64,000 bases of DNA, from positions 1,586,501-1,650,500 of the forward strand of contig NZ_CP096147.1 of the NCBI RefSeq assembly GCF_026016445.1, given 5' to 3'. The notes below the pieces were generated by a model. That model saw only the letters and a list, made by a program, of their open reading frames with translations, was not told the origin of the DNA and ran no database searches. Positions 1 to 64,000 of this stretch are shown here, piece by piece. This DNA comes from Cognatishimia activa. GTDB lineage: Bacteria > Pseudomonadota > Alphaproteobacteria > Rhodobacterales > Rhodobacteraceae. Position 1 is the stretch's first letter. Each line of letters opens with the position of its first letter. The translations under genes were made by a program, and so were the position numbers.

Positions 1-1198
1 CGTGCTCCCGGCGGTATTCGCGCTCTGTTGGTTGGCTCACAGAAACCAGCTCCATATCTGCTGCCAGACGCTGGATATCTTCCGCGGTGCCTTCCAGCAG
101 GAGTGTATCCCCGACCCGCACAATGAGATCATCCAGTTGCAGGCCTATGTTTTGGTTTTTGCGGTGCACAGCGAGCGTATCGACACCATAGCGGCGACGC
201 AGGCGCAGAGATCCTAGGCGACGCCCCACCATGCGACAACCCGGAGTGATCAGCACCTCTACGGTATTGGTTTCAACCGAACTCACCTGATCCACGCGCT
301 TGAGGGATTTATCCCGCTGTAGGCTGAGAAGCTCTGTCATTTTGGTGCGCAGGACCACGCGGTCTCCGACCTGCAGTTCCACGCCTTTTAGACTACGACG
401 CAGAGAGGTATCGCCGCGCACCACGTCGATCAGACGCACGCCTTCACGCTTAAAGAGCTGTACCCCGGTGACTTCGCGGCCAATCAGGTTGGACTCTGGC
501 GGAATGACCGCTTCCGAGAAGAACTTCATCTGACTGCGATTGCCCAAAAGGTTCGCCATACTGTCACGATCAGGCAGCAAAATAGGTGCAATGAAACGCA
601 GATAGAACATGCCCCAGAGCACCAGAAGAATGCCGAGTGGTGTCACTTCAAAAATGGAAAAGGCTTCAAGACCCTGCGCCCGTGCCACACCGTCGACAAG
701 CAAATTGGTAGAGGTGCCGATCAAGGTCAGCGTACCGCCAAGAATGGCCGCATAACTAAGTGGGATCAAAAGCTTACTGGCGGAAACGCCCAGGGTTCCG
801 CTAAGCTGAATGAAGACCGGGATCATGACAACAACCACCGGCGTGTTGCTGACCACGGCCGAAGAAATCACCACAAAGACCATCAACATGGCAACGGCCA
901 AATGCGGATTGGTTTTGGCTTTGCGGTCGGCGATCGCTGTGAAGGCTGAAAGCGCACCGGTGCGTACCAAAGCCCCCATGACAATGAACATGGCCGCAAT
1001 CGTCCAGGGTGCCGGGTTTGAGAGCACCGTCAGGGCCTGTTCATAAGGCAAGACGCCTAAAAGCAGTAAAGCAGAGACGCCAGCGATGGCGACCACTTCG
1101 GTTGGGAATGTCTCTCTGAGAAAGAGGATAAACATCACACCGACGGTTGCCAGTGTCAGTATGGCCTGGGTGGTCTGGGAAAACTCTAGGTATTCCAT
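1..1198 (-). CDS. SLC13-family anion permease with RCK_C domains (C-terminus cut by window edge)
   Basis: Inner-membrane permease of the SLC13/DASS superfamily, expected to move an inorganic or carboxylate anion (sulfate, phosphate, dicarboxylate); the substrate cannot be read. About 399 codons are present, from ATG at 1198, and the 3' end lies beyond base 1. Hydrophobic helices fill roughly residues 1-220. They contain the family's two typical motifs, NTPVVVVMIP and GTSTNLLV. A soluble part follows with two TrkA-C (RCK_C)-like repeats, the second including VDTLAVHRK and VRVGDTLLLEG, as in YfbS-like transporters. Helices would be expected to resume after the break. The gene is 112 bases downstream of the YmdB-like gene on the same strand. 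Family call is firm; substrate is unknown. Confidence 0.8.
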   Translation of the reverse strand, partial: MEYLEFSQTTQAILTLATVGVMFILFLRETFPTEVVAIAGVSALLLLGVLPYEQALTVLSNPAPWTIAAMFIVMGALVRTGALSAFTAIADRKAKTNPHLAVAMLMVFVVISSAVVSNTPVVVVMIPVFIQLSGTLGVSASKLLIPLSYAAILGGTLTLIGTSTNLLVDGVARAQGLEAFSIFEVTPLGILLVLWGMFYLRFIAPILLPDRDSMANLLGNRSQMKFFSEAVIPPESNLIGREVTGVQLFKREGVRLIDVVRGDTSLRRSLKGVELQVGDRVVLRTKMTELLSLQRDKSLKRVDQVSSVETNTVEVLITPGCRMVGRRLGSLRLRRRYGVDTLAVHRKNQNIGLQLDDLIVRVGDTLLLEGTAEDIQRLAADMELVSVSQPTEREYRREH

Positions 1199-1310
1199 AG
1201 GTGCCGGAACGCCCCCTTATTGTTCTCTGCACGTAGGCAAAGCATCCCTCATGCAAAAGGCGGGGGCAAGCCTTTCTCGGCTTTGAGGGAAATCTTTCCC
1301 CGATAAGGGT

Positions 1311-2126
1311 TTAGACAGGTCCAGCCTGACTGAGGCGACCGCCTTGACGGACCATCTCGATCCGGGTGGCTGCGCCGGTGCGGTCATCGGTTTCGACATC
1401 GACGCCCGCCAGAGTGGCTTCTCCCAATGCCGGCGTGAATCGCGCCTTTGGCATGCCAGTGATGAAACGGCGCATGGGCTCGGCCTTTTCCATACCAATC
1501 ACAGAATTGTAGTCGCCACACATGCCCGCATCCGCCTGAAAGGCAGTGCCCTTGTCGAGAATTTGCGTGTCCGCTGTTGGTACATGGGTGTGAGAGCCAA
1601 CCACCAAAGAAGCGCGACCATTGCAGAAATGGCCCATTCCCATTTTTTCAGAGGTGGCTTCGCAATGCATGTCAACGATAATCGCCTGCACGAGCCCGCC
1701 GCGCGGGTGGGATTTCAACACGCGATCCACCGCTGAGAATGGATCAGCGTAGGGGCGTTTCATAAAGACCTGCCCCAGCGCCTGCAGTACGAGCACCTTC
1801 TTGCCGCGCACATCAAAGATGCGGAATCCCCTGCCTGGCACATCGCCTTGAGCGTAGTTCAGCGGCCGAATAACGCGGGTATCTTCTTGAATATACTGCA
1901 TCATATCCTTCTGATCGAAGGCATGATCGCCAAGTGTCACACAGTCGGCACCGGCTTCGAAAAGCCCCTTTGCGTGATCTCCACTGAGCCCCATTCCATT
2001 GCTGGCGTTTTCACCATTCACAACAACGAAATCGAGCCGCCACTCTTTACGCAGACGTGGCAGGTGCTCTTTGACTGCGTTGCGGCCCGCGCGGCCCATG
2101 ACATCACCAAGATACAGTATTTTCAT
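1311..2126 (-). CDS. YmdB-family metallophosphoesterase
   Basis: Calcineurin-like phosphoesterase of the TIGR00282/YmdB family; the Bacillus member hydrolyses 2',3'-cyclic nucleotides and affects RNA levels and biofilm choice. The 271 residues match the usual length. The metal-ligand motifs are in order: GDVMGRAGR near the start, VVNGENASNG near residue 35, GDHAFDQKD near residue 67, VDMHCEATSEK near residue 150, and VGSHTHVPTADTQIL with GMCGDYNSVIGME further on. The protein has no signal peptide and should be cytosolic. It follows the 5-formyltetrahydrofolate cyclo-ligase gene by 73 bases on the same strand, an association I have seen in other alphaproteobacteria. The precise substrate here is inferred only from the family. 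Confidence 0.88.
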   Translation of the reverse strand: MKILYLGDVMGRAGRNAVKEHLPRLRKEWRLDFVVVNGENASNGMGLSGDHAKGLFEAGADCVTLGDHAFDQKDMMQYIQEDTRVIRPLNYAQGDVPGRGFRIFDVRGKKVLVLQALGQVFMKRPYADPFSAVDRVLKSHPRGGLVQAIIVDMHCEATSEKMGMGHFCNGRASLVVGSHTHVPTADTQILDKGTAFQADAGMCGDYNSVIGMEKAEPMRRFITGMPKARFTPALGEATLAGVDVETDDRTGAATRIEMVRQGGRLSQAGPV

Positions 2127-2199
2127 GGGGTAATCGCGTATAGGTGACTTGCGGTAAGGGCAAGCCAGAATGGGGCAATCGGGTACTTTTACGAGAAGC

Positions 2200-2769
2200 T
2201 TAGGCTTTCAGGTCGCGAATGCCACTTTCGGTGATGATTAGGTCCAGGGGTTGATCTGTTGCTTCCAGAGGCAGGTTTTCATCCTCTTGGGCATCAAAGG
2301 CAAAGCCCAACGCCAGCGTCGCGCGTTTGCTTCGCAAGAGTTCCAGCGTGCGGTCATAGAAACCTCCGCCGTACCCAAGACGCCCGCCATTCTTGTCAAA
2401 AGCCACCAGAGGGACGATGACAATCTCTGGCTCAAAGAAACGATCTTCTACGGGAATCTTGGCCCCAAAGGGCCCATCTTTCATAGGCGCGTCTGGCTCC
2501 CATTCTGAAAACTTCAGGGGAAGCCCTGCCCCCTGGATTACCGGCACGCCAACTGTGCCATGGGCCGCCGCCTCTGCCATAGCTGGGATCGGATTGATCT
2601 CTGTCCGGATTGGCATAAAGCCAGACACTGGCACGCCGCGATAGCCTGCGAGAAACTCTGAAAGATAAGCCGATTGGCCCGGAGTGGCGCTTTCAAACGC
2701 TTGTTTGCGGCGCGCAAACCCCGCTTTTCGAGCAGCGTCCTTACGCGCTGCCAAATCTTGATCCATCAT
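2200..2769 (-). CDS. 5-formyltetrahydrofolate cyclo-ligase
   Basis: Converts 5-formyltetrahydrofolate plus ATP to 5,10-methenyltetrahydrofolate, returning the storage folate to one-carbon metabolism. The 189-residue protein has the basic N-terminal region (RKDAARK, residues 9-15) and the family signature GYGGGFYDRTL at about residues 132-142, which binds ATP and phosphate. The start is the first ATG of an ATGATG; its A-T-G overlaps the TGA of mgtE (ATGA), so the two are probably translationally coupled. The gene is called fthC, ygfA or fau in different genomes. The order mgtE, cyclo-ligase, ymdB on one strand suggests a short operon, although the functions are not obviously related. Confidence 0.93.
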   Translation of the reverse strand: MMDQDLAARKDAARKAGFARRKQAFESATPGQSAYLSEFLAGYRGVPVSGFMPIRTEINPIPAMAEAAAHGTVGVPVIQGAGLPLKFSEWEPDAPMKDGPFGAKIPVEDRFFEPEIVIVPLVAFDKNGGRLGYGGGFYDRTLELLRSKRATLALGFAFDAQEDENLPLEATDQPLDLIITESGIRDLKA

Positions 2770-4163
2770 AGTAATACCGCACCTGCCAGAGCCAAAAAGG
2801 CAAAGAAACCAACCACATCCGTGACCGTTGTCACGAAGGCCCCAGAGGCCAAGGCAGGGTCTATGCCGATTTTCTCAAGCAACACAGGAATGCCTGTGCC
2901 TGCAAGTCCAGCCACGACAAGATTGATCACCATTGCGGCAGCGATCACCACGCCAAGCATCGGCGTGCCAAACCAGATGACGCCCACAATCCCCATAATG
3001 ATGGCAAAGACGATACCATTCACGAGCCCCACAAGCACCTCACGGCGGATAACCCGCCAGACGTTGGCGCTGGTTAAGTCTTTGGTGGCAATGGCACGCA
3101 CCGCAACGGTCAAAGACTGTGTCCCCGCGTTCCCGCCCATAGAGGCAACAATGGGCATCAGAACGGCAAGCGCCACATATTGCGCGATGGTGGCTTCAAA
3201 TTGTGCAATCACAAGTGAAGCAAGGATCGCTGTCACGAGGTTCACAGCCAGCCAAGGAATACGCTGACGCGTGGTTTCCATTACCCGGTCAGACAGCGAG
3301 CTTTCTTCGCCAACACCCGCAAGGCGCAGGATGTCTTCTTCGTGCTCTTCGTCCAGAACCCCCATCGCGTCATCGATGGTGATGACGCCGACCAATCGAT
3401 CGTCTTCATCCACAACCGGTGCAGAAATCAGGTGATACTGGTTAAAGGCATAAGCCACGTCACCCTCATCCTGGGTCACAGGAATGACCTGAAACATCTC
3501 TTCAGAGAGATTTTTCAAAGGCGTTGTGCGGGGCGCGCCCATGATCTTGCCCAAGGTGACATTGGCGACAGGACGCATGCGCGGATCGACCAGAATGACG
3601 TGATAGAACTGCTCTGGCAGCTCTTCAGCGTCGCGCATGTAATCAATCGCGTCCCCAACCGTCCAATGTTCCGGCGCCATCACGGTTTCGCGCTGCATCA
3701 GGCGACCGGCAGAGAACTCTGGATAGCTTAGCGCTTGCTCTACCGCGACACGGTCCGCATCTTCCAGAACTTCAAGGATGGCTTCCTGCTGCGGCTCATC
3801 CAAATCTTCAAGCAGGTCGACAACGTCGTCAGACTCCATGTCCCGAACCGCCTCGGCAAGCGTTTCAGGGCGCAGGACCGCCATGACCTCTTCACGGATG
3901 TTTTCATCTAGCTCAGAAAGGATTTCACCTTCGAATTCCTTATCATAGAGCCGGATCAGACCTTCACGTTCGTTGGGATTGATCTGCTCCAGAAGGTCGG
4001 CGATGTCAGCCGCGTGCATCGGCTCCATCAATACCAAAAGCTGGTCGCGATCCCCGGCTTCTACCGCCTCAAGAACCGCCGCAACCTCGCGCCGGTCGAG
4101 GATATAGACATCATCCTCGTCCAGTTCCGTTTCGGGTGCGATCTGATCTTCTAATTCCACCAA
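2766..4163 (-). CDS. mgtE: Magnesium transporter MgtE
   Basis: Homodimeric Mg2+ channel gated by its cytosolic domains. The 465 residues follow the family layout: an acidic MgtE_N superhelical domain with DLLEQINPNE and LLEDLDEPQQE repeats (about residues 35-140), a pair of CBS domains (about 145-270, with VVDEDDRLVGVITIDDAM), a connecting helix, then five transmembrane helices from about residue 300. The membrane part has the conserved GGNAGTQS and a C-terminal GAFVTTVTDVVGFF segment, where pore aspartates are found. Its 121-base upstream region is shared with the divergent guanine deaminase gene. I saw no recognisable Mg2+ leader element in that short space. Confidence 0.95.
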   Translation of the reverse strand: MVELEDQIAPETELDEDDVYILDRREVAAVLEAVEAGDRDQLLVLMEPMHAADIADLLEQINPNEREGLIRLYDKEFEGEILSELDENIREEVMAVLRPETLAEAVRDMESDDVVDLLEDLDEPQQEAILEVLEDADRVAVEQALSYPEFSAGRLMQRETVMAPEHWTVGDAIDYMRDAEELPEQFYHVILVDPRMRPVANVTLGKIMGAPRTTPLKNLSEEMFQVIPVTQDEGDVAYAFNQYHLISAPVVDEDDRLVGVITIDDAMGVLDEEHEEDILRLAGVGEESSLSDRVMETTRQRIPWLAVNLVTAILASLVIAQFEATIAQYVALAVLMPIVASMGGNAGTQSLTVAVRAIATKDLTSANVWRVIRREVLVGLVNGIVFAIIMGIVGVIWFGTPMLGVVIAAAMVINLVVAGLAGTGIPVLLEKIGIDPALASGAFVTTVTDVVGFFAFLALAGAVLL

Positions 4164-4284
4164 GATTCGCCTCCCTGCCGTGATATTCTGGGTTGGTCGC
4201 GACCATAGGGGAGATCACGGGCAAAACTCAATCCAATTTACTCCAGAGATGCACCCGGCTATCCTTCTTTTGAGAGGGACGAGC

Positions 4285-5592
4285 ATGTCAGACCAAACTG
4301 ATGAACAAACCACCACATTGTTGCTGGGGCAAACGCTGAGCTTTAAGGCCAGCCCATTTGAGGTGCCTTTTGAAGAAGCCGTGCAGTTTGAAACCTCAGG
4401 CGCGGTGTTGATCCGTGACGGCATAGTGGCTGCGGTTGGATCGGCGGAAACTCTCAGACCGCTTAACCCGATGGCGCGCGTCGTGGACTACGGTAAAGGT
4501 CTGATTATGGCCGGGTTTGTGGATGCGCATGCGCACTAACCCCAGACAGCGATTATTGCGAGCTGGGGAAAGCGACTGATTGACTGGCTTAACAGCTATA
4601 CGTTCCCAGAAGAAATGCGTTTTTCTTCAAAGACCTACGCAGCTGAGATCGCTGGGCGCTATTTGGACCTGACCACCGCACATGGCACCACGACTGTTGC
4701 GAGCTATTGCACCATTCACCCGGTGTCTGTGGATGCATTTTTTGAAGCAGCTCAACTGCGTGGACAGCGCGTGGTTGCAGGCAAAACCTGCATGGATCGG
4801 AATGCGCCTGATGGGCTAATGGACACAGCGCAAACTGCTTATGACCAGAGCAAACAGCTTTTGTCGACCTGGCATAATGTGGATAGGCTGAGCTACGCCA
4901 TTACACCTCGGTTTTCCCCAACATCGACGCAGGAGCAGCTAGAAGCCATGGGAGCACTTTGGGCGGAGCATCCAGATTGTCTGATGCAAACGCACCTCTC
5001 TGAGCAAACCGATGAAATCGAATGGGTTTTGGGCCTTTATCCGGAAGCGCGCGATTATCTGGACACCTATGAGAAATTTGGTCTCTTAGGTAAGCGCGGT
5101 CTTTATGGGCATGCCATTCACTTAGAAGACCGGGAAAAAGCGCGGCTGAAAGAAGTGGGTGGGGCATTGGTACATTGCCCAACGTCCAATACTTTCATTG
5201 GGTCAGGCCTGTTTGACATGGGCGGCTTGATGGCGAATGGCCACACCGTTGGACTTGCAACAGACACCGGTGGCGGCTCATCCTTTTCCATGCTGCGCAC
5301 CATGGCGGCGGCTTATGAAGTCGCGCAACTACGCCATAACCCTCTGCATGCATCTCAACTTCTGTGGTTGGCGACGCAGGGCAGCGCGCGCGCCCTACAT
5401 TTGGATGATCGGATCGGAAATCTCGCAGCGGGTATGGAGGCTGACTTGGTTGTGCTGGATCTGGCAAGCACTGAAGCCATCGCGCAGCGCACCAGCAAAG
5501 CCGAAGATATATGGGAAAACATCTTCCCCACCATCATGATGGGAGATGACCGCGCCATTCGCGCAGTCTGGATCAACGGGAAGGCCGCCTAA
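4285..5592 (+). pseudogene. guaD: Guanine deaminase interrupted by an in-frame TAA
   Basis: Guanine deaminase converts guanine to xanthine and ammonia in purine salvage and catabolism. From ATG 4285 the frame reads 436 codons including the final stop, the full family length, but codon 85 (bases 4537-4539) is TAA. The break falls right after the zinc-binding HAH of the motif GFVDAHAHYPQT, where the family has Tyr (TAC or TAT), so one base change explains it. The same frame continues at once with PQTAIIASWGKRLIDWL and keeps the other amidohydrolase motifs: QTHLSEQ, YGHAIHL, VHCPTSN and LATDTGGGSS. Everything downstream looks intact, with no frameshift, so the change is recent or a base-call error. 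An internal ATG at 4615 could give a 325-residue piece, but that lacks the HxH ligands and should be inactive. The neighbouring 8-oxoguanine deaminase fits a purine-use context. Confidence 0.87.
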
Positions 5593-5598
5593 TCGACC

Positions 5599-6087
5599 TC
5601 AGCAGGAGCGACTGCCCAGAACCATCACCCAGGTGTTGCCCTGCCCGCGTGTCACGCCGATCTCCGTGACTGATCGATCCAGCATATTTCGGCGATGACC
5701 CGCAGATTTCATCCAGCCTTTGGCCACATCCCGTGCAGAGCGATGACCCTGCGCAATGTTTTCAGCAATCACGCAATAGCGGTAGCCGGCGCGCAAGGCA
5801 CGGTCGCCAATATCAGACCCATCAGAACCGGAATGCGAAAAGAAACGATTGCGCACCATGTCACGGCCATGCAGCTCGGCAACCTGTTCAAGATTTACGG
5901 AAACGCGCAGGGGTGGCAGCCCATATTGCGCGCGATATTGATTGGTCAGACTTGCAACATCCCGATTTGGCTCGGATTGTGCGAAGGTTGGAATTGCAAG
6001 GGCGGCAGCGGCGAACATGAAAGCCAGCGCTCGAACCCGAATGCTAGGCTTCGGAGAACGCCCTTTCGTAAAGTCCAGATTTGACAT
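5599..6087 (-). CDS. Exported CAP-domain (SCP-like) protein
   Basis: Small secreted or periplasmic CAP-superfamily protein (162 residues) of unknown activity. Residues 1-37 form a signal peptide with a basic start, the hydrophobic stretch ALAFMFAAAALAIP and a likely cleavage at TFAQ-S. The CAP fold is shown by LTNQYRAQYGLPPL, AELHGRDMVRNRFFSHSG, YCVIAENIAQG, GWMKSAGHRRNML and a C-terminal ITEIGVTRGQG-like strand; the His/Glu residues usual for the CAP cavity are present. I chose the ATG at 6087, which shares its A with the TGA of the preceding gene (TGATG), over the GTG one codon upstream. The coupling with 8-oxoguanine deaminase is clear in position but has no obvious functional explanation. 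It converges with the guanine deaminase pseudogene, six bases away. Confidence 0.85.
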   Translation of the reverse strand: MSNLDFTKGRSPKPSIRVRALAFMFAAAALAIPTFAQSEPNRDVASLTNQYRAQYGLPPLRVSVNLEQVAELHGRDMVRNRFFSHSGSDGSDIGDRALRAGYRYCVIAENIAQGHRSARDVAKGWMKSAGHRRNMLDRSVTEIGVTRGQGNTWVMVLGSRSC

Positions 6088-7442
6088 CACAGTGTCTCCT
6101 GCAATGCCCCCACAAGCTTGTTCTGTTTTTCAACGATTAATGGCAGGTTTATGGCAGACATGTGGAAATCACGCACAATTTCGACACCTTCTACGAAGAG
6201 TGTTCGTACTTTTCGGGGCCCCGACAGTACCAACGCAGCTGGATCCCAGCTGCCTGATGTATCGATGTCAGAGACATCCCAGATCGCGATATCAGCCCGC
6301 TTTCCGACTGCAATCTGACCACATTCAGGTCGGCCCAGAACCTCGGCCCCGCCTCGCGTTGCGATCTCCAGAGCTTCACGCGCACTCATCGCATCTGCCC
6401 CGTTTTGAACCCGTTGCAACAGCATGGCTTGACGGGCTTCTTCCATCAAATTGCTGCTGTCATTGCTGGCCGATCCATCTACACCAAGACCGATCGACAC
6501 ACCCGCATCACGCATGGCGCGCACCGGCGCAATACCAGACCCCAATCGACAATTCGAGCAGGGACAATGCGCAACACCCGTTCTGGTTTGTGCAAAGAGA
6601 TCAATCTCTTGGCCATCCAACTTCACACAATGTGCGTGCCATACATCTTCGCCGGTCCAGCCCAGTTCCTCGGCGTATTGACCGGGCCGACAGCCAAAAT
6701 TTTCAAGCGAATAGGCAATGTCTTCATCGTTCTCAGCAAGGTGGGTGTGCAACATGACACCCTTATCGCGCGCAAGCCTTGCCGCATCCTGCATCAATCC
6801 CCGGCTCACAGAAAAGGGTGAACACGGGGCGATACCGACACGCAGCAGGCTGCTTTCGGAGGCATCGTGAAAGCGATCAACGACGCGGATACTGTCTTCA
6901 AGAATAGCTTTCTCGTCTTCAACCAGAGAATCCGGAGGTAAGCCCCCCTTACTTTCCCCAATGCTCATCGACCCACGTGTGGGGTGAAACCGCATGCCTG
7001 TTTCTGCGGCAGCGGCAATACTGTCATCAAGCCGCGCGCCATTAGGAAAGAGATACAGGTGATCAGACGTCATTGAGCAGCCAGAAAGCGCCAATTCAGC
7101 GAGGCCGATCTGCGTGGAGACATAGATTTCTTCCGGGCCAAAGCGCGCCCAGATCGGGTAAAGCGTCTTGAGCCAGCCAAAAAGCAATGCATCTTGCGCT
7201 GCCGGAACGGCACGCGTCAGTGTTTGAAAGAGGTGATGGTGTGTGTTCACGAGCCCCGGAGTGACCACGCAGCCCTGGGCGTGTACGATTTCACCATCGG
7301 TACTAAGCCCCTGCCCTAACGCTACAATTTCACCATCGCGCATCAAAATATCTGCGCTATCAAACTCTTGACGCTGATCATCCATGGTCAAGATGACGTC
7401 AGCCCCTTTGATCAGGGTTTCTTGCTGTCCTTCTGAGTTCAT
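6087..7442 (-). CDS. 8-oxoguanine deaminase / amidohydrolase
   Basis: Amidohydrolase-superfamily enzyme predicted to deaminate 8-oxoguanine (or a related hydroxylated purine or triazine) in the cytosol. The metal site is complete: VNTHHHLFQTL (HxH) near residue 65, LHTHLAEN, VWHAHCVKLD and GLGVDGSASND. The segment VAHCPCSNCRLGSGIAP is typical of the 8-oxoguanine deaminase and hydroxyatrazine branch. Length is 451 residues from ATG 7442, which has AAGGAG 11 bases upstream; two in-frame GTG codons upstream overlap that site and were not used. It is coupled to the CAP gene downstream and lies 0.5 kb from the broken guanine deaminase, suggesting a purine-deamination neighbourhood. Discrimination from other branch members rests on overall similarity only. 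Confidence 0.82.
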   Translation of the reverse strand: MNSEGQQETLIKGADVILTMDDQRQEFDSADILMRDGEIVALGQGLSTDGEIVHAQGCVVTPGLVNTHHHLFQTLTRAVPAAQDALLFGWLKTLYPIWARFGPEEIYVSTQIGLAELALSGCSMTSDHLYLFPNGARLDDSIAAAAETGMRFHPTRGSMSIGESKGGLPPDSLVEDEKAILEDSIRVVDRFHDASESSLLRVGIAPCSPFSVSRGLMQDAARLARDKGVMLHTHLAENDEDIAYSLENFGCRPGQYAEELGWTGEDVWHAHCVKLDGQEIDLFAQTRTGVAHCPCSNCRLGSGIAPVRAMRDAGVSIGLGVDGSASNDSSNLMEEARQAMLLQRVQNGADAMSAREALEIATRGGAEVLGRPECGQIAVGKRADIAIWDVSDIDTSGSWDPAALVLSGPRKVRTLFVEGVEIVRDFHMSAINLPLIVEKQNKLVGALQETL

Positions 7443-7563
7443 AAAAAACACCACTCCTTTTGGCCCGTTTCGGAGGGTGATGAGATGCGCTGACAGAAAG
7501 CGGGCAAAGGACTCAGCGCAAATCTACGCTAGCCAAGCCCGCCATCAGAATCAATTCAGGAGA

Positions 7564-8364
7564 TCAGGACTTGCGCAAAATTGCTAAAGCTTGAGCGTGA
7601 ATCTCTGCATTTGCAGCAGCAATCGCCGTTCCGCCTTCATGAGCTGGATTGCCTTCCCAGTCAGTCACGATGCCACCAGCTGCTTGGACCACGCCGATGG
7701 GCCCCTGAATGTCATAGGCGTTGAGCCCTGCCTCGATCACCAAATCCGCTTGCCCCAAAGCGACCAACGCATATGCATAACAATCCATTCCAAACCGGGT
7801 GAGTTTCACCTCATTGGACACTCGTTCAAAAGCAGCACGTTCCTGAGATGTACCGACTTCAGGGAAAGTCGTGAAAAGGATCGCATCAGACAGAGTAGAA
7901 GTATCTTTTGTTTTCAAGGGCATCGCGCCCATTGGCCCGTTGAGCTCAGCAGTACCAAACCCGCCCACGAAACGTTCACCAATATAAGGTTGGTCAATGA
8001 TCCCAAGCTGCGGTCCGGTTTCATCGCTGACCGCAATCAGCACCCCCCATGTGGGCGTTCCACTGATAAATCCACGCGTACCATCAATGGGATCAAGCAC
8101 CCAAGTTAGCCCAGATTCGCTCGCTGTCTGCCCCAGCTCTTCGCCGAAGATCCCATCCTGAGGACGTCGGCGCTCAAGAACATCTCTCATAGCCAATTCG
8201 CCAGCGCGGTCGGCTGCTGTGACTGGGTCGAAACCCTCATCCAATTTGTTTTCAGCCGTCAGAGAGGCCGTGCGGAAAAACGGCAAAATGACCGCACGCG
8301 CAGCGTCGGCCATTTCATGCGCCACAGATAAAAGTTCGGCGCGTGTTTGCGAAGTAATCTGCAT
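7564..8364 (-). CDS. hisN: Inositol-monophosphatase-fold histidinol-phosphatase
   Basis: Mg2+-dependent phosphatase of the inositol monophosphatase fold, 266 residues. The metal-binding signature is intact: GEELGQ around residue 70 and DPIDGTRGFISG around residue 90, followed by the C-terminal YDIQGPIGVVQAAGG and VTDWEG segment. DGTRGFxxG rather than DGTxNF is typical of the HisN-type histidinol-phosphatase branch of alphaproteobacteria, which performs the penultimate step of histidine synthesis. No signal peptide; cytosolic. No other his genes are near. It could still act on inositol phosphate or another sugar phosphate. The 121 bases between it and the 8-oxoguanine deaminase gene show no clear hairpin. 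Confidence 0.82.
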   Translation of the reverse strand: MQITSQTRAELLSVAHEMADAARAVILPFFRTASLTAENKLDEGFDPVTAADRAGELAMRDVLERRRPQDGIFGEELGQTASESGLTWVLDPIDGTRGFISGTPTWGVLIAVSDETGPQLGIIDQPYIGERFVGGFGTAELNGPMGAMPLKTKDTSTLSDAILFTTFPEVGTSQERAAFERVSNEVKLTRFGMDCYAYALVALGQADLVIEAGLNAYDIQGPIGVVQAAGGIVTDWEGNPAHEGGTAIAAANAEIHAQALAILRKS

Positions 8365-8426
8365 TGGTTTCCCTCTCCTGCCATAGCCGCGCTACCGCAG
8401 GTGGGGGCAAAACTCAAGCGTCAGAC

Positions 8427-8795
8427 TTATGCAACGTTGCTTAGAACGCGTGCCAGTTCAAAAAGGCGACGGCGCTGATTTTCAGGGATCGCATAATAAG
8501 AACGCACCAGATCCAAGGCTTCTTTGTCGCCCATCAGATCCGCAGGGAAAGAGCCAGAAGCTTTGTCCTCTGCGCGCTCACCAATACCTTCGAAGAAGAA
8601 GCTCACCGGGACATCCAGTGCTTCCGCAATATCCCAAAGGCGAGATGCGCTGACGCGGTTCGCGCCAGTTTCATATTTTTGAATTTGCTGAAATTTAATA
8701 CCAACTTGCTCAGCAAGCTGCTGTTGGGTCATGCCAACAAGCCAACGGCGGTGCCGAATGCGTTTGCCAACATGCACATCAACGGGGTGCGTCAT
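8427..8795 (-). CDS. XRE-family transcriptional regulator
   Basis: DNA-binding protein of 122 residues with one Cro/CI-type helix-turn-helix at about residues 10-66 (GKRIRHRRWLVGMTQQQLAE, then QIQKYETGANRVSASRLWDI). Following this are VPVSFFFEG and a C-terminal helical region ending in RRRLFELARVLSNVA. This short form is widespread and often multi-copy in Rhodobacterales and Caulobacterales; no ligand domain is visible. It is the first gene of a minus-strand run and is divergent from the quinone oxidoreductase gene, with 288 bases between. Targets are unknown; autoregulation through that intergenic region is plausible. Confidence 0.85.
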   Translation of the reverse strand: MTHPVDVHVGKRIRHRRWLVGMTQQQLAEQVGIKFQQIQKYETGANRVSASRLWDIAEALDVPVSFFFEGIGERAEDKASGSFPADLMGDKEALDLVRSYYAIPENQRRRLFELARVLSNVA

Positions 8796-8981
8796 TGGAT
8801 AACTCCTAATTAATTACAATCAAACCGACAAAGCTCTCCCGTCGCCCGCCGGGCGTAAAACCAGCTCCCACACTGGCCAAACGTCTTGATGCTTGCTGCG
8901 CATCCCTACAACAGCAGCCCATTTGTAGCAGCTTCGTCAAATTGATCAAGTTATTTGAGAATACAAAATGCGCAACATAAC

Positions 8982-8995
8982 CCTAGGTTGCTAGG
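8982..8995. promoter_or_regulatory. Short dyad in XRE/oxidoreductase intergenic region
   Basis: CCTAG-GTTG-CTAGG is a perfect 5-bp dyad with a 4-base centre, about 90 bases before the oxidoreductase ATG and about 190 bases before the regulator start. The 288-base divergent region is AT-rich around it (8930-9080). It could be an operator for the adjacent XRE protein. Short dyads occur by chance, so the call is weak. Confidence 0.25.
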
Positions 8996-9083
8996 TTTTA
9001 CGCTTTTGTGATGTGAGTTTTGGGTTCAAAAATTGCGCTATTACCCTTAGAAACGCGCATAAATTTCGCGAGGAATACGAATC

Positions 9084-10043
9084 ATGCGCGCATATCAGGT
9101 TCAATCCTTTGACACACCTCCTTCGTTGGTCGATCTACCTCTGCCTGAACCGGGCAACTCTGAGATCAGGCTGAAAATTGAGGCCTGCGGTCTCAACTTT
9201 GCCGATCTTCTCATGCAAAAAGGCACCTATCAGGACACGCCTGAGCCGCCATTCGTCGGAGGGCTTGAGGTCGCTGGTGTCGTCGACGCCTTAGGTGCAA
9301 ATGTCACCGGATTGCAACAAGGAGATCGTGTTGCTGTCTTCGGCGGACAGGGTGGTTTGGCTGAATATGGCTGTTTTCCTGCTGACCGGGCAGTAAAGCT
9401 TCCTGATTCGATGTCGTTTGAGGACGCTGCCGCCTTTCAGATCGCCTATGGCACCAGCCACGTGGCACTTGATTACCGCGCACGCATGCAACCTGGTGAA
9501 ACGCTGCTCGTACTCGGCGCGGCGGGTGGCGTCGGCCTCACCGCCGTAGAAATCGGAAAGCTGATGGGTGCAACGGTGATTGCCTGCGCTCGCGGGCCTG
9601 AAAAGCTTGAGATTGCAAAGGCTGCGGGCGCAGATCACCTGATCGATGCCACAACCGAAGATATTCGTGAGGTGGTGAAGTCACTCGGTGGTGCAGATGT
9701 CGTCTATGACCCTGTAGGTGGGGATCAATGGAAAGCGGCCTTCCGCGCTTCAAATCCTGATGCGCGCCTGTTGCCAATTGGGTTTGCCAGTGGAGATGTT
9801 CCTCAAATTCCAGCCAACCACATGTTGGTGAAGAACCTCACGGTCATCGGCGTCTATTGGGGGGGATATCTTAAGTACAAGCCCTCTGTTGTGACAGAAA
9901 GCATGGCCAAGCTCTTTGCTTGGTATGAAGAAGGCAAGCTGAAACCCCATATCAGTCACAGCCTTCCACTTGAAAAAACTGCGGACGCCATGGCGCTCCT
10001 GAAAGCGCGCAAGTCGACCGGCAAAGTGGTTATTACACCCTAG
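9084..10043 (+). CDS. Zinc-independent quinone oxidoreductase (MDR family)
   Basis: NADPH-dependent medium-chain reductase, 319 residues, of the quinone oxidoreductase type. The N-terminal GroES-like domain contains ACGLNFADLLMQKGTY and GLEVAGVVDALG. The Rossmann domain follows with VLGAAGGVGLTAVEIGKLMG (about residues 143-162) and the NADPH-binding ACARGPEK region. The structural and catalytic zinc cysteines of alcohol dehydrogenases are absent, so it should reduce quinones or enoyl/enone substrates. GGQGG and ANHMLVKNLTVIGVYWG are standard for this branch. The start has GAGGA about 10 bases upstream. It converges with the LysR gene with one base between their stop codons. Confidence 0.88.
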   Translation: MRAYQVQSFDTPPSLVDLPLPEPGNSEIRLKIEACGLNFADLLMQKGTYQDTPEPPFVGGLEVAGVVDALGANVTGLQQGDRVAVFGGQGGLAEYGCFPADRAVKLPDSMSFEDAAAFQIAYGTSHVALDYRARMQPGETLLVLGAAGGVGLTAVEIGKLMGATVIACARGPEKLEIAKAAGADHLIDATTEDIREVVKSLGGADVVYDPVGGDQWKAAFRASNPDARLLPIGFASGDVPQIPANHMLVKNLTVIGVYWGGYLKYKPSVVTESMAKLFAWYEEGKLKPHISHSLPLEKTADAMALLKARKSTGKVVITP

Positions 10044-10044
10044 C

Positions 10045-10938
10045 CTATCCGGCGTTTTTCAGGCGGGAGACATCGAGCGTTCTGATCTGTGCGCTCAACC
10101 CGCGGAAGGCTTTGCGCAACAACTCTGCCATCTCCATAACCACCTCGCCTTTGACGGGGTCAGCACCGTGCATGTTGATGTATTGCAATCCGATGTCTGG
10201 CAAAGCCCCACCATGGTCGATGATCTCTAGCTGGGCCGGCTCTGTCCCTTCGATCATCGCGCAAACCGCCATGTCTGCAGCGACCGTGACTTCGATTGAG
10301 CGGTCTGAATCAGTATCAACCGCATTTTCCCAATCGATGCCATCGCGCTGCAGTGAATCCAGCATACGTGGTCTGAAAGAGCACTTCCGTCCCTGCGCAA
10401 TCCGCAGAGGGCGACGACGCCATGTGGCCCCGCCCGGAGCACCGATCCACACCAATGGAAGCGCACAGAGCGTTTCGCCACCCTGTGTCGGTTCAGTGGT
10501 TAGGATCAGGTCGTATTGCCCTTTTTCAAATTCAGGCAGCAGTTTGTGTGTGTTTTCATTCACCACATTGACTTTGATGCGCGGAAAGGATGCCCGTAAT
10601 TGCTTCAGCACAATCGGAATGGCCGGATAAAGGATGTCATGAGGCACCCCCAAGGTGATCTCACCCTCAAATTCTTGATCAGACAGACGCCGCACAGCCT
10701 CATCGTTCAACGCCACCATACGCCGGGCATAGCCTAGCAACTGCTCACCTGGGGCTGTCAGGATTATGCGCCGACCGGTGCGATCAAAAAGCGCCAGACC
10801 CAGCAGCTCCTCCAAACGTTTCAGCTGCATCGAGACCGCAGATTGGGTCAGGTTCAAGAACCCAGCCGCTTTGGTCACGCCACCCAGATCAGCCACCGCA
10901 ATGAAACTGCGCAGAGTCGTTATGTCGAGATTTCTCAT
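10045..10938 (-). CDS. LysR-family transcriptional regulator
   Basis: LTTR of 297 residues. The winged helix is at residues 4-62 (TLRSFIAVADLGGVTKAAGF, then TQSAVSMQLKRLEELLGLALFDR), followed by the linker helix and a LysR substrate-binding domain beginning around EGEITLGVPHDILYP. The effector is not predictable. It is divergent from the DUF1127 gene. The 126-base space between them carries two adjacent dyads (listed separately), which are natural candidates for its binding, so the DUF1127 mini-protein is a plausible target along with autorepression. Confidence 0.9.
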   Translation of the reverse strand: MRNLDITTLRSFIAVADLGGVTKAAGFLNLTQSAVSMQLKRLEELLGLALFDRTGRRIILTAPGEQLLGYARRMVALNDEAVRRLSDQEFEGEITLGVPHDILYPAIPIVLKQLRASFPRIKVNVVNENTHKLLPEFEKGQYDLILTTEPTQGGETLCALPLVWIGAPGGATWRRRPLRIAQGRKCSFRPRMLDSLQRDGIDWENAVDTDSDRSIEVTVAADMAVCAMIEGTEPAQLEIIDHGGALPDIGLQYINMHGADPVKGEVVMEMAELLRKAFRGLSAQIRTLDVSRLKNAG

Positions 10939-10970
10939 TGATCAAATATCCTGATGATACACCTAACAAA

Positions 10971-10999
10971 CATTCGTTTTGAGAATGTCTCATAATGAG
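10971..10999. promoter_or_regulatory. Two adjacent palindromes between LysR and DUF1127 genes
   Basis: CATTC-N7-GAATG (10971-10987) is followed after one base by CTCAT-A-ATGAG (10989-10999). LysR-type sites usually follow T-N11-A within such dyads, and the first fits (ATTC-N7-GAAT). The pair lies 33-62 bases from the LysR start and 66 or more bases from the DUF1127 start, and overlaps a weak TTGAGA/CTATAT promoter-like arrangement toward DUF1127. This is consistent with autoregulation plus control of the divergent gene; binding is inferred. Confidence 0.45.
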
Positions 11000-11064
11000 G
11001 CATCTATATCAAGAGTTTTGATTGAACTCGAGGAAAGCATCACATTCCAAGAAAGGAGAAAGCC

Positions 11065-11274
11065 ATGACGTTCCTCAGCACTTTTGGCCGTTTCGCAGGT
11101 GTCTCTTTGGATAAGGGCATCAGCCTCGCCGATCTCTTTGAGCTGCGCCGCCAGCGTAAGACATTGGCCACCCTATCTGATCGCGAACTGCGCGATATGG
11201 GGCTGACACCATATGATGTGAATCAAGAAGTTTCCCGTTCCATTTTCGATGTGCCCTGTAACTGGCACCGATAA
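11065..11274 (+). CDS. DUF1127 (YjiS-like) mini-protein
   Basis: A 69-residue basic protein whose middle, LADLFELRRQRKTLATLSDRELRDMGLTPYD in two halves, is the DUF1127 motif (arginine-rich helix, L-x-D-RELRDMG). Short DUF1127 proteins in Rhizobiales and Rhodobacterales are linked to RNA turnover, phosphate or stress adaptation; the role here is not established. A strong AAGGAGAAA ribosome site lies 8 bases upstream. It stands alone, between a divergent LysR gene and a hairpin that probably ends its transcript. Confidence 0.85.
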   Translation: MTFLSTFGRFAGVSLDKGISLADLFELRRQRKTLATLSDRELRDMGLTPYDVNQEVSRSIFDVPCNWHR

Positions 11275-11289
11275 TTGGAACATTTGAGA

Positions 11290-11320
11290 GGAATTCCGGC
11301 TTCCCCCGTGCCGGAATTCC
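11290..11320 (+). terminator. Strong hairpin after DUF1127 gene
   Basis: GGAATTCCGGC, a 9-base loop and GCCGGAATTCC form a perfect 11-bp stem 16 bases after the DUF1127 stop. The following TTGAAAATC is only weakly T-rich, so termination may be partial or assisted. The left arm itself contains the palindrome GGAATTCC. It separates DUF1127 from the Bax-inhibitor gene. Confidence 0.6.
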
Positions 11321-11410
11321 TTGAAAATCCTCCCAAGAGCACCGATATTCCCTTTCAAAGGCCCGATGCGCGAGCGACGGGACGAAAAGGACAACCTATC
11401 GGAGGCTTTA

Positions 11411-12148
11411 ATGGCTGAATTTGACACAATCCGTGGCGTCGCAGGTGCACGCGCTGCCGAGATTGATGCGGGTCTACGCGCCCATATGAACAAAGTTTAT
11501 GGCACCATGTCCGTTGGCATGCTGCTGACTTTTGCAGTTGCATGGGCAGTGGGCACGTCCCCTAACCTGCTGGCGATCTTCCGTGACCCGATCACTCTGT
11601 CCCCGAATATCCTCGGCTGGATTGTGATGTTTGCTCCGCTGGGCATGGTCTTCCTGTTCGGCGCAGCGATTAACCGCCTGTCCGCAGCTGGCGCACAGAC
11701 GTTCTTCTACGTTTTTGCCGCCGTTATGGGTCTTTCTTTGGCGTGGATCTTTGTGGCCTTCACAGGCTTCTCCATCGCACAAGTCTTCCTCGTGACAGCG
11801 ATCGCCTTCGCGGGTCTGTCTCTCTATGGTTACACAACTAAGAAAGACATCTCCGGTTGGGGTTCCTTCCTGATCATGGGTGTGATCGGCATCCTGGTCG
11901 CGTCCATCATCAACATCTTCCTGGGCTCTCCAGCGCTGCATTTCGCAATCACCATTCTGGGTGTGCTGATCTTTGCAGGCCTGACCGCCTATGACACACA
12001 GAACATCAAGAACACCTACCTGGCGCACGCACATCACGGCGATCAGGAATGGTTGGCGAAATCTGCGATCATGGGTGCTCTGAGTCTCTATCTGGACTTC
12101 ATCAACATGTTCATGTTCCTGCTGCAGTTGCTTGGCAACCGCGAATAA
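11411..12148 (+). CDS. Bax inhibitor-1/YccA family membrane protein
   Basis: Integral inner-membrane protein of the BI-1/TMBIM (YbhL/YccA) family, 245 residues with seven predicted hydrophobic helices from about residue 35. Family landmarks include MNKVYGTMSVGMLLTFAVAW, SAAGAQTFFYVFAAVMGLSL and the C-terminal YDTQNIKNTYLAHAH followed by ALSLYLDFINMFMFLLQLLG, with acidic residues near the pH-sensing site of the family. Some homologues are pH-dependent Ca2+ leak channels and some modulate FtsH. I chose ATG 11411 because GGAGG lies at 11401 just before it; the longer frame from 11321 overlaps the preceding hairpin. A terminator follows. Confidence 0.92.
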   Translation: MAEFDTIRGVAGARAAEIDAGLRAHMNKVYGTMSVGMLLTFAVAWAVGTSPNLLAIFRDPITLSPNILGWIVMFAPLGMVFLFGAAINRLSAAGAQTFFYVFAAVMGLSLAWIFVAFTGFSIAQVFLVTAIAFAGLSLYGYTTKKDISGWGSFLIMGVIGILVASIINIFLGSPALHFAITILGVLIFAGLTAYDTQNIKNTYLAHAHHGDQEWLAKSAIMGALSLYLDFINMFMFLLQLLGNRE

Positions 12149-12168
12149 GCAGAGCAACATTGCTTACA

Positions 12169-12198
12169 GAAAGGCCGGCGATTTCGCTGGCCTTTTTT
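12169..12198 (+). terminator. Rho-independent terminator after the BI-1 gene
   Basis: AAAGGCCGGCG, ATTT and CGCTGGCCTTT form a GC-rich hairpin followed by seven T residues, starting 20 bases after the BI-1 stop. Confidence 0.85.
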
Positions 12199-12282
12199 TG
12201 TGCGGGCTTCCGCCAACCGCAGAAAAATCGATTCACATTGTGCGATGACCGTGGCAATGTCCCGAAAAAACCGGAGACAATC

Positions 12283-12726
12283 ATGTGTAACCGCAGGATC
12301 GCATTGGCAGCCGCAGTCACTTCTGCCGCCGCTTCAGCAAGCACTGGCGCACAGGCCGAAACAGATGCTTGGACATTGATCGAACAGATCGAGATCGAAG
12401 AGATCGTCACCGAGACCACCTATGAGGTGCGCAAAAAGTTCCCATCCCAGATGGATATGAACGGCCAATCGGTCGAGATAACTGGCTATGCTGTGCCGAT
12501 GTATGCAGGTGAAAAGGTCACCGATCTAATCCTTGTGTCTGACATGGGTCTCTGCCCGCTTTGTGGCAATTCAGATCACAGCGCAAACCTGCAGGTCACT
12601 CTGGCAGAGCCAATCACAGTATTGGATGAAACCAAACGCATTCAACTGCGCGGCGACCTGACACCGGTTCTGGACCCGGAAACTTGGCAAGCTGCCATTC
12701 TTAAGAATGCGCGTATCATCCAGTGA
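12283..12726 (+). CDS. Small exported protein, DUF3299-like
   Basis: 147 residues from ATG 12283, chosen because CCGGAGACA precedes it; the open frame extends further upstream but across the terminator. The first 26 residues look like a signal peptide (ALAAAVTSAAASASTGAQA with an AQA-E cleavage). The body contains MNGQSVEITGYAVPM, VTDLILVSDMGLCPLCG and a C-terminal LRGDLTPVLDPETW. The pattern of a GYxVP strand, a LILV strand and a following Cys resembles DUF3299, predicted periplasmic proteins sometimes found near metal or lipoprotein transport genes. CPLC could bind metal or form a disulfide. I cannot assign a function. It is a single gene between the BI-1 terminator and the convergent GNAT gene. 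Confidence 0.72.
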   Translation: MCNRRIALAAAVTSAAASASTGAQAETDAWTLIEQIEIEEIVTETTYEVRKKFPSQMDMNGQSVEITGYAVPMYAGEKVTDLILVSDMGLCPLCGNSDHSANLQVTLAEPITVLDETKRIQLRGDLTPVLDPETWQAAILKNARIIQ

Positions 12727-12753
12727 TGCGCGCTCGCTAGGCCTCACATGGGC

Positions 12754-13266
12754 CTAGCTTCTCAGACATAGCTTCATTTCAATCGCAGGAAAGAAAAGAC
12801 CCGGTTCGAGCGTCAGCTCAATCGGTTGAATGCGCGTGAAGCCCAATTGCCGATAGAACACCTCTGCCGTCAGCGTGCTCATGCAGCGCAACGCGGTGAC
12901 CCCACTTTCACGGGCGTTATCAAAGGCGGCCTGTGCAAGCGCACGGCCAACACCGCGCCGTAAATGCGCTGGGTCAACGGCTACATGGCGCATGTGCCCT
13001 TCCCCTTGATTACCAAGACCACGGGTCGGGCTGAAGTCTGTCCAGCCCCCTGCCCCTGCAATTTCGCCAGTTTTTGTTTCCGCAACAAAATAGGTTCCAC
13101 AACCCAAGAGCTCCGGGCGGGCCTGACCGATGCGAGGCAAAGCCTTTGCAAGGATGCGCGGGTTGTAGTCCGGGCGCAGTAGCTCTCCGTAGCTGCGTGT
13201 CATCATGGCCGAAATGGATTCGGCATCTGAGGCTATGGCGGGTCGAATAGAATAGTCAAAAGGCAT
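12754..13266 (-). CDS. GNAT-family N-acetyltransferase
   Basis: Acetyl-CoA-dependent acyltransferase of 170 residues. The cofactor-binding motif A is clear: MRHVAVDPAHLRRGVGRAL near residue 90, with R-R-G-V-G-R binding pyrophosphate, followed by ARESGVTALRCMSTLTAEVF and YRQLGFTR near the C-terminus. The N-terminal helices are less conserved and the acceptor cannot be predicted. It stands alone, with the L33 gene downstream on the same strand in the opposite order of transcription distance. Confidence 0.85.
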   Translation of the reverse strand: MPFDYSIRPAIASDAESISAMMTRSYGELLRPDYNPRILAKALPRIGQARPELLGCGTYFVAETKTGEIAGAGGWTDFSPTRGLGNQGEGHMRHVAVDPAHLRRGVGRALAQAAFDNARESGVTALRCMSTLTAEVFYRQLGFTRIQPIELTLEPGLFFPAIEMKLCLRS

Positions 13267-13351
13267 GGTCCCTGTTCCAATGTCATGGTCTGAAGTTTGT
13301 TGTCATCTTCAGCGCGGGACTTGCTTTTTAGAGGTTTCCTAGTCTGGAAAA

Positions 13352-13385
13352 GCAAAAAGCCGCGCTGGTGTAGCGCGGCTTTTGC
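13352..13385 (-). terminator. Terminator of rpmG
   Basis: AAAAGCCGCGCT, a 5-base loop and AGCGCGGCTTTT form a near-perfect hairpin 21 bases beyond the rpmG stop. Read on the minus strand it is followed by TTTTTGCTTTT, a convincing intrinsic terminator. Confidence 0.85.
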
Positions 13386-13405
13386 ATGTGTCTCAGAAAG
13401 TGATC

Positions 13406-13573
13406 TTACTTGATCTTGCCTTCTTTGTACTCGACATGCTTGCGCACTACCGGGTCGTATTTACGGACGACCATCTTTTCGGTCATGGTACGTGCATTTT
13501 TCTTGGTCACGTAGAAGTGGCCAGTACCCGCGGTCGAGTTCAGGCGGATCTTAATTGTGGTCGGCTTCGCCAT
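13406..13573 (-). CDS. rpmG: 50S ribosomal protein L33
   Basis: Component of the large ribosomal subunit near the E site. The 55-residue product begins [19 protein letters not shown] and ends [20 protein letters not shown], the usual proteobacterial L33. The YVTKKN motif is present and the zinc-binding CxxC pairs are absent, so this is the Zn-independent (C-) form. A ribosome site GAGAAGACC precedes the ATG. It is monocistronic, with its own terminator. Confidence 0.96.
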
Positions 13574-13628
13574 TGGTCTTCTCCTGCGCCGGGCAGCACA
13601 ATTCAGATGCCCGTGAAATCTCTATGAA

Positions 13629-13654
13629 GCCCGCCTTTTAACGGTCAGGCGGGC
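13629..13654 (-). terminator. Hairpin between the SDR gene and rpmG
   Basis: GCCCGCCT and AGGCGGGC make a perfect 8-bp stem with a 10-base loop, about 95 bases after the SDR stop codon and 56 bases before rpmG. No strong T run follows, so it may be a weak terminator of the SDR transcript. Confidence 0.45.
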
Positions 13655-13748
13655 CGAGTCAATTGGGGTGGCTTGGAAATGTCACGGAAATCAGGATTTT
13701 TTCCTGCCTTATTGCCAAGGATGACCGGTTACATACAGCCTGTGCTCT

Positions 13749-14501
13749 TTATGTTTTGTTGATCGAGTTCCCACCATCTGCAAGGAAGGCTGCTCCTGTG
13801 ACGAAGGAAGCCTGATCAGATAGCAAAAAGGCTGCAGCTTGGGCGATTTCCTTGGGATCAGCCATGCGTTTCAATGCGTGCAACCCTTTCACAAATTCAT
13901 GAAACTCAAGATCATCCCCCGCCATCGGTGTCTTTGTACCACCCGGAAGCAATGCATTCGCGCGAATGCCCTCTGGGCCGTGTTCCGCCGCAAGTACCTG
14001 CGTAAGCCCGACGAGCCCAGCCTTGGCCGCTGCATAGGCCCCCATGCCCGGAAAGCCGATGGTATGACCCACAAAAGATGAGGTGAATACCAGCGATCCA
14101 GCGCCTGTGGCCTTCATGGCAGGGATCTGATGCTTTGCCGCAAAGAAGGCTGAGGTGAGGTTCACATCCAAGACTGAGCGCCAGTTATCTGCATCCATGT
14201 GTGGGATCGGGCACATCTCGCCCATTATGCCAGCATTGTTGAAGGCACATTGCAGCCCTCCGAAAGTCTCAACAGCCAGAGATACAAGCTCGGCATTATA
14301 GTCTTCGCTTTGCACGTCGCCCGCCAGCATAACGGCCTCACCATTGCTCTGAATGATCTGATTCACGAGCGTCGTGAGTTCAGCCTCTCGTCGCGCGGCT
14401 AGAACCAGCCTTGCGCCTTCTTTGGCAAAGAGGAGTGCCGCCGCCGCGCCGATCCCGCTGCTGGCTCCGGTGATGATAATGGTTTTGTCCTTGAGTTGCA
14501 T
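13749..14501 (-). CDS. SDR-family oxidoreductase
   Basis: Classical short-chain dehydrogenase, 250 residues from ATG 14501. The NAD(P)-binding TGASSGIG is at residues 10-17, the NNAG motif near residue 88, catalytic Ser in SSFVG near 137, and YAAAK (Tyr-x3-Lys) near 152. AARREAE after the second strand suggests NADPH preference (basic residues). Substrate unknown. The longer open frame upstream was rejected because AAGGTG lies just before ATG 14501. That ribosome site lies at the edge of a 9-bp inverted repeat (14502-14530). The gene follows the MFS exporter gene by 111 bases on the same strand, so both may depend on the SoxR-like promoter at 16122-16152. Confidence 0.88.
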   Translation of the reverse strand: MQLKDKTIIITGASSGIGAAAALLFAKEGARLVLAARREAELTTLVNQIIQSNGEAVMLAGDVQSEDYNAELVSLAVETFGGLQCAFNNAGIMGEMCPIPHMDADNWRSVLDVNLTSAFFAAKHQIPAMKATGAGSLVFTSSFVGHTIGFPGMGAYAAAKAGLVGLTQVLAAEHGPEGIRANALLPGGTKTPMAGDDLEFHEFVKGLHALKRMADPKEIAQAAAFLLSDQASFVTGAAFLADGGNSINKT

Positions 14502-14530
14502 GAGCGCACCTTTTTGTTTGTGGTGCGCTC
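14502..14530 (-). promoter_or_regulatory. Inverted repeat abutting the SDR start codon
   Basis: On the coding (minus) strand GAGCGCACC, an 11-base A-rich loop and GGTGCGCTC form a perfect 9-bp stem whose last base touches the ATG at 14501. The ribosome-binding AAGG straddles loop and stem. It could be a translation-control hairpin or an operator dyad. It lacks a T tract, so it is not a normal terminator for the MFS gene. Confidence 0.5.
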
Positions 14531-14612
14531 TGCTTAGAGATTGAGTCCGTTTTGTAGCGACCCGGTTCTTGTGCCTTGCGCACAAGCTGAAGGCCAATGC
14601 GCAAGAACTGGA

Positions 14613-16097
14613 TTATGGTGTCACGCGGTTGGTAGCTTCTGTTTGGGCGCGCGTGAACGATACTGCAGCAAACAATCCCAATAAGACAAACGGCGCGCTG
14701 CTGGCAAAGATCCAGAATGCAGCATTGGTGGCTTTTTCCGGCACGTCCAAGGACAAAATCCCACTGGCATTGGCGACAATACCCACGTAGGCGGCACCAA
14801 ACGCATACCCGATGCGCTGCACCGTCGGGATCGCCCCCGACAAACGCTGCACCTCTTCTTGCGGTGCCATGCTGGTCATGCGCCCCATGATGAAATGCCA
14901 GCACATGCCAAAGCCCGCCCCTTCGGCAAAACTAAACAGGGCGACAAGCCAGAGCGGACCATAGGGCACCGCAATGGCCAACCCCAATACTCCCAGCGCA
15001 ACCGTCCCCATTCCCAGACGGATCATTGCGCCCTGATGAGCAGCCGCTATGCCGCTGGTGCTCACAGCCAAAACACTCCAACCGATCGCAGCAGAGGCGA
15101 TTACGTAACCAATCTGCAAAGGCCCTACTTCATGCAGTGCAGCCAACAGCAAGGGTCCAAAGGCCGACAATCCAACCGTAGAGAAGGACATGCTCAGGCA
15201 CATCAGAAGACCCGCACCGATGGGGTTTTTGAATTCCAGAAGTTCACGGGGAAAGAGCCGCGTTTCCCCAGCTTTCTGGTCCAGTCTCAGGAAGTGATAC
15301 AGGGTGAACAATCCCAGAAGACACAGTGGGAGCGTGCGCCCCAGTACGACTTCGACACCGGCAAAGGAAATGAGAACCACAGCAAAGGCCAAGAGCGACA
15401 GTCGACGCAATGGAAAACTTCCGTGAGCCATGGCGAGCTGTGGGGGCCTCTCGCCGGACGACAGCCCTATCCAAACCGCTAATAGAACCGCTTTCACTGC
15501 AAAAAAGCCAAACCCCCACCGCCAGTTGGCATAAGCTACAAAGAAACTGCCAATCACAGGACCAAGAAAGGCGGCAATGCCCCAAAGCGTTGAAATGACG
15601 GCGAGAGCCCGTGCTCGGTACCTAGGTTCAAAAAACAGGCTGACCGCAACAAAAGACATAGCGACCAGCCCTCCGCCGCCAAAACCCTGCACAAGTCGGC
15701 CAACCAAAACTTCGGGCATGGTTCGACCGGCAGCACTTACCAGACATCCCAGGGCAAAAACCAACGCTGCCAGAGCCATGGCGCGGCGCACCCCATATTG
15801 CATTGTCAAAAGAGCACTTGCGGCGCCGGCGACAATAGAACCGATCTGATAGAGCGAGATTGACCAACCCACCAAAGATGCACCGCCAACTTCCGCGACC
15901 ATAGTGGGCATCATCGTGGCAACCACCAAAGAGTCTCCCGCGTGCAACCAAACCGCCAGGCTGACAAGCGCCAAAGGCACGACGTTTTTCCGAGTTAGAA
16001 AAGTGGACCAGGGCACATAGTCAGATGCAGATAGGTCAAGGGTTTTGCCGACAGCGTGCTCGGCCTCATTCATGTTTATTTTTGTCGCGTCCGTCAT
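14613..16097 (-). CDS. MFS multidrug-type exporter
   Basis: Major facilitator superfamily pump in the inner membrane, 494 residues with about 12-14 hydrophobic helices. After a roughly 40-residue cytosolic start come LALVSLAVWLHAGDSLVVAT and MMPTMVAEVGG, then the antiporter-type motif GRLVQGFGGGGLVAMSF near residue 120 and WGIAAFLGPVIGSFF (motif C, gxxxGPxxGG-like), which marks proton-coupled drug exporters related to the EmrB/DHA2 branch. ATG 16097 was chosen since AAGGAGT lies 7 bases upstream. The promoter has a 19-bp spacer with a SoxR/MerR-type dyad, which suggests induction by redox-active compounds or a metal. The SDR gene follows. Confidence 0.88.
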   Translation of the reverse strand: MTDATKINMNEAEHAVGKTLDLSASDYVPWSTFLTRKNVVPLALVSLAVWLHAGDSLVVATMMPTMVAEVGGASLVGWSISLYQIGSIVAGAASALLTMQYGVRRAMALAALVFALGCLVSAAGRTMPEVLVGRLVQGFGGGGLVAMSFVAVSLFFEPRYRARALAVISTLWGIAAFLGPVIGSFFVAYANWRWGFGFFAVKAVLLAVWIGLSSGERPPQLAMAHGSFPLRRLSLLAFAVVLISFAGVEVVLGRTLPLCLLGLFTLYHFLRLDQKAGETRLFPRELLEFKNPIGAGLLMCLSMSFSTVGLSAFGPLLLAALHEVGPLQIGYVIASAAIGWSVLAVSTSGIAAAHQGAMIRLGMGTVALGVLGLAIAVPYGPLWLVALFSFAEGAGFGMCWHFIMGRMTSMAPQEEVQRLSGAIPTVQRIGYAFGAAYVGIVANASGILSLDVPEKATNAAFWIFASSAPFVLLGLFAAVSFTRAQTEATNRVTP

Positions 16098-16121
16098 GAG
16101 AGACTCCTTATTGCGACTCTC

Positions 16122-16152
16122 TTGATAATCCTTCAAGTTAAGTTGAGGTCAA
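16122..16152 (-). promoter_or_regulatory. MerR/SoxR-type promoter with 19-bp spacer upstream of the MFS gene
   Basis: On the minus strand TTGACC (16147-16152) and TATCAA (16122-16127) are separated by 19 bp, too long for ordinary sigma-70 use and typical of MerR-family-activated promoters. The spacer region reads CCTCAACTTAACTTGAAG, matching 16 of 18 bases of the SoxR box CCTCAAGTTAACTTGAGG as I remember it. Transcription would begin about 18 bases before the MFS ATG. No MerR-family gene lies in the window, so the regulator would be encoded elsewhere. Confidence 0.7.
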
Positions 16153-16273
16153 AGGCAAAGTTTACTTATTTATCAATATCTAAGAACTCCCATCTGGACA
16201 TTGGTATTGTGAATTGATTGAATCCCGCCGATCAAGGCGACGCGCAATTCGCTTCTCCAAAAGGACTTCCGGT

Positions 16274-16726
16274 ATGTTCAGTCAATTGCTGCTCGGCTCG
16301 CTCATAACTTTCGTTTCACTAGTGGGTGCCAGCATTGTTTGGTGGTGGATGAACGAAATCCTATTGGCGCTGGAACCCAAATTACGAGCACCACAGGGAC
16401 GGCGCATGTCAGCTCTGGTTTTCTTTCTGGCCGTTGTTTCCGCGATGCTGATCATGGCCTTTGGTGTCTTCCTATGGGCCGCGGTCTTTGCACAAATGTC
16501 CGTTTTTGCCTCCTGGGAAGAAGCGATCTATTACTCACTGGTCGCTTACTCCACGTTGGGTCTGGGCGACGTCAGCCTGCCCCAGGATCAACGCCTTCTG
16601 GGTGGCATGACCGGGGCAAATGGATTTCTGATGTTTGGCCTGATGACCGCAATGCTGACCGATGCGCTCAGGCAGATCGGGCGCATGCAACGCGTTGAAG
16701 GGCGCAAGGCGGATCGCACGTCTTAA
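16274..16726 (+). CDS. Two-helix potassium-channel-like protein
   Basis: Small membrane protein, 150 residues from ATG 16274 (AAAAGGA about 9 bases upstream; the upstream in-frame ATG adds 20 basic residues). Helices lie at about residues 5-25, 40-65 and 100-125. Between the last two is a pore-loop sequence, EEAIYYSLVAYSTLGLGDVSL, whose TLGLGD corresponds to the TVGYGD selectivity filter of K+ channels, with Leu replacing the usual Tyr. It resembles Ion_trans_2 proteins and has no voltage sensor and no RCK domain. Ion selectivity is uncertain. It is divergent from the MFS gene with 176 bases between. Confidence 0.75.
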   Translation: MFSQLLLGSLITFVSLVGASIVWWWMNEILLALEPKLRAPQGRRMSALVFFLAVVSAMLIMAFGVFLWAAVFAQMSVFASWEEAIYYSLVAYSTLGLGDVSLPQDQRLLGGMTGANGFLMFGLMTAMLTDALRQIGRMQRVEGRKADRTS

Positions 16727-16742
16727 TAAATAGGTAATTTAC

Positions 16743-17111
16743 GCACAGGGAGCCTATAAGCCGGATTCTGTCCAAGAGGTTGCCCTCTCTGGATGACCAT
16801 TCATCTAAAGCACCTGTTGCCAGATGCCCTCTAGCTGCCAACCCGGACCTGCTCGGGGCAAGACACCCCTGCCTTACGGCGCGCGATCCCTATTTGGCAT
16901 TGCTCCTGGTGGGGCTTGCCTTGCCGGTTCTGTTGCCAGTCCCGCGGTGGGCTCTTACTCCACCGTTTCACCATCACCCTGACAAGCAGGGCAGTCTCTT
17001 CTCTGTGGCGCTATCCCTTGGGTTTCCCCAGCCGGGCGTTACCCGGCACCATTGCCTTGTGGAGTCCGGACTTTCCTCGAGTTGCCCCGCGGCCATCCAG
17101 CCCCCTGTGCG
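16743..17111 (-). ncRNA. rnpB: RNase P RNA (type A)
   Basis: Catalytic RNA of ribonuclease P, which trims the 5' leader of tRNA precursors. On the minus strand the 5' GCACAGGG pairs with the 3' CCCTGTGC as helix P1. Conserved core sequences are present: GAGGAAAGTCCGGACTCC near the 5' end, GGGTGATGGTGAAACGGTG in the middle, and ACAGAATCCGGCTTATAGG at the 3' end. Length of about 369 bases is normal for type A. The start is supported by a well-placed promoter. Confidence 0.97.
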
Positions 17112-17117
17112 AGAGCG

Positions 17118-17146
17118 GTGATAGGGGGTAGGACAGGAGCCGTCAA
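17118..17146 (-). promoter_or_regulatory. Sigma-70 promoter of rnpB
   Basis: On the minus strand TTGACG (17141-17146) and TATCAC (17118-17123) are 17 bp apart, putting the transcription start at about 17111, exactly where helix P1 of the RNA begins. Confidence 0.82.
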
Positions 17147-17196
17147 CGGGGCGCGCAAGGAGCGGTCCTAATTTGAGTATTTATGCAAAGAAGAAA

Positions 17197-17886
17197 CTAA
17201 GGGGCTACACGCGCCACCAACCGGGCCATGATGCGGCGATCTTCAGCATCTTCTGGCCCTTTTGCCCAGGGGCGGAAGCGACTGCGGAAGGCTGCAAAAC
17301 AGGCTGCCAAGGGATCTTCGATGCCAGAAAGGCCGGCCAAAGGATAACCAAAGCGCGCAGCGTTTTCGGTCCAGTCTCCGGTGGCTTGTTCTGCGTCCGG
17401 CCAGACTGCTAAACCCTGAAGAGCGAGGCGTTTCCAGTCAAAGCGGGGGCCGGGATCGATTTTGCGATGGGGCGCAAGATCGGAATGCGCGATGACATTT
17501 TTTGGCAGGATTGACCAGCGTTGCATGATCTGCGGCAGGAGCCATTCCAGCGCGGCCATTTGCGGTTCCGCAAATCCATGCGTGCCAAGATTATCAAGTT
17601 CAATTCCGATGGAATGGGAATTCACATCCGTGATATCCCCCCACTGCCCTGCCCCAGCATGCCATGCGCGCATGTCTTCTTGAACGAGCTGGTCAATCCG
17701 TCCCTTTGACGAAATCAGATAGTGTGCAGAGACTTCGGTCTCCGGATTGCAGAGCGTTTTACAGGCAGCCTCAGCCGAGGCCATAGCCGTGTAGTGCAAC
17801 ACTATCAGAGATGGCGTCGCACCATCGCGACGCGGCCCGAAATTTGGGGATGGGGATTGACTCACGTGCGGCGCTTTGGGCGCCAT
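17197..17886 (-). CDS. N-acetylmuramoyl-L-alanine amidase (AmpD-like)
   Basis: Zn amidase of the amidase_2 family that cleaves the bond between N-acetylmuramic acid and L-alanine in cell-wall fragments. The 229 residues have no signal peptide, so action on cytosolic anhydro-muropeptides for recycling is likely. Zinc ligands sit in IVLHYTAM near residue 29, and in HSDLAPHRKIDPGPRFDW near residue 134, with SAHYLIS and GIELDNLG between, as in AmpD. A C-terminal helical tail of about 55 residues resembles the peptidoglycan-binding remnant of AmiD-like forms. The ATG shares its A with the preceding TGA (TGATG), so it is translationally coupled to the lipoprotein gene. Confidence 0.88.
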   Translation of the reverse strand: MAPKAPHVSQSPSPNFGPRRDGATPSLIVLHYTAMASAEAACKTLCNPETEVSAHYLISSKGRIDQLVQEDMRAWHAGAGQWGDITDVNSHSIGIELDNLGTHGFAEPQMAALEWLLPQIMQRWSILPKNVIAHSDLAPHRKIDPGPRFDWKRLALQGLAVWPDAEQATGDWTENAARFGYPLAGLSGIEDPLAACFAAFRSRFRPWAKGPEDAEDRRIMARLVARVAP

Positions 17887-18551
17887 CAGTTGCGGCCCAG
17901 ATTGCGGAATGGTGTCGGATCCCAGCTGCAGGCATAGCCATCGCCATCCGGGTCCAGACCGAGACGGTCTTTCTGAGGTCCACCACGTGCAAGGAAATCG
18001 ATCTGTGCCTGATCAGCACTTGGGTATTTCCGGCAGTTCTTATCAAACCGCGCAACAGCGTTCAGGCCAAAGCGTTGGTAGATCGGATTGCCCGGAGGGT
18101 TCGTGTGCTGCAGGGCAAACTCAACAATGTTTGGACCAGCGGCCGCTGTCCGTGTTGGCAGTTTTGTCGCCTCAACAACCTGATATTGATTGGCAATAGC
18201 TTCACGGCGTCTGGCATCGTCTTCGATGCTGCGACGGGAATCGACCGCGGTAAAGTCGTTCTCATCCGAGATACCGGCATTCTCAAGCTGAACAGGCGCC
18301 GGGTTGGACGGGCTGGCTTCGACAACCTGCCGCCCATCAGCGGTATGCGTGTTTACCGGACGGGTCGCATCCAATGTGTTCAAGGTTTCTTCTGAAACGG
18401 CCTGCGCCGGTGGGATCACCGGTTCAAAGCCACTGGGAGACGAGCGACGGAAATTATCATTGTCAAAGCCAATGCCAGCCCCGCTGTCAGGGACCGGCGG
18501 ATCACATGCCGCCAGTGCCAGAATTGCGCATCCGCTGAAAATCCACCGCAT
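17886..18551 (-). CDS. Lipoprotein with Excalibur-like C-terminus
   Basis: 221-residue lipoprotein of unknown role. The signal is ILALAACDPP with Cys16 as the lipidated residue; no Asp at +2 other than D17, which would favour inner-membrane retention by the E. coli rule, though that rule is uncertain here. A long Pro/Ser/Asn-rich linker (residues 20-150) leads to a C-terminal domain, FALQHTNPPGNPIYQRFG then RFDKNCRKYPSADQAQIDFL and LGLDPDGDGYACSWDP. The DPDGDGYAC turn with a paired Cys is the Excalibur-type calcium-binding signature. It is coupled to the AmpD-like amidase gene, so a wall-related role is a reasonable guess. Confidence 0.78.
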   Translation of the reverse strand: MRWIFSGCAILALAACDPPVPDSGAGIGFDNDNFRRSSPSGFEPVIPPAQAVSEETLNTLDATRPVNTHTADGRQVVEASPSNPAPVQLENAGISDENDFTAVDSRRSIEDDARRREAIANQYQVVEATKLPTRTAAAGPNIVEFALQHTNPPGNPIYQRFGLNAVARFDKNCRKYPSADQAQIDFLARGGPQKDRLGLDPDGDGYACSWDPTPFRNLGRN

Positions 18552-18600
18552 CGTCTTGCCTCTTAGCGTTTTACTGTGCCTTCTTGCTTTGGGCTGAGCT

Positions 18601-20088
18601 TTACCACCATTTACCCGGCTTGGCTACGAAACCCGCCGCAGACTCAAGCGCATAGGCAGTATTCAGCAGATCGCCTTCTTCCCATGGACGGCCAATTAGC
18701 TGCAGGCCCAATGGCAGACCTTGGCTGTCGGTACCAGTTGGCACAGCGATACCCGGTAAGCCCGCGAGGTTCACGGTCACGGTGAAAACGTCGTTCAGGT
18801 ACATTTTGACCGGATCAGCGTCGCTCATTTCGCCCAGGCCGAAGGCCGCAGAAGGGGTTGCAGGTGTCAGGATCGCGTCAACGCCTGTCGCGAAGACATC
18901 GTCGAAGTCTTTCTTGATCAGGGCACGCACGCGACGGGCACGGTTGTAATAGGCGTCATAGAAACCAGCGGACAGCACATAGGTGCCGATCATCACGCGG
19001 TTCTGAACTTCGTGGCCAAATCCCTGCGCGCGGGTCTTTTCGTACATCTCATTGATGCCATCACCCGCTTCCAGCGTCGCGCGGTGACCGTAACGAACAC
19101 CGTCGTAACGCGCGAGGTTCGAAGACGCCTCAGCCGGAGCAATCACATAATAGGCCGGCAGCGCGTATTTGGTGTGTGGCAGGGAAATATCAACGATCTC
19201 CGCACCTGCGGCTTTCAGCATGGCTGTGCCGTCTGCCCAGAGCTTTTCGATTTCATCCGGCATGCCGTCCATGCGGTATTCTTTTGGGATACCGATTTTC
19301 TTGCCTTTGATGTCGCCGGTCAGCATGGCTTCGAAATTTGGCACTGCAAGTTCTGCAGAGGTGCTGTCTTTCGGGTCGTGACCACACATGGCTTCCAGCA
19401 TAATCGCCGCGTCGCGCACGGATTTGGTCATTGGGCCCGCTTGATCCAGCGAGCTTGCGAAGGCCACAACCCCCCAGCGGGAGCAACGACCGTAGGTTGG
19501 TTTGATACCTGTGATGCCAGTGAAAGCTGCAGGCTGACGGATCGAACCACCAGTGTCAGTACCGGTCGCCGCCAAACACAGGTCTGCCGCAACGGCAGAA
19601 GCAGAACCACCAGAAGAACCACCCGGTGTCAGCTGCGCATCATCGTTGCCGCGACGCCATGGGTTCACAGCATTGCCGTAACAGGATGTTTCGTTGGAGC
19701 TGCCCATGGCGAATTCGTCCATGTTGAGCTTACCCAGCATGACGGAACCCGCATCAAAGAGGTTTTGGGTCACGGTGGATTCATACTCAGGCACGAAGCC
19801 TTCCAGAATACGGCTGGCGGCCTGGCTCGGAACACCTTTGGTGCAGAAGAGGTCTTTGATGCCAATCGGCAGGCCACACATCGCCGGCGCATCGCCTTCG
19901 GCAAGGCGTGCGTCAGCGGCTTTCGCCTGAGCCAGCGCAACTTCTGGTGTGTTGTGCACAAAGGCGTTCAGCGCGTCTGCGCCTTCGATCTCTTTCAGGC
20001 AGGCTTCGGTCAGCTCAACAGAGGTGACGTCCTTGGCACGCAGTTTGTCGCGTGCTTCGGCGAGCGTGAGTTTGTTCAGATCAGTCAT
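18601..20088 (-). CDS. gatA: Asp-tRNA(Asn)/Glu-tRNA(Gln) amidotransferase subunit A
   Basis: Glutaminase subunit of GatCAB, which converts Glu-tRNA(Gln) (and Asp-tRNA(Asn)) to the amide form in organisms without the matching synthetase. 495 residues, the normal length. The amidase signature is complete: [10 protein letters not shown] with the catalytic Lys near residue 77, and [19 protein letters not shown] then [15 protein letters not shown] with the cis-Ser and nucleophilic Ser around residues 153-178. It follows gatC with TAATG overlap. gatB is not adjacent. Confidence 0.97.
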
Positions 20089-20375
20089 TACTCAACCACC
20101 TTTGGAACCGCAAAAAAGCCTTCGCGCGCGTCTGGCGCGTTGGAAAGCGCTTTGTCCTGTTGATCGCCGTCGGTCACCTCGTCCACGCGGCGCTTCAGGC
20201 GCTGCGGGGTCACGGAAGTCATTGGCTCAACGCCTTCAACGTCGACCTCATTGAGTTGCTCAATAAAGCCAAGGATATTGTTGAATTCTTCGGCCAGCGC
20301 AGGCAGCGCGTCCTCTTCGACCTTGATGCGCGCAAGTTTGGCAACGCGCGCCGCGGTGTCCTTGTCAATCGACAT
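20088..20375 (-). CDS. gatC: Asp/Glu-tRNA amidotransferase subunit C
   Basis: Small scaffold subunit of GatCAB, 95 residues. The start at 20375 ([18 protein letters not shown]) has GGAG 7 bases upstream; an in-frame TTG two codons earlier was rejected. The body shows the standard [21 protein letters not shown] and ends [14 protein letters not shown]. The stop overlaps the gatA ATG, so the subunits are translationally coupled for stoichiometry. Confidence 0.96.
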
Positions 20376-20408
20376 CGGCAAACTCCAAATGAAACTTGAG
20401 GAAAGCGT

Positions 20409-21065
20409 TTAGCCAAGCTTTGTAGGGCGTGCAAGCATGTGTCGGCGATAGACCTCAATCATCCAGCCCAAAGCGATGCCATTCAGGATGTGCCATAGGA
20501 AATGGGTACCAAAAGGCAGCACATTGCACAGGGGTTCATCAATGGAACGGAAAAAGAGCGACAGGCAGACAATCGACGCGCCAATCGCTAGACCCTTGGC
20601 AGTTTCTGGCGCTCTGTTTCGCAGACCAAATGCATAGGTAAAGATCAGGAGTGGTACAGGTCCGTAAGCAGACGAGCTTTCAAAGCCGGGAATTTGCGCA
20701 AAGAGCGGTGAGAGCAGCGCCGCATAGGGGAAGAAAAGGACCACCGCAAAGCCCGCGATCCAAGCTCTTTGGTTCCAGAAATCGCGGGTCGCAGCGAAAA
20801 TATAAACGAGGATGTAGAGGATGATGGGCAAAACATCCGCAATACCGGCCCAGGTTTGCGCAAAAGTGTGGAATAGGAAGCTGCCAACACCGATGGCGAA
20901 CAGCACGATACACAGGAGTTTTGCGAGAAACAGCCCTTCGCTCCTCCGCCACATGTAGATGGCCGCGATCAGAAAGGCCGCGTTTGTGATGGCATTGATC
21001 GGTTCCGACCAGAACGAGGGATCCAGACGTTCGCAATAACCATCAACGTGTTGATGCAGATCCAT
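20409..21065 (-). CDS. Ceramidase-like CREST-superfamily membrane hydrolase
   Basis: Seven-helix membrane protein of the alkaline ceramidase (Pfam ceramidase) family, 218 residues. CREST-superfamily metal-site motifs are in order: FWSEPINAITNAAF near residue 20, GSFLFHTFAQTWAGIADVLP near residue 62 (Ser, His, Asp), and GTHFLWHILNG near residue 190 (paired His). Bacterial members are poorly characterised; hydrolysis of an amide-linked lipid such as an ornithine or ceramide lipid is inferred. It lies 34 bases upstream of gatC on the same strand, so it may lead that transcript. Confidence 0.85.
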   Translation of the reverse strand: MDLHQHVDGYCERLDPSFWSEPINAITNAAFLIAAIYMWRRSEGLFLAKLLCIVLFAIGVGSFLFHTFAQTWAGIADVLPIILYILVYIFAATRDFWNQRAWIAGFAVVLFFPYAALLSPLFAQIPGFESSSAYGPVPLLIFTYAFGLRNRAPETAKGLAIGASIVCLSLFFRSIDEPLCNVLPFGTHFLWHILNGIALGWMIEVYRRHMLARPTKLG

Positions 21066-21121
21066 GGGCTTCTCCGACTCACTGAATTTGCTAAGCTTCT
21101 ACCAAAGTTAGGGAGGCTTAC

Positions 21122-21814
21122 ATGAAAATAACCTGGTTAGGACACGGCTCGTTCAAAATTGAGATCGCGGATCAGGTCTTGCTGCTGGATCCCTGGCTGA
21201 CGGGCAACCCGATGCTGAGCGAAGATCAACATGATGCAGCGCTTGAAGGCGCAACCCATATCCTGCTGACCCACGCGCACTTTGATCACGTTGCTGATGT
21301 GCTGGATATTGCCCGCAAGCATGCGATCCCGATTGTCGGCCAATATGATCTGATGTCTTACTGGGAGGAGCATGAACATCTGGCGACGGTTGGTTTCAAC
21401 AAAGGTGGCACGGTTCAACTAGGGGATGTCGCTATCACAATGGTGCACGCAACCCATTCGTCCACTTTCGCAACACCAGAGGGTCCCAAAGCAGCGGGCA
21501 GCGAATGCGGCTTCATGATCGCGGGTGAAGGTCACGTGATTTATGCGACTGGCGACACGGATGTGATGGCGGACATGGCCATTTTCGGAGAGCTGCACGA
21601 GCCCGACATTGGCCTCCTCTGCGCAGGCGGTCATTTCACGATGGATATGAAACGCGCAGCCTTCGCGGCGGAAACCTTCTTTGATTTCAGCACCGTGATC
21701 CCCTGCCACTACCGGACATTTCCGATTCTGGAGCAATCTGCACAGGTGCTGATTGATGCGCTGCCGGATGTGGATGTGATTGAACCAGAGGTGATGCAAC
21801 CGATCGAGCTTTAG
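21122..21814 (+). CDS. UPF0173-family metal-dependent hydrolase
   Basis: Metallo-beta-lactamase-fold protein of 230 residues. The metal motif THAHFDHVADV (HxHxDH) is near residue 57, preceded by MKITWLGHGSFKIE and LLLDPWLTGNP, and followed by HATHSSTFA, YATGDTDVMADM and a C-terminal PCHYRTFPIL. This matches the UPF0173/YtkL group, cytosolic enzymes with no established substrate. Its start has GGAGG 7 bases upstream. It converges with tadA, with only four bases between the stops. Confidence 0.9.
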   Translation: MKITWLGHGSFKIEIADQVLLLDPWLTGNPMLSEDQHDAALEGATHILLTHAHFDHVADVLDIARKHAIPIVGQYDLMSYWEEHEHLATVGFNKGGTVQLGDVAITMVHATHSSTFATPEGPKAAGSECGFMIAGEGHVIYATGDTDVMADMAIFGELHEPDIGLLCAGGHFTMDMKRAAFAAETFFDFSTVIPCHYRTFPILEQSAQVLIDALPDVDVIEPEVMQPIEL

Positions 21815-21818
21815 GAGC

Positions 21819-22271
21819 TCAGGGGCGTTTTTGACGGAAGAAATCTCTTAGGATGTGCTCGCAGGGCTCCGCCGAAATGCCGTCATAAACCTCTGGCGTG
21901 TGGTGGCTCTGCGGATGGTCAAACACCCGCGGCCCCTGGGCGACACCGCCTGATTTCGGGTCAGATGCTCCGTAGTACAATCGCGCGATGCGGGTTTGGG
22001 AAATCGCCGATGCGCACATTGGGCATGGCTCCAGCGTCACGTAGAGATCACAGCCGGGCAGACGTTCGGAGTTGAGTTTCTGGCAGGCCGCACGGATGGC
22101 AAGAATTTCAGCGTGCGCGGTAGGATCGTTCAACTCGCGGGTGCGATTGCCCGCCTGTGCCAGCACCTTGCCATCCGGACCAATCACGACCGCCCCCACG
22201 GGCACCTCTCCCCGCTGGGCCGCTGCCTGCGCTTCTTCAAGCGCCAGATCCATGTGGCTGTTGAATGTCAT
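21819..22271 (-). CDS. tadA: tRNA-specific adenosine deaminase
   Basis: Converts A34 to inosine in the anticodon of tRNA-Arg(ACG). 150 residues with the zinc deaminase signature: HAEILAIRAA (catalytic Glu, residues about 53-62) and PCPMCASAI (zinc cysteines, about 82-90), plus RIARLYYGASDPKSGG. A second ATG six codons in is possible. It is divergent from rluB with 62 bases between. Confidence 0.95.
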   Translation of the reverse strand: MTFNSHMDLALEEAQAAAQRGEVPVGAVVIGPDGKVLAQAGNRTRELNDPTAHAEILAIRAACQKLNSERLPGCDLYVTLEPCPMCASAISQTRIARLYYGASDPKSGGVAQGPRVFDHPQSHHTPEVYDGISAEPCEHILRDFFRQKRP

Positions 22272-22333
22272 GATTTTCAGATGCCTGATGATTGGCTCTT
22301 TCGCAATGGGGCTTTCGCATATAGGAAACCCAA

Positions 22334-23305
22334 ATGACCAAAGATCGCTCCGATAAAACCCCCGCCAAAACGCCAGCGGGCGACCGTATTGCCAAAGTTC
22401 TCTCTCGCGCAGGCGTGGCCTCGCGCCGTGATGCGGAGCGTATGATTGAGGCTGGTCGGGTATCGGTGAACGGCAAGGTGCTGACCTCCCCTGCCCTCAA
22501 CGTAACGGGTCGGGATCGCATCGAGGTGGATGGCAAATTGATTGCCGAAAAAGAGCCGGAACGCATTTGGCTTTATCATAAACCCGTGGGCCGCGTGACG
22601 ACCCACAAAGACGAAAAAGATCGCGAGACGATCTTTGATGACCTGCCAGAGGACATGCCAAAGCATGTGCTGACTGTCGGACGTTTGGATCTAAATTCTG
22701 AAGGTCTGCTGCTGTTGACCAACGATGGCGAGGTCAAACGCACGCTCGAGCTGCCATCGACCGGTTGGGTGCGTAAATATCGCGTGCGGGTAAATGGCCG
22801 CCCAACGGAAGAGACATTCACCCCTTTACGTCGCGGTGTGACCGTAGATGGGGAGCGATTTGCCCCCATGACAATCAGCTTGGATCGTCAACAAGGCGCT
22901 AACGCCTGGGTGACGGTTTCATTGAAAGAAGGCAAAAACCGCGAAATCCGTCGCGCGATGGCAGACATCGGCCTGACCGTGAATAGACTGATCCGCGTAT
23001 CTTATGGTCCTTTCCAATTGGGCGATCTGAAAGCCGGCGAAGTGGATGAAGTGCGCCGTCGCGTGGTGCGCGACCAATTGGGACTGGATGGAGCGATTGC
23101 GCCCGAAGAGCGCCGCAAGCCCCAGCGTCGTCGTAAGCCCGGAGCGGGTAAACCGGTTGCAGGCAAGCCGAACCATGGTGATCGTGGGTTCTCTGCAAGC
23201 AAACCGTCGGGACAAAAACCAGGCGGAAAACCGGGTGCAAAGCCAAGTGGCAATCGCGCCAGGACCTCATCTAAAGCCCCCCGCAAGTTCACGCCAAAGC
23301 GCTAG
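22334..23305 (+). CDS. rluB: 23S rRNA pseudouridine synthase of the RluB/RsuA family
   Basis: Isomerises a uridine in rRNA (U2605 in E. coli 23S). 323 residues: an S4 RNA-binding domain at about residues 15-62 (KVLSRAGVASRRDAERMIE), then the catalytic domain with GRLDLNSEGLLLLTNDGE near residue 115 (catalytic Asp) and KEGKNREIRRAMADIG. From about residue 255 a strongly basic low-complexity tail runs to the end, with repeated KPGxK and GKP units, a length that exceeds the core enzyme by about 70 residues. RluB versus RluE/F assignment is by overall similarity. Confidence 0.9.
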   Translation: MTKDRSDKTPAKTPAGDRIAKVLSRAGVASRRDAERMIEAGRVSVNGKVLTSPALNVTGRDRIEVDGKLIAEKEPERIWLYHKPVGRVTTHKDEKDRETIFDDLPEDMPKHVLTVGRLDLNSEGLLLLTNDGEVKRTLELPSTGWVRKYRVRVNGRPTEETFTPLRRGVTVDGERFAPMTISLDRQQGANAWVTVSLKEGKNREIRRAMADIGLTVNRLIRVSYGPFQLGDLKAGEVDEVRRRVVRDQLGLDGAIAPEERRKPQRRRKPGAGKPVAGKPNHGDRGFSASKPSGQKPGGKPGAKPSGNRARTSSKAPRKFTPKR

Positions 23306-23505
23306 TCCAATCTTATGAGCGACCGCCTTGACGGGCTGTGTTGATCCAGTAGTCGCATATGGAAAACTAAAGTATTTTGCCTCTCACGCCTTTTGACCCT
23401 CAGGTCTTGAGGCGCGTGCCAGAATTTTCCCCAGCATCAACGCTTTGCGGCCTGCCTGTCCTACGTTATGCCTTGGCCAAATGCGCGAATAGGACGAGGC
23501 AAATC

Positions 23506-24324
23506 ATGGCTGAACTGTTAACTTTTGAAAATCTGGGCAATCTCTTGATGCTCTGCTTCCTGCAGGCGGTGCTGGGGTTTGATAACCTGCTATATATCTC
23601 CATTGAAAGCCAACGCGCGCCGGTTGCGCATCAGCGCGCGGTACGCTTCTGGGGTATCATCATTGCGGTGGCATTGCGGGTTGTGCTGCTCTTCACGATG
23701 ATCCGTTTGATCGACTCTCTGTCCGAACCCTTCTGGGTCTTCAATAGCCCCGGCCTGATCGAAGGTGGCATCAACTTTGCGACTTGTGTCTTCATTCTGG
23801 GTGGTATTTTCATCATTTACACGGCTGTGAAAGAAATCAGCCACATGCTGACTGTCCAGCATCTTGATGCGGATGTGCATCACAAATCCGGTAAATCGGC
23901 TGTGAAAGTTGTGGCATTGATTGTCATGATGAACCTGATTTTCTCTTTTGATTCCGTGCTTTCTGCGCTAGCGATCACTGATGTCTTCCCAGTTCTGGCC
24001 ATTGCGATCCTCTTGTCTGGCGTCGCCATGCTGGTTTTGGCCGATGGCGTCACGAAATTCCTTGAAAAGAACCGCATGTATGAGGTTCTGGGCCTATTCA
24101 TTCTGTTGATCGTGGGTGTGGTCCTTTTGGGCGAAGCCGGTGTGGCGGCCTCCCATGCAATGCATGACGATGCGCTGGCGCTGAAGTTCTTTGGCTACGC
24201 TCTCGAACCGATGTCCAAGACCACCTTCTACTTCTCAGTTGTGGTTCTCTTCATGGTCGAGATCATCCAGTCAGGCTATGCACGCAAGCTCAATATGGAA
24301 CGTGTAGCAGAGACGCGTCACTAA
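23506..24324 (+). CDS. TerC-family membrane protein
   Basis: Integral membrane protein of the TerC family, named from tellurite-resistance loci; several relatives (Alx, MeeY/MeeF types) export Mn2+ to the periplasm, some onto exoenzymes. 272 residues with seven to eight helices. The acidic metal motifs are present: QAVLGFDNLLYISI near residue 20 and NLIFSFDSVLSALAI near residue 148, with FDxxL in each half, as expected for the TerC repeat. ATG 23506 was chosen for the AGGACGAGG upstream; the open frame extends to 23377 without a good ribosome site. The 200-base leader holds an imperfect hairpin at 23382-23418, and the known Mn2+ riboswitch (yybP-ykoY) pattern was not recognised. It precedes the XpaC/TelA genes. 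Confidence 0.9.
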   Translation: MAELLTFENLGNLLMLCFLQAVLGFDNLLYISIESQRAPVAHQRAVRFWGIIIAVALRVVLLFTMIRLIDSLSEPFWVFNSPGLIEGGINFATCVFILGGIFIIYTAVKEISHMLTVQHLDADVHHKSGKSAVKVVALIVMMNLIFSFDSVLSALAITDVFPVLAIAILLSGVAMLVLADGVTKFLEKNRMYEVLGLFILLIVGVVLLGEAGVAASHAMHDDALALKFFGYALEPMSKTTFYFSVVVLFMVEIIQSGYARKLNMERVAETRH

Positions 24325-24387
24325 CAGGCTGCGAGTGCAAATGATTGCGGCGGCAAGGCACCGCCGTGATCCCTATTTCAATTTCTT

Positions 24388-24446
24388 CCCCCTAGTAACG
24401 AAAGCCGAAACTTCCTAAGTTTCTGGCAGGGTTACTGGGGGTTTTT
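24388..24446 (+). promoter_or_regulatory. Nested hairpin and T run between terC and the mini-protein gene
   Basis: The outer arms CCCCCTAGTAAC (24388-24399) and GTTACTGGGGG (24431-24441) pair perfectly apart from one bulged base. Inside them GAAACTT-CCT-AAGTTTC (24407-24423) makes a perfect 7-bp hairpin. TTTTT follows directly (24442-24446), then the mini-protein ATG at 24452. The structure can be an intrinsic terminator or attenuator of terC read-through. Equally, the GGGGG that is the only purine-rich ribosome site for the mini-protein is buried in the stem, allowing translational control. Confidence 0.65.
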
Positions 24447-24451
24447 CATTT

Positions 24452-24538
24452 ATGTCCCAAACGGGTTTGCAAAAACTGGCGTTTGTTCTGCTTGTCATAT
24501 TGATGTTCTATGTCTCCATCGCAGGAGCAGGTTCATAA
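24452..24538 (+). CDS. 28-residue single-helix membrane mini-protein
   Basis: Short open frame, ATG 24452 to TAA 24538, whose product starts MSQTGLQK and then has one hydrophobic helix, LAFVLLVILMFYVSIAG, ending AGS. The last A of the stop is the first base of the xpaC ATG (TAATG), the signature of translational coupling, and the frame has the GGGGG of the preceding hairpin 10 bases upstream. It is too short for most gene finders. I know no family for it. Likely a small inner-membrane partner or leader peptide for the XpaC-TelA operon; if it is only a leader, its role is to gate translation of xpaC. Expression is inferred. Confidence 0.6.
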   Translation: MSQTGLQKLAFVLLVILMFYVSIAGAGS

Positions 24539-25425
24539 TGGCAAAGCGATACGGCGGAAAATTCAGCCCGGATGGGGCATCAAGCGAGCACGACACTCAA
24601 AAGCCCGGCCCGTTCCTGAATGCAAAACGCAGCAAAGCGGGTGGGCGCACAAATATGCTCTTCATTGCGCCCTTGCCTCTGATCTGGAAGGCCTTCACCT
24701 CTGAGCCGATTGTTATGGCTCAGTACCTGATGGCGCTTGGGTTGTTGCTCTTCGCGGCTTGGATGACCCGCGAAGGCGTGATTGCACAAGAAGCCTACGA
24801 TGCCCGCAAGGTCGCGCGTCGTCCGGCTCTACCTCGCAAGATGGTGGGGTCTTTGCTGACTGGCGCAGGCCTGGCGATGGCCGGGATCGCTGGCTTTGGC
24901 CCAGTTGATGCGATAATTTTCGGCGTCTTGGGGACCGTTATTCATAGCTTCGCCTTCGGTTTTGATCCTTTGAAAGACAAAGGTGCAGAGGGTATCGACC
25001 AATTTCAAACTGACCGCGTGGCGCGCGCTGTGGAAGAAGCAGAGAGCCATCTTGCCTCAATGTCAGATGCAATCCTGCGCTCTGGCGATCGTCAGATGGA
25101 GCGCCGCGTCGATCAATTTCAGAAAACTGCACGCGATCTCTTTCGCTCGATCGAAGATGACCCGCGTGATCTGACCTCAGCGCGCAAATATCTGAGCGTC
25201 TATCTGAGGGGTGCGCGTGACGCGACAATCAAGTTCGCGGATGTCTGTAGCCGCAACCAAAGCGCGGATGCACGCGCAGGCTACGCCGCCCTGCTCGATG
25301 ATCTGGAGCAGAACTTTGCGGCCCGCACGCAGAAGCTTTTGGAAAACGATCACTCTGATCTCACCATCGAAATCGACGTGCTGCGCGAACGCCTGCAGCG
25401 CGAAGGCATCCGAAACGATGCATAA
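24538..25425 (+). CDS. XpaC-family membrane protein
   Basis: 295 residues. An N-terminal positively charged segment (about 1-40) with unusual KRYGGKFSPDG leads to hydrophobic helices at about 55-75 and 98-135 (LLTGAGLAMAGIAGFGPVDA), then a long soluble helical domain with DRVARAVEEAESHLASM, DQFQKTARDLFRSIEDDP and a C-terminal DLTIEIDVLRERLQREG coiled coil. This is the XpaC (5-bromo-4-chloroindolyl phosphate hydrolysis) family, whose enzymatic label comes from an old phenotype and is doubtful. In Bacillus, xpaC is next to a TelA homologue (yaaN), as here. Translationally coupled to the mini-protein. Confidence 0.85.
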   Translation: MAKRYGGKFSPDGASSEHDTQKPGPFLNAKRSKAGGRTNMLFIAPLPLIWKAFTSEPIVMAQYLMALGLLLFAAWMTREGVIAQEAYDARKVARRPALPRKMVGSLLTGAGLAMAGIAGFGPVDAIIFGVLGTVIHSFAFGFDPLKDKGAEGIDQFQTDRVARAVEEAESHLASMSDAILRSGDRQMERRVDQFQKTARDLFRSIEDDPRDLTSARKYLSVYLRGARDATIKFADVCSRNQSADARAGYAALLDDLEQNFAARTQKLLENDHSDLTIEIDVLRERLQREGIRNDA

Positions 25426-25450
25426 AACTCTATCCAACGAGGGGAATTAA

Positions 25451-26650
25451 ATGTCTGACACAGTACGTCAAAAAGCCGAAGCCGCGCTGGCGGAAGTTGA
25501 ACAAGTCACCGCAGTTGTGCTGGCAGAGCCTGTAGAAGCCAACGCCATTGTGCCGCTGGCTGATGCCGATGCGCCAACAAGCGAAGAAATCACAAAGCGC
25601 ATGGCAGAGCTCGATATGAGCGACACGAATTCCATCGTGACCTTTGGCTCCGCCGCGCAATCTGAGCTGCAGGAAATCAGCCAGGCGATGCTACAGGACG
25701 TGCGTAACAAAGACGTCGGGCCAGCCGGCGACAGCCTGCGCAATATCGTGACAACAATCCGGGGCTTCTCGATCTCTGAACTGGACGTGCGTCGTGAACG
25801 CTCTTTCTGGGAGAAACTGCTTGGCAAGGCCGCGCCTTTTGCCAAATTCACCGCGCGATTTGAGGAAGTTCAGGACCAGATAGACCGTATCACCGACAAT
25901 CTGCTGGATCACGAACACACCTTGATGAAAGACATCAAATCCCTGGATGTGCTCTATGAAAAGACGCTGACATTCTACGATGAGCTGGCGCTTTATATCG
26001 CGGCGGGCGAAGCCAAGATCGCTGATCTGGATGCAAATGACATCCCAGCAAAAGAAGCGGAGGTTCAGGCCGCGCCTGAAAACGAACAGGTCATGAAAGC
26101 GCAGGAACTGCGTGATCTGCGGGCTGCCCGGGATGATCTGGAACGCCGTGTACATGACCTGAAACTGACACGTCAGGTGACCATGCAGTCCCTGCCCTCG
26201 ATCCGTCTGGTTCAGGAAAACGACAAGTCGCTGGTCACCAAGATCAACTCGACGCTCGTGAATACTGTTCCGCTATGGGAAACCCAGCTGGCACAGGCAG
26301 TGACGATCCAACGCTCTGCCGAGGCTGCGGCTGCGGTGCGGGATGCGAATGATCTGACAAACGAACTGCTGACCGCAAATGCAAAGAACCTGCGCGAAAG
26401 CAACAAGATGATCCGCGAAGAGATGGAACGTGGTGTCTTTGACATCGAAGCCGTTAAACAAGCCAATGCAGACCTGATCGGCACCATCGAGGAAAGCCTG
26501 CAAATCGCGGACGAAGGCAAAGCCAAACGGGCTGCTGCCGAAGAGGACCTTAAAGCGATGGAAGCAGAACTGCGCGACACGCTGGCAGCGGCGAAAGCCA
26601 AGGCAACAGGTCTGGGCGATACCGTAGCAACCTCTGCAGGCGATGCGTAA
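25451..26650 (+). CDS. TelA-family toxic-anion resistance protein
   Basis: Cytosolic alpha-helical protein of the TelA/KlaA family, 399 residues, linked to tellurite and other toxic-anion or cell-envelope-antibiotic resistance in various bacteria; biochemical mechanism unknown. About residues 1-55 are a flexible acidic tail, then long heptad-like helices run to the end. Landmarks are SFWEKLLGKAAPFAKFTARF near residue 118, then HEHTLMKDIKSLDVLYEKTL, RQVTMQSLPSIRLVQENDKS and a C-terminal ANADLIGTIEESLQIADEGK. GAGGGGAAT precedes the start. It is 25 bases after xpaC and 6 bases before the lipoprotein gene, so it is in one operon. Confidence 0.9.
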   Translation: MSDTVRQKAEAALAEVEQVTAVVLAEPVEANAIVPLADADAPTSEEITKRMAELDMSDTNSIVTFGSAAQSELQEISQAMLQDVRNKDVGPAGDSLRNIVTTIRGFSISELDVRRERSFWEKLLGKAAPFAKFTARFEEVQDQIDRITDNLLDHEHTLMKDIKSLDVLYEKTLTFYDELALYIAAGEAKIADLDANDIPAKEAEVQAAPENEQVMKAQELRDLRAARDDLERRVHDLKLTRQVTMQSLPSIRLVQENDKSLVTKINSTLVNTVPLWETQLAQAVTIQRSAEAAAAVRDANDLTNELLTANAKNLRESNKMIREEMERGVFDIEAVKQANADLIGTIEESLQIADEGKAKRAAAEEDLKAMEAELRDTLAAAKAKATGLGDTVATSAGDA

Positions 26651-26656
26651 TCCAGA

Positions 26657-27586
26657 ATGCCACGCAGCCTTTTGACATCAGCCCTATTTGCAGGCGCTTT
26701 GAGCGCCTGCACGTTGACGTCTGAAGGCACATCGCCCCAAGCGACACCTGCGGCGCTGCCACTTCCGGCTGCGCCAAGTCAGCAAAGCGTTGCAATTGGA
26801 AAATACTATTCCAATCTGCAGGCTGATCTTCTGGTGCAAGGTCTTCTGCGCAAGGATGGCGGCGGACCTGACACGCCTTATACAGCAGACATGCTGGCAC
26901 GCAATTTCGAGCGTATTGCCTTCTACGACGAACACGCCGTGGGCACGCGACTGCAAAGTGCGGATGGCGAAGCGCGCCAGCTGGTACGCTGGCAAGATCC
27001 GGTTCGGATCAAAGTGGAATTCGGTCCCAGTGTTTCGAGAGATCAACGAGAGGCTGACAGCCAATTCGTCAGCGCCTTTGCCGACAGGCTTTCCAAGCTG
27101 ACCAACCACCCTATCCGTCCTGCCATAGTCCGCCCCAATTTTCATGTTTTCGTTTTTGGCGAAGATGATCGCGCAACCATGCAAACCCGCATCAATGAGG
27201 TCCTTCCCGGATTGTCGAGCGCCTCTCGTGCCATCATCCAAAACCTGCCGCGTGACATGCATTGCCTGATCCTCGCCAATAGCGCGGATGATGCAGTGCC
27301 GCAGATCAAATCCGCCGTTGCCATCGTGCGCGCCGAACACCCCGATCTGCTGCGTCAAACCTGTTTCCATGAGGAAATCGCGCAAGGTCTCGGCCTGCTC
27401 AATGACAGCCGCTACGCGCGGCCCTCGATTTTTAACGACGACGATGAATTTGCCTATCTCACCAGCCACGATGAAAAGCTGTTGCAAATGCTTTATGATC
27501 CACGGCTTAAGATCGGCATGACGGCTGACGAAGCCCGCCCCATCGTCAAAACCATGGCCCGCGCTCTGACCGCGCAGGCGCTATAA
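26657..27586 (+). CDS. DUF2927 lipoprotein
   Basis: Predicted lipoprotein of 309 residues, with lipobox ALSACT and Cys18, then a low-complexity Pro/Ala linker and a globular DUF2927 domain from about residue 90. The domain contains NLPRDMHCLILANS, the motif CFHEEIAQGLGLLNDS near residue 237 and a following SIFNDDDEFAYLTSHDEKLLQMLYDPRLK. HEEIxQGLGL looks like a zinc-protease active-site helix, so a peptidase or hydrolase is possible but not shown; the family is otherwise unstudied. Starts 6 bases after telA and ends 26 bases before the SPFH gene, which places an extracytoplasmic protein within this operon. Confidence 0.83.
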   Translation: MPRSLLTSALFAGALSACTLTSEGTSPQATPAALPLPAAPSQQSVAIGKYYSNLQADLLVQGLLRKDGGGPDTPYTADMLARNFERIAFYDEHAVGTRLQSADGEARQLVRWQDPVRIKVEFGPSVSRDQREADSQFVSAFADRLSKLTNHPIRPAIVRPNFHVFVFGEDDRATMQTRINEVLPGLSSASRAIIQNLPRDMHCLILANSADDAVPQIKSAVAIVRAEHPDLLRQTCFHEEIAQGLGLLNDSRYARPSIFNDDDEFAYLTSHDEKLLQMLYDPRLKIGMTADEARPIVKTMARALTAQAL

Positions 27587-27612
27587 CGATATGATGAAGT
27601 AAGGAGTGTCCC

Positions 27613-28728
27613 ATGGGTATTTTCGATTTTCTGACAGGCGAATTTATCGATGTCATTCACTGGACGGATGACACGCGTGACACGATGGTCTGGCGTTTTG
27701 AACGCGAAGGCCATGAGATCAAATACGGTGCCAAACTGACCGTCCGTGAAGGACAGGCGGCGGTATTTGTGCATGAGGGCCAGTTGGCGGATGTTTTCAC
27801 GCCGGGTCTTTATATGCTTGAGACCAACAACATGCCTGTGATGACAACACTGCAGCACTGGGATCACGGTTTCAAAAGCCCGTTCAAATCCGAAATCTAC
27901 TTCGTCAATACAACGCGCTTTAATGACCTGAAATGGGGCACCAAAAACCCCATCATGGCACGTGACCCAGAGTTCGGCCCAGTGCGTCTGCGCTCCTATG
28001 GCACCTATTCGATCCGCGTCACAGACCCTGCGCGTTTCCTGACAGAGATCGTTGGCACCGATGGTGAATTCACCATGGATGAGATCTCTTTCCAGATCCG
28101 AAATATCATTGTGCAGGAATTCTCTCGGGTCATTGCAGGCTCAGGCATTCCCGTGCTGGATATGGCCGCGAATACGGCTGAGTTTGGCAAGATCGTTGCA
28201 GAGGCGATTGATCCGGTCATTGCGCAATATGGTCTGTCGATCCCAGAACTTTACATCGAGAATATTTCACTGCCCCCCGCAGTCGAACAGGCGCTGGATG
28301 ACCGCACCTCGCGTGGCATCGCAGGCAATCTGAATGACCACATGAAATGGAAAGCGGCTGAGGCCCTGACAACGGGTGGCGCGGCAGGCGACTCCATGGG
28401 CATGGGCATGGGTGCGGCCATGGGATTGCAAATGGCGCAGGGCATGATGGGTGGCGGCAATGCCGGTCCTTGGGGTGCAGCTCCTCAAGCGACCCAACCT
28501 GCTCCACCACCTCCACCTGTTGAGCACGTTTGGCACATTGCTGAGAATGGCAAAACCACAGGTCCATTCTCCAAGGCGCGGCTCGGACAGATGGCCTCTG
28601 AGGGCAAGCTGAAACGCGAGACCTATGTCTGGACCGCAGGTCAAGACGGCTGGAAAGCCGCAGGTGACGTGCAGGAACTCGCGCAACTTTTCACGATTAT
28701 GCCACCGCCTCCGCCTCCTGGCGCATAA
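27613..28728 (+). CDS. SPFH-domain protein with C-terminal GYF_2 domain (YdjI-like)
   Basis: 371 residues. About 1-250 form an SPFH/band-7-like domain similar to Bacillus YdjI: MGIFDFLTGEFIDVIHWTDD, TVREGQAAVFVHEGQLADVF, RSYGTYSIRVTDPARFLTEI and LYIENISLPPAVEQALDDRT. A Gly/Met linker (MGMGMGAAMG, then QMAQGMMGGG) and a Pro run lead to a GYF_2 domain at about 303-362 (WHIAENGKTTGPFSKARLGQ, YVWTAGQDGWKAAGD), ending PPPPPPGA. No transmembrane helix is visible, so membrane attachment would be peripheral or via partners. GYF_2 domains bind proline-rich sequences; both this protein and the next gene's N-terminus are proline-rich, hinting at a complex. AAGGAG ribosome site. Confidence 0.88.
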   Translation: MGIFDFLTGEFIDVIHWTDDTRDTMVWRFEREGHEIKYGAKLTVREGQAAVFVHEGQLADVFTPGLYMLETNNMPVMTTLQHWDHGFKSPFKSEIYFVNTTRFNDLKWGTKNPIMARDPEFGPVRLRSYGTYSIRVTDPARFLTEIVGTDGEFTMDEISFQIRNIIVQEFSRVIAGSGIPVLDMAANTAEFGKIVAEAIDPVIAQYGLSIPELYIENISLPPAVEQALDDRTSRGIAGNLNDHMKWKAAEALTTGGAAGDSMGMGMGAAMGLQMAQGMMGGGNAGPWGAAPQATQPAPPPPPVEHVWHIAENGKTTGPFSKARLGQMASEGKLKRETYVWTAGQDGWKAAGDVQELAQLFTIMPPPPPPGA

Positions 28729-28761
28729 ATCCAAACCTTAAAAATAAAACACCGGACGACC

Positions 28762-29877
28762 ATGACCAACATGCCGCCCCCACCACCCGCGCCGAAAGCG
28801 GCGCATCGCTTTCCCTGTGACCAATGCGGGGCGGACTACCGGTTTGATCCCAAAGAGTCGCAACTGGTCTGTGATCACTGCGGCCATACTTCTGAAATGG
28901 CGGACATGGGCCCCTGGGCTGGGTCCATCAATGAGCTCGACTTCAAAACTGCGATCAACAACCAACTCCCGGCACAGGAAATCGAAGAGACCCGCGTCTC
29001 CACCTGTCCGAACTGCGCAGCGCAAGTCGAGTTTGATGCAATCACCCACTCCAAGGAGTGCCCGTTCTGCGCCACGCCTGTGGTCACGGACACAGGTACA
29101 CACCGGCACATCAAACCAAAAGGTGTGCTGCCTTTCGCTTTGAATGAACGTGCCGCAAATGGCGCCATGACGGACTGGCTTGGTAAGCTCTGGTTTGCCC
29201 CCAACGGATTGCAGGAATACGCCCGTAAAGGTCGGAAAATGGATGGCATCTACGTCCCCTATTGGACTTTTGATGCCGACACGAAATCCTCGTATCGCGG
29301 TGAACGCGGCACGGAATATCACGAGACCCGCACCGTCATGCGGGATGGCAAGCAAGAACAGCAGACGGTCACCAAAGTGCGCTGGCGCAATGTTTCGGGC
29401 CGAGTGGCGCGGTTCTTCGATGATGTGCTTGTTTTGGCCTCCAGAAGTCTGCCGAAGAAGTTCACCGATGCGCTGCAACCATGGGACTTGGACGCGCTTG
29501 AACCTTACCGCCCGGAATTCCTGGCGGGCTTCCGCGCGGAAGGCTACGCGGTGGAACTGGACGAAGGTTTCGCCGAGGCCCGCGCCCATGTGGACCGCGT
29601 GATCCTGCGCGATGTGAAATTTGACATTGGCGGGGATCGCCAGCGGGTGCATAACATCGACACAACCGTGTCTGACGTGACCTTCAAGCACATCCTCCTG
29701 CCGGTCTGGATGGCCGCTTATAAGTATCGTGGCAAAACATATCGTTTTGTCGTGAATGGCCGCACAGGGCGCGTTCAAGGCGAACGCCCCTGGTCAGCAT
29801 GGAAAATTGCCTTCGCTGTGCTTCTGGGCGCCATTGTGGCAGCCGGAGTGGGTTACGTAGTGGCGATGAACCAGTAA
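28762..29877 (+). CDS. Zinc-ribbon membrane-anchored protein (YdjG-like)
   Basis: 371 residues. After MPPPPPAP, a first zinc ribbon (CDQCGADYRFDP, then CDHCGH) spans about residues 19-43 and a second (CPNCAAQ, then CPFCATP) about 80-107, as in TFIIB/primosomal-type ribbons. The middle domain (about 110-335) includes VLPFALNERAANGAMTDWL, YVPYWTFDADTKSSYRGERG and a C-terminal FKHILLPVWMAAYKYRGKTY with VNGRTGRVQGERPWS, the family fold shared with Bacillus YdjG-type proteins. One helix, KIAFAVLLGAIVAAGVGYVV, at about 347-366 anchors it. Catalytic function is not evident. It is the last gene of the run; the convergent hsp20 gene begins 10 bases on. Confidence 0.85.
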   Translation: MTNMPPPPPAPKAAHRFPCDQCGADYRFDPKESQLVCDHCGHTSEMADMGPWAGSINELDFKTAINNQLPAQEIEETRVSTCPNCAAQVEFDAITHSKECPFCATPVVTDTGTHRHIKPKGVLPFALNERAANGAMTDWLGKLWFAPNGLQEYARKGRKMDGIYVPYWTFDADTKSSYRGERGTEYHETRTVMRDGKQEQQTVTKVRWRNVSGRVARFFDDVLVLASRSLPKKFTDALQPWDLDALEPYRPEFLAGFRAEGYAVELDEGFAEARAHVDRVILRDVKFDIGGDRQRVHNIDTTVSDVTFKHILLPVWMAAYKYRGKTYRFVVNGRTGRVQGERPWSAWKIAFAVLLGAIVAAGVGYVVAMNQ

Positions 29878-29887
29878 TCCGCAGGTT

Positions 29888-30304
29888 TTACCCTTTTGAG
29901 ATCTTAACGGTTTTCGCCTCATTCACCTCTGGCGCGGATTTTGGAATCATAACGGCCAATACACCGTCTTTCAGGTCAGCTGTTACGCCCTCTGCATCTG
30001 CATCCGCCGGCAGTCTGAAGTTGCGGCTGAAGGCCCCGTATTGCCGCTCGGAAAAGAACCAAGTGTCACCTTTGTCCTCTTTTTCAGTCCGTTTTTCGCC
30101 TTTGATGGTCAACACATCTCCATGAACCGACACATCGATGTCACCTTCATCAACTCCCGGCACTTCCATAGAAATCCGGTAAGCTTCTTCGTCAGACGAG
30201 GCCTCGCTGGCCGGGGTCAACCAATCAGCCAGACGCGTGCTCATCGTGCGGAACGGTTCATAAAGCGCGGGCCACAGGCCCAGACCATGTGTTTTCTCAA
30301 CCAT
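29888..30304 (-). CDS. Small heat-shock protein, Hsp20/alpha-crystallin family
   Basis: ATP-independent holdase chaperone of 138 residues from ATG 30304, which has GGAGGAG 7 bases upstream. The alpha-crystallin domain, about residues 40-136, includes YRISMEVPGVDEGDIDVSVH, IKGEKRTEKEDKGDTW, ERQYGAFSRNFRLP and the C-terminal VNEAKTVKISKG; an I-x-I style tail is not obvious. The start two frames upstream (30355) lacks a ribosome site. I do not see a clear heat-shock promoter in the 136 bases before it. Convergent with the zinc-ribbon gene. Confidence 0.92.
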   Translation of the reverse strand: MVEKTHGLGLWPALYEPFRTMSTRLADWLTPASEASSDEEAYRISMEVPGVDEGDIDVSVHGDVLTIKGEKRTEKEDKGDTWFFSERQYGAFSRNFRLPADADAEGVTADLKDGVLAVMIPKSAPEVNEAKTVKISKG

Positions 30305-30440
30305 GTCTCTCCTCCTGATATGACAACACATGCGAAGGATCGCACATTTGTTCAAAGGCCGCCTTGAGGCGGATCAAATGGCTTGAAAATCAGGTTTCGA
30401 AGTGGCAGCAGGCTTTGAACCTTTTCAAAGGAAAATCAGA

Positions 30441-30890
30441 ATGCGCGCATTGATTCAAAGAGTGTCCGAAGCTGCCGTACGCGTGGATGGCGAGATCGTA
30501 GGAGAAATCAAACAGGGGCTACTTGTGCTGATCTGCGCCATGAAGGGTGACACAGAAGCGGATGCCGATCGCCTAGCCGCGAAAATCAGCAAGATGCGGA
30601 TATTCACTGACGAAAATGGTAAGATGAACAAGTCTGTGCTCGACATCGCAGGCGGCGCTTTGGTGGTCAGCCAATTCACCTTGTCCGCCGATACCAAAAG
30701 CGGCAACCGTCCCGGCTTTTCAACTGCTTGCGGTGCGGAAGAAGGCAACGCCTTCTATGAATATTTTGCTCGTGCATTGGGAGAAACCGGTGTCCCGGTT
30801 GCCAAAGGCATTTTCAGCGCTGATATGAAAGTTTCACTGGTCAATGATGGTCCTGTAACCATTTGGATCGATACGGACCAGTGGTCTTAA
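30441..30890 (+). CDS. dtd: D-aminoacyl-tRNA deacylase
   Basis: Removes D-amino acids (and mischarged glycine) from tRNA. 149 residues with the family's [20 protein letters not shown] start, [17 protein letters not shown] in the middle and GPVTIWIDT at the end; the last carries the Gly-cisPro motif that gates chirality. AAAGGAAAA precedes ATG 30441. It converges with glpK across a shared hairpin. Confidence 0.96.
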
Positions 30891-30909
30891 GGTGGGGTGA
30901 CACCCCACC
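30891..30909. terminator. Shared hairpin between dtd and glpK
   Basis: GGTGGGGT-GAC-ACCCCACC is a perfect 8-bp stem with a 3-base loop, placed between the convergent dtd and glpK stops. No long T run follows on either strand, so bidirectional termination is probable, not certain. Confidence 0.6.
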
Positions 30910-30915
30910 CTCTCC

Positions 30916-32400
30916 TTACACGGATAGCGTCGCTTCGACAGCTTTCTTCCAATTTGCGTAACGTGCTTCACGGGTGGCCTCGGCCATTACTGGCTCAAAA
31001 GTCTGATCAAGCGCCCATTTTGCTGCAAAGTCTTCCTGAGACGGATAGACGCCTGCGCGCATACCTGCGAGCCAAGCCACGCCGAGCGCGGTGCTTTCCA
31101 ATACGGTTGGTCGATCCACTGGCGCTCCGGTGATATCCGCAAGGAACTGCATCGCGCAATCGCTTGCGGTCATACCACCGTCGACGCGCAGTTGAGCTTT
31201 GCCTGCACCACCCATATCACCTTGCATCGCCTCCAGCAGATCCCGGGTTTGAAAACCAACACTTTCAAGCGCTGCCTTTGCAAATTCAGCCGGACCCGAC
31301 CCTCGCGTCAGCCCAAAAATCGCCCCTCGGCAATCCGGTGCCCAGTATGGTGCACCGAGGCCTGTAAATGCAGGCACCAAAATCAGTTCTTGCGCGGGAT
31401 CAGCCGATTCCGCCAAAGCTTGGGTTTCTGAGGCGCTTTCGATGATCCCCAGACCGTCTCGCAGCCATTGAACCACTGCGCCCGCGATAAAGATCGCCCC
31501 TTCCAGCGCATACGTCGGCTTTCCATCCAATTGATAGGCAATCGTCGTCAACAAACGGTTCTCTGAGGTCACTGGAGTATCGCCTGTATTCAAAAGCGCA
31601 AAACAGCCGGTGCCATAGGTGGATTTCAACATGCCCGGCTCAAAGCAGGCATTTCCGAGCGTCGCAGCCTGCTGATCCCCTGCCACGCCGAGAATTGGAA
31701 TTTCCGCACCGAGAATAGATGCTTCCGCAACACCGAAGTCCGCTGCGCAATCCAGAACCTCTGGCAACATCGCTTGCGGCACCCCCAGAAGATCGCAGAT
31801 CTTATCTGACCATGCCCCGTTGTGGATGTCGTAAAGCATAGTGCGCGCCGCATTCGTTGCGTCCGTCACATGGCGTTTGCCGCCGGTCAAATGCCAGATA
31901 AGCCAGCTGTCAACCGTCCCAAAGGCAAGCTCGCCCGCCTCAGCGCGTGAGCGCAGGATTTCGTCTTGATCCAATATCCATTTCACCTTCGTCGAGGAGA
32001 AATATGGATCAAGCAACAGCCCTGTTGTTTCGGTAATCAGAGCCTCGTGGCCATCTGCTTTTAGGGCGCGACAGATGTCCGCTGTCCGTCGGTCCTGCCA
32101 AACAATCGCATTGTGTACGGGCTCACCAGTAGAGCGGTCCCAGACAAGCGTAGTTTCACGCTGATTGGTGATACCAATCGCTGTGATGGCGGCCATTTCA
32201 AGCCCGGCCTTGGCAACTGCATCTCTGCAAGTGGACAGCGTGGTGTTCCACAGATCCATCGCGTCGTGTTCCACCCAGCCCGAATTGGGGAAATGCTGTG
32301 TGAATTCTTCCTGTGCGCTCGCGATGATTTTCATCTCCGCGTCAAAGACAATTGCACGGGTGGAAGTTGTGCCTTGATCAATGGCCAAAATATACGTCAT
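30916..32400 (-). CDS. glpK: Glycerol kinase
   Basis: Phosphorylates glycerol to glycerol-3-phosphate in the cytosol. 494 residues from ATG 32400 ([20 protein letters not shown], phosphate-binding loop at 7-14). Substrate and family markers include [67 protein letters not shown] and [19 protein letters not shown] rejected the upstream extension for lack of a ribosome site; the leader contains a GlpR-like operator. No other glp genes lie in the window. Confidence 0.97.
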
Positions 32401-32510
32401 GCGAGTCACTTCTCTTGCTGCCAATTCAGAATGCCTAAGAATGCAAAGGAGGCAAGCATGACCACGCTGGCAGCGTCCTCCCAGCACTGCATGCCCCTCG
32501 TTAGCGCCAA

Positions 32511-32528
32511 ATTGTTCGTTTGAAAAGA
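32511..32528. promoter_or_regulatory. GlpR-type operator candidate upstream of glpK
   Basis: ATTGTTCGTTTGAAAAGA, about 110 bases before the glpK start, agrees at 15 of 18 positions with the E. coli GlpR consensus WATKYTCGWWCGAWMATW as I recall it. It is well placed for repression by a DeoR-family GlpR in the absence of glycerol-3-phosphate. No glpR gene is in the window. Confidence 0.45.
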
Positions 32529-32584
32529 GATGAACATGAAAAGAAAATGAATTAGCAGCTATTTGCCGCGATTTTGGGTCGAAA

Positions 32585-32620
32585 ACAAAGAAAACCCCGG
32601 CCAGAAGTTCGGCCGAGGTT
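32585..32620 (-). terminator. Terminator of the acyl-CoA synthetase gene
   Basis: On the minus strand AACCTCGGCC, an 8-base loop and GGCCGGGGTT make a 10-bp stem with one G-T pair, followed by TTCTTTGTTTTC. It is 53 bases beyond the stop at 32674. Confidence 0.8.
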
Positions 32621-32673
32621 GTCTATGATTTATAAAAGGATCCTACGCGGGGCTGACGCTCAGGAGAGTTTGT

Positions 32674-34554
32674 TTAATCCGCCCACTCCCACGACTGCGC
32701 AAAACTCCCCAGAAGGGATTGTACTTCTGCCTCTTCAGCACCGTTTCTTTCGAGACGCGCCACAAGGCCGCGTTTTTTGTCATCAATGACTTCCGTCACC
32801 CGGGCAGCAAGACCCGCTTCTGTAAGCGAGGCATCAAAGACCCGCGTAATGGCGCGTTTGCGCAAGTCGGGTTTGAACACTTTGCCGACTGCGGTTTTGG
32901 GAAGCTCTGTCAGAATTTCCACGTGCTTTGGATGCGCTGCGCGTTCGTGCACCAGTGTTTTGGCATGGGCACGCAGGGTTTCGCCATCCACTTCCGCCCC
33001 TTCAACCAACTCTACATAAGCACAGGGCAATTCGCCTGAATGCATATCTGGCTGACCAATGGCCCCGGCCATCGCAACGGCTGGGTGCTGAACCAGCGCT
33101 TCTTCGATCTCGGCAGGATCAATATTGTGACCACCTCGAATGATCAGGTCTTTTGCCCGGCCCGTAATCCAAAGGTAACCATCTTCATCCAAGCGACCCA
33201 AATCACCTGTGCGCAGGTATTTTTCGGCATAGAAAAGATCGGCGTTCTTTTCGGCTTCGGTGTAGGTGTGCCCGGCGTAAACGCCGGGGTTCGAAACACA
33301 AATCTCGCCCACCTCATCCGTGGCACATTCAACGGCCCCATCTGAAGTATGATTGACGATACGCACGTCCGTATGTGGGAAAGGAATGCCGACAGAGCCA
33401 ACTTTCTTTTCACCACCTGGAGGGTTGCAGGACACCAGACAGGTGGCTTCTGTCAGACCGTAGCCTTCAACAATTGTCACGTTCGACGCGCTTTCAAAGC
33501 GTTTAAACAGCTCCATTGGCATCGGCGCAGACCCAGAGAAGGCCACTTCAACAGATGAGATATCCGCGTCCACCGGGCGTTGCATCAAGGCAGAGACCGC
33601 CGTCGGCACGGTGATAATAAAGGTGATGTTCCAGCGCTCGATGAGCTTCCAGAAGTTGTCGAACACGCCGTCGCCACGATAGCCCTGTGGTGTCGGAAAG
33701 ACGACGTGCGCACCAGACGCAATCGCCGACATCATGATCACCTGAACCGCAAACACATGAAACAACGGTAGCGGACACATGATGTTGTCTTTCTCGGAGA
33801 AGAGCAGCGTATCTCCAATCCAGCCATTATAGATCATGCCTTCGTAACAATGCTGCGCGACCTTTGGCATACCGGTGGTGCCACCGGTGTGGAAATAGGC
33901 CCCAACCCTATCCCCTTTGCTATCCTCAAAATCCAGCGTTGTGTTCTGCTTGGCAAGTTCCTTGCGGAAGTCCAATACCTCGGCGTGATGCTCACCATCG
34001 TTCTTCGGGCGGATCAATGGGACGATCCAGCTTTTAGGTGGCGTCAGATAGCGCAGCAGATCGATCTCAAGCACGGTATGAACTTGCGGCGCGTGGCGCA
34101 CGGCTTCGGTCACCTTCTGGGGCACATCTGTTTTTGGGAAGGCCTTAAGCGTTACAACCACTTTGGCGTTTGTTTCGCGAAGGATCGAGGCAATTTGTTC
34201 GGGTTCAAGAAGCGGATTAATCGGGTTTGCGACCCCCGCGATCATACCACCCAGCAACGTCACGAGCGTTTCATGCGCATTGGGCAGAATGTAGGCAATC
34301 GTGTCGTTGTCACCGATACCCAGCTTTCGAAACAGGTTCGCCGCCTGAACAGACATCTTGTGAAGCTCATCCCAACTCAGCGTCTCCGCCTTGTCTTTGG
34401 GGCCAGAGGTCAGTTGGTAACTGACTGCAGGACGGTTGGGGAACCGATCTCTTGTGCGGGTCAGGAATTCATACATGGTCTTAGCGACATCGCGCTTCTC
34501 CCATGGCATTTCCTGTTCAATTGCGTTGCGATCCTCCATCGACGCAAAACTCAT
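32674..34554 (-). CDS. Acyl-CoA synthetase (long form)
   Basis: ATP-dependent acid:CoA ligase of the adenylate-forming family, 626 residues, about 70-80 more than typical FadD, largely in the N-terminal and middle regions. The AMP-binding P-loop is FHTGGTTGMPK at about residues 218-228. Further on come PLPLFHVFA, GYGLTEATCLVSCNPPGGEK near residue 362, and YLRTGDLGRLDEDGYLWITG then RAKDLIIRGGHNIDPAEIEE near residue 475 (motif II and hinge), with the acetylation/active Lys in ELPKTAVGKVFKPDLR near the C-terminus. Substrate length cannot be predicted; a fatty or branched acid is likely. Monocistronic, with a terminator downstream. Confidence 0.88.
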   Translation of the reverse strand: MSFASMEDRNAIEQEMPWEKRDVAKTMYEFLTRTRDRFPNRPAVSYQLTSGPKDKAETLSWDELHKMSVQAANLFRKLGIGDNDTIAYILPNAHETLVTLLGGMIAGVANPINPLLEPEQIASILRETNAKVVVTLKAFPKTDVPQKVTEAVRHAPQVHTVLEIDLLRYLTPPKSWIVPLIRPKNDGEHHAEVLDFRKELAKQNTTLDFEDSKGDRVGAYFHTGGTTGMPKVAQHCYEGMIYNGWIGDTLLFSEKDNIMCPLPLFHVFAVQVIMMSAIASGAHVVFPTPQGYRGDGVFDNFWKLIERWNITFIITVPTAVSALMQRPVDADISSVEVAFSGSAPMPMELFKRFESASNVTIVEGYGLTEATCLVSCNPPGGEKKVGSVGIPFPHTDVRIVNHTSDGAVECATDEVGEICVSNPGVYAGHTYTEAEKNADLFYAEKYLRTGDLGRLDEDGYLWITGRAKDLIIRGGHNIDPAEIEEALVQHPAVAMAGAIGQPDMHSGELPCAYVELVEGAEVDGETLRAHAKTLVHERAAHPKHVEILTELPKTAVGKVFKPDLRKRAITRVFDASLTEAGLAARVTEVIDDKKRGLVARLERNGAEEAEVQSLLGSFAQSWEWAD

Positions 34555-34717
34555 GGTCTTCCTCCCCTAGTGTCTGCCCTGCCTTGTGGCTTGATGGCGT
34601 TTGTTGACTGTCTCAATAGTGACTTAGCCAAAGCAAGCTTGCCCACAGGTCAACATTAGCGTCGACGTTACGTCCGACAACAGCGAAAACGAGTTTCTAA
34701 CCGTTTAACGGGAAAAT

Positions 34718-36514
34718 TCAGGCGGCTTTTCCATCAGTGAACTGCAAACGTGCCAATTTCGCGTAAAGCCCGTCTTCAGCGACAAGCTCATCATGGCGGC
34801 CCTGAGCGACAATGCCACCCTGATCCATGACGATGATACGATCCGCCTTTTTTACGGTTGCAAGGCGGTGCGCCACAATGATGGTGGTACGGGTTTCGGC
34901 CAGTTCATCCACAGCTTGCTGAACCAGACGTTCGCTTTCTGCATCAAGCGCAGAAGTCGCCTCATCCAGAAGCAGTACCGGCGCATCGCGCAGGATTGCA
35001 CGCGCAATGGCGATACGCTGTTTCTGGCCACCGGAAAGCATCACACCGCGTTCACCGACATAGCTGTCATAGCCATCTGGAAGCTTGGCAATGAAATCAT
35101 GGGCTGCGGCTGCCTTTGCAGCCGCTTCAACCTCCGCATCGGTGGCGTTTGGGCGCCCAAAGCGAATGTTTTCGCGCGCTGTGGCCGCGAAGATCACCGG
35201 ATCCTGTGGCACCAGCGCCATGTGCTGGCGGAAATGATGACGGTCCATGTCTTTCAGCGGCATGCCATCCAGAGTGATCTGACCGGACAATGGATCATAG
35301 AAGCGCTGAATCATTTGGATGATCGTGGTTTTACCCGCCCCAGAAGGGCCGACCAAAGCAACGGTTTCACCCGGTTTGATGGTCAGGTTCACGTCGCGCA
35401 GTGCTGGAATGTCTGGTCGCGCCGGATAGTTGAAGTTAACCCCTTCAAATGCAATCTCGCCGCGCACATCATGCTTGATGAATTGCGGATCAGCTGGGTC
35501 TTTCACAGTGTCTTCTACTTGCAAAAGCTCAACCAAACGTTCCGTCGCCCCTGCTGCGCGTTGCAACTCTCCCCAGATTTCGGAAAGCGCGGCCACAGAG
35601 CCTGCTACCATGATGGCGTAGATCACAAATTGGATCAGCGCACCGGGGCTCATTTCATCCTGGCGCACATCGTTTGCACCAATCCACAGTACGCCCACCA
35701 CGCCTGTGAAGATCAGGAAGATCACAATCGAGGTCATAAGCGCACGTGTATTCACGCGACGCAGGGCAGATTTCAGCGAAAGATCCGTCACTTCCGCGAA
35801 GTTCTGACGGCTTTCACGCTCATGCGTAAAGGCCTGAACAGTCTGCACCGACAGCAGTGCTTCTGATGCATTGCCAGAGCTTTCGGCGATCCAATCTTGG
35901 TTCTCACGCGAAAGCTTACGCAGGCGGCGGCCAAGAACAAGAATGGGCACGATCACCATAGGTACGATCAGCAGAACCAAAGCGGTCAGCTTGGCTGAGG
36001 TGAAAAGCATAAGCACCAGGCCACCCGCAAAGATCAATACATTGCGAAGCGCGATGGATATCGAGCTGCCGATCACGGACAGGATCAATGTGGTGTCCGT
36101 GGTGATCCGGCTTAGAACCTCACCTGTCATGATGTTCTCAAAGAACGAGGGACTCATGCCGATGATGCGGTCAAAAACTGCCTTGCGGATATCGGTGACC
36201 ACACGCTCGCCCAGTTTGGTCACCAGCATATAGCGCAGTGCCGTCCCCGCCGCCAAAAGCGCCGCGATGGCGAGGGCAGACAGGAAGTACTGATCCAAGA
36301 GCGCGGCATCAGCTGTGCGGAAATTGTCTACAACACGACGAACTGCAATTGGCATCACAAGAGAAATGCCGGCAGTCAAAACCAGAGCAAAACCGGCCAT
36401 GATTGCCAGCATACGATAGGGTTTTAGAAACGGCGCAAGCTCGCGCAATGCCCCAACGTTTTTGGACTTTGCCCGATCATCGTCAGTGCTTGTCGGCGTA
36501 GGTTGGCGCGCCAT
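34718..36514 (-). CDS. ABC transporter half-molecule, membrane plus ATPase domains
   Basis: Type IV exporter half-transporter of 598 residues, expected to work as a homodimer in the inner membrane, in the MsbA/LmrA group. Six helices cover about residues 25-320 (GISLVMPIAVRRVVDNF, ISIALRNVLIFAGGLVLMLF). The ATPase domain has Walker A GPSGAGKTT near residue 386, Q-loop LVPQDPVIFAATARENIRFG, ABC signature LSGGQKQRIAIARAIL near 495, Walker B VLLLDEATSALD and a D/H-loop ending VAHRLATVKKADRI. The substrate (lipid, drug or peptide) cannot be told. A dyad lies 65-83 bases upstream. The region to the acyl-CoA synthetase start (34555-34717) holds no gene. Confidence 0.92.
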   Translation of the reverse strand: MARQPTPTSTDDDRAKSKNVGALRELAPFLKPYRMLAIMAGFALVLTAGISLVMPIAVRRVVDNFRTADAALLDQYFLSALAIAALLAAGTALRYMLVTKLGERVVTDIRKAVFDRIIGMSPSFFENIMTGEVLSRITTDTTLILSVIGSSISIALRNVLIFAGGLVLMLFTSAKLTALVLLIVPMVIVPILVLGRRLRKLSRENQDWIAESSGNASEALLSVQTVQAFTHERESRQNFAEVTDLSLKSALRRVNTRALMTSIVIFLIFTGVVGVLWIGANDVRQDEMSPGALIQFVIYAIMVAGSVAALSEIWGELQRAAGATERLVELLQVEDTVKDPADPQFIKHDVRGEIAFEGVNFNYPARPDIPALRDVNLTIKPGETVALVGPSGAGKTTIIQMIQRFYDPLSGQITLDGMPLKDMDRHHFRQHMALVPQDPVIFAATARENIRFGRPNATDAEVEAAAKAAAAHDFIAKLPDGYDSYVGERGVMLSGGQKQRIAIARAILRDAPVLLLDEATSALDAESERLVQQAVDELAETRTTIIVAHRLATVKKADRIIVMDQGGIVAQGRHDELVAEDGLYAKLARLQFTDGKAA

Positions 36515-36578
36515 TTTGGTCCCTCATGTCAGTCTTGCGTGTTAGTGACGCCCCCCTAAAGCAAGGTCAAGGGCCACC

Positions 36579-36597
36579 AATGTCACGCCCTGACATT
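36579..36597. promoter_or_regulatory. Dyad upstream of the ABC exporter gene
   Basis: AATGTCA-CGCCC-TGACATT is a perfect 7-bp inverted repeat with a 5-base centre, 65-83 bases before the transporter ATG. Flanking CCA and TTGG extend it with one unpaired A. A GntR- or MarR-sized operator is plausible; no regulator gene is adjacent. Confidence 0.4.
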
Positions 36598-36682
36598 TGG
36601 GCAACAAAGCCATCGCGCAAGTCAGGCATAAGCCATATGTAATTTTTATGGCCGGAAAGCCGCATCTTGGCTCAAAGAGCTA

Positions 36683-36711
36683 TTGACCTCGGAATCGGGA
36701 TAAAATACATC
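36683..36711 (+). promoter_or_regulatory. Probable promoter of tRNA-Gly
   Basis: TTGACC (36683-36688) and a weak -10 element, TACATC (36706-36711) after 17 bp, lie just before the tRNA at 36725. The -35 is good; the -10 is poor. Confidence 0.45.
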
Positions 36712-36724
36712 CTCATCCTACCGA

Positions 36725-36798
36725 GCGGGTATGGTGAAATGGTATCATAAGAGCCTTCCAAGCTTAAGGTGCGGGTTCGATTCCCGCTACCCGCTCCA
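36725..36798 (+). tRNA. tRNA-Gly (anticodon TCC)
   Basis: 74 bases including an encoded CCA. The acceptor arms GCGGGTA and TACCCGC pair fully, the T arm is GCGGGTTCGATTCCCGC, and the anticodon loop is CTTCCAA with TCC at its centre, reading GGA/GGG glycine codons. The anticodon stem has one G-T pair and one possible A-A mismatch at its base. Confidence 0.95.
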
Positions 36799-36849
36799 CT
36801 TTAACTTCCCAACATTATATTTTGAAATATAGACGAAAACTGCTATTCG

Positions 36850-38229
36850 TCAGTTCAATGAAACCACTTTACCAGGGTTCAGAATGTTGTCCGGGTCCAT
36901 CGCGCGTTTCAACGTCGCCATAACACCATAGGCATCGCCATGCTGCGCGGACATATAGGGGATTTTACCCAGCCCCACACCGTGTTCACCTGTCACTGTA
37001 CCTTCATGTTTGATGGCCAGATGGTTGAGGTCTGACACCAATGCTTTAGCGGCGCTCACTTCTTCTGGGTCGTTTGGATCAACCAGCATTTGAAGGTGGA
37101 AATTTCCATCCCCGACATGGCCAATCACAGGAGAAATCAATCCTGTTTTCGCTATGCCCTCTTTCGCGATCTGAATGCACTCTGCCAAGGCAGATATTGG
37201 CACGCAGCAATCTGTGACAATACCTGAAGCCTCTTTACGAAGCGCTTTCACAGAATAGTAAGCATTGTGCCGCGCCGCCCAAAGTTTGTTTCGGTCTTCG
37301 GTTTTTTCAGCCCACTTGAAATCGCTGGCACCAAGTTCCTCAGCGATGTCTCTAAAGAAAGCGACCTGTTCTTTTACACCGGCTGGAGTGCCGTGAAATT
37401 CTAGGAAAAGATGTGGTTTTTCAGGAAGGTCGAAGGACTCGTTGTAAGCATTCAGCGCTCTGATCTGGATCTCATCGATCAATTCGATCCGCGCCATAGG
37501 CAAGCCAACCTGAATTGCGAGGATTACGCTCTGGACGGCGTTATCGAGATCATCAAACGCGCAGGTTGCAGCGGAGATGCTTTCTGGCTGACCGAACAGA
37601 CGAACGGTCAGTTCGGTGATAATACCAAGGGTGCCTTCAGAGCCTATGAAGAGATGTGTCAAATCATAGCCCGCTGAGGATTTCTTGGCACGCGACCCGG
37701 TGCGAATGATCGACCCGTCAGCTGTAACCACCTCTAATGCCAGCACATTTTCGCGCATGGTGCCATATCGTACGGTATTGGTACCCGAGGCACGCGTTGC
37801 TGCCATGCCCCCCATCGTCGCATCGGCGCCCGGATCGACAGTGAACATCAACCCGGTATCGCGCAGCGCTGTATTCAACTCTGTACGTGTCACACCCGGC
37901 TGCACCACCGCATCCAAGTCCTCAGAGTGAATATTCAGAATGCGGTTCATACCAGTCATATTCAGACTGATCCCGCCTTTCACAGGCACAACATGGCCTT
38001 CAAGTGACGAGCCAACACCATAAGCCACGATGGGGCACTTATGACGTGCACAGATTTTCACGATCTCAGACACTTCCTGAGTGCTTTCCGGAAAAGCAAC
38101 CGCGTCTGGCAAAACCGGTGTCGTGTAAGCCTCATCGTGGCTGTGCGTTTCACGCACGGACTGCCCAGTTGAAATGCGATCGCCCAACAAAGATTTCAAC
38201 TCTGCGATGGCTGCTTCATTATTTGCCAA
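36850..38229 (-). CDS. FAD-linked oxidase, D-lactate/glycolate dehydrogenase type
   Basis: Flavoprotein of the FAD_binding_4 plus FAD-oxidase_C type, about 459 residues, similar to GlcD and D-lactate dehydrogenase (cytochrome). The FAD-binding domain shows VAYGVGSSLEGHVVPVKGGI near residue 70 and GADATMGGMAATRASGTNTV then RYGTMRENVLALEVV; the C-terminal cap domain ends GTVTGEHGVGLGKIPYMSAQ with PDNILNPGKVV. The substrate is a 2-hydroxy acid such as D-lactate or 2-hydroxyglutarate, unknown here. I chose the TTG at 38229, which has AGGGGGAAG 8 bases upstream, instead of the ATG about 20 codons earlier. This TTG choice is less certain. A LacI-like palindrome lies between it and dctB. Confidence 0.82.
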   Translation of the reverse strand: MANNEAAIAELKSLLGDRISTGQSVRETHSHDEAYTTPVLPDAVAFPESTQEVSEIVKICARHKCPIVAYGVGSSLEGHVVPVKGGISLNMTGMNRILNIHSEDLDAVVQPGVTRTELNTALRDTGLMFTVDPGADATMGGMAATRASGTNTVRYGTMRENVLALEVVTADGSIIRTGSRAKKSSAGYDLTHLFIGSEGTLGIITELTVRLFGQPESISAATCAFDDLDNAVQSVILAIQVGLPMARIELIDEIQIRALNAYNESFDLPEKPHLFLEFHGTPAGVKEQVAFFRDIAEELGASDFKWAEKTEDRNKLWAARHNAYYSVKALRKEASGIVTDCCVPISALAECIQIAKEGIAKTGLISPVIGHVGDGNFHLQMLVDPNDPEEVSAAKALVSDLNHLAIKHEGTVTGEHGVGLGKIPYMSAQHGDAYGVMATLKRAMDPDNILNPGKVVSLN

Positions 38230-38395
38230 AACGTCTTCCCCCTGCGATATGCAACAGCCCCCATGAAAGCGCTGCATTGCCCTGTTGGATGTTTCTACCT
38301 TACCGACCACAAAACAAAAGTGTATGGCCGCTCTTCGCGCAAAATTGACGCAACGAAGAAACTTGGTGATGCTTCTATTGCTCTATGTAATCGAT

Positions 38396-38409
38396 TACAA
38401 CACTTATTG
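38396..38409. promoter_or_regulatory. LacI-type palindrome in the 293-base divergent region
   Basis: TGTAATCGATTACA is a perfect 14-bp palindrome with the central CG typical of LacI-family operators. It lies 167 bases before the FAD-oxidase start and 114 bases before dctB, in the otherwise gene-free region 38230-38522. Which gene it controls is unclear and no LacI-family gene is in the window. Confidence 0.45.
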
Positions 38410-38522
38410 TTCGACAAAGCACTAACCAAATCCGCTTATCCGCTCGACGTTTCAACACAACTGGTTATCCGTCAAACCTCATCTGGGTTGCGGTCTTTCG
38501 GCGCTGCGGCAATGATGGCGGC

Positions 38523-40250
38523 ATGCGAAGGCCCTGGTTAGCAACTCTTTTTCTTGCAGGTGTATTAAGCCTGACCGCTGCGGTCTGGGTTTACTCTGCT
38601 GTGCAATCGATCGATGAGCTCGAACGCCGTGGTGAAGTCGATCTCGCATTGGCGTCAGACCGTCTTGTGGGCAATCTCACTGGGTTCCGCCAACTGGCCG
38701 TTACTTTGGCCGCTGATCCACGCATCGTCGAGTCTGATACAAGCAATTCAGAGCTGATCGACATTCTTCGCCGTGCTACAGATATCTCTGGCGCATTGGA
38801 TTTCGTACTTTTGGATCGTGGCGGGCACCATATCGCCAGTGCGGCTGACCGCCCTGTGGAACCATGGTTGAAAGGGCCATTCATTGACCGAGCGCTCGAT
38901 GGAGCGCTTGGGCGACATTTGACTGTCAGCGAAGAGTTCGGGCGCAGGGTCTTTGTATATGCCGCACCAGTCTTTTCAAACGACGGCCCGGTGTCCCGTG
39001 TGTTGGTGGTCATTTTGGATCTTGAGGCCATTGAAGCGGATTTCCGGGGTTCAAACCCTGCGGTTTTGATGACCGATCACACAGGGATCGTTTACTTCTC
39101 CAACCGATCAGAGCTTGTTCTGCGTGATCGCTTTGCCAAGGCGACAGACCCGTCCGATGACACGGCTTTTGTGGATTTCACCGACTATCAGCTTTTTGGG
39201 TTTGATCTCTGGTCGGTCTCCGCCGGTCGTTATGTGCCCAGCAGTGCGCTGCACATTGAACAGGAGCTGCCCGTCATCGGAATGCGGTCCGAAGCCCTGA
39301 TCGATCTGCGCCCTGCCCTTGCGACTGCATGGCTGCAGTCAGTTGTTGCGGGCACGATCTGCCTGCTGATGGGATCAGCGATTTTCTTCGTATCTAACCA
39401 GCGCCGCATCCTTGCCGAAGCCAACCAGAAATTGGAGTCCCGCGTTGCAAAACGGACTTACGAGCTTTCCGAGGTGAACACCGCCCTTCGCGCGGAAGTT
39501 CATGAACGCCGGGAGGCAGAAAAGGCGCTAAAGCGCGCACAGGCTGACCTCGTTCAGGCAGGTAAGCTCAGCGCGTTAGGGAAGATGTCAGCAGGCATCA
39601 GTCATGAACTCAACCAGCCACTGATGGCGATCCAATCTTTTGCGGATAACTCCGTCACGTTCCTTGAACGCGAAAACCAAGCCGCTGCCAGCCGGAATAT
39701 GTCCAAGGTTAGTGATCTCGCGCGGAGAATGGCACGTATTATCAAGAACTTCCGCGCTTTTGCGCGGCAGGAACATGAAACCCTTAACCGCGTGGAGTTG
39801 GTTCAAATTGTCAAATCTGCGATCGAACTGGCAGATAACCATCTAGAACGTCATGCGGTTTCTTTGGACATGTCATTGCCCCACGATCCAATTTGGGTTC
39901 AGGGCGGCGAAGTGCGGTTGCAGCAGGTCGTTTTGAATCTGGTGACCAACGCAGTAGACGCAATGGCCACCTCTGACGAACGTCATTTGCAAGTTAGTAT
40001 TGAAGTAGGCTCTGCTGTTGTTCTTAGCATTCGCGACACCGGTCCAGGCATTGAAGAACCGGAAAAAGTGTTTGAACCTTTCTATTCAACCAAAGAGATT
40101 GGCGAGGCTGAAGGTGTCGGGCTGGGCCTGTCGATTTCCTATGGTTTGGTGCAAAGTTTCGGAGGCAATATCCGTGGCGTTAACAGCCCAGAAGGCGGTG
40201 CGGTCTTCACGGTGGAACTACAACCCTGGAAAAATGAGGCGGCGGCATGA
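38523..40250 (+). CDS. dctB: Dicarboxylate-sensing histidine kinase DctB
   Basis: Inner-membrane sensor kinase of the DctB family, 575 residues. A first helix (about 5-27) and a second (about 280-300, VVAGTICLLMGSAIFFVSN) flank a periplasmic double-PAS sensor. A coiled-coil segment, RVAKRTYELSEVNTALRAEV, leads to the kinase core. His361 lies in MSAGISHELNQPLMAIQSFA (H-box), followed by the N box VVLNLVTNAVDAM, and G boxes RDTGPGIEEPEKVFEPFY and GVGLGLSISYGLVQSFGG. It overlaps dctD by ATGA. Sensed ligand is inferred as a C4-dicarboxylate from the linked TRAP system. Confidence 0.92.
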   Translation: MRRPWLATLFLAGVLSLTAAVWVYSAVQSIDELERRGEVDLALASDRLVGNLTGFRQLAVTLAADPRIVESDTSNSELIDILRRATDISGALDFVLLDRGGHHIASAADRPVEPWLKGPFIDRALDGALGRHLTVSEEFGRRVFVYAAPVFSNDGPVSRVLVVILDLEAIEADFRGSNPAVLMTDHTGIVYFSNRSELVLRDRFAKATDPSDDTAFVDFTDYQLFGFDLWSVSAGRYVPSSALHIEQELPVIGMRSEALIDLRPALATAWLQSVVAGTICLLMGSAIFFVSNQRRILAEANQKLESRVAKRTYELSEVNTALRAEVHERREAEKALKRAQADLVQAGKLSALGKMSAGISHELNQPLMAIQSFADNSVTFLERENQAAASRNMSKVSDLARRMARIIKNFRAFARQEHETLNRVELVQIVKSAIELADNHLERHAVSLDMSLPHDPIWVQGGEVRLQQVVLNLVTNAVDAMATSDERHLQVSIEVGSAVVLSIRDTGPGIEEPEKVFEPFYSTKEIGEAEGVGLGLSISYGLVQSFGGNIRGVNSPEGGAVFTVELQPWKNEAAA

Positions 40251-41470
40251 GCGACGTTGTTTTGGTCGTAGAAGACGATGCGCTGGTGCGCGAGGCGCTC
40301 GGACAGACTTTAGAACTTGAAGGCTATACCGCCCTGCTGGCAAGTTCCTTCATTGTTGCCAAGGATCACATCAAACCGGATTTCGAGGGCGTGATCCTTT
40401 CCGATATTCGCATGCCCGGTCGTGATGGTCTCTATCTGCTCGACTATGTACAATCGATCGATCCGGATTTGCCTGTGATCTTACTGACCGGCGAAGGTGA
40501 TATTCCAATGGCTGTCGGGGCGATCAACAAAGGTGCCTTTGATTTTCTGGAAAAGCCCTGTGCGAACGATGTGTTGCTGGAAGCGGTTCGCAAAGCCTAT
40601 CGCACGCGGAATCTGATACTGGAAAACCGGCAACTCCGGACAAAAATCACACGCGGTGATTTGGCGGCTCAGCTGATTTTTGGGATTTCTGATCGCGCCG
40701 AAGCTCTGCGGAACCAAGTCCGTAAAATCTCCGCTGTTGAAGGTGCCGTTCTGGTAGACGGAGCACCCGGTACTGGGGTCGCGAAAATTTCTGAAATCCT
40801 GCACCGCATGTCCACACGCGCTGAAGGACCATTCGTGCGCATGCCCGGTGCCGGATTATCGCCTGAGGCTCTAAGCAACGTGCTGGCGTCCTGTGTAAAC
40901 GGCACCCTGTTTCTGGATGAATTTGTGGCTATGCCACAGGAAACCCAATTCGCCCTGCTTGAACATATTGACGCGGGGGTTGGCGCGCGTATCGTAGCGG
41001 GATGCTCATCTGATCTCGATGCCCACAACGCGGACGGCGCGATCAATCCGGATCTGTTCTACCACCTGCAAGCACTTAAAGTCCGCATTCCAGCACTGAA
41101 AGACCGGCCCGCCGATATCCCTGTGATCTTCCGCGACTACGTGCGCCAGGTCAGCGAACAGGCAAATGTCGCAGAACCCGATATTTCACCGGATGTCTTG
41201 GCGGGGATCATGGCGCGGGACTGGCCTGGAAACACGCGCGCATTAATGAATGAAGCAACACGGTTTGTGTTAGGGCTTGAGAGCCAGTCTCAGGGCGAGC
41301 AGTTGGGGCTTGCCGAGAAGATGGCGCAGGTGGAGCGCACATTGATTGTGGACGCGTTGCAGAAGAACCAAGGCAATGCCAGCGCCACGGCGACAGAGCT
41401 GAAATTGCCGCGAAAAACCTTCTACGACAAACTCTCTAAACACAGAATCAAACCCGAAGACTATCGCTAG
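40247..41470 (+). CDS. dctD: DctD-like response regulator with degenerate AAA+ domain
   Basis: Partner of DctB, 407 residues. The receiver domain has the acidic pair VVEDDA at the start, phospho-acceptor Asp53 in VILSDIRMPG and the conserved Lys in FDFLEKPC. The central AAA+ region is altered: the P-loop reads GAPGTGVAKI rather than GxxGTGKE, and the segment between PFVRMPGAG and GTLFLDEF is about 17 residues shorter than in standard enhancer-binding proteins. It has no GAFTGA loop, which is the sigma-54 contact. The C-terminal helix-turn-helix (NQGNASATATELKLPRKTFY) is intact. It therefore probably acts with sigma-70, as reported for Rhodobacter NtrC. It binds presumably to the palindromes at 41473-41530. 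Confidence 0.88.
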   Translation: MSDVVLVVEDDALVREALGQTLELEGYTALLASSFIVAKDHIKPDFEGVILSDIRMPGRDGLYLLDYVQSIDPDLPVILLTGEGDIPMAVGAINKGAFDFLEKPCANDVLLEAVRKAYRTRNLILENRQLRTKITRGDLAAQLIFGISDRAEALRNQVRKISAVEGAVLVDGAPGTGVAKISEILHRMSTRAEGPFVRMPGAGLSPEALSNVLASCVNGTLFLDEFVAMPQETQFALLEHIDAGVGARIVAGCSSDLDAHNADGAINPDLFYHLQALKVRIPALKDRPADIPVIFRDYVRQVSEQANVAEPDISPDVLAGIMARDWPGNTRALMNEATRFVLGLESQSQGEQLGLAEKMAQVERTLIVDALQKNQGNASATATELKLPRKTFYDKLSKHRIKPEDYR

Positions 41471-41472
41471 CC

Positions 41473-41530
41473 ACTGTGTGGATTTCCACACAGTCACCGA
41501 TAACGGAGTGTTCCGTTTTCCGCACACTGT
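41473..41530. promoter_or_regulatory. Tandem DctD-like binding sites
   Basis: Site 1 (41473-41494) is a perfect 22-bp palindrome, ACTGTGTGGA-TT-TCCACACAGT. Site 2 (centre near 41518) keeps a matching right half, TTCCGCACAC, with a degenerate left half GTGTTCCG. The centres are about 34 bp apart, roughly three helical turns on one face. They lie just after dctD and about 180-235 bases before dctP, where the DctD sites of rhizobia (TGTGCGGAA-type dyads) lie. No clear sigma-54 -24/-12 element was found up to the dctP start. Confidence 0.62.
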
Positions 41531-41707
41531 TTAAGCAAGCCTCTCACGGCAAGTGCCTGTAACGAACTTACATGACTGATTCCAAACAGTAAAACCCCTC
41601 TTATCACGCCAATGTGAAATTCCGATTGCCGCAAATCCTCCCCTGCATCGAAACTATCTGTGGGTAAATCAGATCGTTTTTTTTGCGATCCCAACGGAGG
41701 AGAATCC

Positions 41708-42709
41708 ATGAAACTTCTAGCAACAGCCGCAACGGCTATCGCGCTCAGCATGTCCGCAGGTGCAGCTCTGGCGGCATGTGACGCCGGTGAAATGGTTATC
41801 AAGTTCAGCCACGTCACCAACACAGACAAACACCCAAAGGGTATCGCTGCTTCCTTGCTGCAAGCACGCGTGAACGAAGAGATGAACGGCACAGCCTGCA
41901 TGGAAGTGTTCCCAAGCTCTACGCTTTACAACGATGACAAAGTGCTTGAAGCGATGCTGCAAGGCGATGTTCAACTGGCGGCACCAAGCCTGTCCAAGTT
42001 TGAAAAATTCACCAAACAGTTCCGCCTCTTTGACCTGCCGTTCATGTTTAAAGACATCAATGCAGTTGACGCGTTCCAAGCGTCCGACGCGGGTCAGTCC
42101 ATGAAAGACAGCATGCAGCGCCGCGGCCTGCAGGGTCTGGCGTTCTGGCACAACGGCATGAAGCAGATGTCTGCAAACGTGCCTCTGAACACGCCGTCTG
42201 ATGCTAACGGTCTTAAGTTCCGCGTTCAGTCCTCTGACGTTCTGGTAGCGCAGATGGAAGCCATCGGTGGCTCCCCTCAGAAAATGGCCTTTTCTGAAGT
42301 TTACGGCGCGCTGCAGCAGGGTGTTGTGGACGGCCAGGAAAACACCTGGTCCAACATCTATGGCCGCAAGTTCTTCGAAGTGCAGGACGGCATTACAGAA
42401 ACCAACCACGGCATCATCGACTACCTCGTCGTGACCTCTGTGGACTGGCTCGACAGCCTGGATGCAGACGTGCGTGATCAGTTCCTGACCATCCTTGAAG
42501 AAGTCACCACAACCCGTAACGCGGAAGCATTTGCAGTAAATGAATCCGCAAAACAAGCAATTGTCGAAGCAGGTGGCACCATCCGTCAACTTGATGACAC
42601 ACAGCGCGCGGCGTGGGTCGACGCAATGCGCCCGGTTTGGACACAGTTCGCAGATGACGTGGGTCAGGACATGATCGACGCTGCCCAAACTTTCAACACC
42701 GGCAGCTAA
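41708..42709 (+). CDS. dctP: TRAP transporter substrate-binding protein DctP
   Basis: Periplasmic solute receptor of a DctPQM TRAP importer, 333 residues from ATG 41708 with CGGAGGAG 7 bases upstream. Residues 1-22 are a signal peptide (AIALSMSAGAALAA-C). Mature-protein landmarks are KFSHVTNTDKHPKG, EVFPSSTLYNDDKVLEAML, LQGLAFWHNGMKQMSAN, then GLKFRVQSSDVLVAQMEAIG with the carboxylate-clamping Arg, and EVYGALQQGVVDGQENTWSN. This is the DctP (C4-dicarboxylate) branch. Confidence 0.95.
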   Translation: MKLLATAATAIALSMSAGAALAACDAGEMVIKFSHVTNTDKHPKGIAASLLQARVNEEMNGTACMEVFPSSTLYNDDKVLEAMLQGDVQLAAPSLSKFEKFTKQFRLFDLPFMFKDINAVDAFQASDAGQSMKDSMQRRGLQGLAFWHNGMKQMSANVPLNTPSDANGLKFRVQSSDVLVAQMEAIGGSPQKMAFSEVYGALQQGVVDGQENTWSNIYGRKFFEVQDGITETNHGIIDYLVVTSVDWLDSLDADVRDQFLTILEEVTTTRNAEAFAVNESAKQAIVEAGGTIRQLDDTQRAAWVDAMRPVWTQFADDVGQDMIDAAQTFNTGS

Positions 42710-42715
42710 GTTAAG

Positions 42716-42756
42716 AAAGTGGCGGCCTCTGCATCCAAACAGGCTGCCACTTTTCT
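42716..42756 (+). terminator. Attenuator-like hairpin between dctP and dctQ
   Basis: AAAGTGGCGGCCT and AGGCTGCCACTTTT pair as a long stem with one G-T style mismatch and a 12-base loop, followed by TTTTCTATTT. It lies just after the dctP stop and before the dctQ ribosome site GGGAGGGC, and would reduce read-through so the receptor is made in excess. Confidence 0.75.
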
Positions 42757-42771
42757 ATTTGGGAGGGCGCT

Positions 42772-43443
42772 ATGCACGCAAAACCCGGACAAAATTGGGT
42801 CGACCACATAGAGGAAACGCTGATCGCTGCGCTTCTTGGTCTGATGACCCTAATCACTTTCGCCAATGTGGTCGCTCGCTACGGCTTTAACTCTAACATT
42901 CTTTGGGCACTCGAACTGACCGTCTTCATGTTTGCTTGGCTTGTCCTTCTGGGCGCGTCTTATGCGGTGAAGAAATCAGCACACCTCGGTGTTGACCTGC
43001 TGGTCGAATTGTCTGCCCCACCCGTCCGTAAGACACTGGGCATGATCTCGGCAACCGCCTGCATTGTCTTCACATTCCTTTTGCTCAAGGGCTCTTGGGA
43101 CTACTGGGCGAACTTCGCCAACCTACCCGCCACCGAAGGCCGCTGGTTCCCGCTCGGCTTCGAAGAAAAGTTCCGCGAAAAGGGCTGGTATGAGGTCAAC
43201 GACATTCCTTTGCCGGAAGTCCTGCGCTGGCTTGAGGGCGCGTTCAACGAGGGCGAAGAATACGAGAAGATCCCACGCCTGATCCCCTACGCCGTCCTTC
43301 CATTCTCTATGACGCTTCTCTTGTTCCGTTTCCTGCAGGCCGCTTGGGCCATGTGGAATGGCAACATGGACCGCATCGTCGCGAGCCATGAAGTGGAAGA
43401 CGAAATTGCGGAAGTCCGCGAACAAGCTGGGGAGCACAACTAA
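42772..43443 (+). CDS. dctQ: TRAP transporter small permease DctQ
   Basis: Small membrane subunit, 223 residues, with helices at about 20-40, 48-68, 85-110 and 168-185. Family features include AALLGLMTLITFANVVARYG, WALELTVFMFAWLVLLGASY and HLGVDLLVE. A soluble insertion (about 113-160, with FANLPATEGRWFP, FREKGWYEVNDIP) is longer than in most DctQ proteins. A basic-acidic cytosolic tail ends the protein. It overlaps dctM by TAATG. Confidence 0.93.
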   Translation: MHAKPGQNWVDHIEETLIAALLGLMTLITFANVVARYGFNSNILWALELTVFMFAWLVLLGASYAVKKSAHLGVDLLVELSAPPVRKTLGMISATACIVFTFLLLKGSWDYWANFANLPATEGRWFPLGFEEKFREKGWYEVNDIPLPEVLRWLEGAFNEGEEYEKIPRLIPYAVLPFSMTLLLFRFLQAAWAMWNGNMDRIVASHEVEDEIAEVREQAGEHN

Positions 43444-44861
43444 TGGAAGTCCTACTTCTCTTTGCAATGATCATCGCACTGCTGGTGATCGGTGTACCAA
43501 TCGCAGTTTCGCTGGGCCTCAGCTCTGTTCTGTTCCTGCTATGGTTCTCTGACAGCTCGTTGGCATCCGTTGCTCAGACTCTGTTTGCGGCCTTTGAAGG
43601 CCACTTCACACTGCTGGCGATCCCGTTCTTCATCCTCGCGTCTTCGTTTATGACGACCGGTGGTGTGGCGAGACGGATCATCCGCTTCTCCATTGCCTGC
43701 GTGGGTCACTTCCCAGGCGGCCTGGCCATCGCTGGCGTCTTTGCATGTATGCTCTTTGCGGCCCTGTCTGGTTCCTCCCCTGCGACAGTTGTGGCCATCG
43801 GCTCCATCGTGATCGCTGGCATGCGCCAGGTGGGTTACTCCAAGGAATTCGCAGCAGGTGTGATTTGTAACGCGGGTACGCTGGGCATCCTGATCCCGCC
43901 GTCCATCGTGATGGTTGTTTATGCAGCCGCCGTTGAGGTGTCTGTAGGTCGCATGTTCCTTGCGGGTGTTATCCCGGGTCTGCTCGCGGGCTTCATGCTG
44001 ATGGTTGCGATCTATGTGATCGCGAAGGTCAAAAACCTGCCAAAAGGTGAATGGGCTGGTTGGGGTGAGGTTTTTACAGCTGGTCGCGACGCGGCTTGGG
44101 GTCTCTTCCTGATCGTCATCATCCTTGGTGGTATCTACGGTGGTATCTTCACGCCAACCGAAGCCGCGGCTGTTGCCGCTGTCTATGCCTTCTTCATCGC
44201 GACCTTCGTCTATCGTGACATGGGCCCACTTGCGGCACCAAAGGCGCGTAGCCTGAGTGCTGCGTCGATCACCGACACAGGCGATAATGGACCGGCAACA
44301 CCGTTCCTGCAGAAGCCATGGTCCGTCGTGACGGCCTTTGTGCACCCAGACACCAAGCACACACTGTTTGAAGCCGGCAAGCTGACAATCACGCTCCTGT
44401 TTGTGATTGCCAACGCGCTGATCCTGAAACACGTGCTGACAGACGAACAAGTGCCTCAGACCATCGCATCAGCCATGCTGAGCGCGGGCTTTGGTCCGGT
44501 GATGTTCCTGGTCGTGGTGAACGTGATCCTGCTGATCGGTGGTCAGTTCATGGAACCATCAGGTCTGCTGGTGATCGTGGCACCTCTGGTGTTCCCAATT
44601 GCCATCGAACTTGGCATCGATCCGATCCACTTGGGCATCATCATGGTGGTCAATATGGAGATCGGGATGATCACGCCACCGGTTGGTCTCAACCTCTTTG
44701 TGACCTCAGGCGTGGCTGGTATGCCGATGATGCGGGTCGTGAAAGCAGCCCTGCCCTTCCTGGCCGTGCTCTTCGTCTTCCTGATCATGGTGACCTATAT
44801 CCCTTGGCTGTCGACATACTTACCGACAACCTTCATGGGGCCAGAGATCATCACCAAATAA
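43443..44861 (+). CDS. dctM: TRAP transporter large permease DctM
   Basis: Large membrane subunit of the importer, 472 residues with about 12 helices of the ion transporter (IT) superfamily: FAMIIALLVIGVPIAVSLGL, HFTLLAIPFFILASSFMTTG, ALSGSSPATVVAIGSIVIAG, GTLGILIPPSIVMVVYAA and GMITPPVGLNLFVTSGVAG. A polar loop of about 45 residues near residue 265-305 (SLSAASITDTGDNGPATPFL) is somewhat longer than usual. Couples Na+ or H+ to uptake of the DctP ligand. Confidence 0.96.
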   Translation: MEVLLLFAMIIALLVIGVPIAVSLGLSSVLFLLWFSDSSLASVAQTLFAAFEGHFTLLAIPFFILASSFMTTGGVARRIIRFSIACVGHFPGGLAIAGVFACMLFAALSGSSPATVVAIGSIVIAGMRQVGYSKEFAAGVICNAGTLGILIPPSIVMVVYAAAVEVSVGRMFLAGVIPGLLAGFMLMVAIYVIAKVKNLPKGEWAGWGEVFTAGRDAAWGLFLIVIILGGIYGGIFTPTEAAAVAAVYAFFIATFVYRDMGPLAAPKARSLSAASITDTGDNGPATPFLQKPWSVVTAFVHPDTKHTLFEAGKLTITLLFVIANALILKHVLTDEQVPQTIASAMLSAGFGPVMFLVVVNVILLIGGQFMEPSGLLVIVAPLVFPIAIELGIDPIHLGIIMVVNMEIGMITPPVGLNLFVTSGVAGMPMMRVVKAALPFLAVLFVFLIMVTYIPWLSTYLPTTFMGPEIITK

Positions 44862-44869
44862 TAAACCAA

Positions 44870-44903
44870 AAGAGGCGCTGAAATCACTCAGCGCCTCTTT
44901 CAC
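44870..44903 (+). terminator. Terminator of the dctPQM operon
   Basis: AAAGAGGCGCTGA, AATCAC and TCAGCGCCTCTTT form a perfect 13-bp stem 8 bases after the dctM stop, followed by CACTTTTG. It may also serve the convergent tamB gene. Confidence 0.88.
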
Positions 44904-44929
44904 TTTTGAGCGAACCCAATCTGGGAAGC

Positions 44930-47900
44930 TCAGTAATCCTTCTCAAAGAATATCCCGATGCCAGTATTGCCCTCTGAATTGGTGCCACCTTTGGCGCGAA
45001 TATTCGGGGTAATATCCAAATTCAGCTCGATCGCTTGATTGCCTTCGCTGTCGATTGTGATCTCTGAATAGATGTTCTCATTGATGTAAGTTCCCGCGCG
45101 AAGCTGACGAGCACCTGACTCTGTGGTGGTCACATCAAAATCGCTGAGCCCTAAGGCATTTCGTAAACGACCCGTCACGCCACCTGAGTTGCGCCCGGAT
45201 AGCGTTGCAATTGCAGAGACCAAGGAGGCCGCTTGAAGTGCGGAGATATTTGCCAAATCCCGCCCGAATAGCAGCTGCGCAATCGCCTCTTCCTGAGGCA
45301 TATCCGGGTCAGATTCAAAGCGCAGATCAGGATCAGACGCCAAGCCTTCCAAAATTAAAGAGACGGACCCCTCTTCAGTCTGCGACTGTGCAACAAATCG
45401 CAAGAAAGGATCAAGGCTGCCGCGCAGATTGATCAACCCTTCAGTCATCACAAAGCGCCGCCCAAGGATGTCAAACCGTCCACGGATCAGTTCGAAGTTT
45501 CCGCTTGGGGTCACATCTGACGAGGTGCCGCCAATCCGCAGCTGCCCGCCGAGTTCTGCATCCAATCCACGACCGCGTACAAAGATTTGGTTTGGCGCGG
45601 AAAGGGTGACATCCAGATCAAAGGCGCGTCTTGCCGACGATCCAGCCGATTGCTCGACCCCTGCCCTTTTAAGCGTCGCTCGAACATCGCTAGGAGGGTT
45701 GATATGATTGATGTCCGGGATTGCACCACTCGCCCCGCTGCTGCCTGTAGGCACCACCACCTCTGTTATCCCAAGAGTGAGCGCACCTGCGATGCGGCCA
45801 GCACCCGTAAGTGGGCCAGTTACATTGACTTGCCCAGAGAGGTTTGTGGCAAACAATTCAGGATCAGTGATCCCAAATCGACTTAATGTGATCGCCAGAT
45901 CAGCGCGGTTTCCAGTGTCCAGAGACAACGGTCCTGAAACGCGGAATGTCCCGCCTTCGCTGGAATTTCCGGTGATATCGATCTGGGCCCGAGCCCCTGC
46001 CATCGTGATCCCCCCATTGACTTGCGCCAAGACAATACCACTGTCGGGAAGTGCAACGCGCCCGCCAGAAAAATCGACACGCCCGCTCACCGCATTCAGC
46101 CCGGGCGCGCCATTGATCGAGAGATCAAAGCTCGCGTCTCCCTGCACTGAATTTGGAGCAATGAAGCGATTGGCCAACCCAAGTGGGGCACGTCCAATTG
46201 TTGTCAGATCAACCCTCTCACCGAAGTTAAAAACGCGTCCGGAGGTGGTGAGCGTCAAACCAGCGGGTCCATTTGCTTTGGCGGTTACATCTATGTCTCG
46301 CCCACCCGGTTCATCGAGCTGGGCAGAGCCCGAAAGATCAAACCGTCCACTGAAGCCCGGCGCGATTGGGGCGATGTCTTTTATGGTGGCTTCAAAGTCC
46401 AGCTCATCCAGCGATTCACCACTGTTGCCTTTGATGGATACTAACGGTGAAGTTACAGCCAATTCGCGCACTTCCAACCGATTATCCTCTGCAGAGGCCG
46501 AGAGCGTCGCATCCAGAGCACCGGCCAAAAGCGGGTCAATTTGTGCCAGCCCCACCTGAAGATTGTTACCCTTCAATTGGACGTCGATCTGATAGGACTG
46601 CTGGGACGGTGCAACTCCCCCAGAAAGCTTCAGATCAAGTTCACCAGACAGATCTCGTCCCGTCACCTTTGCAAAGGCCGAGATGTCGGCACTCATGAGG
46701 TCAATTTGACCCGAATAAGCATCGCTCTCTGGGTCGTAGTCAAGATCACCACTGATCTGCGACCCGGCGATATCAGCTTCCAAACCACGGAGTTCGAAAC
46801 CGGTGATTTCATTCCAGAGAACTTGGGATTTCACATTGCCCGCACCAGCGATATTTGGCTCAACCAGCGACAGGTCAGAGAACTTTGCATATAGATCAAG
46901 CGCGCCCTCAGCGGGATCGATGCGCCCGGAGGCACTGATCTCAGCGCTTTGGCTCCTGATATCTAGATTTCGCAGCTCAGTCCCCTCCGGGTCACGCGCC
47001 GCAGACAATGCAACCTTTGCTTCCCCAACAACCAGTGGATCTAGTCGAGGCTCTGAAATCGAGAGGTTGGTTGTATTTGCGCTCAACTCGACATCAAAAC
47101 CACCGCCGATGATATCCAGACGCCCGGCAACATCCAATTGTGCAGAACCACGAAGAGGTCGCCCAGCCAATCCTGAGAACGGCCCTAAGTCATCAACATC
47201 AGCGCTTGCACGGCCTGTGATTGGAAGACCTTCGGTCAATGCCCCCAATGCGCCAGAAGCAACAATGCGCGCCGTTGCCGAGTTCAATTCGAGCTTTTCG
47301 AAAACAAGATCAGCACCATCTTCCCATGCGAAGACCACGCGCCCCGATTGCGCCCCATCAAAGGCGCGTGCCAGATCTGGGTCATTGAAGATGAGATCAG
47401 CCAGTTCGAACCCGATTTCACCTGAGACCTGTTTGCCCAAAGAGCGATCAATCGTACCGCTGCCACCAAGCTTGGCAGTGGGCAAAGTCAGGCTTTCATG
47501 AACCAGTTCGGAAAGAGAAACATCAGCGGTCCAAGCATCGCTTTTAGAGGCATCAAAGGATGCACTTAACTGCAGCCCGGCGACTGTCATCGGCGCGCCG
47601 GAGGTCGGCAAGCGCACAGGGTTTTCTGACGTTAAAATCCCTCGCAGATCAAACATGTCTGGCAGTTTATCCGCACCCAGTGCCAACGCGCCTTCAATGT
47701 TGAGCACCCCAGTTTCCAGGGACAGCGCGGTGACGTCCAATGCACCATCCAAAGCGCGATCTGCTTGGAACAACAGAGCAGATTCCGCTCCGAAAAACTC
47801 ATGAAAATCAGATGCAAATAAAGGCCTTAGATCACCAGCCAATCGTGCACCAAAGCTTTGGGCCAGATCAGCATTTTCGCCGCCTTCTTGATACCGAATA

Positions 47901-48658
47901 TCCCCTTCTAACCGTGCGACATCATCTGTCGATAGGCTTAGCTTTGCGCCAAAATCTGATAGCGGGGCCGCCCCCTTCAATGACAATTCGAGCGCCGGAC
48001 TGTCAGGGATATTCAGAAGCTCCGCGACAACGCCCTGCGCTGGTTCTTTGAACGACACATCCAGATCAAGCTCGCGCGTTTCATTGGCGAAATTCGCAAT
48101 GATCGCAAAACGCCCCCTCGCATCTTTTCGCAATGCCTCGACGTCTACCGCCATCGCGCCGCCCGCAAGCTGCGCGTTGCCAGAGATCGACAGGTCAACT
48201 TCTTTCCCTACAATCGATGCATCCAACAGGACTGATGCCACATCAATTTTGTCAATCTCAAGCGAGATCGGAAGTTCCGGCACCTCGAAAGTCCAGGATT
48301 GCGAATCCTCTGTTGAAATCGCAGGCGCAGGCGTGGGTTTACGCAGAATAGCGATCTCATCTGCAGAGATTTCATTGATATCTACACGCCCTGAAAGAAG
48401 TGCGCTACGTGACCAGATCAGAGTGGCATTGTTGATGGTTAGCCAAGTACCCTCGTCATCAGCGATGGTCATCTGCTCAAAGCTTGCTTCAGAAGAAAAT
48501 GCGCCTCTGAATCCCGAAATCGTCACATCGCGTCCAGCCGCTGAAAGCGCCTCTTCAAGCCAAAGCTCAACGCGGCCTTTTTCGGTGTTTTCCTCAGATT
48601 GAGCCCAGACCTGACCGGCCAAGCAGGCCATCAGCACATATGCAATAATCCGTTTCAT
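44930..48658 (-). CDS. tamB: Translocation and assembly module protein TamB
   Basis: Very long beta-helical protein (1242 residues) that spans the periplasm, works with TamA and carries phospholipids or assists outer-membrane protein assembly. The start MKRIIAYVLMACLAGQVWAQ looks like a cleavable signal (VWA-Q) rather than the retained anchor helix of E. coli TamB. Repeating beta-strand units with LxLxGxA patterns fill the middle. The C-terminal TamB (DUF490) domain, about 930-1242, contains FELIRGRFDILGRRFVMTEG, SDPDLRFESDPDMPQEEAIA and QLLFGRDL, ending GNTGIGIFFEKDY, the conserved FxxxY-like terminus. ATG overlaps the tamA TGA (TGATG). Confidence 0.94.
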   Translation of the reverse strand: MKRIIAYVLMACLAGQVWAQSEENTEKGRVELWLEEALSAAGRDVTISGFRGAFSSEASFEQMTIADDEGTWLTINNATLIWSRSALLSGRVDINEISADEIAILRKPTPAPAISTEDSQSWTFEVPELPISLEIDKIDVASVLLDASIVGKEVDLSISGNAQLAGGAMAVDVEALRKDARGRFAIIANFANETRELDLDVSFKEPAQGVVAELLNIPDSPALELSLKGAAPLSDFGAKLSLSTDDVARLEGDIRYQEGGENADLAQSFGARLAGDLRPLFASDFHEFFGAESALLFQADRALDGALDVTALSLETGVLNIEGALALGADKLPDMFDLRGILTSENPVRLPTSGAPMTVAGLQLSASFDASKSDAWTADVSLSELVHESLTLPTAKLGGSGTIDRSLGKQVSGEIGFELADLIFNDPDLARAFDGAQSGRVVFAWEDGADLVFEKLELNSATARIVASGALGALTEGLPITGRASADVDDLGPFSGLAGRPLRGSAQLDVAGRLDIIGGGFDVELSANTTNLSISEPRLDPLVVGEAKVALSAARDPEGTELRNLDIRSQSAEISASGRIDPAEGALDLYAKFSDLSLVEPNIAGAGNVKSQVLWNEITGFELRGLEADIAGSQISGDLDYDPESDAYSGQIDLMSADISAFAKVTGRDLSGELDLKLSGGVAPSQQSYQIDVQLKGNNLQVGLAQIDPLLAGALDATLSASAEDNRLEVRELAVTSPLVSIKGNSGESLDELDFEATIKDIAPIAPGFSGRFDLSGSAQLDEPGGRDIDVTAKANGPAGLTLTTSGRVFNFGERVDLTTIGRAPLGLANRFIAPNSVQGDASFDLSINGAPGLNAVSGRVDFSGGRVALPDSGIVLAQVNGGITMAGARAQIDITGNSSEGGTFRVSGPLSLDTGNRADLAITLSRFGITDPELFATNLSGQVNVTGPLTGAGRIAGALTLGITEVVVPTGSSGASGAIPDINHINPPSDVRATLKRAGVEQSAGSSARRAFDLDVTLSAPNQIFVRGRGLDAELGGQLRIGGTSSDVTPSGNFELIRGRFDILGRRFVMTEGLINLRGSLDPFLRFVAQSQTEEGSVSLILEGLASDPDLRFESDPDMPQEEAIAQLLFGRDLANISALQAASLVSAIATLSGRNSGGVTGRLRNALGLSDFDVTTTESGARQLRAGTYINENIYSEITIDSEGNQAIELNLDITPNIRAKGGTNSEGNTGIGIFFEKDY

Positions 48659-50448
48659 CAGAAGGCCTGACCGATACCGATATAAAATTCGACGTTGCTT
48701 CCAGAGCCCGATCCTACCGGTGCCGCGACATCAAACCGGATGGGGCCAATGCCAGTGTTATATCTCACGCCAAGTCCTGCTCCGAAGTGCCAATCGCCGC
48801 TGCCCGTTCCAAAATCATTCGCACCAACGAAGCCCGCGTCATAGAAGGCGACGAGCGACCATGCATCCGTGACTTTCGTCCGCAATTCAGCTGATGCACC
48901 GATGAAAGAGCGGCCCCCAACCGTCAGACCTCCCCCCAGATCAACACCCAGGGATTGATAGCCCTGCCCCCGCACTGTTCCTGCCCCACCTGAAAAGAAG
49001 AGCATGTCGGGTGCGATGTCTGTCAGGCTACCACCAGTGACGCTACCGATTTGCAATCGCAACGCAGCGGTCAAACGATCCTGTTCGCCCGGTGTTAAGT
49101 AGGTGCGCAGATCGGAATAGAACCGCAACCCTGTCGTTGCCCCCCGTGTTTCATAAAACGGCATCAGGTCAACATCGACATAGACACCAGAGGTAGCATT
49201 CAGCGTATCATCCCGCGTGTCATAGGTCAGACCAACTGGTAATTGAAGAAAGGACAGTTCGCGACTGCCGAGATCATCCGTCACATCGGAGAACTGATAG
49301 GCAACTGAGGCCTCACCAGAAAGGCGTTCACTAAAGATATGGCTCAACCCCAGACCGAGCCGTGCACTGTCTTCTTTGTAGTCTGGCTCATCAACGCGTG
49401 CCAATCTGCCTTCAACAAATAGCGCTGTATCTGGCGTAAAGGTCGCTGGACGATCAAACCGCGCACCGAGACTATAGTCGATGCCCTCTCCGGTCTCTCG
49501 AATACCGGACACCTCAGCATCCAGCCTCAAACGTTCGCCGCCACCGCGAAGGTTGCGATGCAGCCAGAACCCTGACAGGGAAAGGCCCTCAACGGTTCCG
49601 ATTTCACCGCCAAAACCAATGCGACGAGGCTTTGCAGCGACCAATTCTGCATCTATGTCCAAGGTCTCATCAGGATTGATCTCTTCCGCTTCGGCCAGCA
49701 CCACAGATCGATAGACACCGCTGCGGCGCAACCTTTGGCTCGCGGTCTCCAACTCCTGTGGTGAAAACACCTCGCCCACTGGCAGCCCTGCTATTTCTCT
49801 GACCCGCTTGGGGCGCACAACGCCATCTTCTGAGACATTCAGCGTGCCAAATCGCAATCGCGGTCCGGGATCTACTTTGATATCGACATTCAATTGAGAT
49901 TGCCGATGGTTGGCCGTGATCGATTGCGTGGTGATGACAGCCTTCGCGTGCCCGATATCTCGCCAATCATTGATCGCTGTGCGCGCTGTGTCGCGAATAA
50001 CTTCGGTTCCCGCTAAGCGGGAAGGCGCGAAATCCTCTGAAACCTGAGAGCCTGAGGCAAGCGGACCTATTACGGCTTTGGAAAATGTGAATGCTGCACG
50101 GGGAATGACCGAAATTTCAACACGTTCGACAGGTTTGGACGCCTGCAAAAGAGAGATTTCCGAGGCTTCTTGGCCATCAACCAAAATGCTGATCGAGGCA
50201 CCGTATCGGGCTTGCTGATAAAGAACCCCCAAAAGGCGGCCATAATCAGAGCGTGCAGCGGCCAGAACGTCGATCGTCTCTACATCTTCCTGATTGCGTA
50301 GAGATGCTACCGACGACGCTTCAACCAACGAAGCCTCTAACCCAGAAGAATCTGCGTTTAGCTCAAATTCAAAAGTCTTTGCTGGGTTGGGCCATCCGGC
50401 ACATACTGCCAAAATCGCGGGAATACAGACCCTTAGAGTTTTAATCAC
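48658..50448 (-). CDS. tamA: Outer-membrane assembly protein TamA (BamA family)
   Basis: Omp85 beta-barrel protein, 596 residues from GTG 50448 (GGAGAG about 7 bases upstream; the longer ATG frame begins in the upstream intergenic region). The signal peptide is residues 1-22. Three POTRA domains span about 25-265, with ARYGASISILVDGQEASEI and LQLDVDIKVDPGPRLRFGTL-type strands and REIAGLPVGEVFSPQELETA. The barrel (about 280-596) includes LSLSGFWLHRNLRGGGERLR, FFSGGAGTVRGQGYQSLGVD (VRGxGYQ, loop L6) and the aromatic C-terminal VEFYIGIGQAF. Coupled to tamB. Confidence 0.93.
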   Translation of the reverse strand: MIKTLRVCIPAILAVCAGWPNPAKTFEFELNADSSGLEASLVEASSVASLRNQEDVETIDVLAAARSDYGRLLGVLYQQARYGASISILVDGQEASEISLLQASKPVERVEISVIPRAAFTFSKAVIGPLASGSQVSEDFAPSRLAGTEVIRDTARTAINDWRDIGHAKAVITTQSITANHRQSQLNVDIKVDPGPRLRFGTLNVSEDGVVRPKRVREIAGLPVGEVFSPQELETASQRLRRSGVYRSVVLAEAEEINPDETLDIDAELVAAKPRRIGFGGEIGTVEGLSLSGFWLHRNLRGGGERLRLDAEVSGIRETGEGIDYSLGARFDRPATFTPDTALFVEGRLARVDEPDYKEDSARLGLGLSHIFSERLSGEASVAYQFSDVTDDLGSRELSFLQLPVGLTYDTRDDTLNATSGVYVDVDLMPFYETRGATTGLRFYSDLRTYLTPGEQDRLTAALRLQIGSVTGGSLTDIAPDMLFFSGGAGTVRGQGYQSLGVDLGGGLTVGGRSFIGASAELRTKVTDAWSLVAFYDAGFVGANDFGTGSGDWHFGAGLGVRYNTGIGPIRFDVAAPVGSGSGSNVEFYIGIGQAF

Positions 50449-50687
50449 GCAGCTCTCCGTGGCCCCAATGTAGCGGGGAAGTTTCGCGCAGCGACCCATC
50501 GCTGACGGCAATTTGTCCTGCAAATTTGAGTGTAGTGCATCCCCAAAAGAATTGCAGCATGCGCAACACGAGAAATCTGGTCACGATTGAGCGAGGGTTT
50601 GAAATTCGATTTAACTCAAGCGTAAACCGGCGGCACCCCGGAACGAAACCGAAATTCAACAGATTTGTATTTTATGAAAACACAGAG

Positions 50688-50777
50688 TGGCGGAAGAGGT
50701 GGGATTCGAACCCACGGAAGGCGTTAACCTTCGCTGGTTTTCAAGACCAGTGCATTCAACCGCTCTGCCACTCTTCC
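50688..50777 (-). tRNA. tRNA-Ser (anticodon TGA)
   Basis: 90 bases on the minus strand including encoded CCA. Acceptor GGAAGAG pairs with CTCTTCC, the anticodon loop CTTGAAA has TGA, reading TCA/TCG serine codons. The long variable arm (GAAGGTTAACGCCTTC) and the T arm GTGGGTTCGAATCCCAC are typical of tRNA-Ser. Confidence 0.97.
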
Positions 50778-50986
50778 GGTCGGGCCTGAGTAATGGGCTT
50801 GAAATGATTCTGAAAGACCGAAATTGGGGAAAAATCGCCGATTGATCTAACCAGCCTTTTCACAAAGCAGGCTGCGCGTTAGACTGCCTGCAAATGAACG
50901 GGCGCCATATGGGACTTCTTTTGGGGAATTGGCGCCTGAAATCAGAACGCCAGCAATCGGCGCGACATTCAGGCAAAGGGCATGTC

Positions 50987-51847
50987 ATGAAAAATTCAAT
51001 CCATGGGATGGGGTCCACACGGCGACTTGGACGGGTCGTTTTGATGGTTTCCACCCTCGCGTTGGTTTCTGCTTGTGAGGACTTTCAGGGCTTTAATCTG
51101 AACAGCGGTAGCGGTTCAGGTAGCAACACGCCGGAGCAAAGCACCTCGACCAAATTTGTAGAGCGCGATGTAGAGGCACCTGAGGTCTTTTCCGCGTCAG
51201 AAGCGGGTCTTTGGGATGGTCGCCCATCGCTTGGAGGTGTCTGGGTGGCCCATCCGGATGTAACCGATCCTGAACGCGTGATCATCCGAAATCAGGCCAA
51301 TGGCAAGTTTGTCATCGGCGCGCTCTTCCGTCGTGAGCGCGCCCTGCCGGGACCACGTCTGCAAGTGTCTTCAGATGCTGCTGGTGCGCTTTCAATGCTT
51401 GCAGGCCAACCGGTTGAGCTGGAAGTAACCGCTCTGCGTCGTGAAGAGACACCGGTGGAGCCAGAAGTGGTTGAGACGGTTGAAACCGCTGAGACCGTAG
51501 AGACCGAAACACTCGATCCGGTCGCCTCTGCGGCGGCGGCAATTGATGCAGCGGAAGCCACGCCGGCCCCTGCCCCGGCGCCAAAACCAGCGGCTGCACC
51601 AAAGACCAGCAATCTTTCAAAACCGTTCATTCAGATCGGCATCTTCAGCGTTCAGTCCAATGCCGAGAACACAGCCGCGCAGATGCGCCGCGCAGGCATG
51701 GTGCCCACCATCAAAACCGGCGAAAGCAACGGCAAGAAATTCTGGCGAGTTGTGGTTGGCCCAGCCTCAACGTCTTCAGAACGGTCGTCCTTGCTGAAAA
51801 AGATCAAAGAGACCGGCTTTACCGACGCTTATGCGGTTACACACTAA
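50987..51847 (+). CDS. SPOR-domain lipoprotein
   Basis: 286 residues from ATG 50987 (AAAGGGCATGTC just upstream; the ATG at 50894 is less good). Signal and lipobox are VLMVSTLALVSACED with Cys30 lipidated. A low-complexity region follows, with a Val-Glu-Thr repeat segment (VEPEVVETVETAETVETET, about residues 163-181) and Ala/Pro run. The C-terminal SPOR domain (about 212-286: FIQIGIFSVQSNAENTAAQM, RVVVGPASTSSERSSLL) binds septal peptidoglycan stripped of stem peptides. It precedes dacA and is probably cotranscribed, so it likely guides division-site wall processing. The 209-base gap to tRNA-Ser has a GGCGCCA/TGGCGCC repeat at 50901-50936. Confidence 0.85.
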   Translation: MKNSIHGMGSTRRLGRVVLMVSTLALVSACEDFQGFNLNSGSGSGSNTPEQSTSTKFVERDVEAPEVFSASEAGLWDGRPSLGGVWVAHPDVTDPERVIIRNQANGKFVIGALFRRERALPGPRLQVSSDAAGALSMLAGQPVELEVTALRREETPVEPEVVETVETAETVETETLDPVASAAAAIDAAEATPAPAPAPKPAAAPKTSNLSKPFIQIGIFSVQSNAENTAAQMRRAGMVPTIKTGESNGKKFWRVVVGPASTSSERSSLLKKIKETGFTDAYAVTH

Positions 51848-51882
51848 CAACGTGATATGATTTCTGGGGGATCAGGATCGTG

Positions 51883-53049
51883 ATGAAAACAGTCAAATCT
51901 GTGCTAATGGGCACGATTGCAGCCGCGTTGATTTCAGTTCCCGCGTGGGCCTTTGAAACACGCGCCAAAGCGGCCTTTGTAATCGACCAAACCACAGGCA
52001 CCGTTCTTTTGACCAAGAATGCGGATGATGCTTTGCCACCCGCCTCTATGTCAAAACTGATGACACTTTACATGGCCTTTGAGGCCGTACGCGACGGGCG
52101 TCTCTCGATGGAAGAAAGGCTCCCGGTTTCGCAACACGCTATGAGCTACGGTGGCTCAACAATGTTTCTGGATACGACAGATCGGGTGAAAGTGGTGGAT
52201 TTGATCCGCGGGATCATTGTGCTTTCTGGCAACGATGCCTGTGCGGTGATTGCGGAAACGCTGAGCCCAGACGGCACCGAAGAAGGTTTTGCGCGTCAGA
52301 TGACCCTGCGGGCGCGCCAACTCGGCATGACAAATTCTACTTTTGCGAATTCCAATGGCTGGCCAGCCCCTGGGCACCGTATGTCCATGCGAGATCTGGC
52401 TCTTTTGGCCAATAAACTGATCGCCGATTTCCCAGAATTCTACCCGATGTTTGCGGAAACCGAGTTTGCCTTTGACGGGCGCGCGCCGCGGAACACACAG
52501 AACCGCAATCCACTTTTGGCGCTTGGCATTGGTGCAGACGGTTTGAAAACCGGTCACACGCAGGAAGCAGGCTATGGCCTGGTGGGTTCTGCAAAACAAG
52601 CTGGGCGTCGCGTGATTTTTGCGATTTCCGGCATGGATAGCGCCAAAGATCGTGCGGAAGTTTCCGAACAGATTGTCAATTGGGCCTTCCGGCAGTTTAG
52701 CGAACGTCAGGTCCTGCGCGCAGGCAAACGCGTGGCGCAGGCAGATGTCTGGATGGGGGCGAGCACGAAGGTCGGGTTGGTCTCAGAAGCGGATGTCGAC
52801 ATTTTGCTCCCAGTGATTGGGCAAAATGATCTGGAAGCAGAGGTTGTTTACAATGGACCGCTGCAGGCCCCTATTCAAAAAGGTCAGGCCCTGGCGGAAT
52901 TGGTGATCAAGCCGATGGATCTGCCAGAAATTCGTGTCCCACTGGTGGCCGAAGCAGATGTCGCCGCTGGTGGTTTTTCGGTGCGTATGCGCACAGCGAC
53001 CTCGGTTTTGATGTCTCAATTTGGGCTGACTTCTGAGGGTGCAAGTTGA
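51883..53049 (+). CDS. D-alanyl-D-alanine carboxypeptidase (PBP5/6 type)
   Basis: Periplasmic penicillin-binding protein that trims the last D-Ala of peptidoglycan stem peptides; dacA/dacC type. 388 residues from ATG 51883 (AGGA 6-9 bases upstream; a GTG codon one triplet earlier also fits). Signal peptide 1-23 ends VPAWA-F. The three active-site motifs are SxxK (SMSK, S55 to K58), SGN (in LSGNDACAV near residue 113) and KTGHTQEAGYG near residue 225. A C-terminal PBP5_C beta domain starts near 275. A membrane-binding C-terminal helix is not obvious. It lies 35 bases after the SPOR gene. Confidence 0.92.
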   Translation: MKTVKSVLMGTIAAALISVPAWAFETRAKAAFVIDQTTGTVLLTKNADDALPPASMSKLMTLYMAFEAVRDGRLSMEERLPVSQHAMSYGGSTMFLDTTDRVKVVDLIRGIIVLSGNDACAVIAETLSPDGTEEGFARQMTLRARQLGMTNSTFANSNGWPAPGHRMSMRDLALLANKLIADFPEFYPMFAETEFAFDGRAPRNTQNRNPLLALGIGADGLKTGHTQEAGYGLVGSAKQAGRRVIFAISGMDSAKDRAEVSEQIVNWAFRQFSERQVLRAGKRVAQADVWMGASTKVGLVSEADVDILLPVIGQNDLEAEVVYNGPLQAPIQKGQALAELVIKPMDLPEIRVPLVAEADVAAGGFSVRMRTATSVLMSQFGLTSEGAS

Positions 53050-53687
53050 CCGACCACCAAATCAAACGGCCCGGCACGTTTATCACCTTTGAAGGCATTG
53101 ACGGGTCTGGAAAATCCACCCAGACCAAACGGCTTGCTGCTCATCTGGAAAGCCTCGGTCACGAAGTTATTCTGACACGCGAACCCGGCGGTTCAGTTGG
53201 GGCCGAAGAAATCCGTAGCCTGGTGCTTGAGGGCGATCCAGATCGTTGGTCTGCTGAGACTGAGCTTCTGCTTTTTACGGCCGCGCGTCGTGATCATCTC
53301 GAACGCACCATCTATCCGGCATTGGACGCTGGCAAGATTGTAATTTGCGACCGGTTTGCCGATAGCACGCGCATGTATCAGGGCCTCTCTCGCGGGGATC
53401 TGCGCGAAAAAGTTGATAAACTTCATGGACTTATGATCGGCACAGAGCCTGACCTTACGATACTGATCGACATGGATCCCGCGATTGGTCTGGCGCGGGC
53501 GAAGGGCCGACAGACAGCGGAAGAGCGCTTTGAAGACTTCGGCCAGGAGTTGCAGATCAAAATGCGCCACGGGTTTCTGGACCTCGCACAACAGTTCAAG
53601 GACCGTTTCCGTCTGATCGATGGCAACCGAGATATGGACGACGTTGCAGCCGATATTCGTCTGGCCGTCACGGACTATCTGCCATGA
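53046..53687 (+). CDS. tmk: Thymidylate kinase
   Basis: Phosphorylates dTMP to dTDP for DNA synthesis. 213 residues: P-loop FEGIDGSGKSTQTKRL near residue 14, then LTREPGGSVGAEEIR and DRFADSTRMYQG (DRY-like motif), with an LID region KGRQTAEERFED. The start is TTG at 53046, whose TG overlaps the dacA TGA (TTGA); no in-frame ATG is nearby, and the first residues fit a real start. A rare start codon plus overlap suggests coupling to dacA translation. Confidence 0.93.
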   Translation: MTDHQIKRPGTFITFEGIDGSGKSTQTKRLAAHLESLGHEVILTREPGGSVGAEEIRSLVLEGDPDRWSAETELLLFTAARRDHLERTIYPALDAGKIVICDRFADSTRMYQGLSRGDLREKVDKLHGLMIGTEPDLTILIDMDPAIGLARAKGRQTAEERFEDFGQELQIKMRHGFLDLAQQFKDRFRLIDGNRDMDDVAADIRLAVTDYLP

Positions 53688-54805
53688 GCGATGACAATTT
53701 GCCTGAAAGCGACCGCATTGAAGGCGCACCGCACCCGCGTGAAACCGCTCGGATATTTGGACAAGATGCTGCTCAGGCAGGCTTTTTGGAAGCCTTCAAC
53801 GCCGATCGTCTGCACCATGGCTGGCTGCTGACTGGTCCCAAGGGCGTAGGCAAAGCCACATTGGCTTGGAAAATCGCGCAGTTTTTGCTCGCTACGCCGA
53901 AGGATGACGGTGGTGGTCTCTTTGGGGATGCGCCTCAAATTGCTGACAGTCTGGATATTGACCCAGAACATCCGGTCGCACGGCGCATTCAGGCGGGGTC
54001 GGAACCGGGTCTTTTCTCCGTCAAACGTCCTTATGACGAGAAAACCAAAAAGCTGAAAAGCCAGATCACTGTTGATGAAATCCGCAAGTTGAAGAACTTC
54101 TTTGCTCTCTCTGCAGCGGATGGAGGCCGCCGCGTTGTGATTGTGGACAGCGCCGATGAAATGAACGTTAGTGCGGCCAACGCGCTATTAAAGTTGCTCG
54201 AAGAGCCCCCTGCTGACACAACAATCTTATTGATCTCGCACCAGCCTTCTCGCCTTTTGCCGACCATTCGCTCGCGCTGTCGCGAATTGCGCCTGAGCGC
54301 GCTGAGCAGCGAAGACATGGCCGCCGCTCTAGCGCAGGCCGAGGTCGAAGCGGAACATTCCGATGCCATGGCCGAGCTTTCAGCTGGATCCGTCGGTGAA
54401 GCCATTAGGCTGTCGCAATCAGGCGGATTGCGGATCTACGCAGATATTGTGAATCTCTTTTCCGAGCTGCCACAGCTCAACCGCCCAAGAGCATTGGCAC
54501 TGGCGGAATCTGCGGTCGGAAGGGGCGCTGAAGAACGCTATGATCTTATGCTGAATCTGATCGACCTCTTCCTGATCCGTATTGCACGCACTGGAGCGAC
54601 CGGCCAACCACCTGTGGTCGAAGCAGCACCGGGAGAAGCCCAGCTCTTGAGTCGGCTCTCCCCAACCCCGCACAAAACAAGGGCGTGGGCAGAGGTCGCT
54701 GCCGAGATCACCTCACGTAGCCGCCATGGTAAGTCAGTTAATCTTGACCCCGCCGCCTTGGTGCTGGATACGGTTTGGAAGATACAACAAACCGCTCAAG
54801 GCTGA
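53684..54805 (+). CDS. holB: DNA polymerase III subunit delta'
   Basis: Clamp-loader subunit, 373 residues. The AAA+ module contains HGWLLTGPKGVGKATLAWKI (P-loop) and VIVDSADEMNVSAANALLKL then LEEPPADTTILLISHQPSRL and RSRCRELRLS (sensor 1 and SRC motif). The C-terminal part is the helical clamp-loader collar. As is typical of alphaproteobacterial forms it is longer than the E. coli protein. ATGA overlap with tmk, and close to tatD downstream, a common tmk-holB-tatD order. Confidence 0.93.
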   Translation: MSDDNLPESDRIEGAPHPRETARIFGQDAAQAGFLEAFNADRLHHGWLLTGPKGVGKATLAWKIAQFLLATPKDDGGGLFGDAPQIADSLDIDPEHPVARRIQAGSEPGLFSVKRPYDEKTKKLKSQITVDEIRKLKNFFALSAADGGRRVVIVDSADEMNVSAANALLKLLEEPPADTTILLISHQPSRLLPTIRSRCRELRLSALSSEDMAAALAQAEVEAEHSDAMAELSAGSVGEAIRLSQSGGLRIYADIVNLFSELPQLNRPRALALAESAVGRGAEERYDLMLNLIDLFLIRIARTGATGQPPVVEAAPGEAQLLSRLSPTPHKTRAWAEVAAEITSRSRHGKSVNLDPAALVLDTVWKIQQTAQG

Positions 54806-54807
54806 GA

Positions 54808-55614
54808 ATGACCAACGCCCCCCTGATTACCGACAGCCACTGCCATCTGGATTTCCCGGATTTTGACGGTGAACACGATGCGTTGATTGCGCGCGCATCA
54901 GAGGCCGGCGTGGGGCGCATGGTGACGATTTGCACACGGCTTAGAAACGAGCCTCAAGTGCGTGCTTTGGCTGAGAAATACGCGCCCGTCTTCTATGCCG
55001 CAGGCACCCATCCCATGAGTGCAGCCGATGAGCCTTTGGCCACCGTTGAAGAACTCGTTGCGATGGCGCAGCACCCCAAGTTCGTGGGCATTGGCGAAAG
55101 CGGGCTGGACTACCATTACACCGCTGAAAGCGCTGACATTCAAAAACAGTCATTGCGAGTGCATATCGAGGCGGCTCGACAGACTGGCCTGCCCCTGATC
55201 ATCCATGCCCGCGCGGCGGATGAGGATATGGCACGCATCCTGTCTGATGAGCATGCAGCAGGCGCTTATAGCTGCGTCATGCATTGCTATTGCTCCGGGC
55301 CTGAACTCGCCAAGACTTGCCTTGATCTGGGATTTTATCTGTCGATGTCTGGCATCGCGACGTTCAAGAAAAGCCAAGAAGTGCGCGACATCTTCGCGGC
55401 GGCTCCTGTTGATCGTGTGCTTGTAGAGACCGACAGTCCCTACCTTGCGCCAACGCCTTATCGCGGCAAGCGCAACGAACCGGCCTACACCGCACATACA
55501 GCACAGGTAGGTGCAGAGGTCTTCGGCATGGACTACGCCGAATTTGCGGCGCAGACCGAAGCCAACTTTGAACGGCTCTTCACCAAAGCGATCCCAAAGG
55601 CGGCGGCTGCATGA
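54808..55614 (+). CDS. TatD-family metal-dependent hydrolase
   Basis: TIM-barrel nuclease/hydrolase of the TatD family, 268 residues. Metal ligands lie in TDSHCHLDFPDF near residue 8, GIGESGLDYHY near residue 92, LIIHARAADEDM near 129, and VMHCYCSGPE near 154, with VETDSPYLAPTPYRGKRNEP near residue 205. Members include DNases; the biological role here is not proved. It is two bases after holB and overlaps the MBL hydrolase gene by ATGA. Confidence 0.93.
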   Translation: MTNAPLITDSHCHLDFPDFDGEHDALIARASEAGVGRMVTICTRLRNEPQVRALAEKYAPVFYAAGTHPMSAADEPLATVEELVAMAQHPKFVGIGESGLDYHYTAESADIQKQSLRVHIEAARQTGLPLIIHARAADEDMARILSDEHAAGAYSCVMHCYCSGPELAKTCLDLGFYLSMSGIATFKKSQEVRDIFAAAPVDRVLVETDSPYLAPTPYRGKRNEPAYTAHTAQVGAEVFGMDYAEFAAQTEANFERLFTKAIPKAAAA

Positions 55615-56411
55615 GCGATACCCTAAGCTTCACGATCCTCGGCTGCGGCAGTTCCGGCGGCGTTCCGCGTTTGGGTGGGCATTGGGGAGACTGCGATCCC
55701 AATGAACCAAAGAACACCCGCACGCGCTGCTCCCTGTTGGTTGAGCGCGAAGGCCCTGAGGGCAAAACCACAGTTCTGATCGACACCAGCCCAGATATGC
55801 GCCAGCAACTTTTGCGTGAAAATGTTGGGCGCTTGGATGGCGTGATCTACACCCACAACCATGCCGATCACGTGCACGGTTTGGACGACCTGCGAATGAT
55901 CGTTTTCAACATGCGTGAGCGGGTGAAAGTCTGGGCGGATACGCCGACCCAAGACGCACTGCTTTCGCGTTTTGGTTATGCCTTTGTGCAGCCAGATGGC
56001 TCCCCCTACCCGCCGATCCTTGATCTGCACGGGATCACCGGGGATGTCACCATTGACGGTGCTGGTGGGCCGATCACTTTTGAGCCCTTGGAAGTCACAC
56101 ACGGCAGCATCGACGCGCTTGGGTTCCGCATACATGACGTGCTCTATATGCCTGATGTTTCAGATATTCCGGAAACCATCTGGCCGAAGCTGCAGGGGCT
56201 ACGCTGCTGGATCTTGGATGCTCTGCGTCGCACGCCACACCCAACGCATGCGCATTTAGAGCGGTCTTTGGAATGGATCGAGCGCGCGGCACCCGCCGAA
56301 GCGGTTTTGACCAACATGCATATCGATCTGGATTACAAAACGATTGCAGAAGAAACCGGCGACAATATTCAGCCTGCCTATGACGGGTTGAAATTGCATT
56401 TTGCGATTTAA
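55611..56411 (+). CDS. MBL-fold phosphodiesterase-like hydrolase
   Basis: Metallo-beta-lactamase-fold hydrolase of 266 residues. Metal motif YTHNHADHVHGLDDLR (HxHxDH) near residue 80, with ILGCGSSGGVPRLGGHWGDC at the start, DTSPDMRQQL, LEVTHGSIDALGFRIHD and a late LTNMHIDLDY. The GCGSSGGVPR opening and tmk-holB-tatD neighbourhood match the PhnP-like hydrolases of alphaproteobacteria. Substrate unknown; cyclic phosphate hydrolysis is inferred. Confidence 0.88.
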   Translation: MSDTLSFTILGCGSSGGVPRLGGHWGDCDPNEPKNTRTRCSLLVEREGPEGKTTVLIDTSPDMRQQLLRENVGRLDGVIYTHNHADHVHGLDDLRMIVFNMRERVKVWADTPTQDALLSRFGYAFVQPDGSPYPPILDLHGITGDVTIDGAGGPITFEPLEVTHGSIDALGFRIHDVLYMPDVSDIPETIWPKLQGLRCWILDALRRTPHPTHAHLERSLEWIERAAPAEAVLTNMHIDLDYKTIAEETGDNIQPAYDGLKLHFAI

Positions 56412-56417
56412 GATCAG

Positions 56418-57347
56418 ATGCTTGAAATCCTAAACGTCGTCCTTCCGGTCTTTGTGCTGATCGGGGTTGGGTATGCGGCGCGCTGGGTAAATCTGATTAC
56501 TGACGCTCTGGTCGATGCGCTGATGCGCTTTGCAATCACCTTTGCGGTCCCTGCACTTCTCTTTCAGGGCATTTCCAAACTCGATCTCTCGCGCAACTTT
56601 GACCCAGCCCTTCTCAGCAGCTTTTATATCGCTGCGGCGGCAAGTTTCTGCATCGGCATACTGGGTGCGCGGTTCCTCTTCAAACGCGACATCGAAGACA
56701 GCATTGTGATCGGCTTTGCCTGTCTCTTTTCCAACTCGCTCATGTTAGGCCTGCCCATCGCTGAACGGGCCTATGGCCCGGAAGGGCTGTCTGGAAACTT
56801 TGCGATCATTTCAATCCACTCGCTTTTTGCCTACGGAGTAGGCATCACCACGATGGAAATTGTAAAAGCACGCGGCAAGTCAGTGCTGCAGATCCTTCAA
56901 ACGGTATTGAAAGGCATGCTATCTAACGCACTCGTGGTTGCTATTGCCTGTGCCTTTGCTGCCAATCTCTCAGGTCTGACAATCCCTGCGGCAGTGGATG
57001 ACAGCCTTGATCTTCTGGCGCGGTCAGCCCTCCCGATTGCTCTTTTTGCGATCGGCGGCATCCTGCGGCGCTATCGTCCCGAAGGCGATCTGCGAACCAT
57101 CTTTTTCATTTGTTTAGTGTCTTTGGTCTTCCATCCAAGCCTGACCTACCTTCTGGCGCATTCGATGGATCTTTCTAAGGACGGTCTAAGATCTGCGGTC
57201 ACAACTGCTTCCATGGCCCCAGGGGTCAACAGCTACCTCTTTGCGAATATATATGGCCGCGCAAAACGCGTAGCTGCCAGTGCCGTCCTAGTCGGTACAA
57301 CTATCTCAATTTTTTCGGTATCGATCTGGCTGATCATCCTGCCATAG
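56418..57347 (+). CDS. AEC-family transporter
   Basis: Auxin efflux carrier-family membrane protein, 309 residues, about ten helices. Typical features are LEILNVVLPVFVLIGVGYAA, MRFAITFAVPALLFQGISKL, NSLMLGLPIAERAYGPEGLS (NxxxxGxP) and MAPGVNSYLFANIYGRAKRV. Members export or import small carboxylates such as malonate or malate, or auxin; the substrate is unknown. It starts 6 bases after the MBL gene. Confidence 0.9.
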   Translation: MLEILNVVLPVFVLIGVGYAARWVNLITDALVDALMRFAITFAVPALLFQGISKLDLSRNFDPALLSSFYIAAAASFCIGILGARFLFKRDIEDSIVIGFACLFSNSLMLGLPIAERAYGPEGLSGNFAIISIHSLFAYGVGITTMEIVKARGKSVLQILQTVLKGMLSNALVVAIACAFAANLSGLTIPAAVDDSLDLLARSALPIALFAIGGILRRYRPEGDLRTIFFICLVSLVFHPSLTYLLAHSMDLSKDGLRSAVTTASMAPGVNSYLFANIYGRAKRVAASAVLVGTTISIFSVSIWLIILP

Positions 57348-57422
57348 GTTTGGTTCAGATAAGTGGCGTTTGATCATCTTTATGTGATCACTCCCCCCTT
57401 GTTCTGTAGCAGGTCAATCGCC

Positions 57423-57452
57423 ATCCTTTGAACGCAAGCGAATTCAAAGGAT
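57423..57452 (+). promoter_or_regulatory. Hairpin burying the ribosome site of the DsbA-like gene
   Basis: ATCCTTTGAA (57423-57432), a 10-base loop and TTCAAAGGAT (57443-57452) form a perfect 10-bp stem. Its 3' arm contains the AAAGGA that is the ribosome site, 7 bases before the ATG at 57459. Closing the stem should block translation, opening it should allow it. Upstream, TGATCA-N8-TGATCA (57371-57390) is another dyad, possibly an operator. Confidence 0.6.
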
Positions 57453-57458
57453 CTGGTT

Positions 57459-58103
57459 ATGGCATTGCGTGTCGATATTGTCTCTGATGTGGTCTGCCCG
57501 TGGTGCGCCGTTGGGTATAAGCAACTCGAAAAGGCCGTCGCCGCAACAGGCCATGAAATCGAGGTTCATTGGCACCCGTTTGAACTGAACCCGCAAATGG
57601 GTGCAGACGGTCAAAATCTACGTGAGCACCTGACTGAGAAATATGGGTCCAGCAAGGAGCAATCCGATCAGGTCCGGGGCAAACTCAAAGAACTCGGTGA
57701 TGAGCTTGGCTTTGCATTCAATTTCAAAGAAGAGAGCCGGATATTCAACACATTTGAAGCACACCAGCTGATCCATTGGGCTGGCGAGCAAGGCAAAGCA
57801 CATGAGCTGAAACTCGCACTTCTGGCCGCCTATTTTTCAGATGGGAAAGACGTTTCTGACCCAGAAGTTCTGCTGGCTGAAGTCGCCGGAATTGGGCTTG
57901 AAGCTGACAAGGCCCGTGAGGCTCTGGAAAGCGGTGCATTTGCTGAAATCGTGCGTAGTAAGCAGGAATTCTGGCACTCGCATGGAATCAACAGCGTGCC
58001 ATCGATGATTTTTGACAGCAAACACCTTGTACCGGGCGCACAAGGCACTGAAACTTACGTCAAAATCCTAGAACAGCTGGCCGGATCCCCAACGAATTCC
58101 TAA
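57459..58103 (+). CDS. DsbA-family oxidoreductase of the FrnE type
   Basis: Thioredoxin-fold protein of 214 residues without a signal peptide, hence cytosolic. The redox motif is DVVCPWCAVGYKQLEKA (CPWC) near residue 13. Later landmarks are HWHPFELNPQMG, THEAHQLIHWAGEQGKAHEL-type segments (here FEAHQLIHWAGEQGKAHEL), and SVPSMIFDSKHLVPGAQG with the cis-Pro near residue 178. This is the FrnE/2-hydroxychromene-2-carboxylate isomerase-like group, several of which are cytosolic disulfide isomerases tied to oxidative stress. Its ribosome site is sequestered in a hairpin. Convergent with the methyltransferase gene. Confidence 0.9.
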   Translation: MALRVDIVSDVVCPWCAVGYKQLEKAVAATGHEIEVHWHPFELNPQMGADGQNLREHLTEKYGSSKEQSDQVRGKLKELGDELGFAFNFKEESRIFNTFEAHQLIHWAGEQGKAHELKLALLAAYFSDGKDVSDPEVLLAEVAGIGLEADKAREALESGAFAEIVRSKQEFWHSHGINSVPSMIFDSKHLVPGAQGTETYVKILEQLAGSPTNS

Positions 58104-58109
58104 CAAGCT

Positions 58110-58754
58110 TTAAACAATTTTCTTCCGCGCTAGGCCGAGTTGGAATTCTCGGTATTCGCAAACCTGTTCATATCCGAGATGCGGAAGAATGGTTTCCCAG
58201 ACACGGCGAACAGCCGGGGCTTCGCGTTCATCCATATCATAAGGCTTCATCCGGCCAGGGTTGTTTTGATAATATTGCGATCCGCCAATGGTCCAATCCA
58301 TATCATCCAGCAAAATAAGTCCACCAGGCCGCAATAGCATATCGATGAGCAGCACCCCAAAACCGGTGTTATCCCAAGTATGGCCGCCGTCAAAGAAACA
58401 GAAATCGAACTGAGGTCGGGGGGACGCGGTGATCAACCGTTGTAGCTCCCACGTGTAGGAGCGTTTGGCAAAAAAGGGTGTCACACGATGGCTGAGCCCC
58501 GTTTTTGCCAGCATTTCTTCGATATTTGGCTCTTTATCACGCGCCTTGCTCAGATCGAATGTGGAGAGATGGCCTGCATCCTGATCTTCTAAAATCGCTG
58601 CGATGTAACAGCTGCTTTTGCCGTGAAAGAAACCAATCTCGATGATGTCTTTTGCATTATTGTCCTCAATAATGGCCTTGACCAAATTGGCGCGGGATCG
58701 GGTCATATAGGGGGTATCTGCGTAATGCTCGTCGACAATATCCAAATGTGACAT
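58110..58754 (-). CDS. SAM-dependent methyltransferase (Methyltransf_24 type)
   Basis: 214-residue cytosolic class I methyltransferase. The SAM-binding motif I reads IIEIGFFHGKSSCYIAAIL near residue 39, acidic motif II in HLSTFDLSKA near residue 67, and the catalytic-side region FDFCFFDGGHTWDNTGFGVL near residue 136 with LRPGGLILLDDMDW. It resembles methyltransferases of O-antigen and surface-glycan gene sets. It is 3 bases from the next gene on the same strand. Substrate unknown. Confidence 0.8.
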   Translation of the reverse strand: MSHLDIVDEHYADTPYMTRSRANLVKAIIEDNNAKDIIEIGFFHGKSSCYIAAILEDQDAGHLSTFDLSKARDKEPNIEEMLAKTGLSHRVTPFFAKRSYTWELQRLITASPRPQFDFCFFDGGHTWDNTGFGVLLIDMLLRPGGLILLDDMDWTIGGSQYYQNNPGRMKPYDMDEREAPAVRRVWETILPHLGYEQVCEYREFQLGLARKKIV

Positions 58755-58756
58755 CC

Positions 58757-59785
58757 CTAATCCCTTTTTTCACTCTGTGTTGCATCAAGTAGAGTCTCAA
58801 TGGAAAGACCACCTCCGCCTTTCGTGGCAAGCCACGCATGGCGCATCGCCCAAATTGGGCTTTCATCGGCAGGCGCCCACAGCGTTTTCTCTCTTGAACC
58901 GTGATGAAAGCAAAATAACTCTGCGAAAGCTGCAAAAATGCCCTCATGCTCTTTAGACACCACCATTTGCGGTTCGATCACATCCCAGATTGCTAAAACG
59001 TCAGGAGAAACCGGCTGCGCTTTAAGAAGCTTCAAAGCCTGATCCACATGACCTTCTGAAGCCCAATGTGCAAATCGCCCAATCCGCAGTGTCAGCGCCT
59101 CTCGGGTCATGCTTTCGGGGAAACTATCCAGCTCATCAAGTGAGGCAATCAAAGCCTCGGCTGGCGTTTCTTGCATGCATGCTGACGTCGCTTCAGTGCT
59201 GCGCAACACTGCAATGTTGCACCACTTTGGCTGTCCGGTTTTCACCAGTCCAAACCAGCCCAGAGCAATCATCACATCGATCAACGACAGCATGTCTAGA
59301 TGAGCTGGGTTCAATCCATGTTTAACCAAAACATAGGAAGAAGGAGCGAGGCTTGCGCCAATACTTCTAAGGCAGGTCAATAAATCCTCAGCAGACCGCG
59401 GTGCGTCGATCAAACAAAAATCCAGTTTTGCACCGGACCATTTAAAGTCCTCAATCTCACTTTGATGAATGCGCGCGCCCAGGCCTTGCTGAGCCAAACG
59501 CGCCTCAAACAATGGCCGGAAACTCTGCCCAACCGGCAAAACATCGGGGTAGTTTTTGGCGTTTAACTCGCTCCACTGAAAGCGGTCCACCACATGGAGT
59601 TCCCCTCGCCTGGCGAGACGTTCACTGACGCCGCCAAGCCATGGGCCAAACTCAATCAAGCGAGGCTCTGGCGGGAGTTTCGCAAGGATTTGATCGACCA
59701 AAGCCACATCAGCCTCCCCCATCATGCGCGGCGTATCTGGAAGGTTTTCAACGGAAAACTTGCCTTCGCTTAGGGGCCCATGCAT
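58757..59785 (-). CDS. Uncharacterised protein with N-terminal SAM-methyltransferase-like fold
   Basis: 342 residues; I do not recognise a named family. Residues about 40-180 resemble a class I methyltransferase core: LIEFGPWLGGVSERLARRGE (motif I-like, E-F-G-x-W-x-G), LHVVDRFQW and DFCLIDAPRSAEDLLTCLRS (acidic strand followed by a helix). The C-terminal part (about 200-342) is helical and aromatic-rich (SEGHVDQALKLLKAQ, FAAFAELFCFHHGSREKTLW) with no known domain. Start ATG 59785 has AAGGT about 10 bases upstream; it overlaps the possible extended start of the divergent glycosyltransferase gene by 6 bases. Likely works with the adjacent methyltransferase and glycosyltransferases. Confidence 0.65.
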   Translation of the reverse strand: MHGPLSEGKFSVENLPDTPRMMGEADVALVDQILAKLPPEPRLIEFGPWLGGVSERLARRGELHVVDRFQWSELNAKNYPDVLPVGQSFRPLFEARLAQQGLGARIHQSEIEDFKWSGAKLDFCLIDAPRSAEDLLTCLRSIGASLAPSSYVLVKHGLNPAHLDMLSLIDVMIALGWFGLVKTGQPKWCNIAVLRSTEATSACMQETPAEALIASLDELDSFPESMTREALTLRIGRFAHWASEGHVDQALKLLKAQPVSPDVLAIWDVIEPQMVVSKEHEGIFAAFAELFCFHHGSREKTLWAPADESPIWAMRHAWLATKGGGGLSIETLLDATQSEKRD

Positions 59786-59818
59786 ACTGATTTTACCTTT
59801 CTATTGACCGGAAAATCT

Positions 59819-62152
59819 ATGGATCAGGGTAGTTTACTGGATGATTTCGCGCAAGTTCGCCGCCAAGTAATTACCCTATGCTCAAGCAACCGCTTCTCTG
59901 CAGCACAGATGCTATTGGTCGGCTCAGGCCATTCACCCAGCCAATTGCCGGGCCTTTGGGAGCACATCGCACGCAAGGCTGCTGAAGCAGGTCACGATCC
60001 CATCGCGCAAGAGATCCGAAGGCAAATCACAGCTGCTGGCGGGCAACATGAAAGGCTGACATTGGATGAGGCGGCGTTCTTGTTAAAGAATGGCGATTAC
60101 CAGAATTCCATCTTTGTGGTGGAAGGGTATTTTGGCACTACTCCCGACCACCCGGAGGCTTTGGAACTCCTGACCCTCGCCTACATGCAGGAAGCGACCG
60201 GGCGACGAAACGGCACTCGGCTGCGCACGAGCCAGGAAGCGGCGTTAAGATTGACTGAAGGCGTAACTCCAATATCAGAGCGGCACGCAATGGCCGCCAT
60301 CGATCTGCTGCGATATTCTGGTGAATATGATCGTGCCTTGGCCATGAACATGCGCGCCATAAAGCAATTCCCTGATGATGTGCGGTTTCTGATGCGCCGC
60401 GCGCGTATGGACGAGCAAAAGGGCCAGTTTGACACCGCTATCCCAATTTGGGTGCAAGTGGCAGAGCGCTCAGAGCGCTATCGAATTGAGGCCCTCTTCC
60501 GACTTCGTTCACTCTATCAGAAATTAGAGCGGTTCCCGGAAGCAGAGGCAATCGCTGCGCAGCTCCTCAGCAGCGATCTGCCAATTGACCGCCGGGTGAT
60601 ATTGGCGATTCAGGTTGGACAGCGCCCGCTAATGCTTGCAATCCTTCGTGCACTCTCATCCAGTCAGTTGGTGATGGAGGGGCTTTCTTTTGATCAAGGG
60701 CGCGCCATTGGAGATGCGCTTTTGGACAATGGAGAAATTGGTCTGCTGGTCTGGCTGCGCAGGCGGCGCATGCCCCTCAGCGACCGGGTGAAACAGGTGC
60801 TTGATCACTGCGCCTTTGGCGAGCCTGACGGCCCTGAACTCCCTGATCGTTTTGAAACCGCCAGCAAGATCCGCAGTCCGGAATTCATGTTGCCCCTTGA
60901 AGACTTCGCAGGATTGCCACCCAAACCACCTGGCTGGCCCGGTCGACGACGCGATCCGGGGCGCATCTTGTTGGTCAATTCCTCCTTAAAAACGGGTGGT
61001 GCCGAACGTCAATTCGTCGCTCTGGCAAAGGCGCTCCTGGATGCAGGAACCCATCCGGAAGAGATTCATGTGGCGCTCTTCTCTGTCGAAGCTGACCGGG
61101 GCATGGACGCCTTTTTACCCGACCTCGAAGCACTTGGGATCACTATCCACAACCTTGGCACCACAGAAATTGATAACCCCACCCTGCCCGCAAATATCGA
61201 ACGTGTGATCAGCGCTTTGCCATATGATCTGCGGCAAGATGTGACGCCCTTGTGGCACCTGCTGAGCAAACTCAAGCCCAATGTCGTACACGCTTGGCAG
61301 GACCGATCCTGTGCCGCTTGCGGTATTGCCGGCAAGCTCACAGAAGTTGAAAGCTTGGTCCTCAGCATGCGCAACATGTCGCCTCAGACGCGACGTGACA
61401 GCAAACTGGCGGAAACACGTCCGTTGATTGCCTCCCTCGCCAAACAGGACAATGTGACCATTACGGCGAATGCAGCTGCGGCTGTTCAAGACTATGCTGA
61501 TTGGCTGTCACTAGATGGCGACACGGTGCAAGCCCTGCGTAATATCGTCGATGTTGATCACTTCGCGCCGGTGCGCGAAGCCTATATCTCCCGACAAACC
61601 AACGCAGCGATCACAATCGGAGGGGCCTTTCGCCTCGCACTGAATAAACGCCCCCTTCTTTGGCTTCAGACCGTTGCTGCGCTGAAATCGCGCCTTGATG
61701 TGCCTTTGGTTCCGGTGCTTTTCGGGAGTGGGCCAATGTTCGATCAGGTCACCCAAGAAGCGGATCGACTTGGGATTACAGACCTCAAAGTGATCACCGG
61801 TGAAACGGATCCCCTTAAGATTTACAAAGAGTTGGACTTGCTCTTGTTGATGTCGCGCGTGGAGGGATTGCCCAACGTCCTATTGGAAGCGCAAGCCGGT
61901 GGCATTCCCGTTGTCGCTTGTGACGTAGGCGGTGTGAATGAAACGCTGCAAAAGCGAGGCGACGCGGGGGCGCTGCTGCTGCCTGAAGATGTGTCAGCAG
62001 AGAATGCCGCTGATCAAATCGCGCATTGGTTGCCTACCGCGCGCGCGGCACCCATTGATCCGCGCATCGGCTTTATTCGCAAGAATTACGGCGCTGAAGC
62101 CGTCATTCGCCCTCTGATCGATACCTATTGCGGTCGGAGGGTTGAGCAATGA
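59819..62152 (+). CDS. TPR-like domain plus GT4 glycosyltransferase
   Basis: Large cytosolic protein of 777 residues from ATG 59819 (an ATG 13 codons earlier also fits but overlaps the divergent gene). About residues 1-370 are helix-turn-helix repeats (ALELLTLAYMQEATGRR, DRALAMNMRAIKQFPDDVRF, EQKGQFDTAIPIWVQVAERS), TPR-like. From about 385 a GT-B GT4 enzyme begins: NSSLKTGGAERQFVALAKAL then VVHAWQDRSCAACG, and near 680 the donor-binding ExxxxxxxE motif EGLPNVLLEAQAGGIPVVA. It probably transfers a sugar onto a surface glycan, and the repeat half may recruit the acceptor or other enzymes. Overlaps the next gene by ATGA. Confidence 0.82.
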   Translation: MDQGSLLDDFAQVRRQVITLCSSNRFSAAQMLLVGSGHSPSQLPGLWEHIARKAAEAGHDPIAQEIRRQITAAGGQHERLTLDEAAFLLKNGDYQNSIFVVEGYFGTTPDHPEALELLTLAYMQEATGRRNGTRLRTSQEAALRLTEGVTPISERHAMAAIDLLRYSGEYDRALAMNMRAIKQFPDDVRFLMRRARMDEQKGQFDTAIPIWVQVAERSERYRIEALFRLRSLYQKLERFPEAEAIAAQLLSSDLPIDRRVILAIQVGQRPLMLAILRALSSSQLVMEGLSFDQGRAIGDALLDNGEIGLLVWLRRRRMPLSDRVKQVLDHCAFGEPDGPELPDRFETASKIRSPEFMLPLEDFAGLPPKPPGWPGRRRDPGRILLVNSSLKTGGAERQFVALAKALLDAGTHPEEIHVALFSVEADRGMDAFLPDLEALGITIHNLGTTEIDNPTLPANIERVISALPYDLRQDVTPLWHLLSKLKPNVVHAWQDRSCAACGIAGKLTEVESLVLSMRNMSPQTRRDSKLAETRPLIASLAKQDNVTITANAAAAVQDYADWLSLDGDTVQALRNIVDVDHFAPVREAYISRQTNAAITIGGAFRLALNKRPLLWLQTVAALKSRLDVPLVPVLFGSGPMFDQVTQEADRLGITDLKVITGETDPLKIYKELDLLLLMSRVEGLPNVLLEAQAGGIPVVACDVGGVNETLQKRGDAGALLLPEDVSAENAADQIAHWLPTARAAPIDPRIGFIRKNYGAEAVIRPLIDTYCGRRVEQ

Positions 62153-63918
62153 GCAGCACCAACACTCCACATCGCGTCGGTGTATTGGGCGCACAATACG
62201 ATCCTCTTGGGCAGCTCCTAGAAGATCAGGTCGGCCACGAGAACACAATCTTTCTCCCCATCATCACGCCGCCGACCACTCCAGAGCAACTCGATGAGAT
62301 CATTGTACTTTCACAGCATGATGCACTTGCCCATTTTCCAGAGCTTGCGGCGTCTGCCCTTCCTTGCAGTATTGTATTGCGCCGAAATGACGCGCTTCAG
62401 GAACCGCACGATTGGCTGATGACCCTCAGGATGTTGGCAAACTGTGTGAAAGAATGCACCAAGACATCGATTAAGCTCCACGCCATCACCGAGGTCGCTG
62501 CAACTGAGCTGTCCGAGCTTCTCGATATGCAAATATTGCCTTGCCCTGATCTGGTCTCGGTCGCTCCCCGCGAAACCAGTCTTCCTGTGGATCGACAAAA
62601 CATCGAAGCGACTTTTTTTCTTGATGAGGCTGCGCAAGACCGAGAAGCCCGCAAAATCGAAGTCACTGCCCTATCTTGGGCAAAGCTCAGAAGGCTTTCG
62701 CGTATCCGACCTCAAAACCCGAAGGACACGGACCTTCAAGACCTCGCCGATTACGCCAGCGCAGGTCGTGTGAGCAACACAACAGCAAAGCCCCAAAACA
62801 CGCTCAAACTGCTATCCGTCGTGCCCAACGGGGTAGGTCTTGGGCATATTACTCGAATGATGGCGCTGGCAGCGGCTCTCAAGTCGCAGCGGAACACAGA
62901 AGTGACTTTCTGGTGTTTCTCGCGGGCGGCAGAAATCTTGCAAGCTGCTGGATACCCGATTGTCCTGCGCCAAACCGCTGCGCATTTGAAGGCCCACCCG
63001 CCGGATTGGCGTGCCTTTGAAACGCAGGAATTCGCTCTGCTTCTGCAGACTTTGAAGCCTGATATCGTCGCCTATGACGGTGCCATGATTGACCCCTTTG
63101 TCTTTGACGCTCTGAGAATGCCAGGATGTGGAAAAAGCGCGTTCCTTTGGGTTCGCCGAGGTATGCTTGCACCAGATTCCGATCCGCTCTTCATGGAGAA
63201 CGAGCAGTTCTGCGATCTGATCCTTGAGCCCGGCGATCTTGCCGTTGCCGTCGACCAAGGTCCCACACGCACCCGCAAAGCTGACAAACGCGGCTTCTGC
63301 CGGTCTTATGAGACCAAACCCGTCTCTCTGGCGGTCGGCATGCCAGCCTGTACGCCACGCGAAGCCAAGAAGCGTATGGCGCTCGGACGTGGCAAACACT
63401 GCCTCGTGTCTCTCGGTGGTGCCTTTGGCGATTGGGATGCGCTCGAATCAGCTTTGGTGTCTCAGGCGCAGAAACATAAAATTAAACTGATCTGGGCACA
63501 GAGCCCGCTTGCTGCACCGCCCCAATCACAAGGCACGTTGGTCCGTCGGCTGTTCCCCCTTAGCCGCTACCTTCCGGGGATCGATGGTGTTGTGACTGCA
63601 ACGGGGTACAATAGCTTTCACGAATTGATGCTGACCTACGACAAGCCGGTACTTTTTGCGCCCACCAATCACATCCGCATGGATGATCAGGTTGCGCGAG
63701 CCAACTATGCGGCGCAACAAGGGTGGGCCTCCGTGGTTCGTGCTGATCTTCCAGATGAGTCAGAGCATCAGATTTCTGATTTCATGCAGCAGATCAAAGC
63801 AGGTCGAACCTATCCCGCACGCCCGACTGAATCCCTTGATGCCGTAAGTCTCAACGATCAGATCAATCGCATGTTGGCGCCCTATGAAAGCCACGTCGTT
63901 CAGGAGGTTTCAGTATGA
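62149..63918 (+). CDS. MurG-like GT-B glycosyltransferase with unique N-terminal domain
   Basis: 589 residues. About 1-205 form a domain I cannot place (HRVGVLGAQYDPLGQLLEDQ, AVAATELSELLDMQILPCPD-type segment, then an Arg/Lys-rich linker). From about 221 a GT-B fold of the MurG/GT28-like type starts: LSVVPNGVGLGHITRMMALA (GxGHxTRM), DIVAYDGAMIDPFVFDALRM, and the C-terminal SLGGAFGDWDALESALVSQA, GVVTATGYNSFHELMLTYDK and VLFAPTNHIRMDDQVARANY. G-x-G-H and GYNSFHE resemble UDP-sugar-binding motifs. Coupled by ATGA on both ends. Polysaccharide or flagellin-type glycosylation is inferred. Confidence 0.78.
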   Translation: MSSTNTPHRVGVLGAQYDPLGQLLEDQVGHENTIFLPIITPPTTPEQLDEIIVLSQHDALAHFPELAASALPCSIVLRRNDALQEPHDWLMTLRMLANCVKECTKTSIKLHAITEVAATELSELLDMQILPCPDLVSVAPRETSLPVDRQNIEATFFLDEAAQDREARKIEVTALSWAKLRRLSRIRPQNPKDTDLQDLADYASAGRVSNTTAKPQNTLKLLSVVPNGVGLGHITRMMALAAALKSQRNTEVTFWCFSRAAEILQAAGYPIVLRQTAAHLKAHPPDWRAFETQEFALLLQTLKPDIVAYDGAMIDPFVFDALRMPGCGKSAFLWVRRGMLAPDSDPLFMENEQFCDLILEPGDLAVAVDQGPTRTRKADKRGFCRSYETKPVSLAVGMPACTPREAKKRMALGRGKHCLVSLGGAFGDWDALESALVSQAQKHKIKLIWAQSPLAAPPQSQGTLVRRLFPLSRYLPGIDGVVTATGYNSFHELMLTYDKPVLFAPTNHIRMDDQVARANYAAQQGWASVVRADLPDESEHQISDFMQQIKAGRTYPARPTESLDAVSLNDQINRMLAPYESHVVQEVSV

Positions 63919-64000
63919 GTTCGTCCTATGCACCCTCTTCACTTTTGCGCCGCCTGACCCGTGAAAATAAGACCATGGGCCCACGTCTGGCACAGCTTGA
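63915..64000 (+). CDS. Start of a further gene cut by the window end
   Basis: ATG 63915 overlaps the previous TGA (ATGA), with CAGGAGG 8 bases upstream. Only 28 residues are readable (MSSSYAPSSLLRRLTRENKT and MGPRLAQL), basic and with no recognisable motif, continuing past the window. Overlap places it in the glycosyltransferase operon. Confidence 0.75.
   Translation, partial: MSSSYAPSSLLRRLTRENKTMGPRLAQL

What the first reader, a model, noticed from the sequence alone, without database searches (positions are those of the whole stretch)
23506..29877. terC, mini-protein, xpaC, telA, DUF2927 lipoprotein, SPFH-GYF and zinc-ribbon genes form one compact block
Seen: seven genes on one strand with gaps of 6-35 bases from the mini-protein on, or TAATG overlap, covering every compartment (multi-pass membrane TerC, one-helix mini-protein, XpaC, cytosolic coiled-coil TelA, a lipoprotein with a HEEIxQ helix, an SPFH-GYF_2 scaffold, and a zinc-ribbon membrane protein). 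Known: TerC and TelA carry names from tellurite resistance; Bacillus has xpaC next to a TelA homologue (yaaN), and separately ydjG/ydjI next to a PspA gene. Inference: here the two modules are fused into one locus without PspA, suggesting a membrane-integrity or toxic-anion response complex. The proline-rich ends of the SPFH and zinc-ribbon proteins could be ligands for the GYF_2 domain.
Basis: partly seen in the sequence, partly recalled or inferred. Interest (0 to 1): 0.78.

Follow-up and report, generated by a model that had tools for sequence, protein, structure and literature searches.

The report
Conserved TelA-SPFH membrane gene block
A row of neighbouring genes, including an unnamed 28-residue membrane peptide, is kept together in the same order in many bacteria and probably builds a complex that protects the inner cell membrane, in a group of bacteria that mostly lacks the usual protector protein PspA.

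Summary
The seven genes are real and at the stated coordinates, but they form two units. terC is an optional neighbour (13 of 38 family genomes read). The operon proper is mini, xpaC, telA, DUF2927, SPFH-GYF, zinc-ribbon (ZnR), with a conserved two-box element before mini (28 of 59 upstreams; 0 of 247 control upstreams). The core order xpaC-telA-SPFH-ZnR recurs in other Alphaproteobacteria and in Gammaproteobacteria. New here: (1) the mini-protein is a conserved partner of xpaC: 42 of 50 loci by rule, 49 by eye, against 11 of 247 other genes by rule. (2) The DUF2927 lipoprotein is predicted to have a metzincin (MMP-like) fold with a degenerate zinc motif, so probably a pseudoprotease. (3) No PspA was found in this genome, nor in 30 of 36 family genomes. 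Best reading: an inner-membrane stress complex, related in parts to Bacillus YdjG/YdjI and to XpaC/YaaN. Strict replacement of PspA by TelA is not supported. Function is inferred; I found no experiment on this whole block.

The parts
23506..24324 (+). terC, 272 aa, TerC-family multi-pass membrane protein; optional neighbour, not in the compact run
   Evidence: Pfam PF03741; seen in 13 of 38 family genomes
24386..24395 (+). box 1 (TTCCCCCTAG) of the conserved two-box upstream element
   Evidence: box 1 with box 2 at exactly 23 bases in 28 of 59 upstreams, 0 of 247 controls
24414..24422 (+). box 2 (CCTAAGTTT) of the element, -10-like
24452..24538 (+). mini-protein gene, 28 aa, one TM helix, stop overlaps the xpaC start (TAATG)
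   Evidence: conserved peptide; pN/pS 0.26 in the genus; 424 database relatives at E<=0.1, best 2.9e-9
24538..25425 (+). xpaC, 295 aa, two candidate TM helices plus C-terminal PF10112 domain
25451..26650 (+). telA, 399 aa, no TM, predicted very long helices (128-207, 210-326, 332-385)
   Evidence: PF05816; model pLDDT 72.5
26657..27586 (+). DUF2927 lipoprotein, 309 aa, predicted metzincin fold with degenerate zinc motif HEEIAQGLGLLND
27613..28728 (+). SPFH (Band_7_1) protein with C-terminal GYF_2 domain flanked by PPP motifs, 371 aa, no TM
28762..29877 (+). ZnR: four CxxC (two zinc ribbons), a central domain and a C-terminal TM segment, 371 aa

Best explanation
This is an inner-membrane maintenance (envelope-stress) operon of Rhodobacterales. 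mini (one TM) and XpaC (two TM) form the membrane platform. TelA, a soluble protein of very long helices, docks on XpaC's cytosolic domain. The SPFH-GYF protein, which has no membrane segment of its own, oligomerises and is held at the membrane by the tail-anchored ZnR protein, as Bacillus YdjI depends on YdjG and YdjH. Its GYF_2 domain and flanking PPP motifs cross-link subunits or partners. In Rhodobacterales a periplasmic lipoprotein with a metzincin fold and a degenerate zinc site (DUF2927) adds a non-proteolytic sensing or binding arm. Tellurite and cell-wall antibiotic phenotypes of TelA would follow from membrane damage. SHOWN by computation: genes, order, conservation, mini family, upstream element, fold prediction. 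INFERRED: complex formation, membrane docking, topology, stress role, promoter function, loss of protease activity.
For: Order conserved in the family and, without DUF2927, in four other alphaproteobacterial families and seven gammaproteobacterial loci. mini is nearly as regular before xpaC as xpaC itself is before telA. PspA not found in 9 of 9 genus genomes or in 30 of 36 family genomes. Relatives of the parts act in envelope stress: in Lactococcus, xpaC-like llmg_1115 and telA1 rise 10.3- and 3.4-fold and the double mutant is partly impaired when a membrane protein is overproduced (PMC3139573, passages); Enterococcus xpaC rises 7-fold in a liaR mutant (PMC10269926, passages); a Listeria telA-like mutant is more sensitive to nisin and tellurite (reported in PMC12791056, passages); Bacillus YdjI and PspA lose membrane recruitment without YdjG or YdjH (PMC8581546, passages). 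Chromosomal telA is listed as a tellurite-resistance gene of R. sphaeroides (PMC6955997 and PMC9604106, passages). TelA of Paracoccus was detected as protein in day-7 plastic biofilm (PMC11962581, passages); which TelA locus that is was not checked.
Confidence: 0.58

Rival explanations
1. A metal or toxic-anion (Ter-type) resistance locus: TerC moves Mn2+ or another metal, TelA and the rest counter tellurite and oxidative damage.
For: TerC and TelA family matches. Of 10 family genomes with a TerC match in this score band, 9 have it at this locus (compare). telA is listed as a tellurite-resistance gene of R. sphaeroides (passages). TerB matches occur elsewhere in 21 of 22 family genomes.
Against: terC not seen in 25 of 38 family genomes (one of these, L048, has only 0.6 kb before xpaC). 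TerD found in 0 of 22 family genomes. The core travels with SPFH/ZnR, and no TerC match was seen beside it, in the other Alpha- and Gammaproteobacteria read.
Confidence: 0.22
2. A true PspA substitute: TelA polymerises on the membrane like PspA/ESCRT-III and ZnR/SPFH recruit it as YdjG/YdjI recruit PspA.
For: PspA not found in the genus and in most of the family; TelA is predicted to be made of very long helices; SPFH and ZnR resemble YdjI and YdjG in build.
Against: No profile similarity of TelA to PspA; structure matches not specific; both present together in several genomes.
Confidence: 0.12
3. Neighbouring genes kept together by slow rearrangement near rluB and dtd, with no joint function beyond the xpaC-telA and SPFH-ZnR pairs.
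For: rluB and often dtd flank the block in many family genomes; insertions occur between SPFH and ZnR.
Against: The four-gene core recurs in other Alphaproteobacteria and in Gammaproteobacteria; short gaps and the TAATG overlap.
Confidence: 0.08

Closest known systems
Bacillus subtilis pspA-ydjGHI operon (YdjI SPFH, YdjG zinc-ribbon TM)
   Same: An SPFH protein taken to be soluble next to a zinc-ribbon membrane protein; PspA system for membrane stress (PMC8581546 passages; PMC11237479 section 19 read whole)
   Different: No PspA or YdjH in the block; the SPFH C-terminus is GYF_2 with PPP motifs, not the zinc ribbon described for the Bacillus protein; xpaC-telA and mini added. Sequence homology of ZnR to YdjG not tested.
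Firmicute xpaC-telA/yaaN pair (Lactococcus llmg_1115-1116, Listeria lmo1966-1967)
   Same: xpaC-like gene next to telA; envelope-stress expression (passages)
   Different: No SPFH, ZnR or mini mentioned in the passages read
Ter (tellurium-resistance) stress systems
   Same: Share TerC and TelA families (passages in PMC7824862)
   Different: TerD found in 0 of 22 family genomes, this one included
Metzincins (matrix metalloproteinases, snapalysin)
   Different: Of HExxHxxGxxH/D (motif recalled) only the first His and the Glu remain; 7 of 8 other DUF2927 copies read lack that His too
GYF domain of 'Adventurous gliding motility protein X' (PDB 7z3c)
   Same: GYF_2 domain of the SPFH protein matches it, E 9.2e-10
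   Different: The rest of the protein is an SPFH scaffold

Membership tests
PSP (PspA-type) system | PspA/IM30 gene in the locus or genome | tested here: not met
   0 matches in G000 and in 9 of 9 genus genomes; control rings in 9 of 14 known genomes
PSP (PspA-type) system | SPFH plus zinc-ribbon membrane partner as in ydjI/ydjG | tested here: inconclusive
   Same kind of domain layout; no direct comparison with the Bacillus sequences
TelA family | PF05816 above cut-off | tested here: met
   358 bits against cut-off 30
XpaC family | PF10112 above cut-off | tested here: met
   97.4 bits against 29.8
Ter system | TerD-family protein in the genome | tested here: not met
   0 of 22 family genomes including G000; control rings in 2 of 14
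Ter system | tellurite phenotype | not testable with these tools
   Needs experiment; R. sphaeroides telA is cited for tellurite
Metzincin peptidase | metzincin fold | tested here: met
Metzincin peptidase | HExxHxxGxxH/D zinc motif | tested here: not met
   HEEIAQGLGLLND; the second His position is Ala in the window; His238 in 40 of 41, Glu239 in 41 of 41. That His238 lies where the first zinc His lies was not checked on the model
PspA/ESCRT-III fold (TelA) | fold match | tested here: inconclusive
Anti-phage defence | PADLOC model match | tested here: not met
   0 of 6 proteins; mini not scanned

The most novel reading that the evidence does not exclude
mini-XpaC-TelA-SPFH-ZnR is a distinct membrane-maintenance machine with its own obligatory one-helix peptide subunit. 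In Rhodobacterales it carries a pseudo-metzincin lipoprotein that senses or binds envelope damage from the periplasm, and it serves as the main system of this kind in bacteria that have lost PspA.
Probability: 0.3. Interest if true: 0.8.

Novelty: new variant of a known kind. Interest (0 to 1): 0.6.

Why it matters
If right, it gives an experimental handle on TelA and XpaC, families with names that say little about their work (tellurite resistance; 5-bromo-4-chloroindolyl phosphate hydrolysis). It adds a conserved microprotein to their likely complex and offers a candidate answer to how Rhodobacteraceae without PspA protect their inner membrane. It also gives DUF2927 a predicted fold and predicts that it is not a working protease.

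Tried and rejected
Terminator between terC and mini: the window alone has a GC-rich inverted repeat followed by TTTTT (24391-24446). The other seven genus members read have no T-run there, so I rejected it; what is conserved is the two-box element.

Known regulator for the two-box element: the CenR motif is TGA-N8-TGA (PMC9275681, passages), so not CenR. A text search for the box found 506 papers, 15 listed, none usable by title. Regulon idea: TTCCCCCTAG occurs five times in the genome against eight for the reversed control. One copy lies before a TerB pair; there the exact box is kept in 1 of 8 genus genomes read, with one- or two-base variants in four others. Not supported. The first pattern for this had wrong spacing limits and its zero means nothing.

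Riboswitch or known RNA in the leader: none.

TelA as PspA homologue: hhalign probability 0.5%; XpaC against PspA 5.7% (eight PspA sequences). The TelA fold search gave only long-helix matches, pore-forming toxins and coiled coils among them; I draw nothing from these. PspA or ESCRT-III chains were not among the rows shown, which excludes nothing.

Mutual exclusion of TelA and PspA: PspA found in 4 of 8 module genomes and in 6 of 12 genomes with SPFH-ZnR (9) or ZnR alone (3). I picked these 20 from the 80 loci.

Sequence search of TelA and DUF2927 in solved structures: no real relative. DUF2927 in print: no paper in the held library. Quick trees: support too weak; not used.

Rows dropped before counts; upstreams were taken only where a mini start had been listed. 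Of 68, seven gammaproteobacterial ones (none with the pair by the scan), L169 (23 bases only) and L133 (same DNA as L049) were left out, giving 59. Seven further loci without a listed mini start were scanned later: 2 of 7 have the pair; set A loci L045, L053, L055, L057, L059, L060 and L061 and the regions were not scanned. The pattern was defined on these same sequences, and related genomes are not independent, so the count is descriptive; two of 52 loci (L132, L169) were too near the contig end. The eight misses were inspected by eye, the control genes were not; 3 of 68 SPFH proteins were cut and left out. In the scripts the group called Rhodobacterales means loci with DUF2927.
Full report
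OBSERVATION. The window lies in a 3.21 Mb single-contig genome. The seven ORFs are as described: terC 23506-24324; mini 24452-24538 (28 aa, MSQTGLQKLAFVLLVILMFYVSIAGAGS); xpaC 24538-25425; telA 25451-26650; DUF2927 26657-27586; SPFH-GYF 27613-28728; ZnR 28762-29877. From mini on, gaps are -1, 25, 6, 26 and 33 bases; terC ends 127 bases before mini. Pfam confirms the families of terC, xpaC, telA, DUF2927 and SPFH-GYF; ZnR has only zinc-ribbon hits under the cut-offs. None of the six larger proteins matches a PADLOC defence model.

GENE ORDER IN THE FAMILY. Of 36 genomes placed in the same family, 34 have an xpaC match. I read 39 regions from 38 family genomes (counted). xpaC-telA adjacent on one strand: 37 of 38 (in G031 they are about 200 kb apart). 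telA-DUF2927 and DUF2927-SPFH: 35 of 38. SPFH and ZnR both found on one strand: 33 of 38; of the other five, L061 has ZnR cut by the contig end, L044 and L094 show none in the stretch read, and L057 and L059 show neither. terC in front: 13 of 38.

BEYOND THE FAMILY. The four-gene order xpaC-telA-SPFH-ZnR stands in four other alphaproteobacterial families (G166, G092, G152, G099). These are 4 of the 9 non-family genomes whose TelA region I fetched, out of 11 with a TelA match in the class sample of 142. It also stands in seven gammaproteobacterial loci (L101 Competibacteraceae, L108 and L125 'Gammaproteobacteria bacterium', L115 Granulosicoccus, L117 and L165 Thiothrix, L120 Methylococcaceae) and in an alphaproteobacterial MAG (L100). 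SPFH-ZnR without xpaC-telA nearby occurs in records named as Bacteroidetes (L102, L119), Kiritimatiellota (L126, L135), Planctomycetes (L104, L175), Kangiellaceae (L123, L146), a gammaproteobacterium (L131) and also the Rhodobacterales member Rhodosalinus (L114). In the 80 loci DUF2927 is in the block in 44; their titles are Rhodobacterales except L127 (Alphaproteobacteria MAG) and L133 (titled Enemella evansiae, but carrying the same upstream DNA as the family genome G010). In seven DUF2927 regions read from six other class members the five-gene block is absent. Against uniformity: 13 further TelA loci from outside the family in the phylum sample have neither SPFH nor ZnR beside telA, and some TelA loci pair with what reads like a solute-binding protein (no family search made) and a weaker XpaC relative.

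THE MINI-PROTEIN IS REAL. In the genus (8 sequences, 25 codons) pN/pS is 0.26, against 0.41 to 3.94 in the other five frames; variable columns by codon position are 14, 5 and 21 of 25. A rule (ATG start, 24-46 aa, hydrophobic, ending near the next start) finds it before 42 of 50 xpaC genes and before 11 of 247 other genes of the same loci. By eye, 7 of the 8 misses show the same kind of peptide without a start that met the rule, so 49 of 50. It is there in 7 of 8 loci without DUF2927 by the rule, Gammaproteobacteria included. Alpha and gamma versions share place, size, a basic spot and the helix, but no invariant column (mean column identity 29%), so their common origin rests mainly on position. 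A profile search finds 424 proteins at E<=0.1, best 2.9e-9; the 120 listed are mostly 27-31 aa, named 'hypothetical protein' or not at all, with no Pfam family.

WHERE THE OPERON STARTS. Upstream of mini lies TTCCCCCTAG-N18-CCTAAGTTT (24386-24422), with the two YTAR cores exactly 23 bases apart. All 8 genus upstreams read have both boxes; 28 of 59 upstreams do (30 of 59 have box 1), against 0 of 247 upstreams of telA, DUF2927, SPFH, ZnR and terC, and 2 of 7 left-out upstreams. About half of the loci lack it. The spacing equals that of -35 and -10 promoter elements; that it is a promoter is inference. It lies between terC and mini, which argues that terC is a separate unit. Still, of 10 family genomes with a TerC match of 121-132 bits, 9 carry it here (compare), so the neighbourhood is not random.

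PSPA. PspA (PF04012) was not found in 9 of 9 genus genomes and was found in 6 of 36 family genomes; the control works. But 5 of those 6 also have an xpaC match. Outside Rhodobacterales PspA occurs in 4 of 8 module genomes and in 6 of 12 genomes with SPFH-ZnR (9) or ZnR alone (3), all chosen by me. A strong TelA match occurs in the 8 of 8 and in none of the 12, one of which has a diverged TelA. So in this sample TelA goes with the full core, but it does not exclude PspA.

LITERATURE (what I saw). PMC11237479: section 19 whole and one find. Passages only: PMC8581546, PMC12791056, PMC3139573, PMC10269926, PMC7824862, PMC6955997, PMC9604106, PMC10936438, PMC9275681, PMC11962581; also PMC10470753, PMC7240162, PMC7159879 and PMC3581485, which added nothing. 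O'Gara 1997 and Collins 2010 are not held; their results come from citing passages. Searches listed no paper that by title or abstract start treats this block. Several of those lists were capped, subscription journals are missing, and a 2012 comparative study of Ter systems (recalled, not read) may discuss TelA neighbourhoods.

VERDICT. A conserved operon, probably an inner-membrane stress complex, with a newly recognised one-helix partner and a predicted pseudo-metzincin. terC is an optional neighbour. Replacement of PspA in the strict sense is not supported.

Noticed in passing
L180 (G000:C1:668001-668869, minus strand): A tandem TerB pair (PF05099) lies elsewhere in the genome behind a TTCCCCCTAG box; TerB matches occur in 21 of 22 family genomes examined, but the exact box is kept in only 1 of 8 genus genomes.
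   Followed up: partly
L074:3977-7566 (G000:C1 about 1303000-1306600): The second DUF2927 protein of this genome sits between an AAA ATPase (weak MoxR match) and a VWA CoxE-like protein, so DUF2927 joins two different neighbourhoods.
   Followed up: no
L145, L118 and ten other loci, between SPFH and ZnR: A group of related membrane proteins is inserted in 12 loci; two of the three tested match cytochrome b561 (PF01292), the third matched nothing.
   Followed up: partly
L044, L047, L049, L118, L133 (same DNA as L049), L140: A second, diverged xpaC copy directly upstream of xpaC.
   Followed up: no
L063, L073, L082, L083, L084: Another TelA neighbourhood: telA beside what reads like a solute-binding protein and, in four of the five, a weaker XpaC relative; family not searched.
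   Followed up: no
window 29888-30304, minus strand: Hsp20 small heat-shock gene convergent with ZnR; a match is also found near the block in L040, L041, L048 and L051.
   Followed up: no
L133: Record titled Enemella evansiae carries the same DNA upstream of the block as the family genome G010 (L049), so the title or the assembly looks wrong.
   Followed up: no
window 16741-17108, minus strand: RNase P RNA, class A.
   Followed up: no
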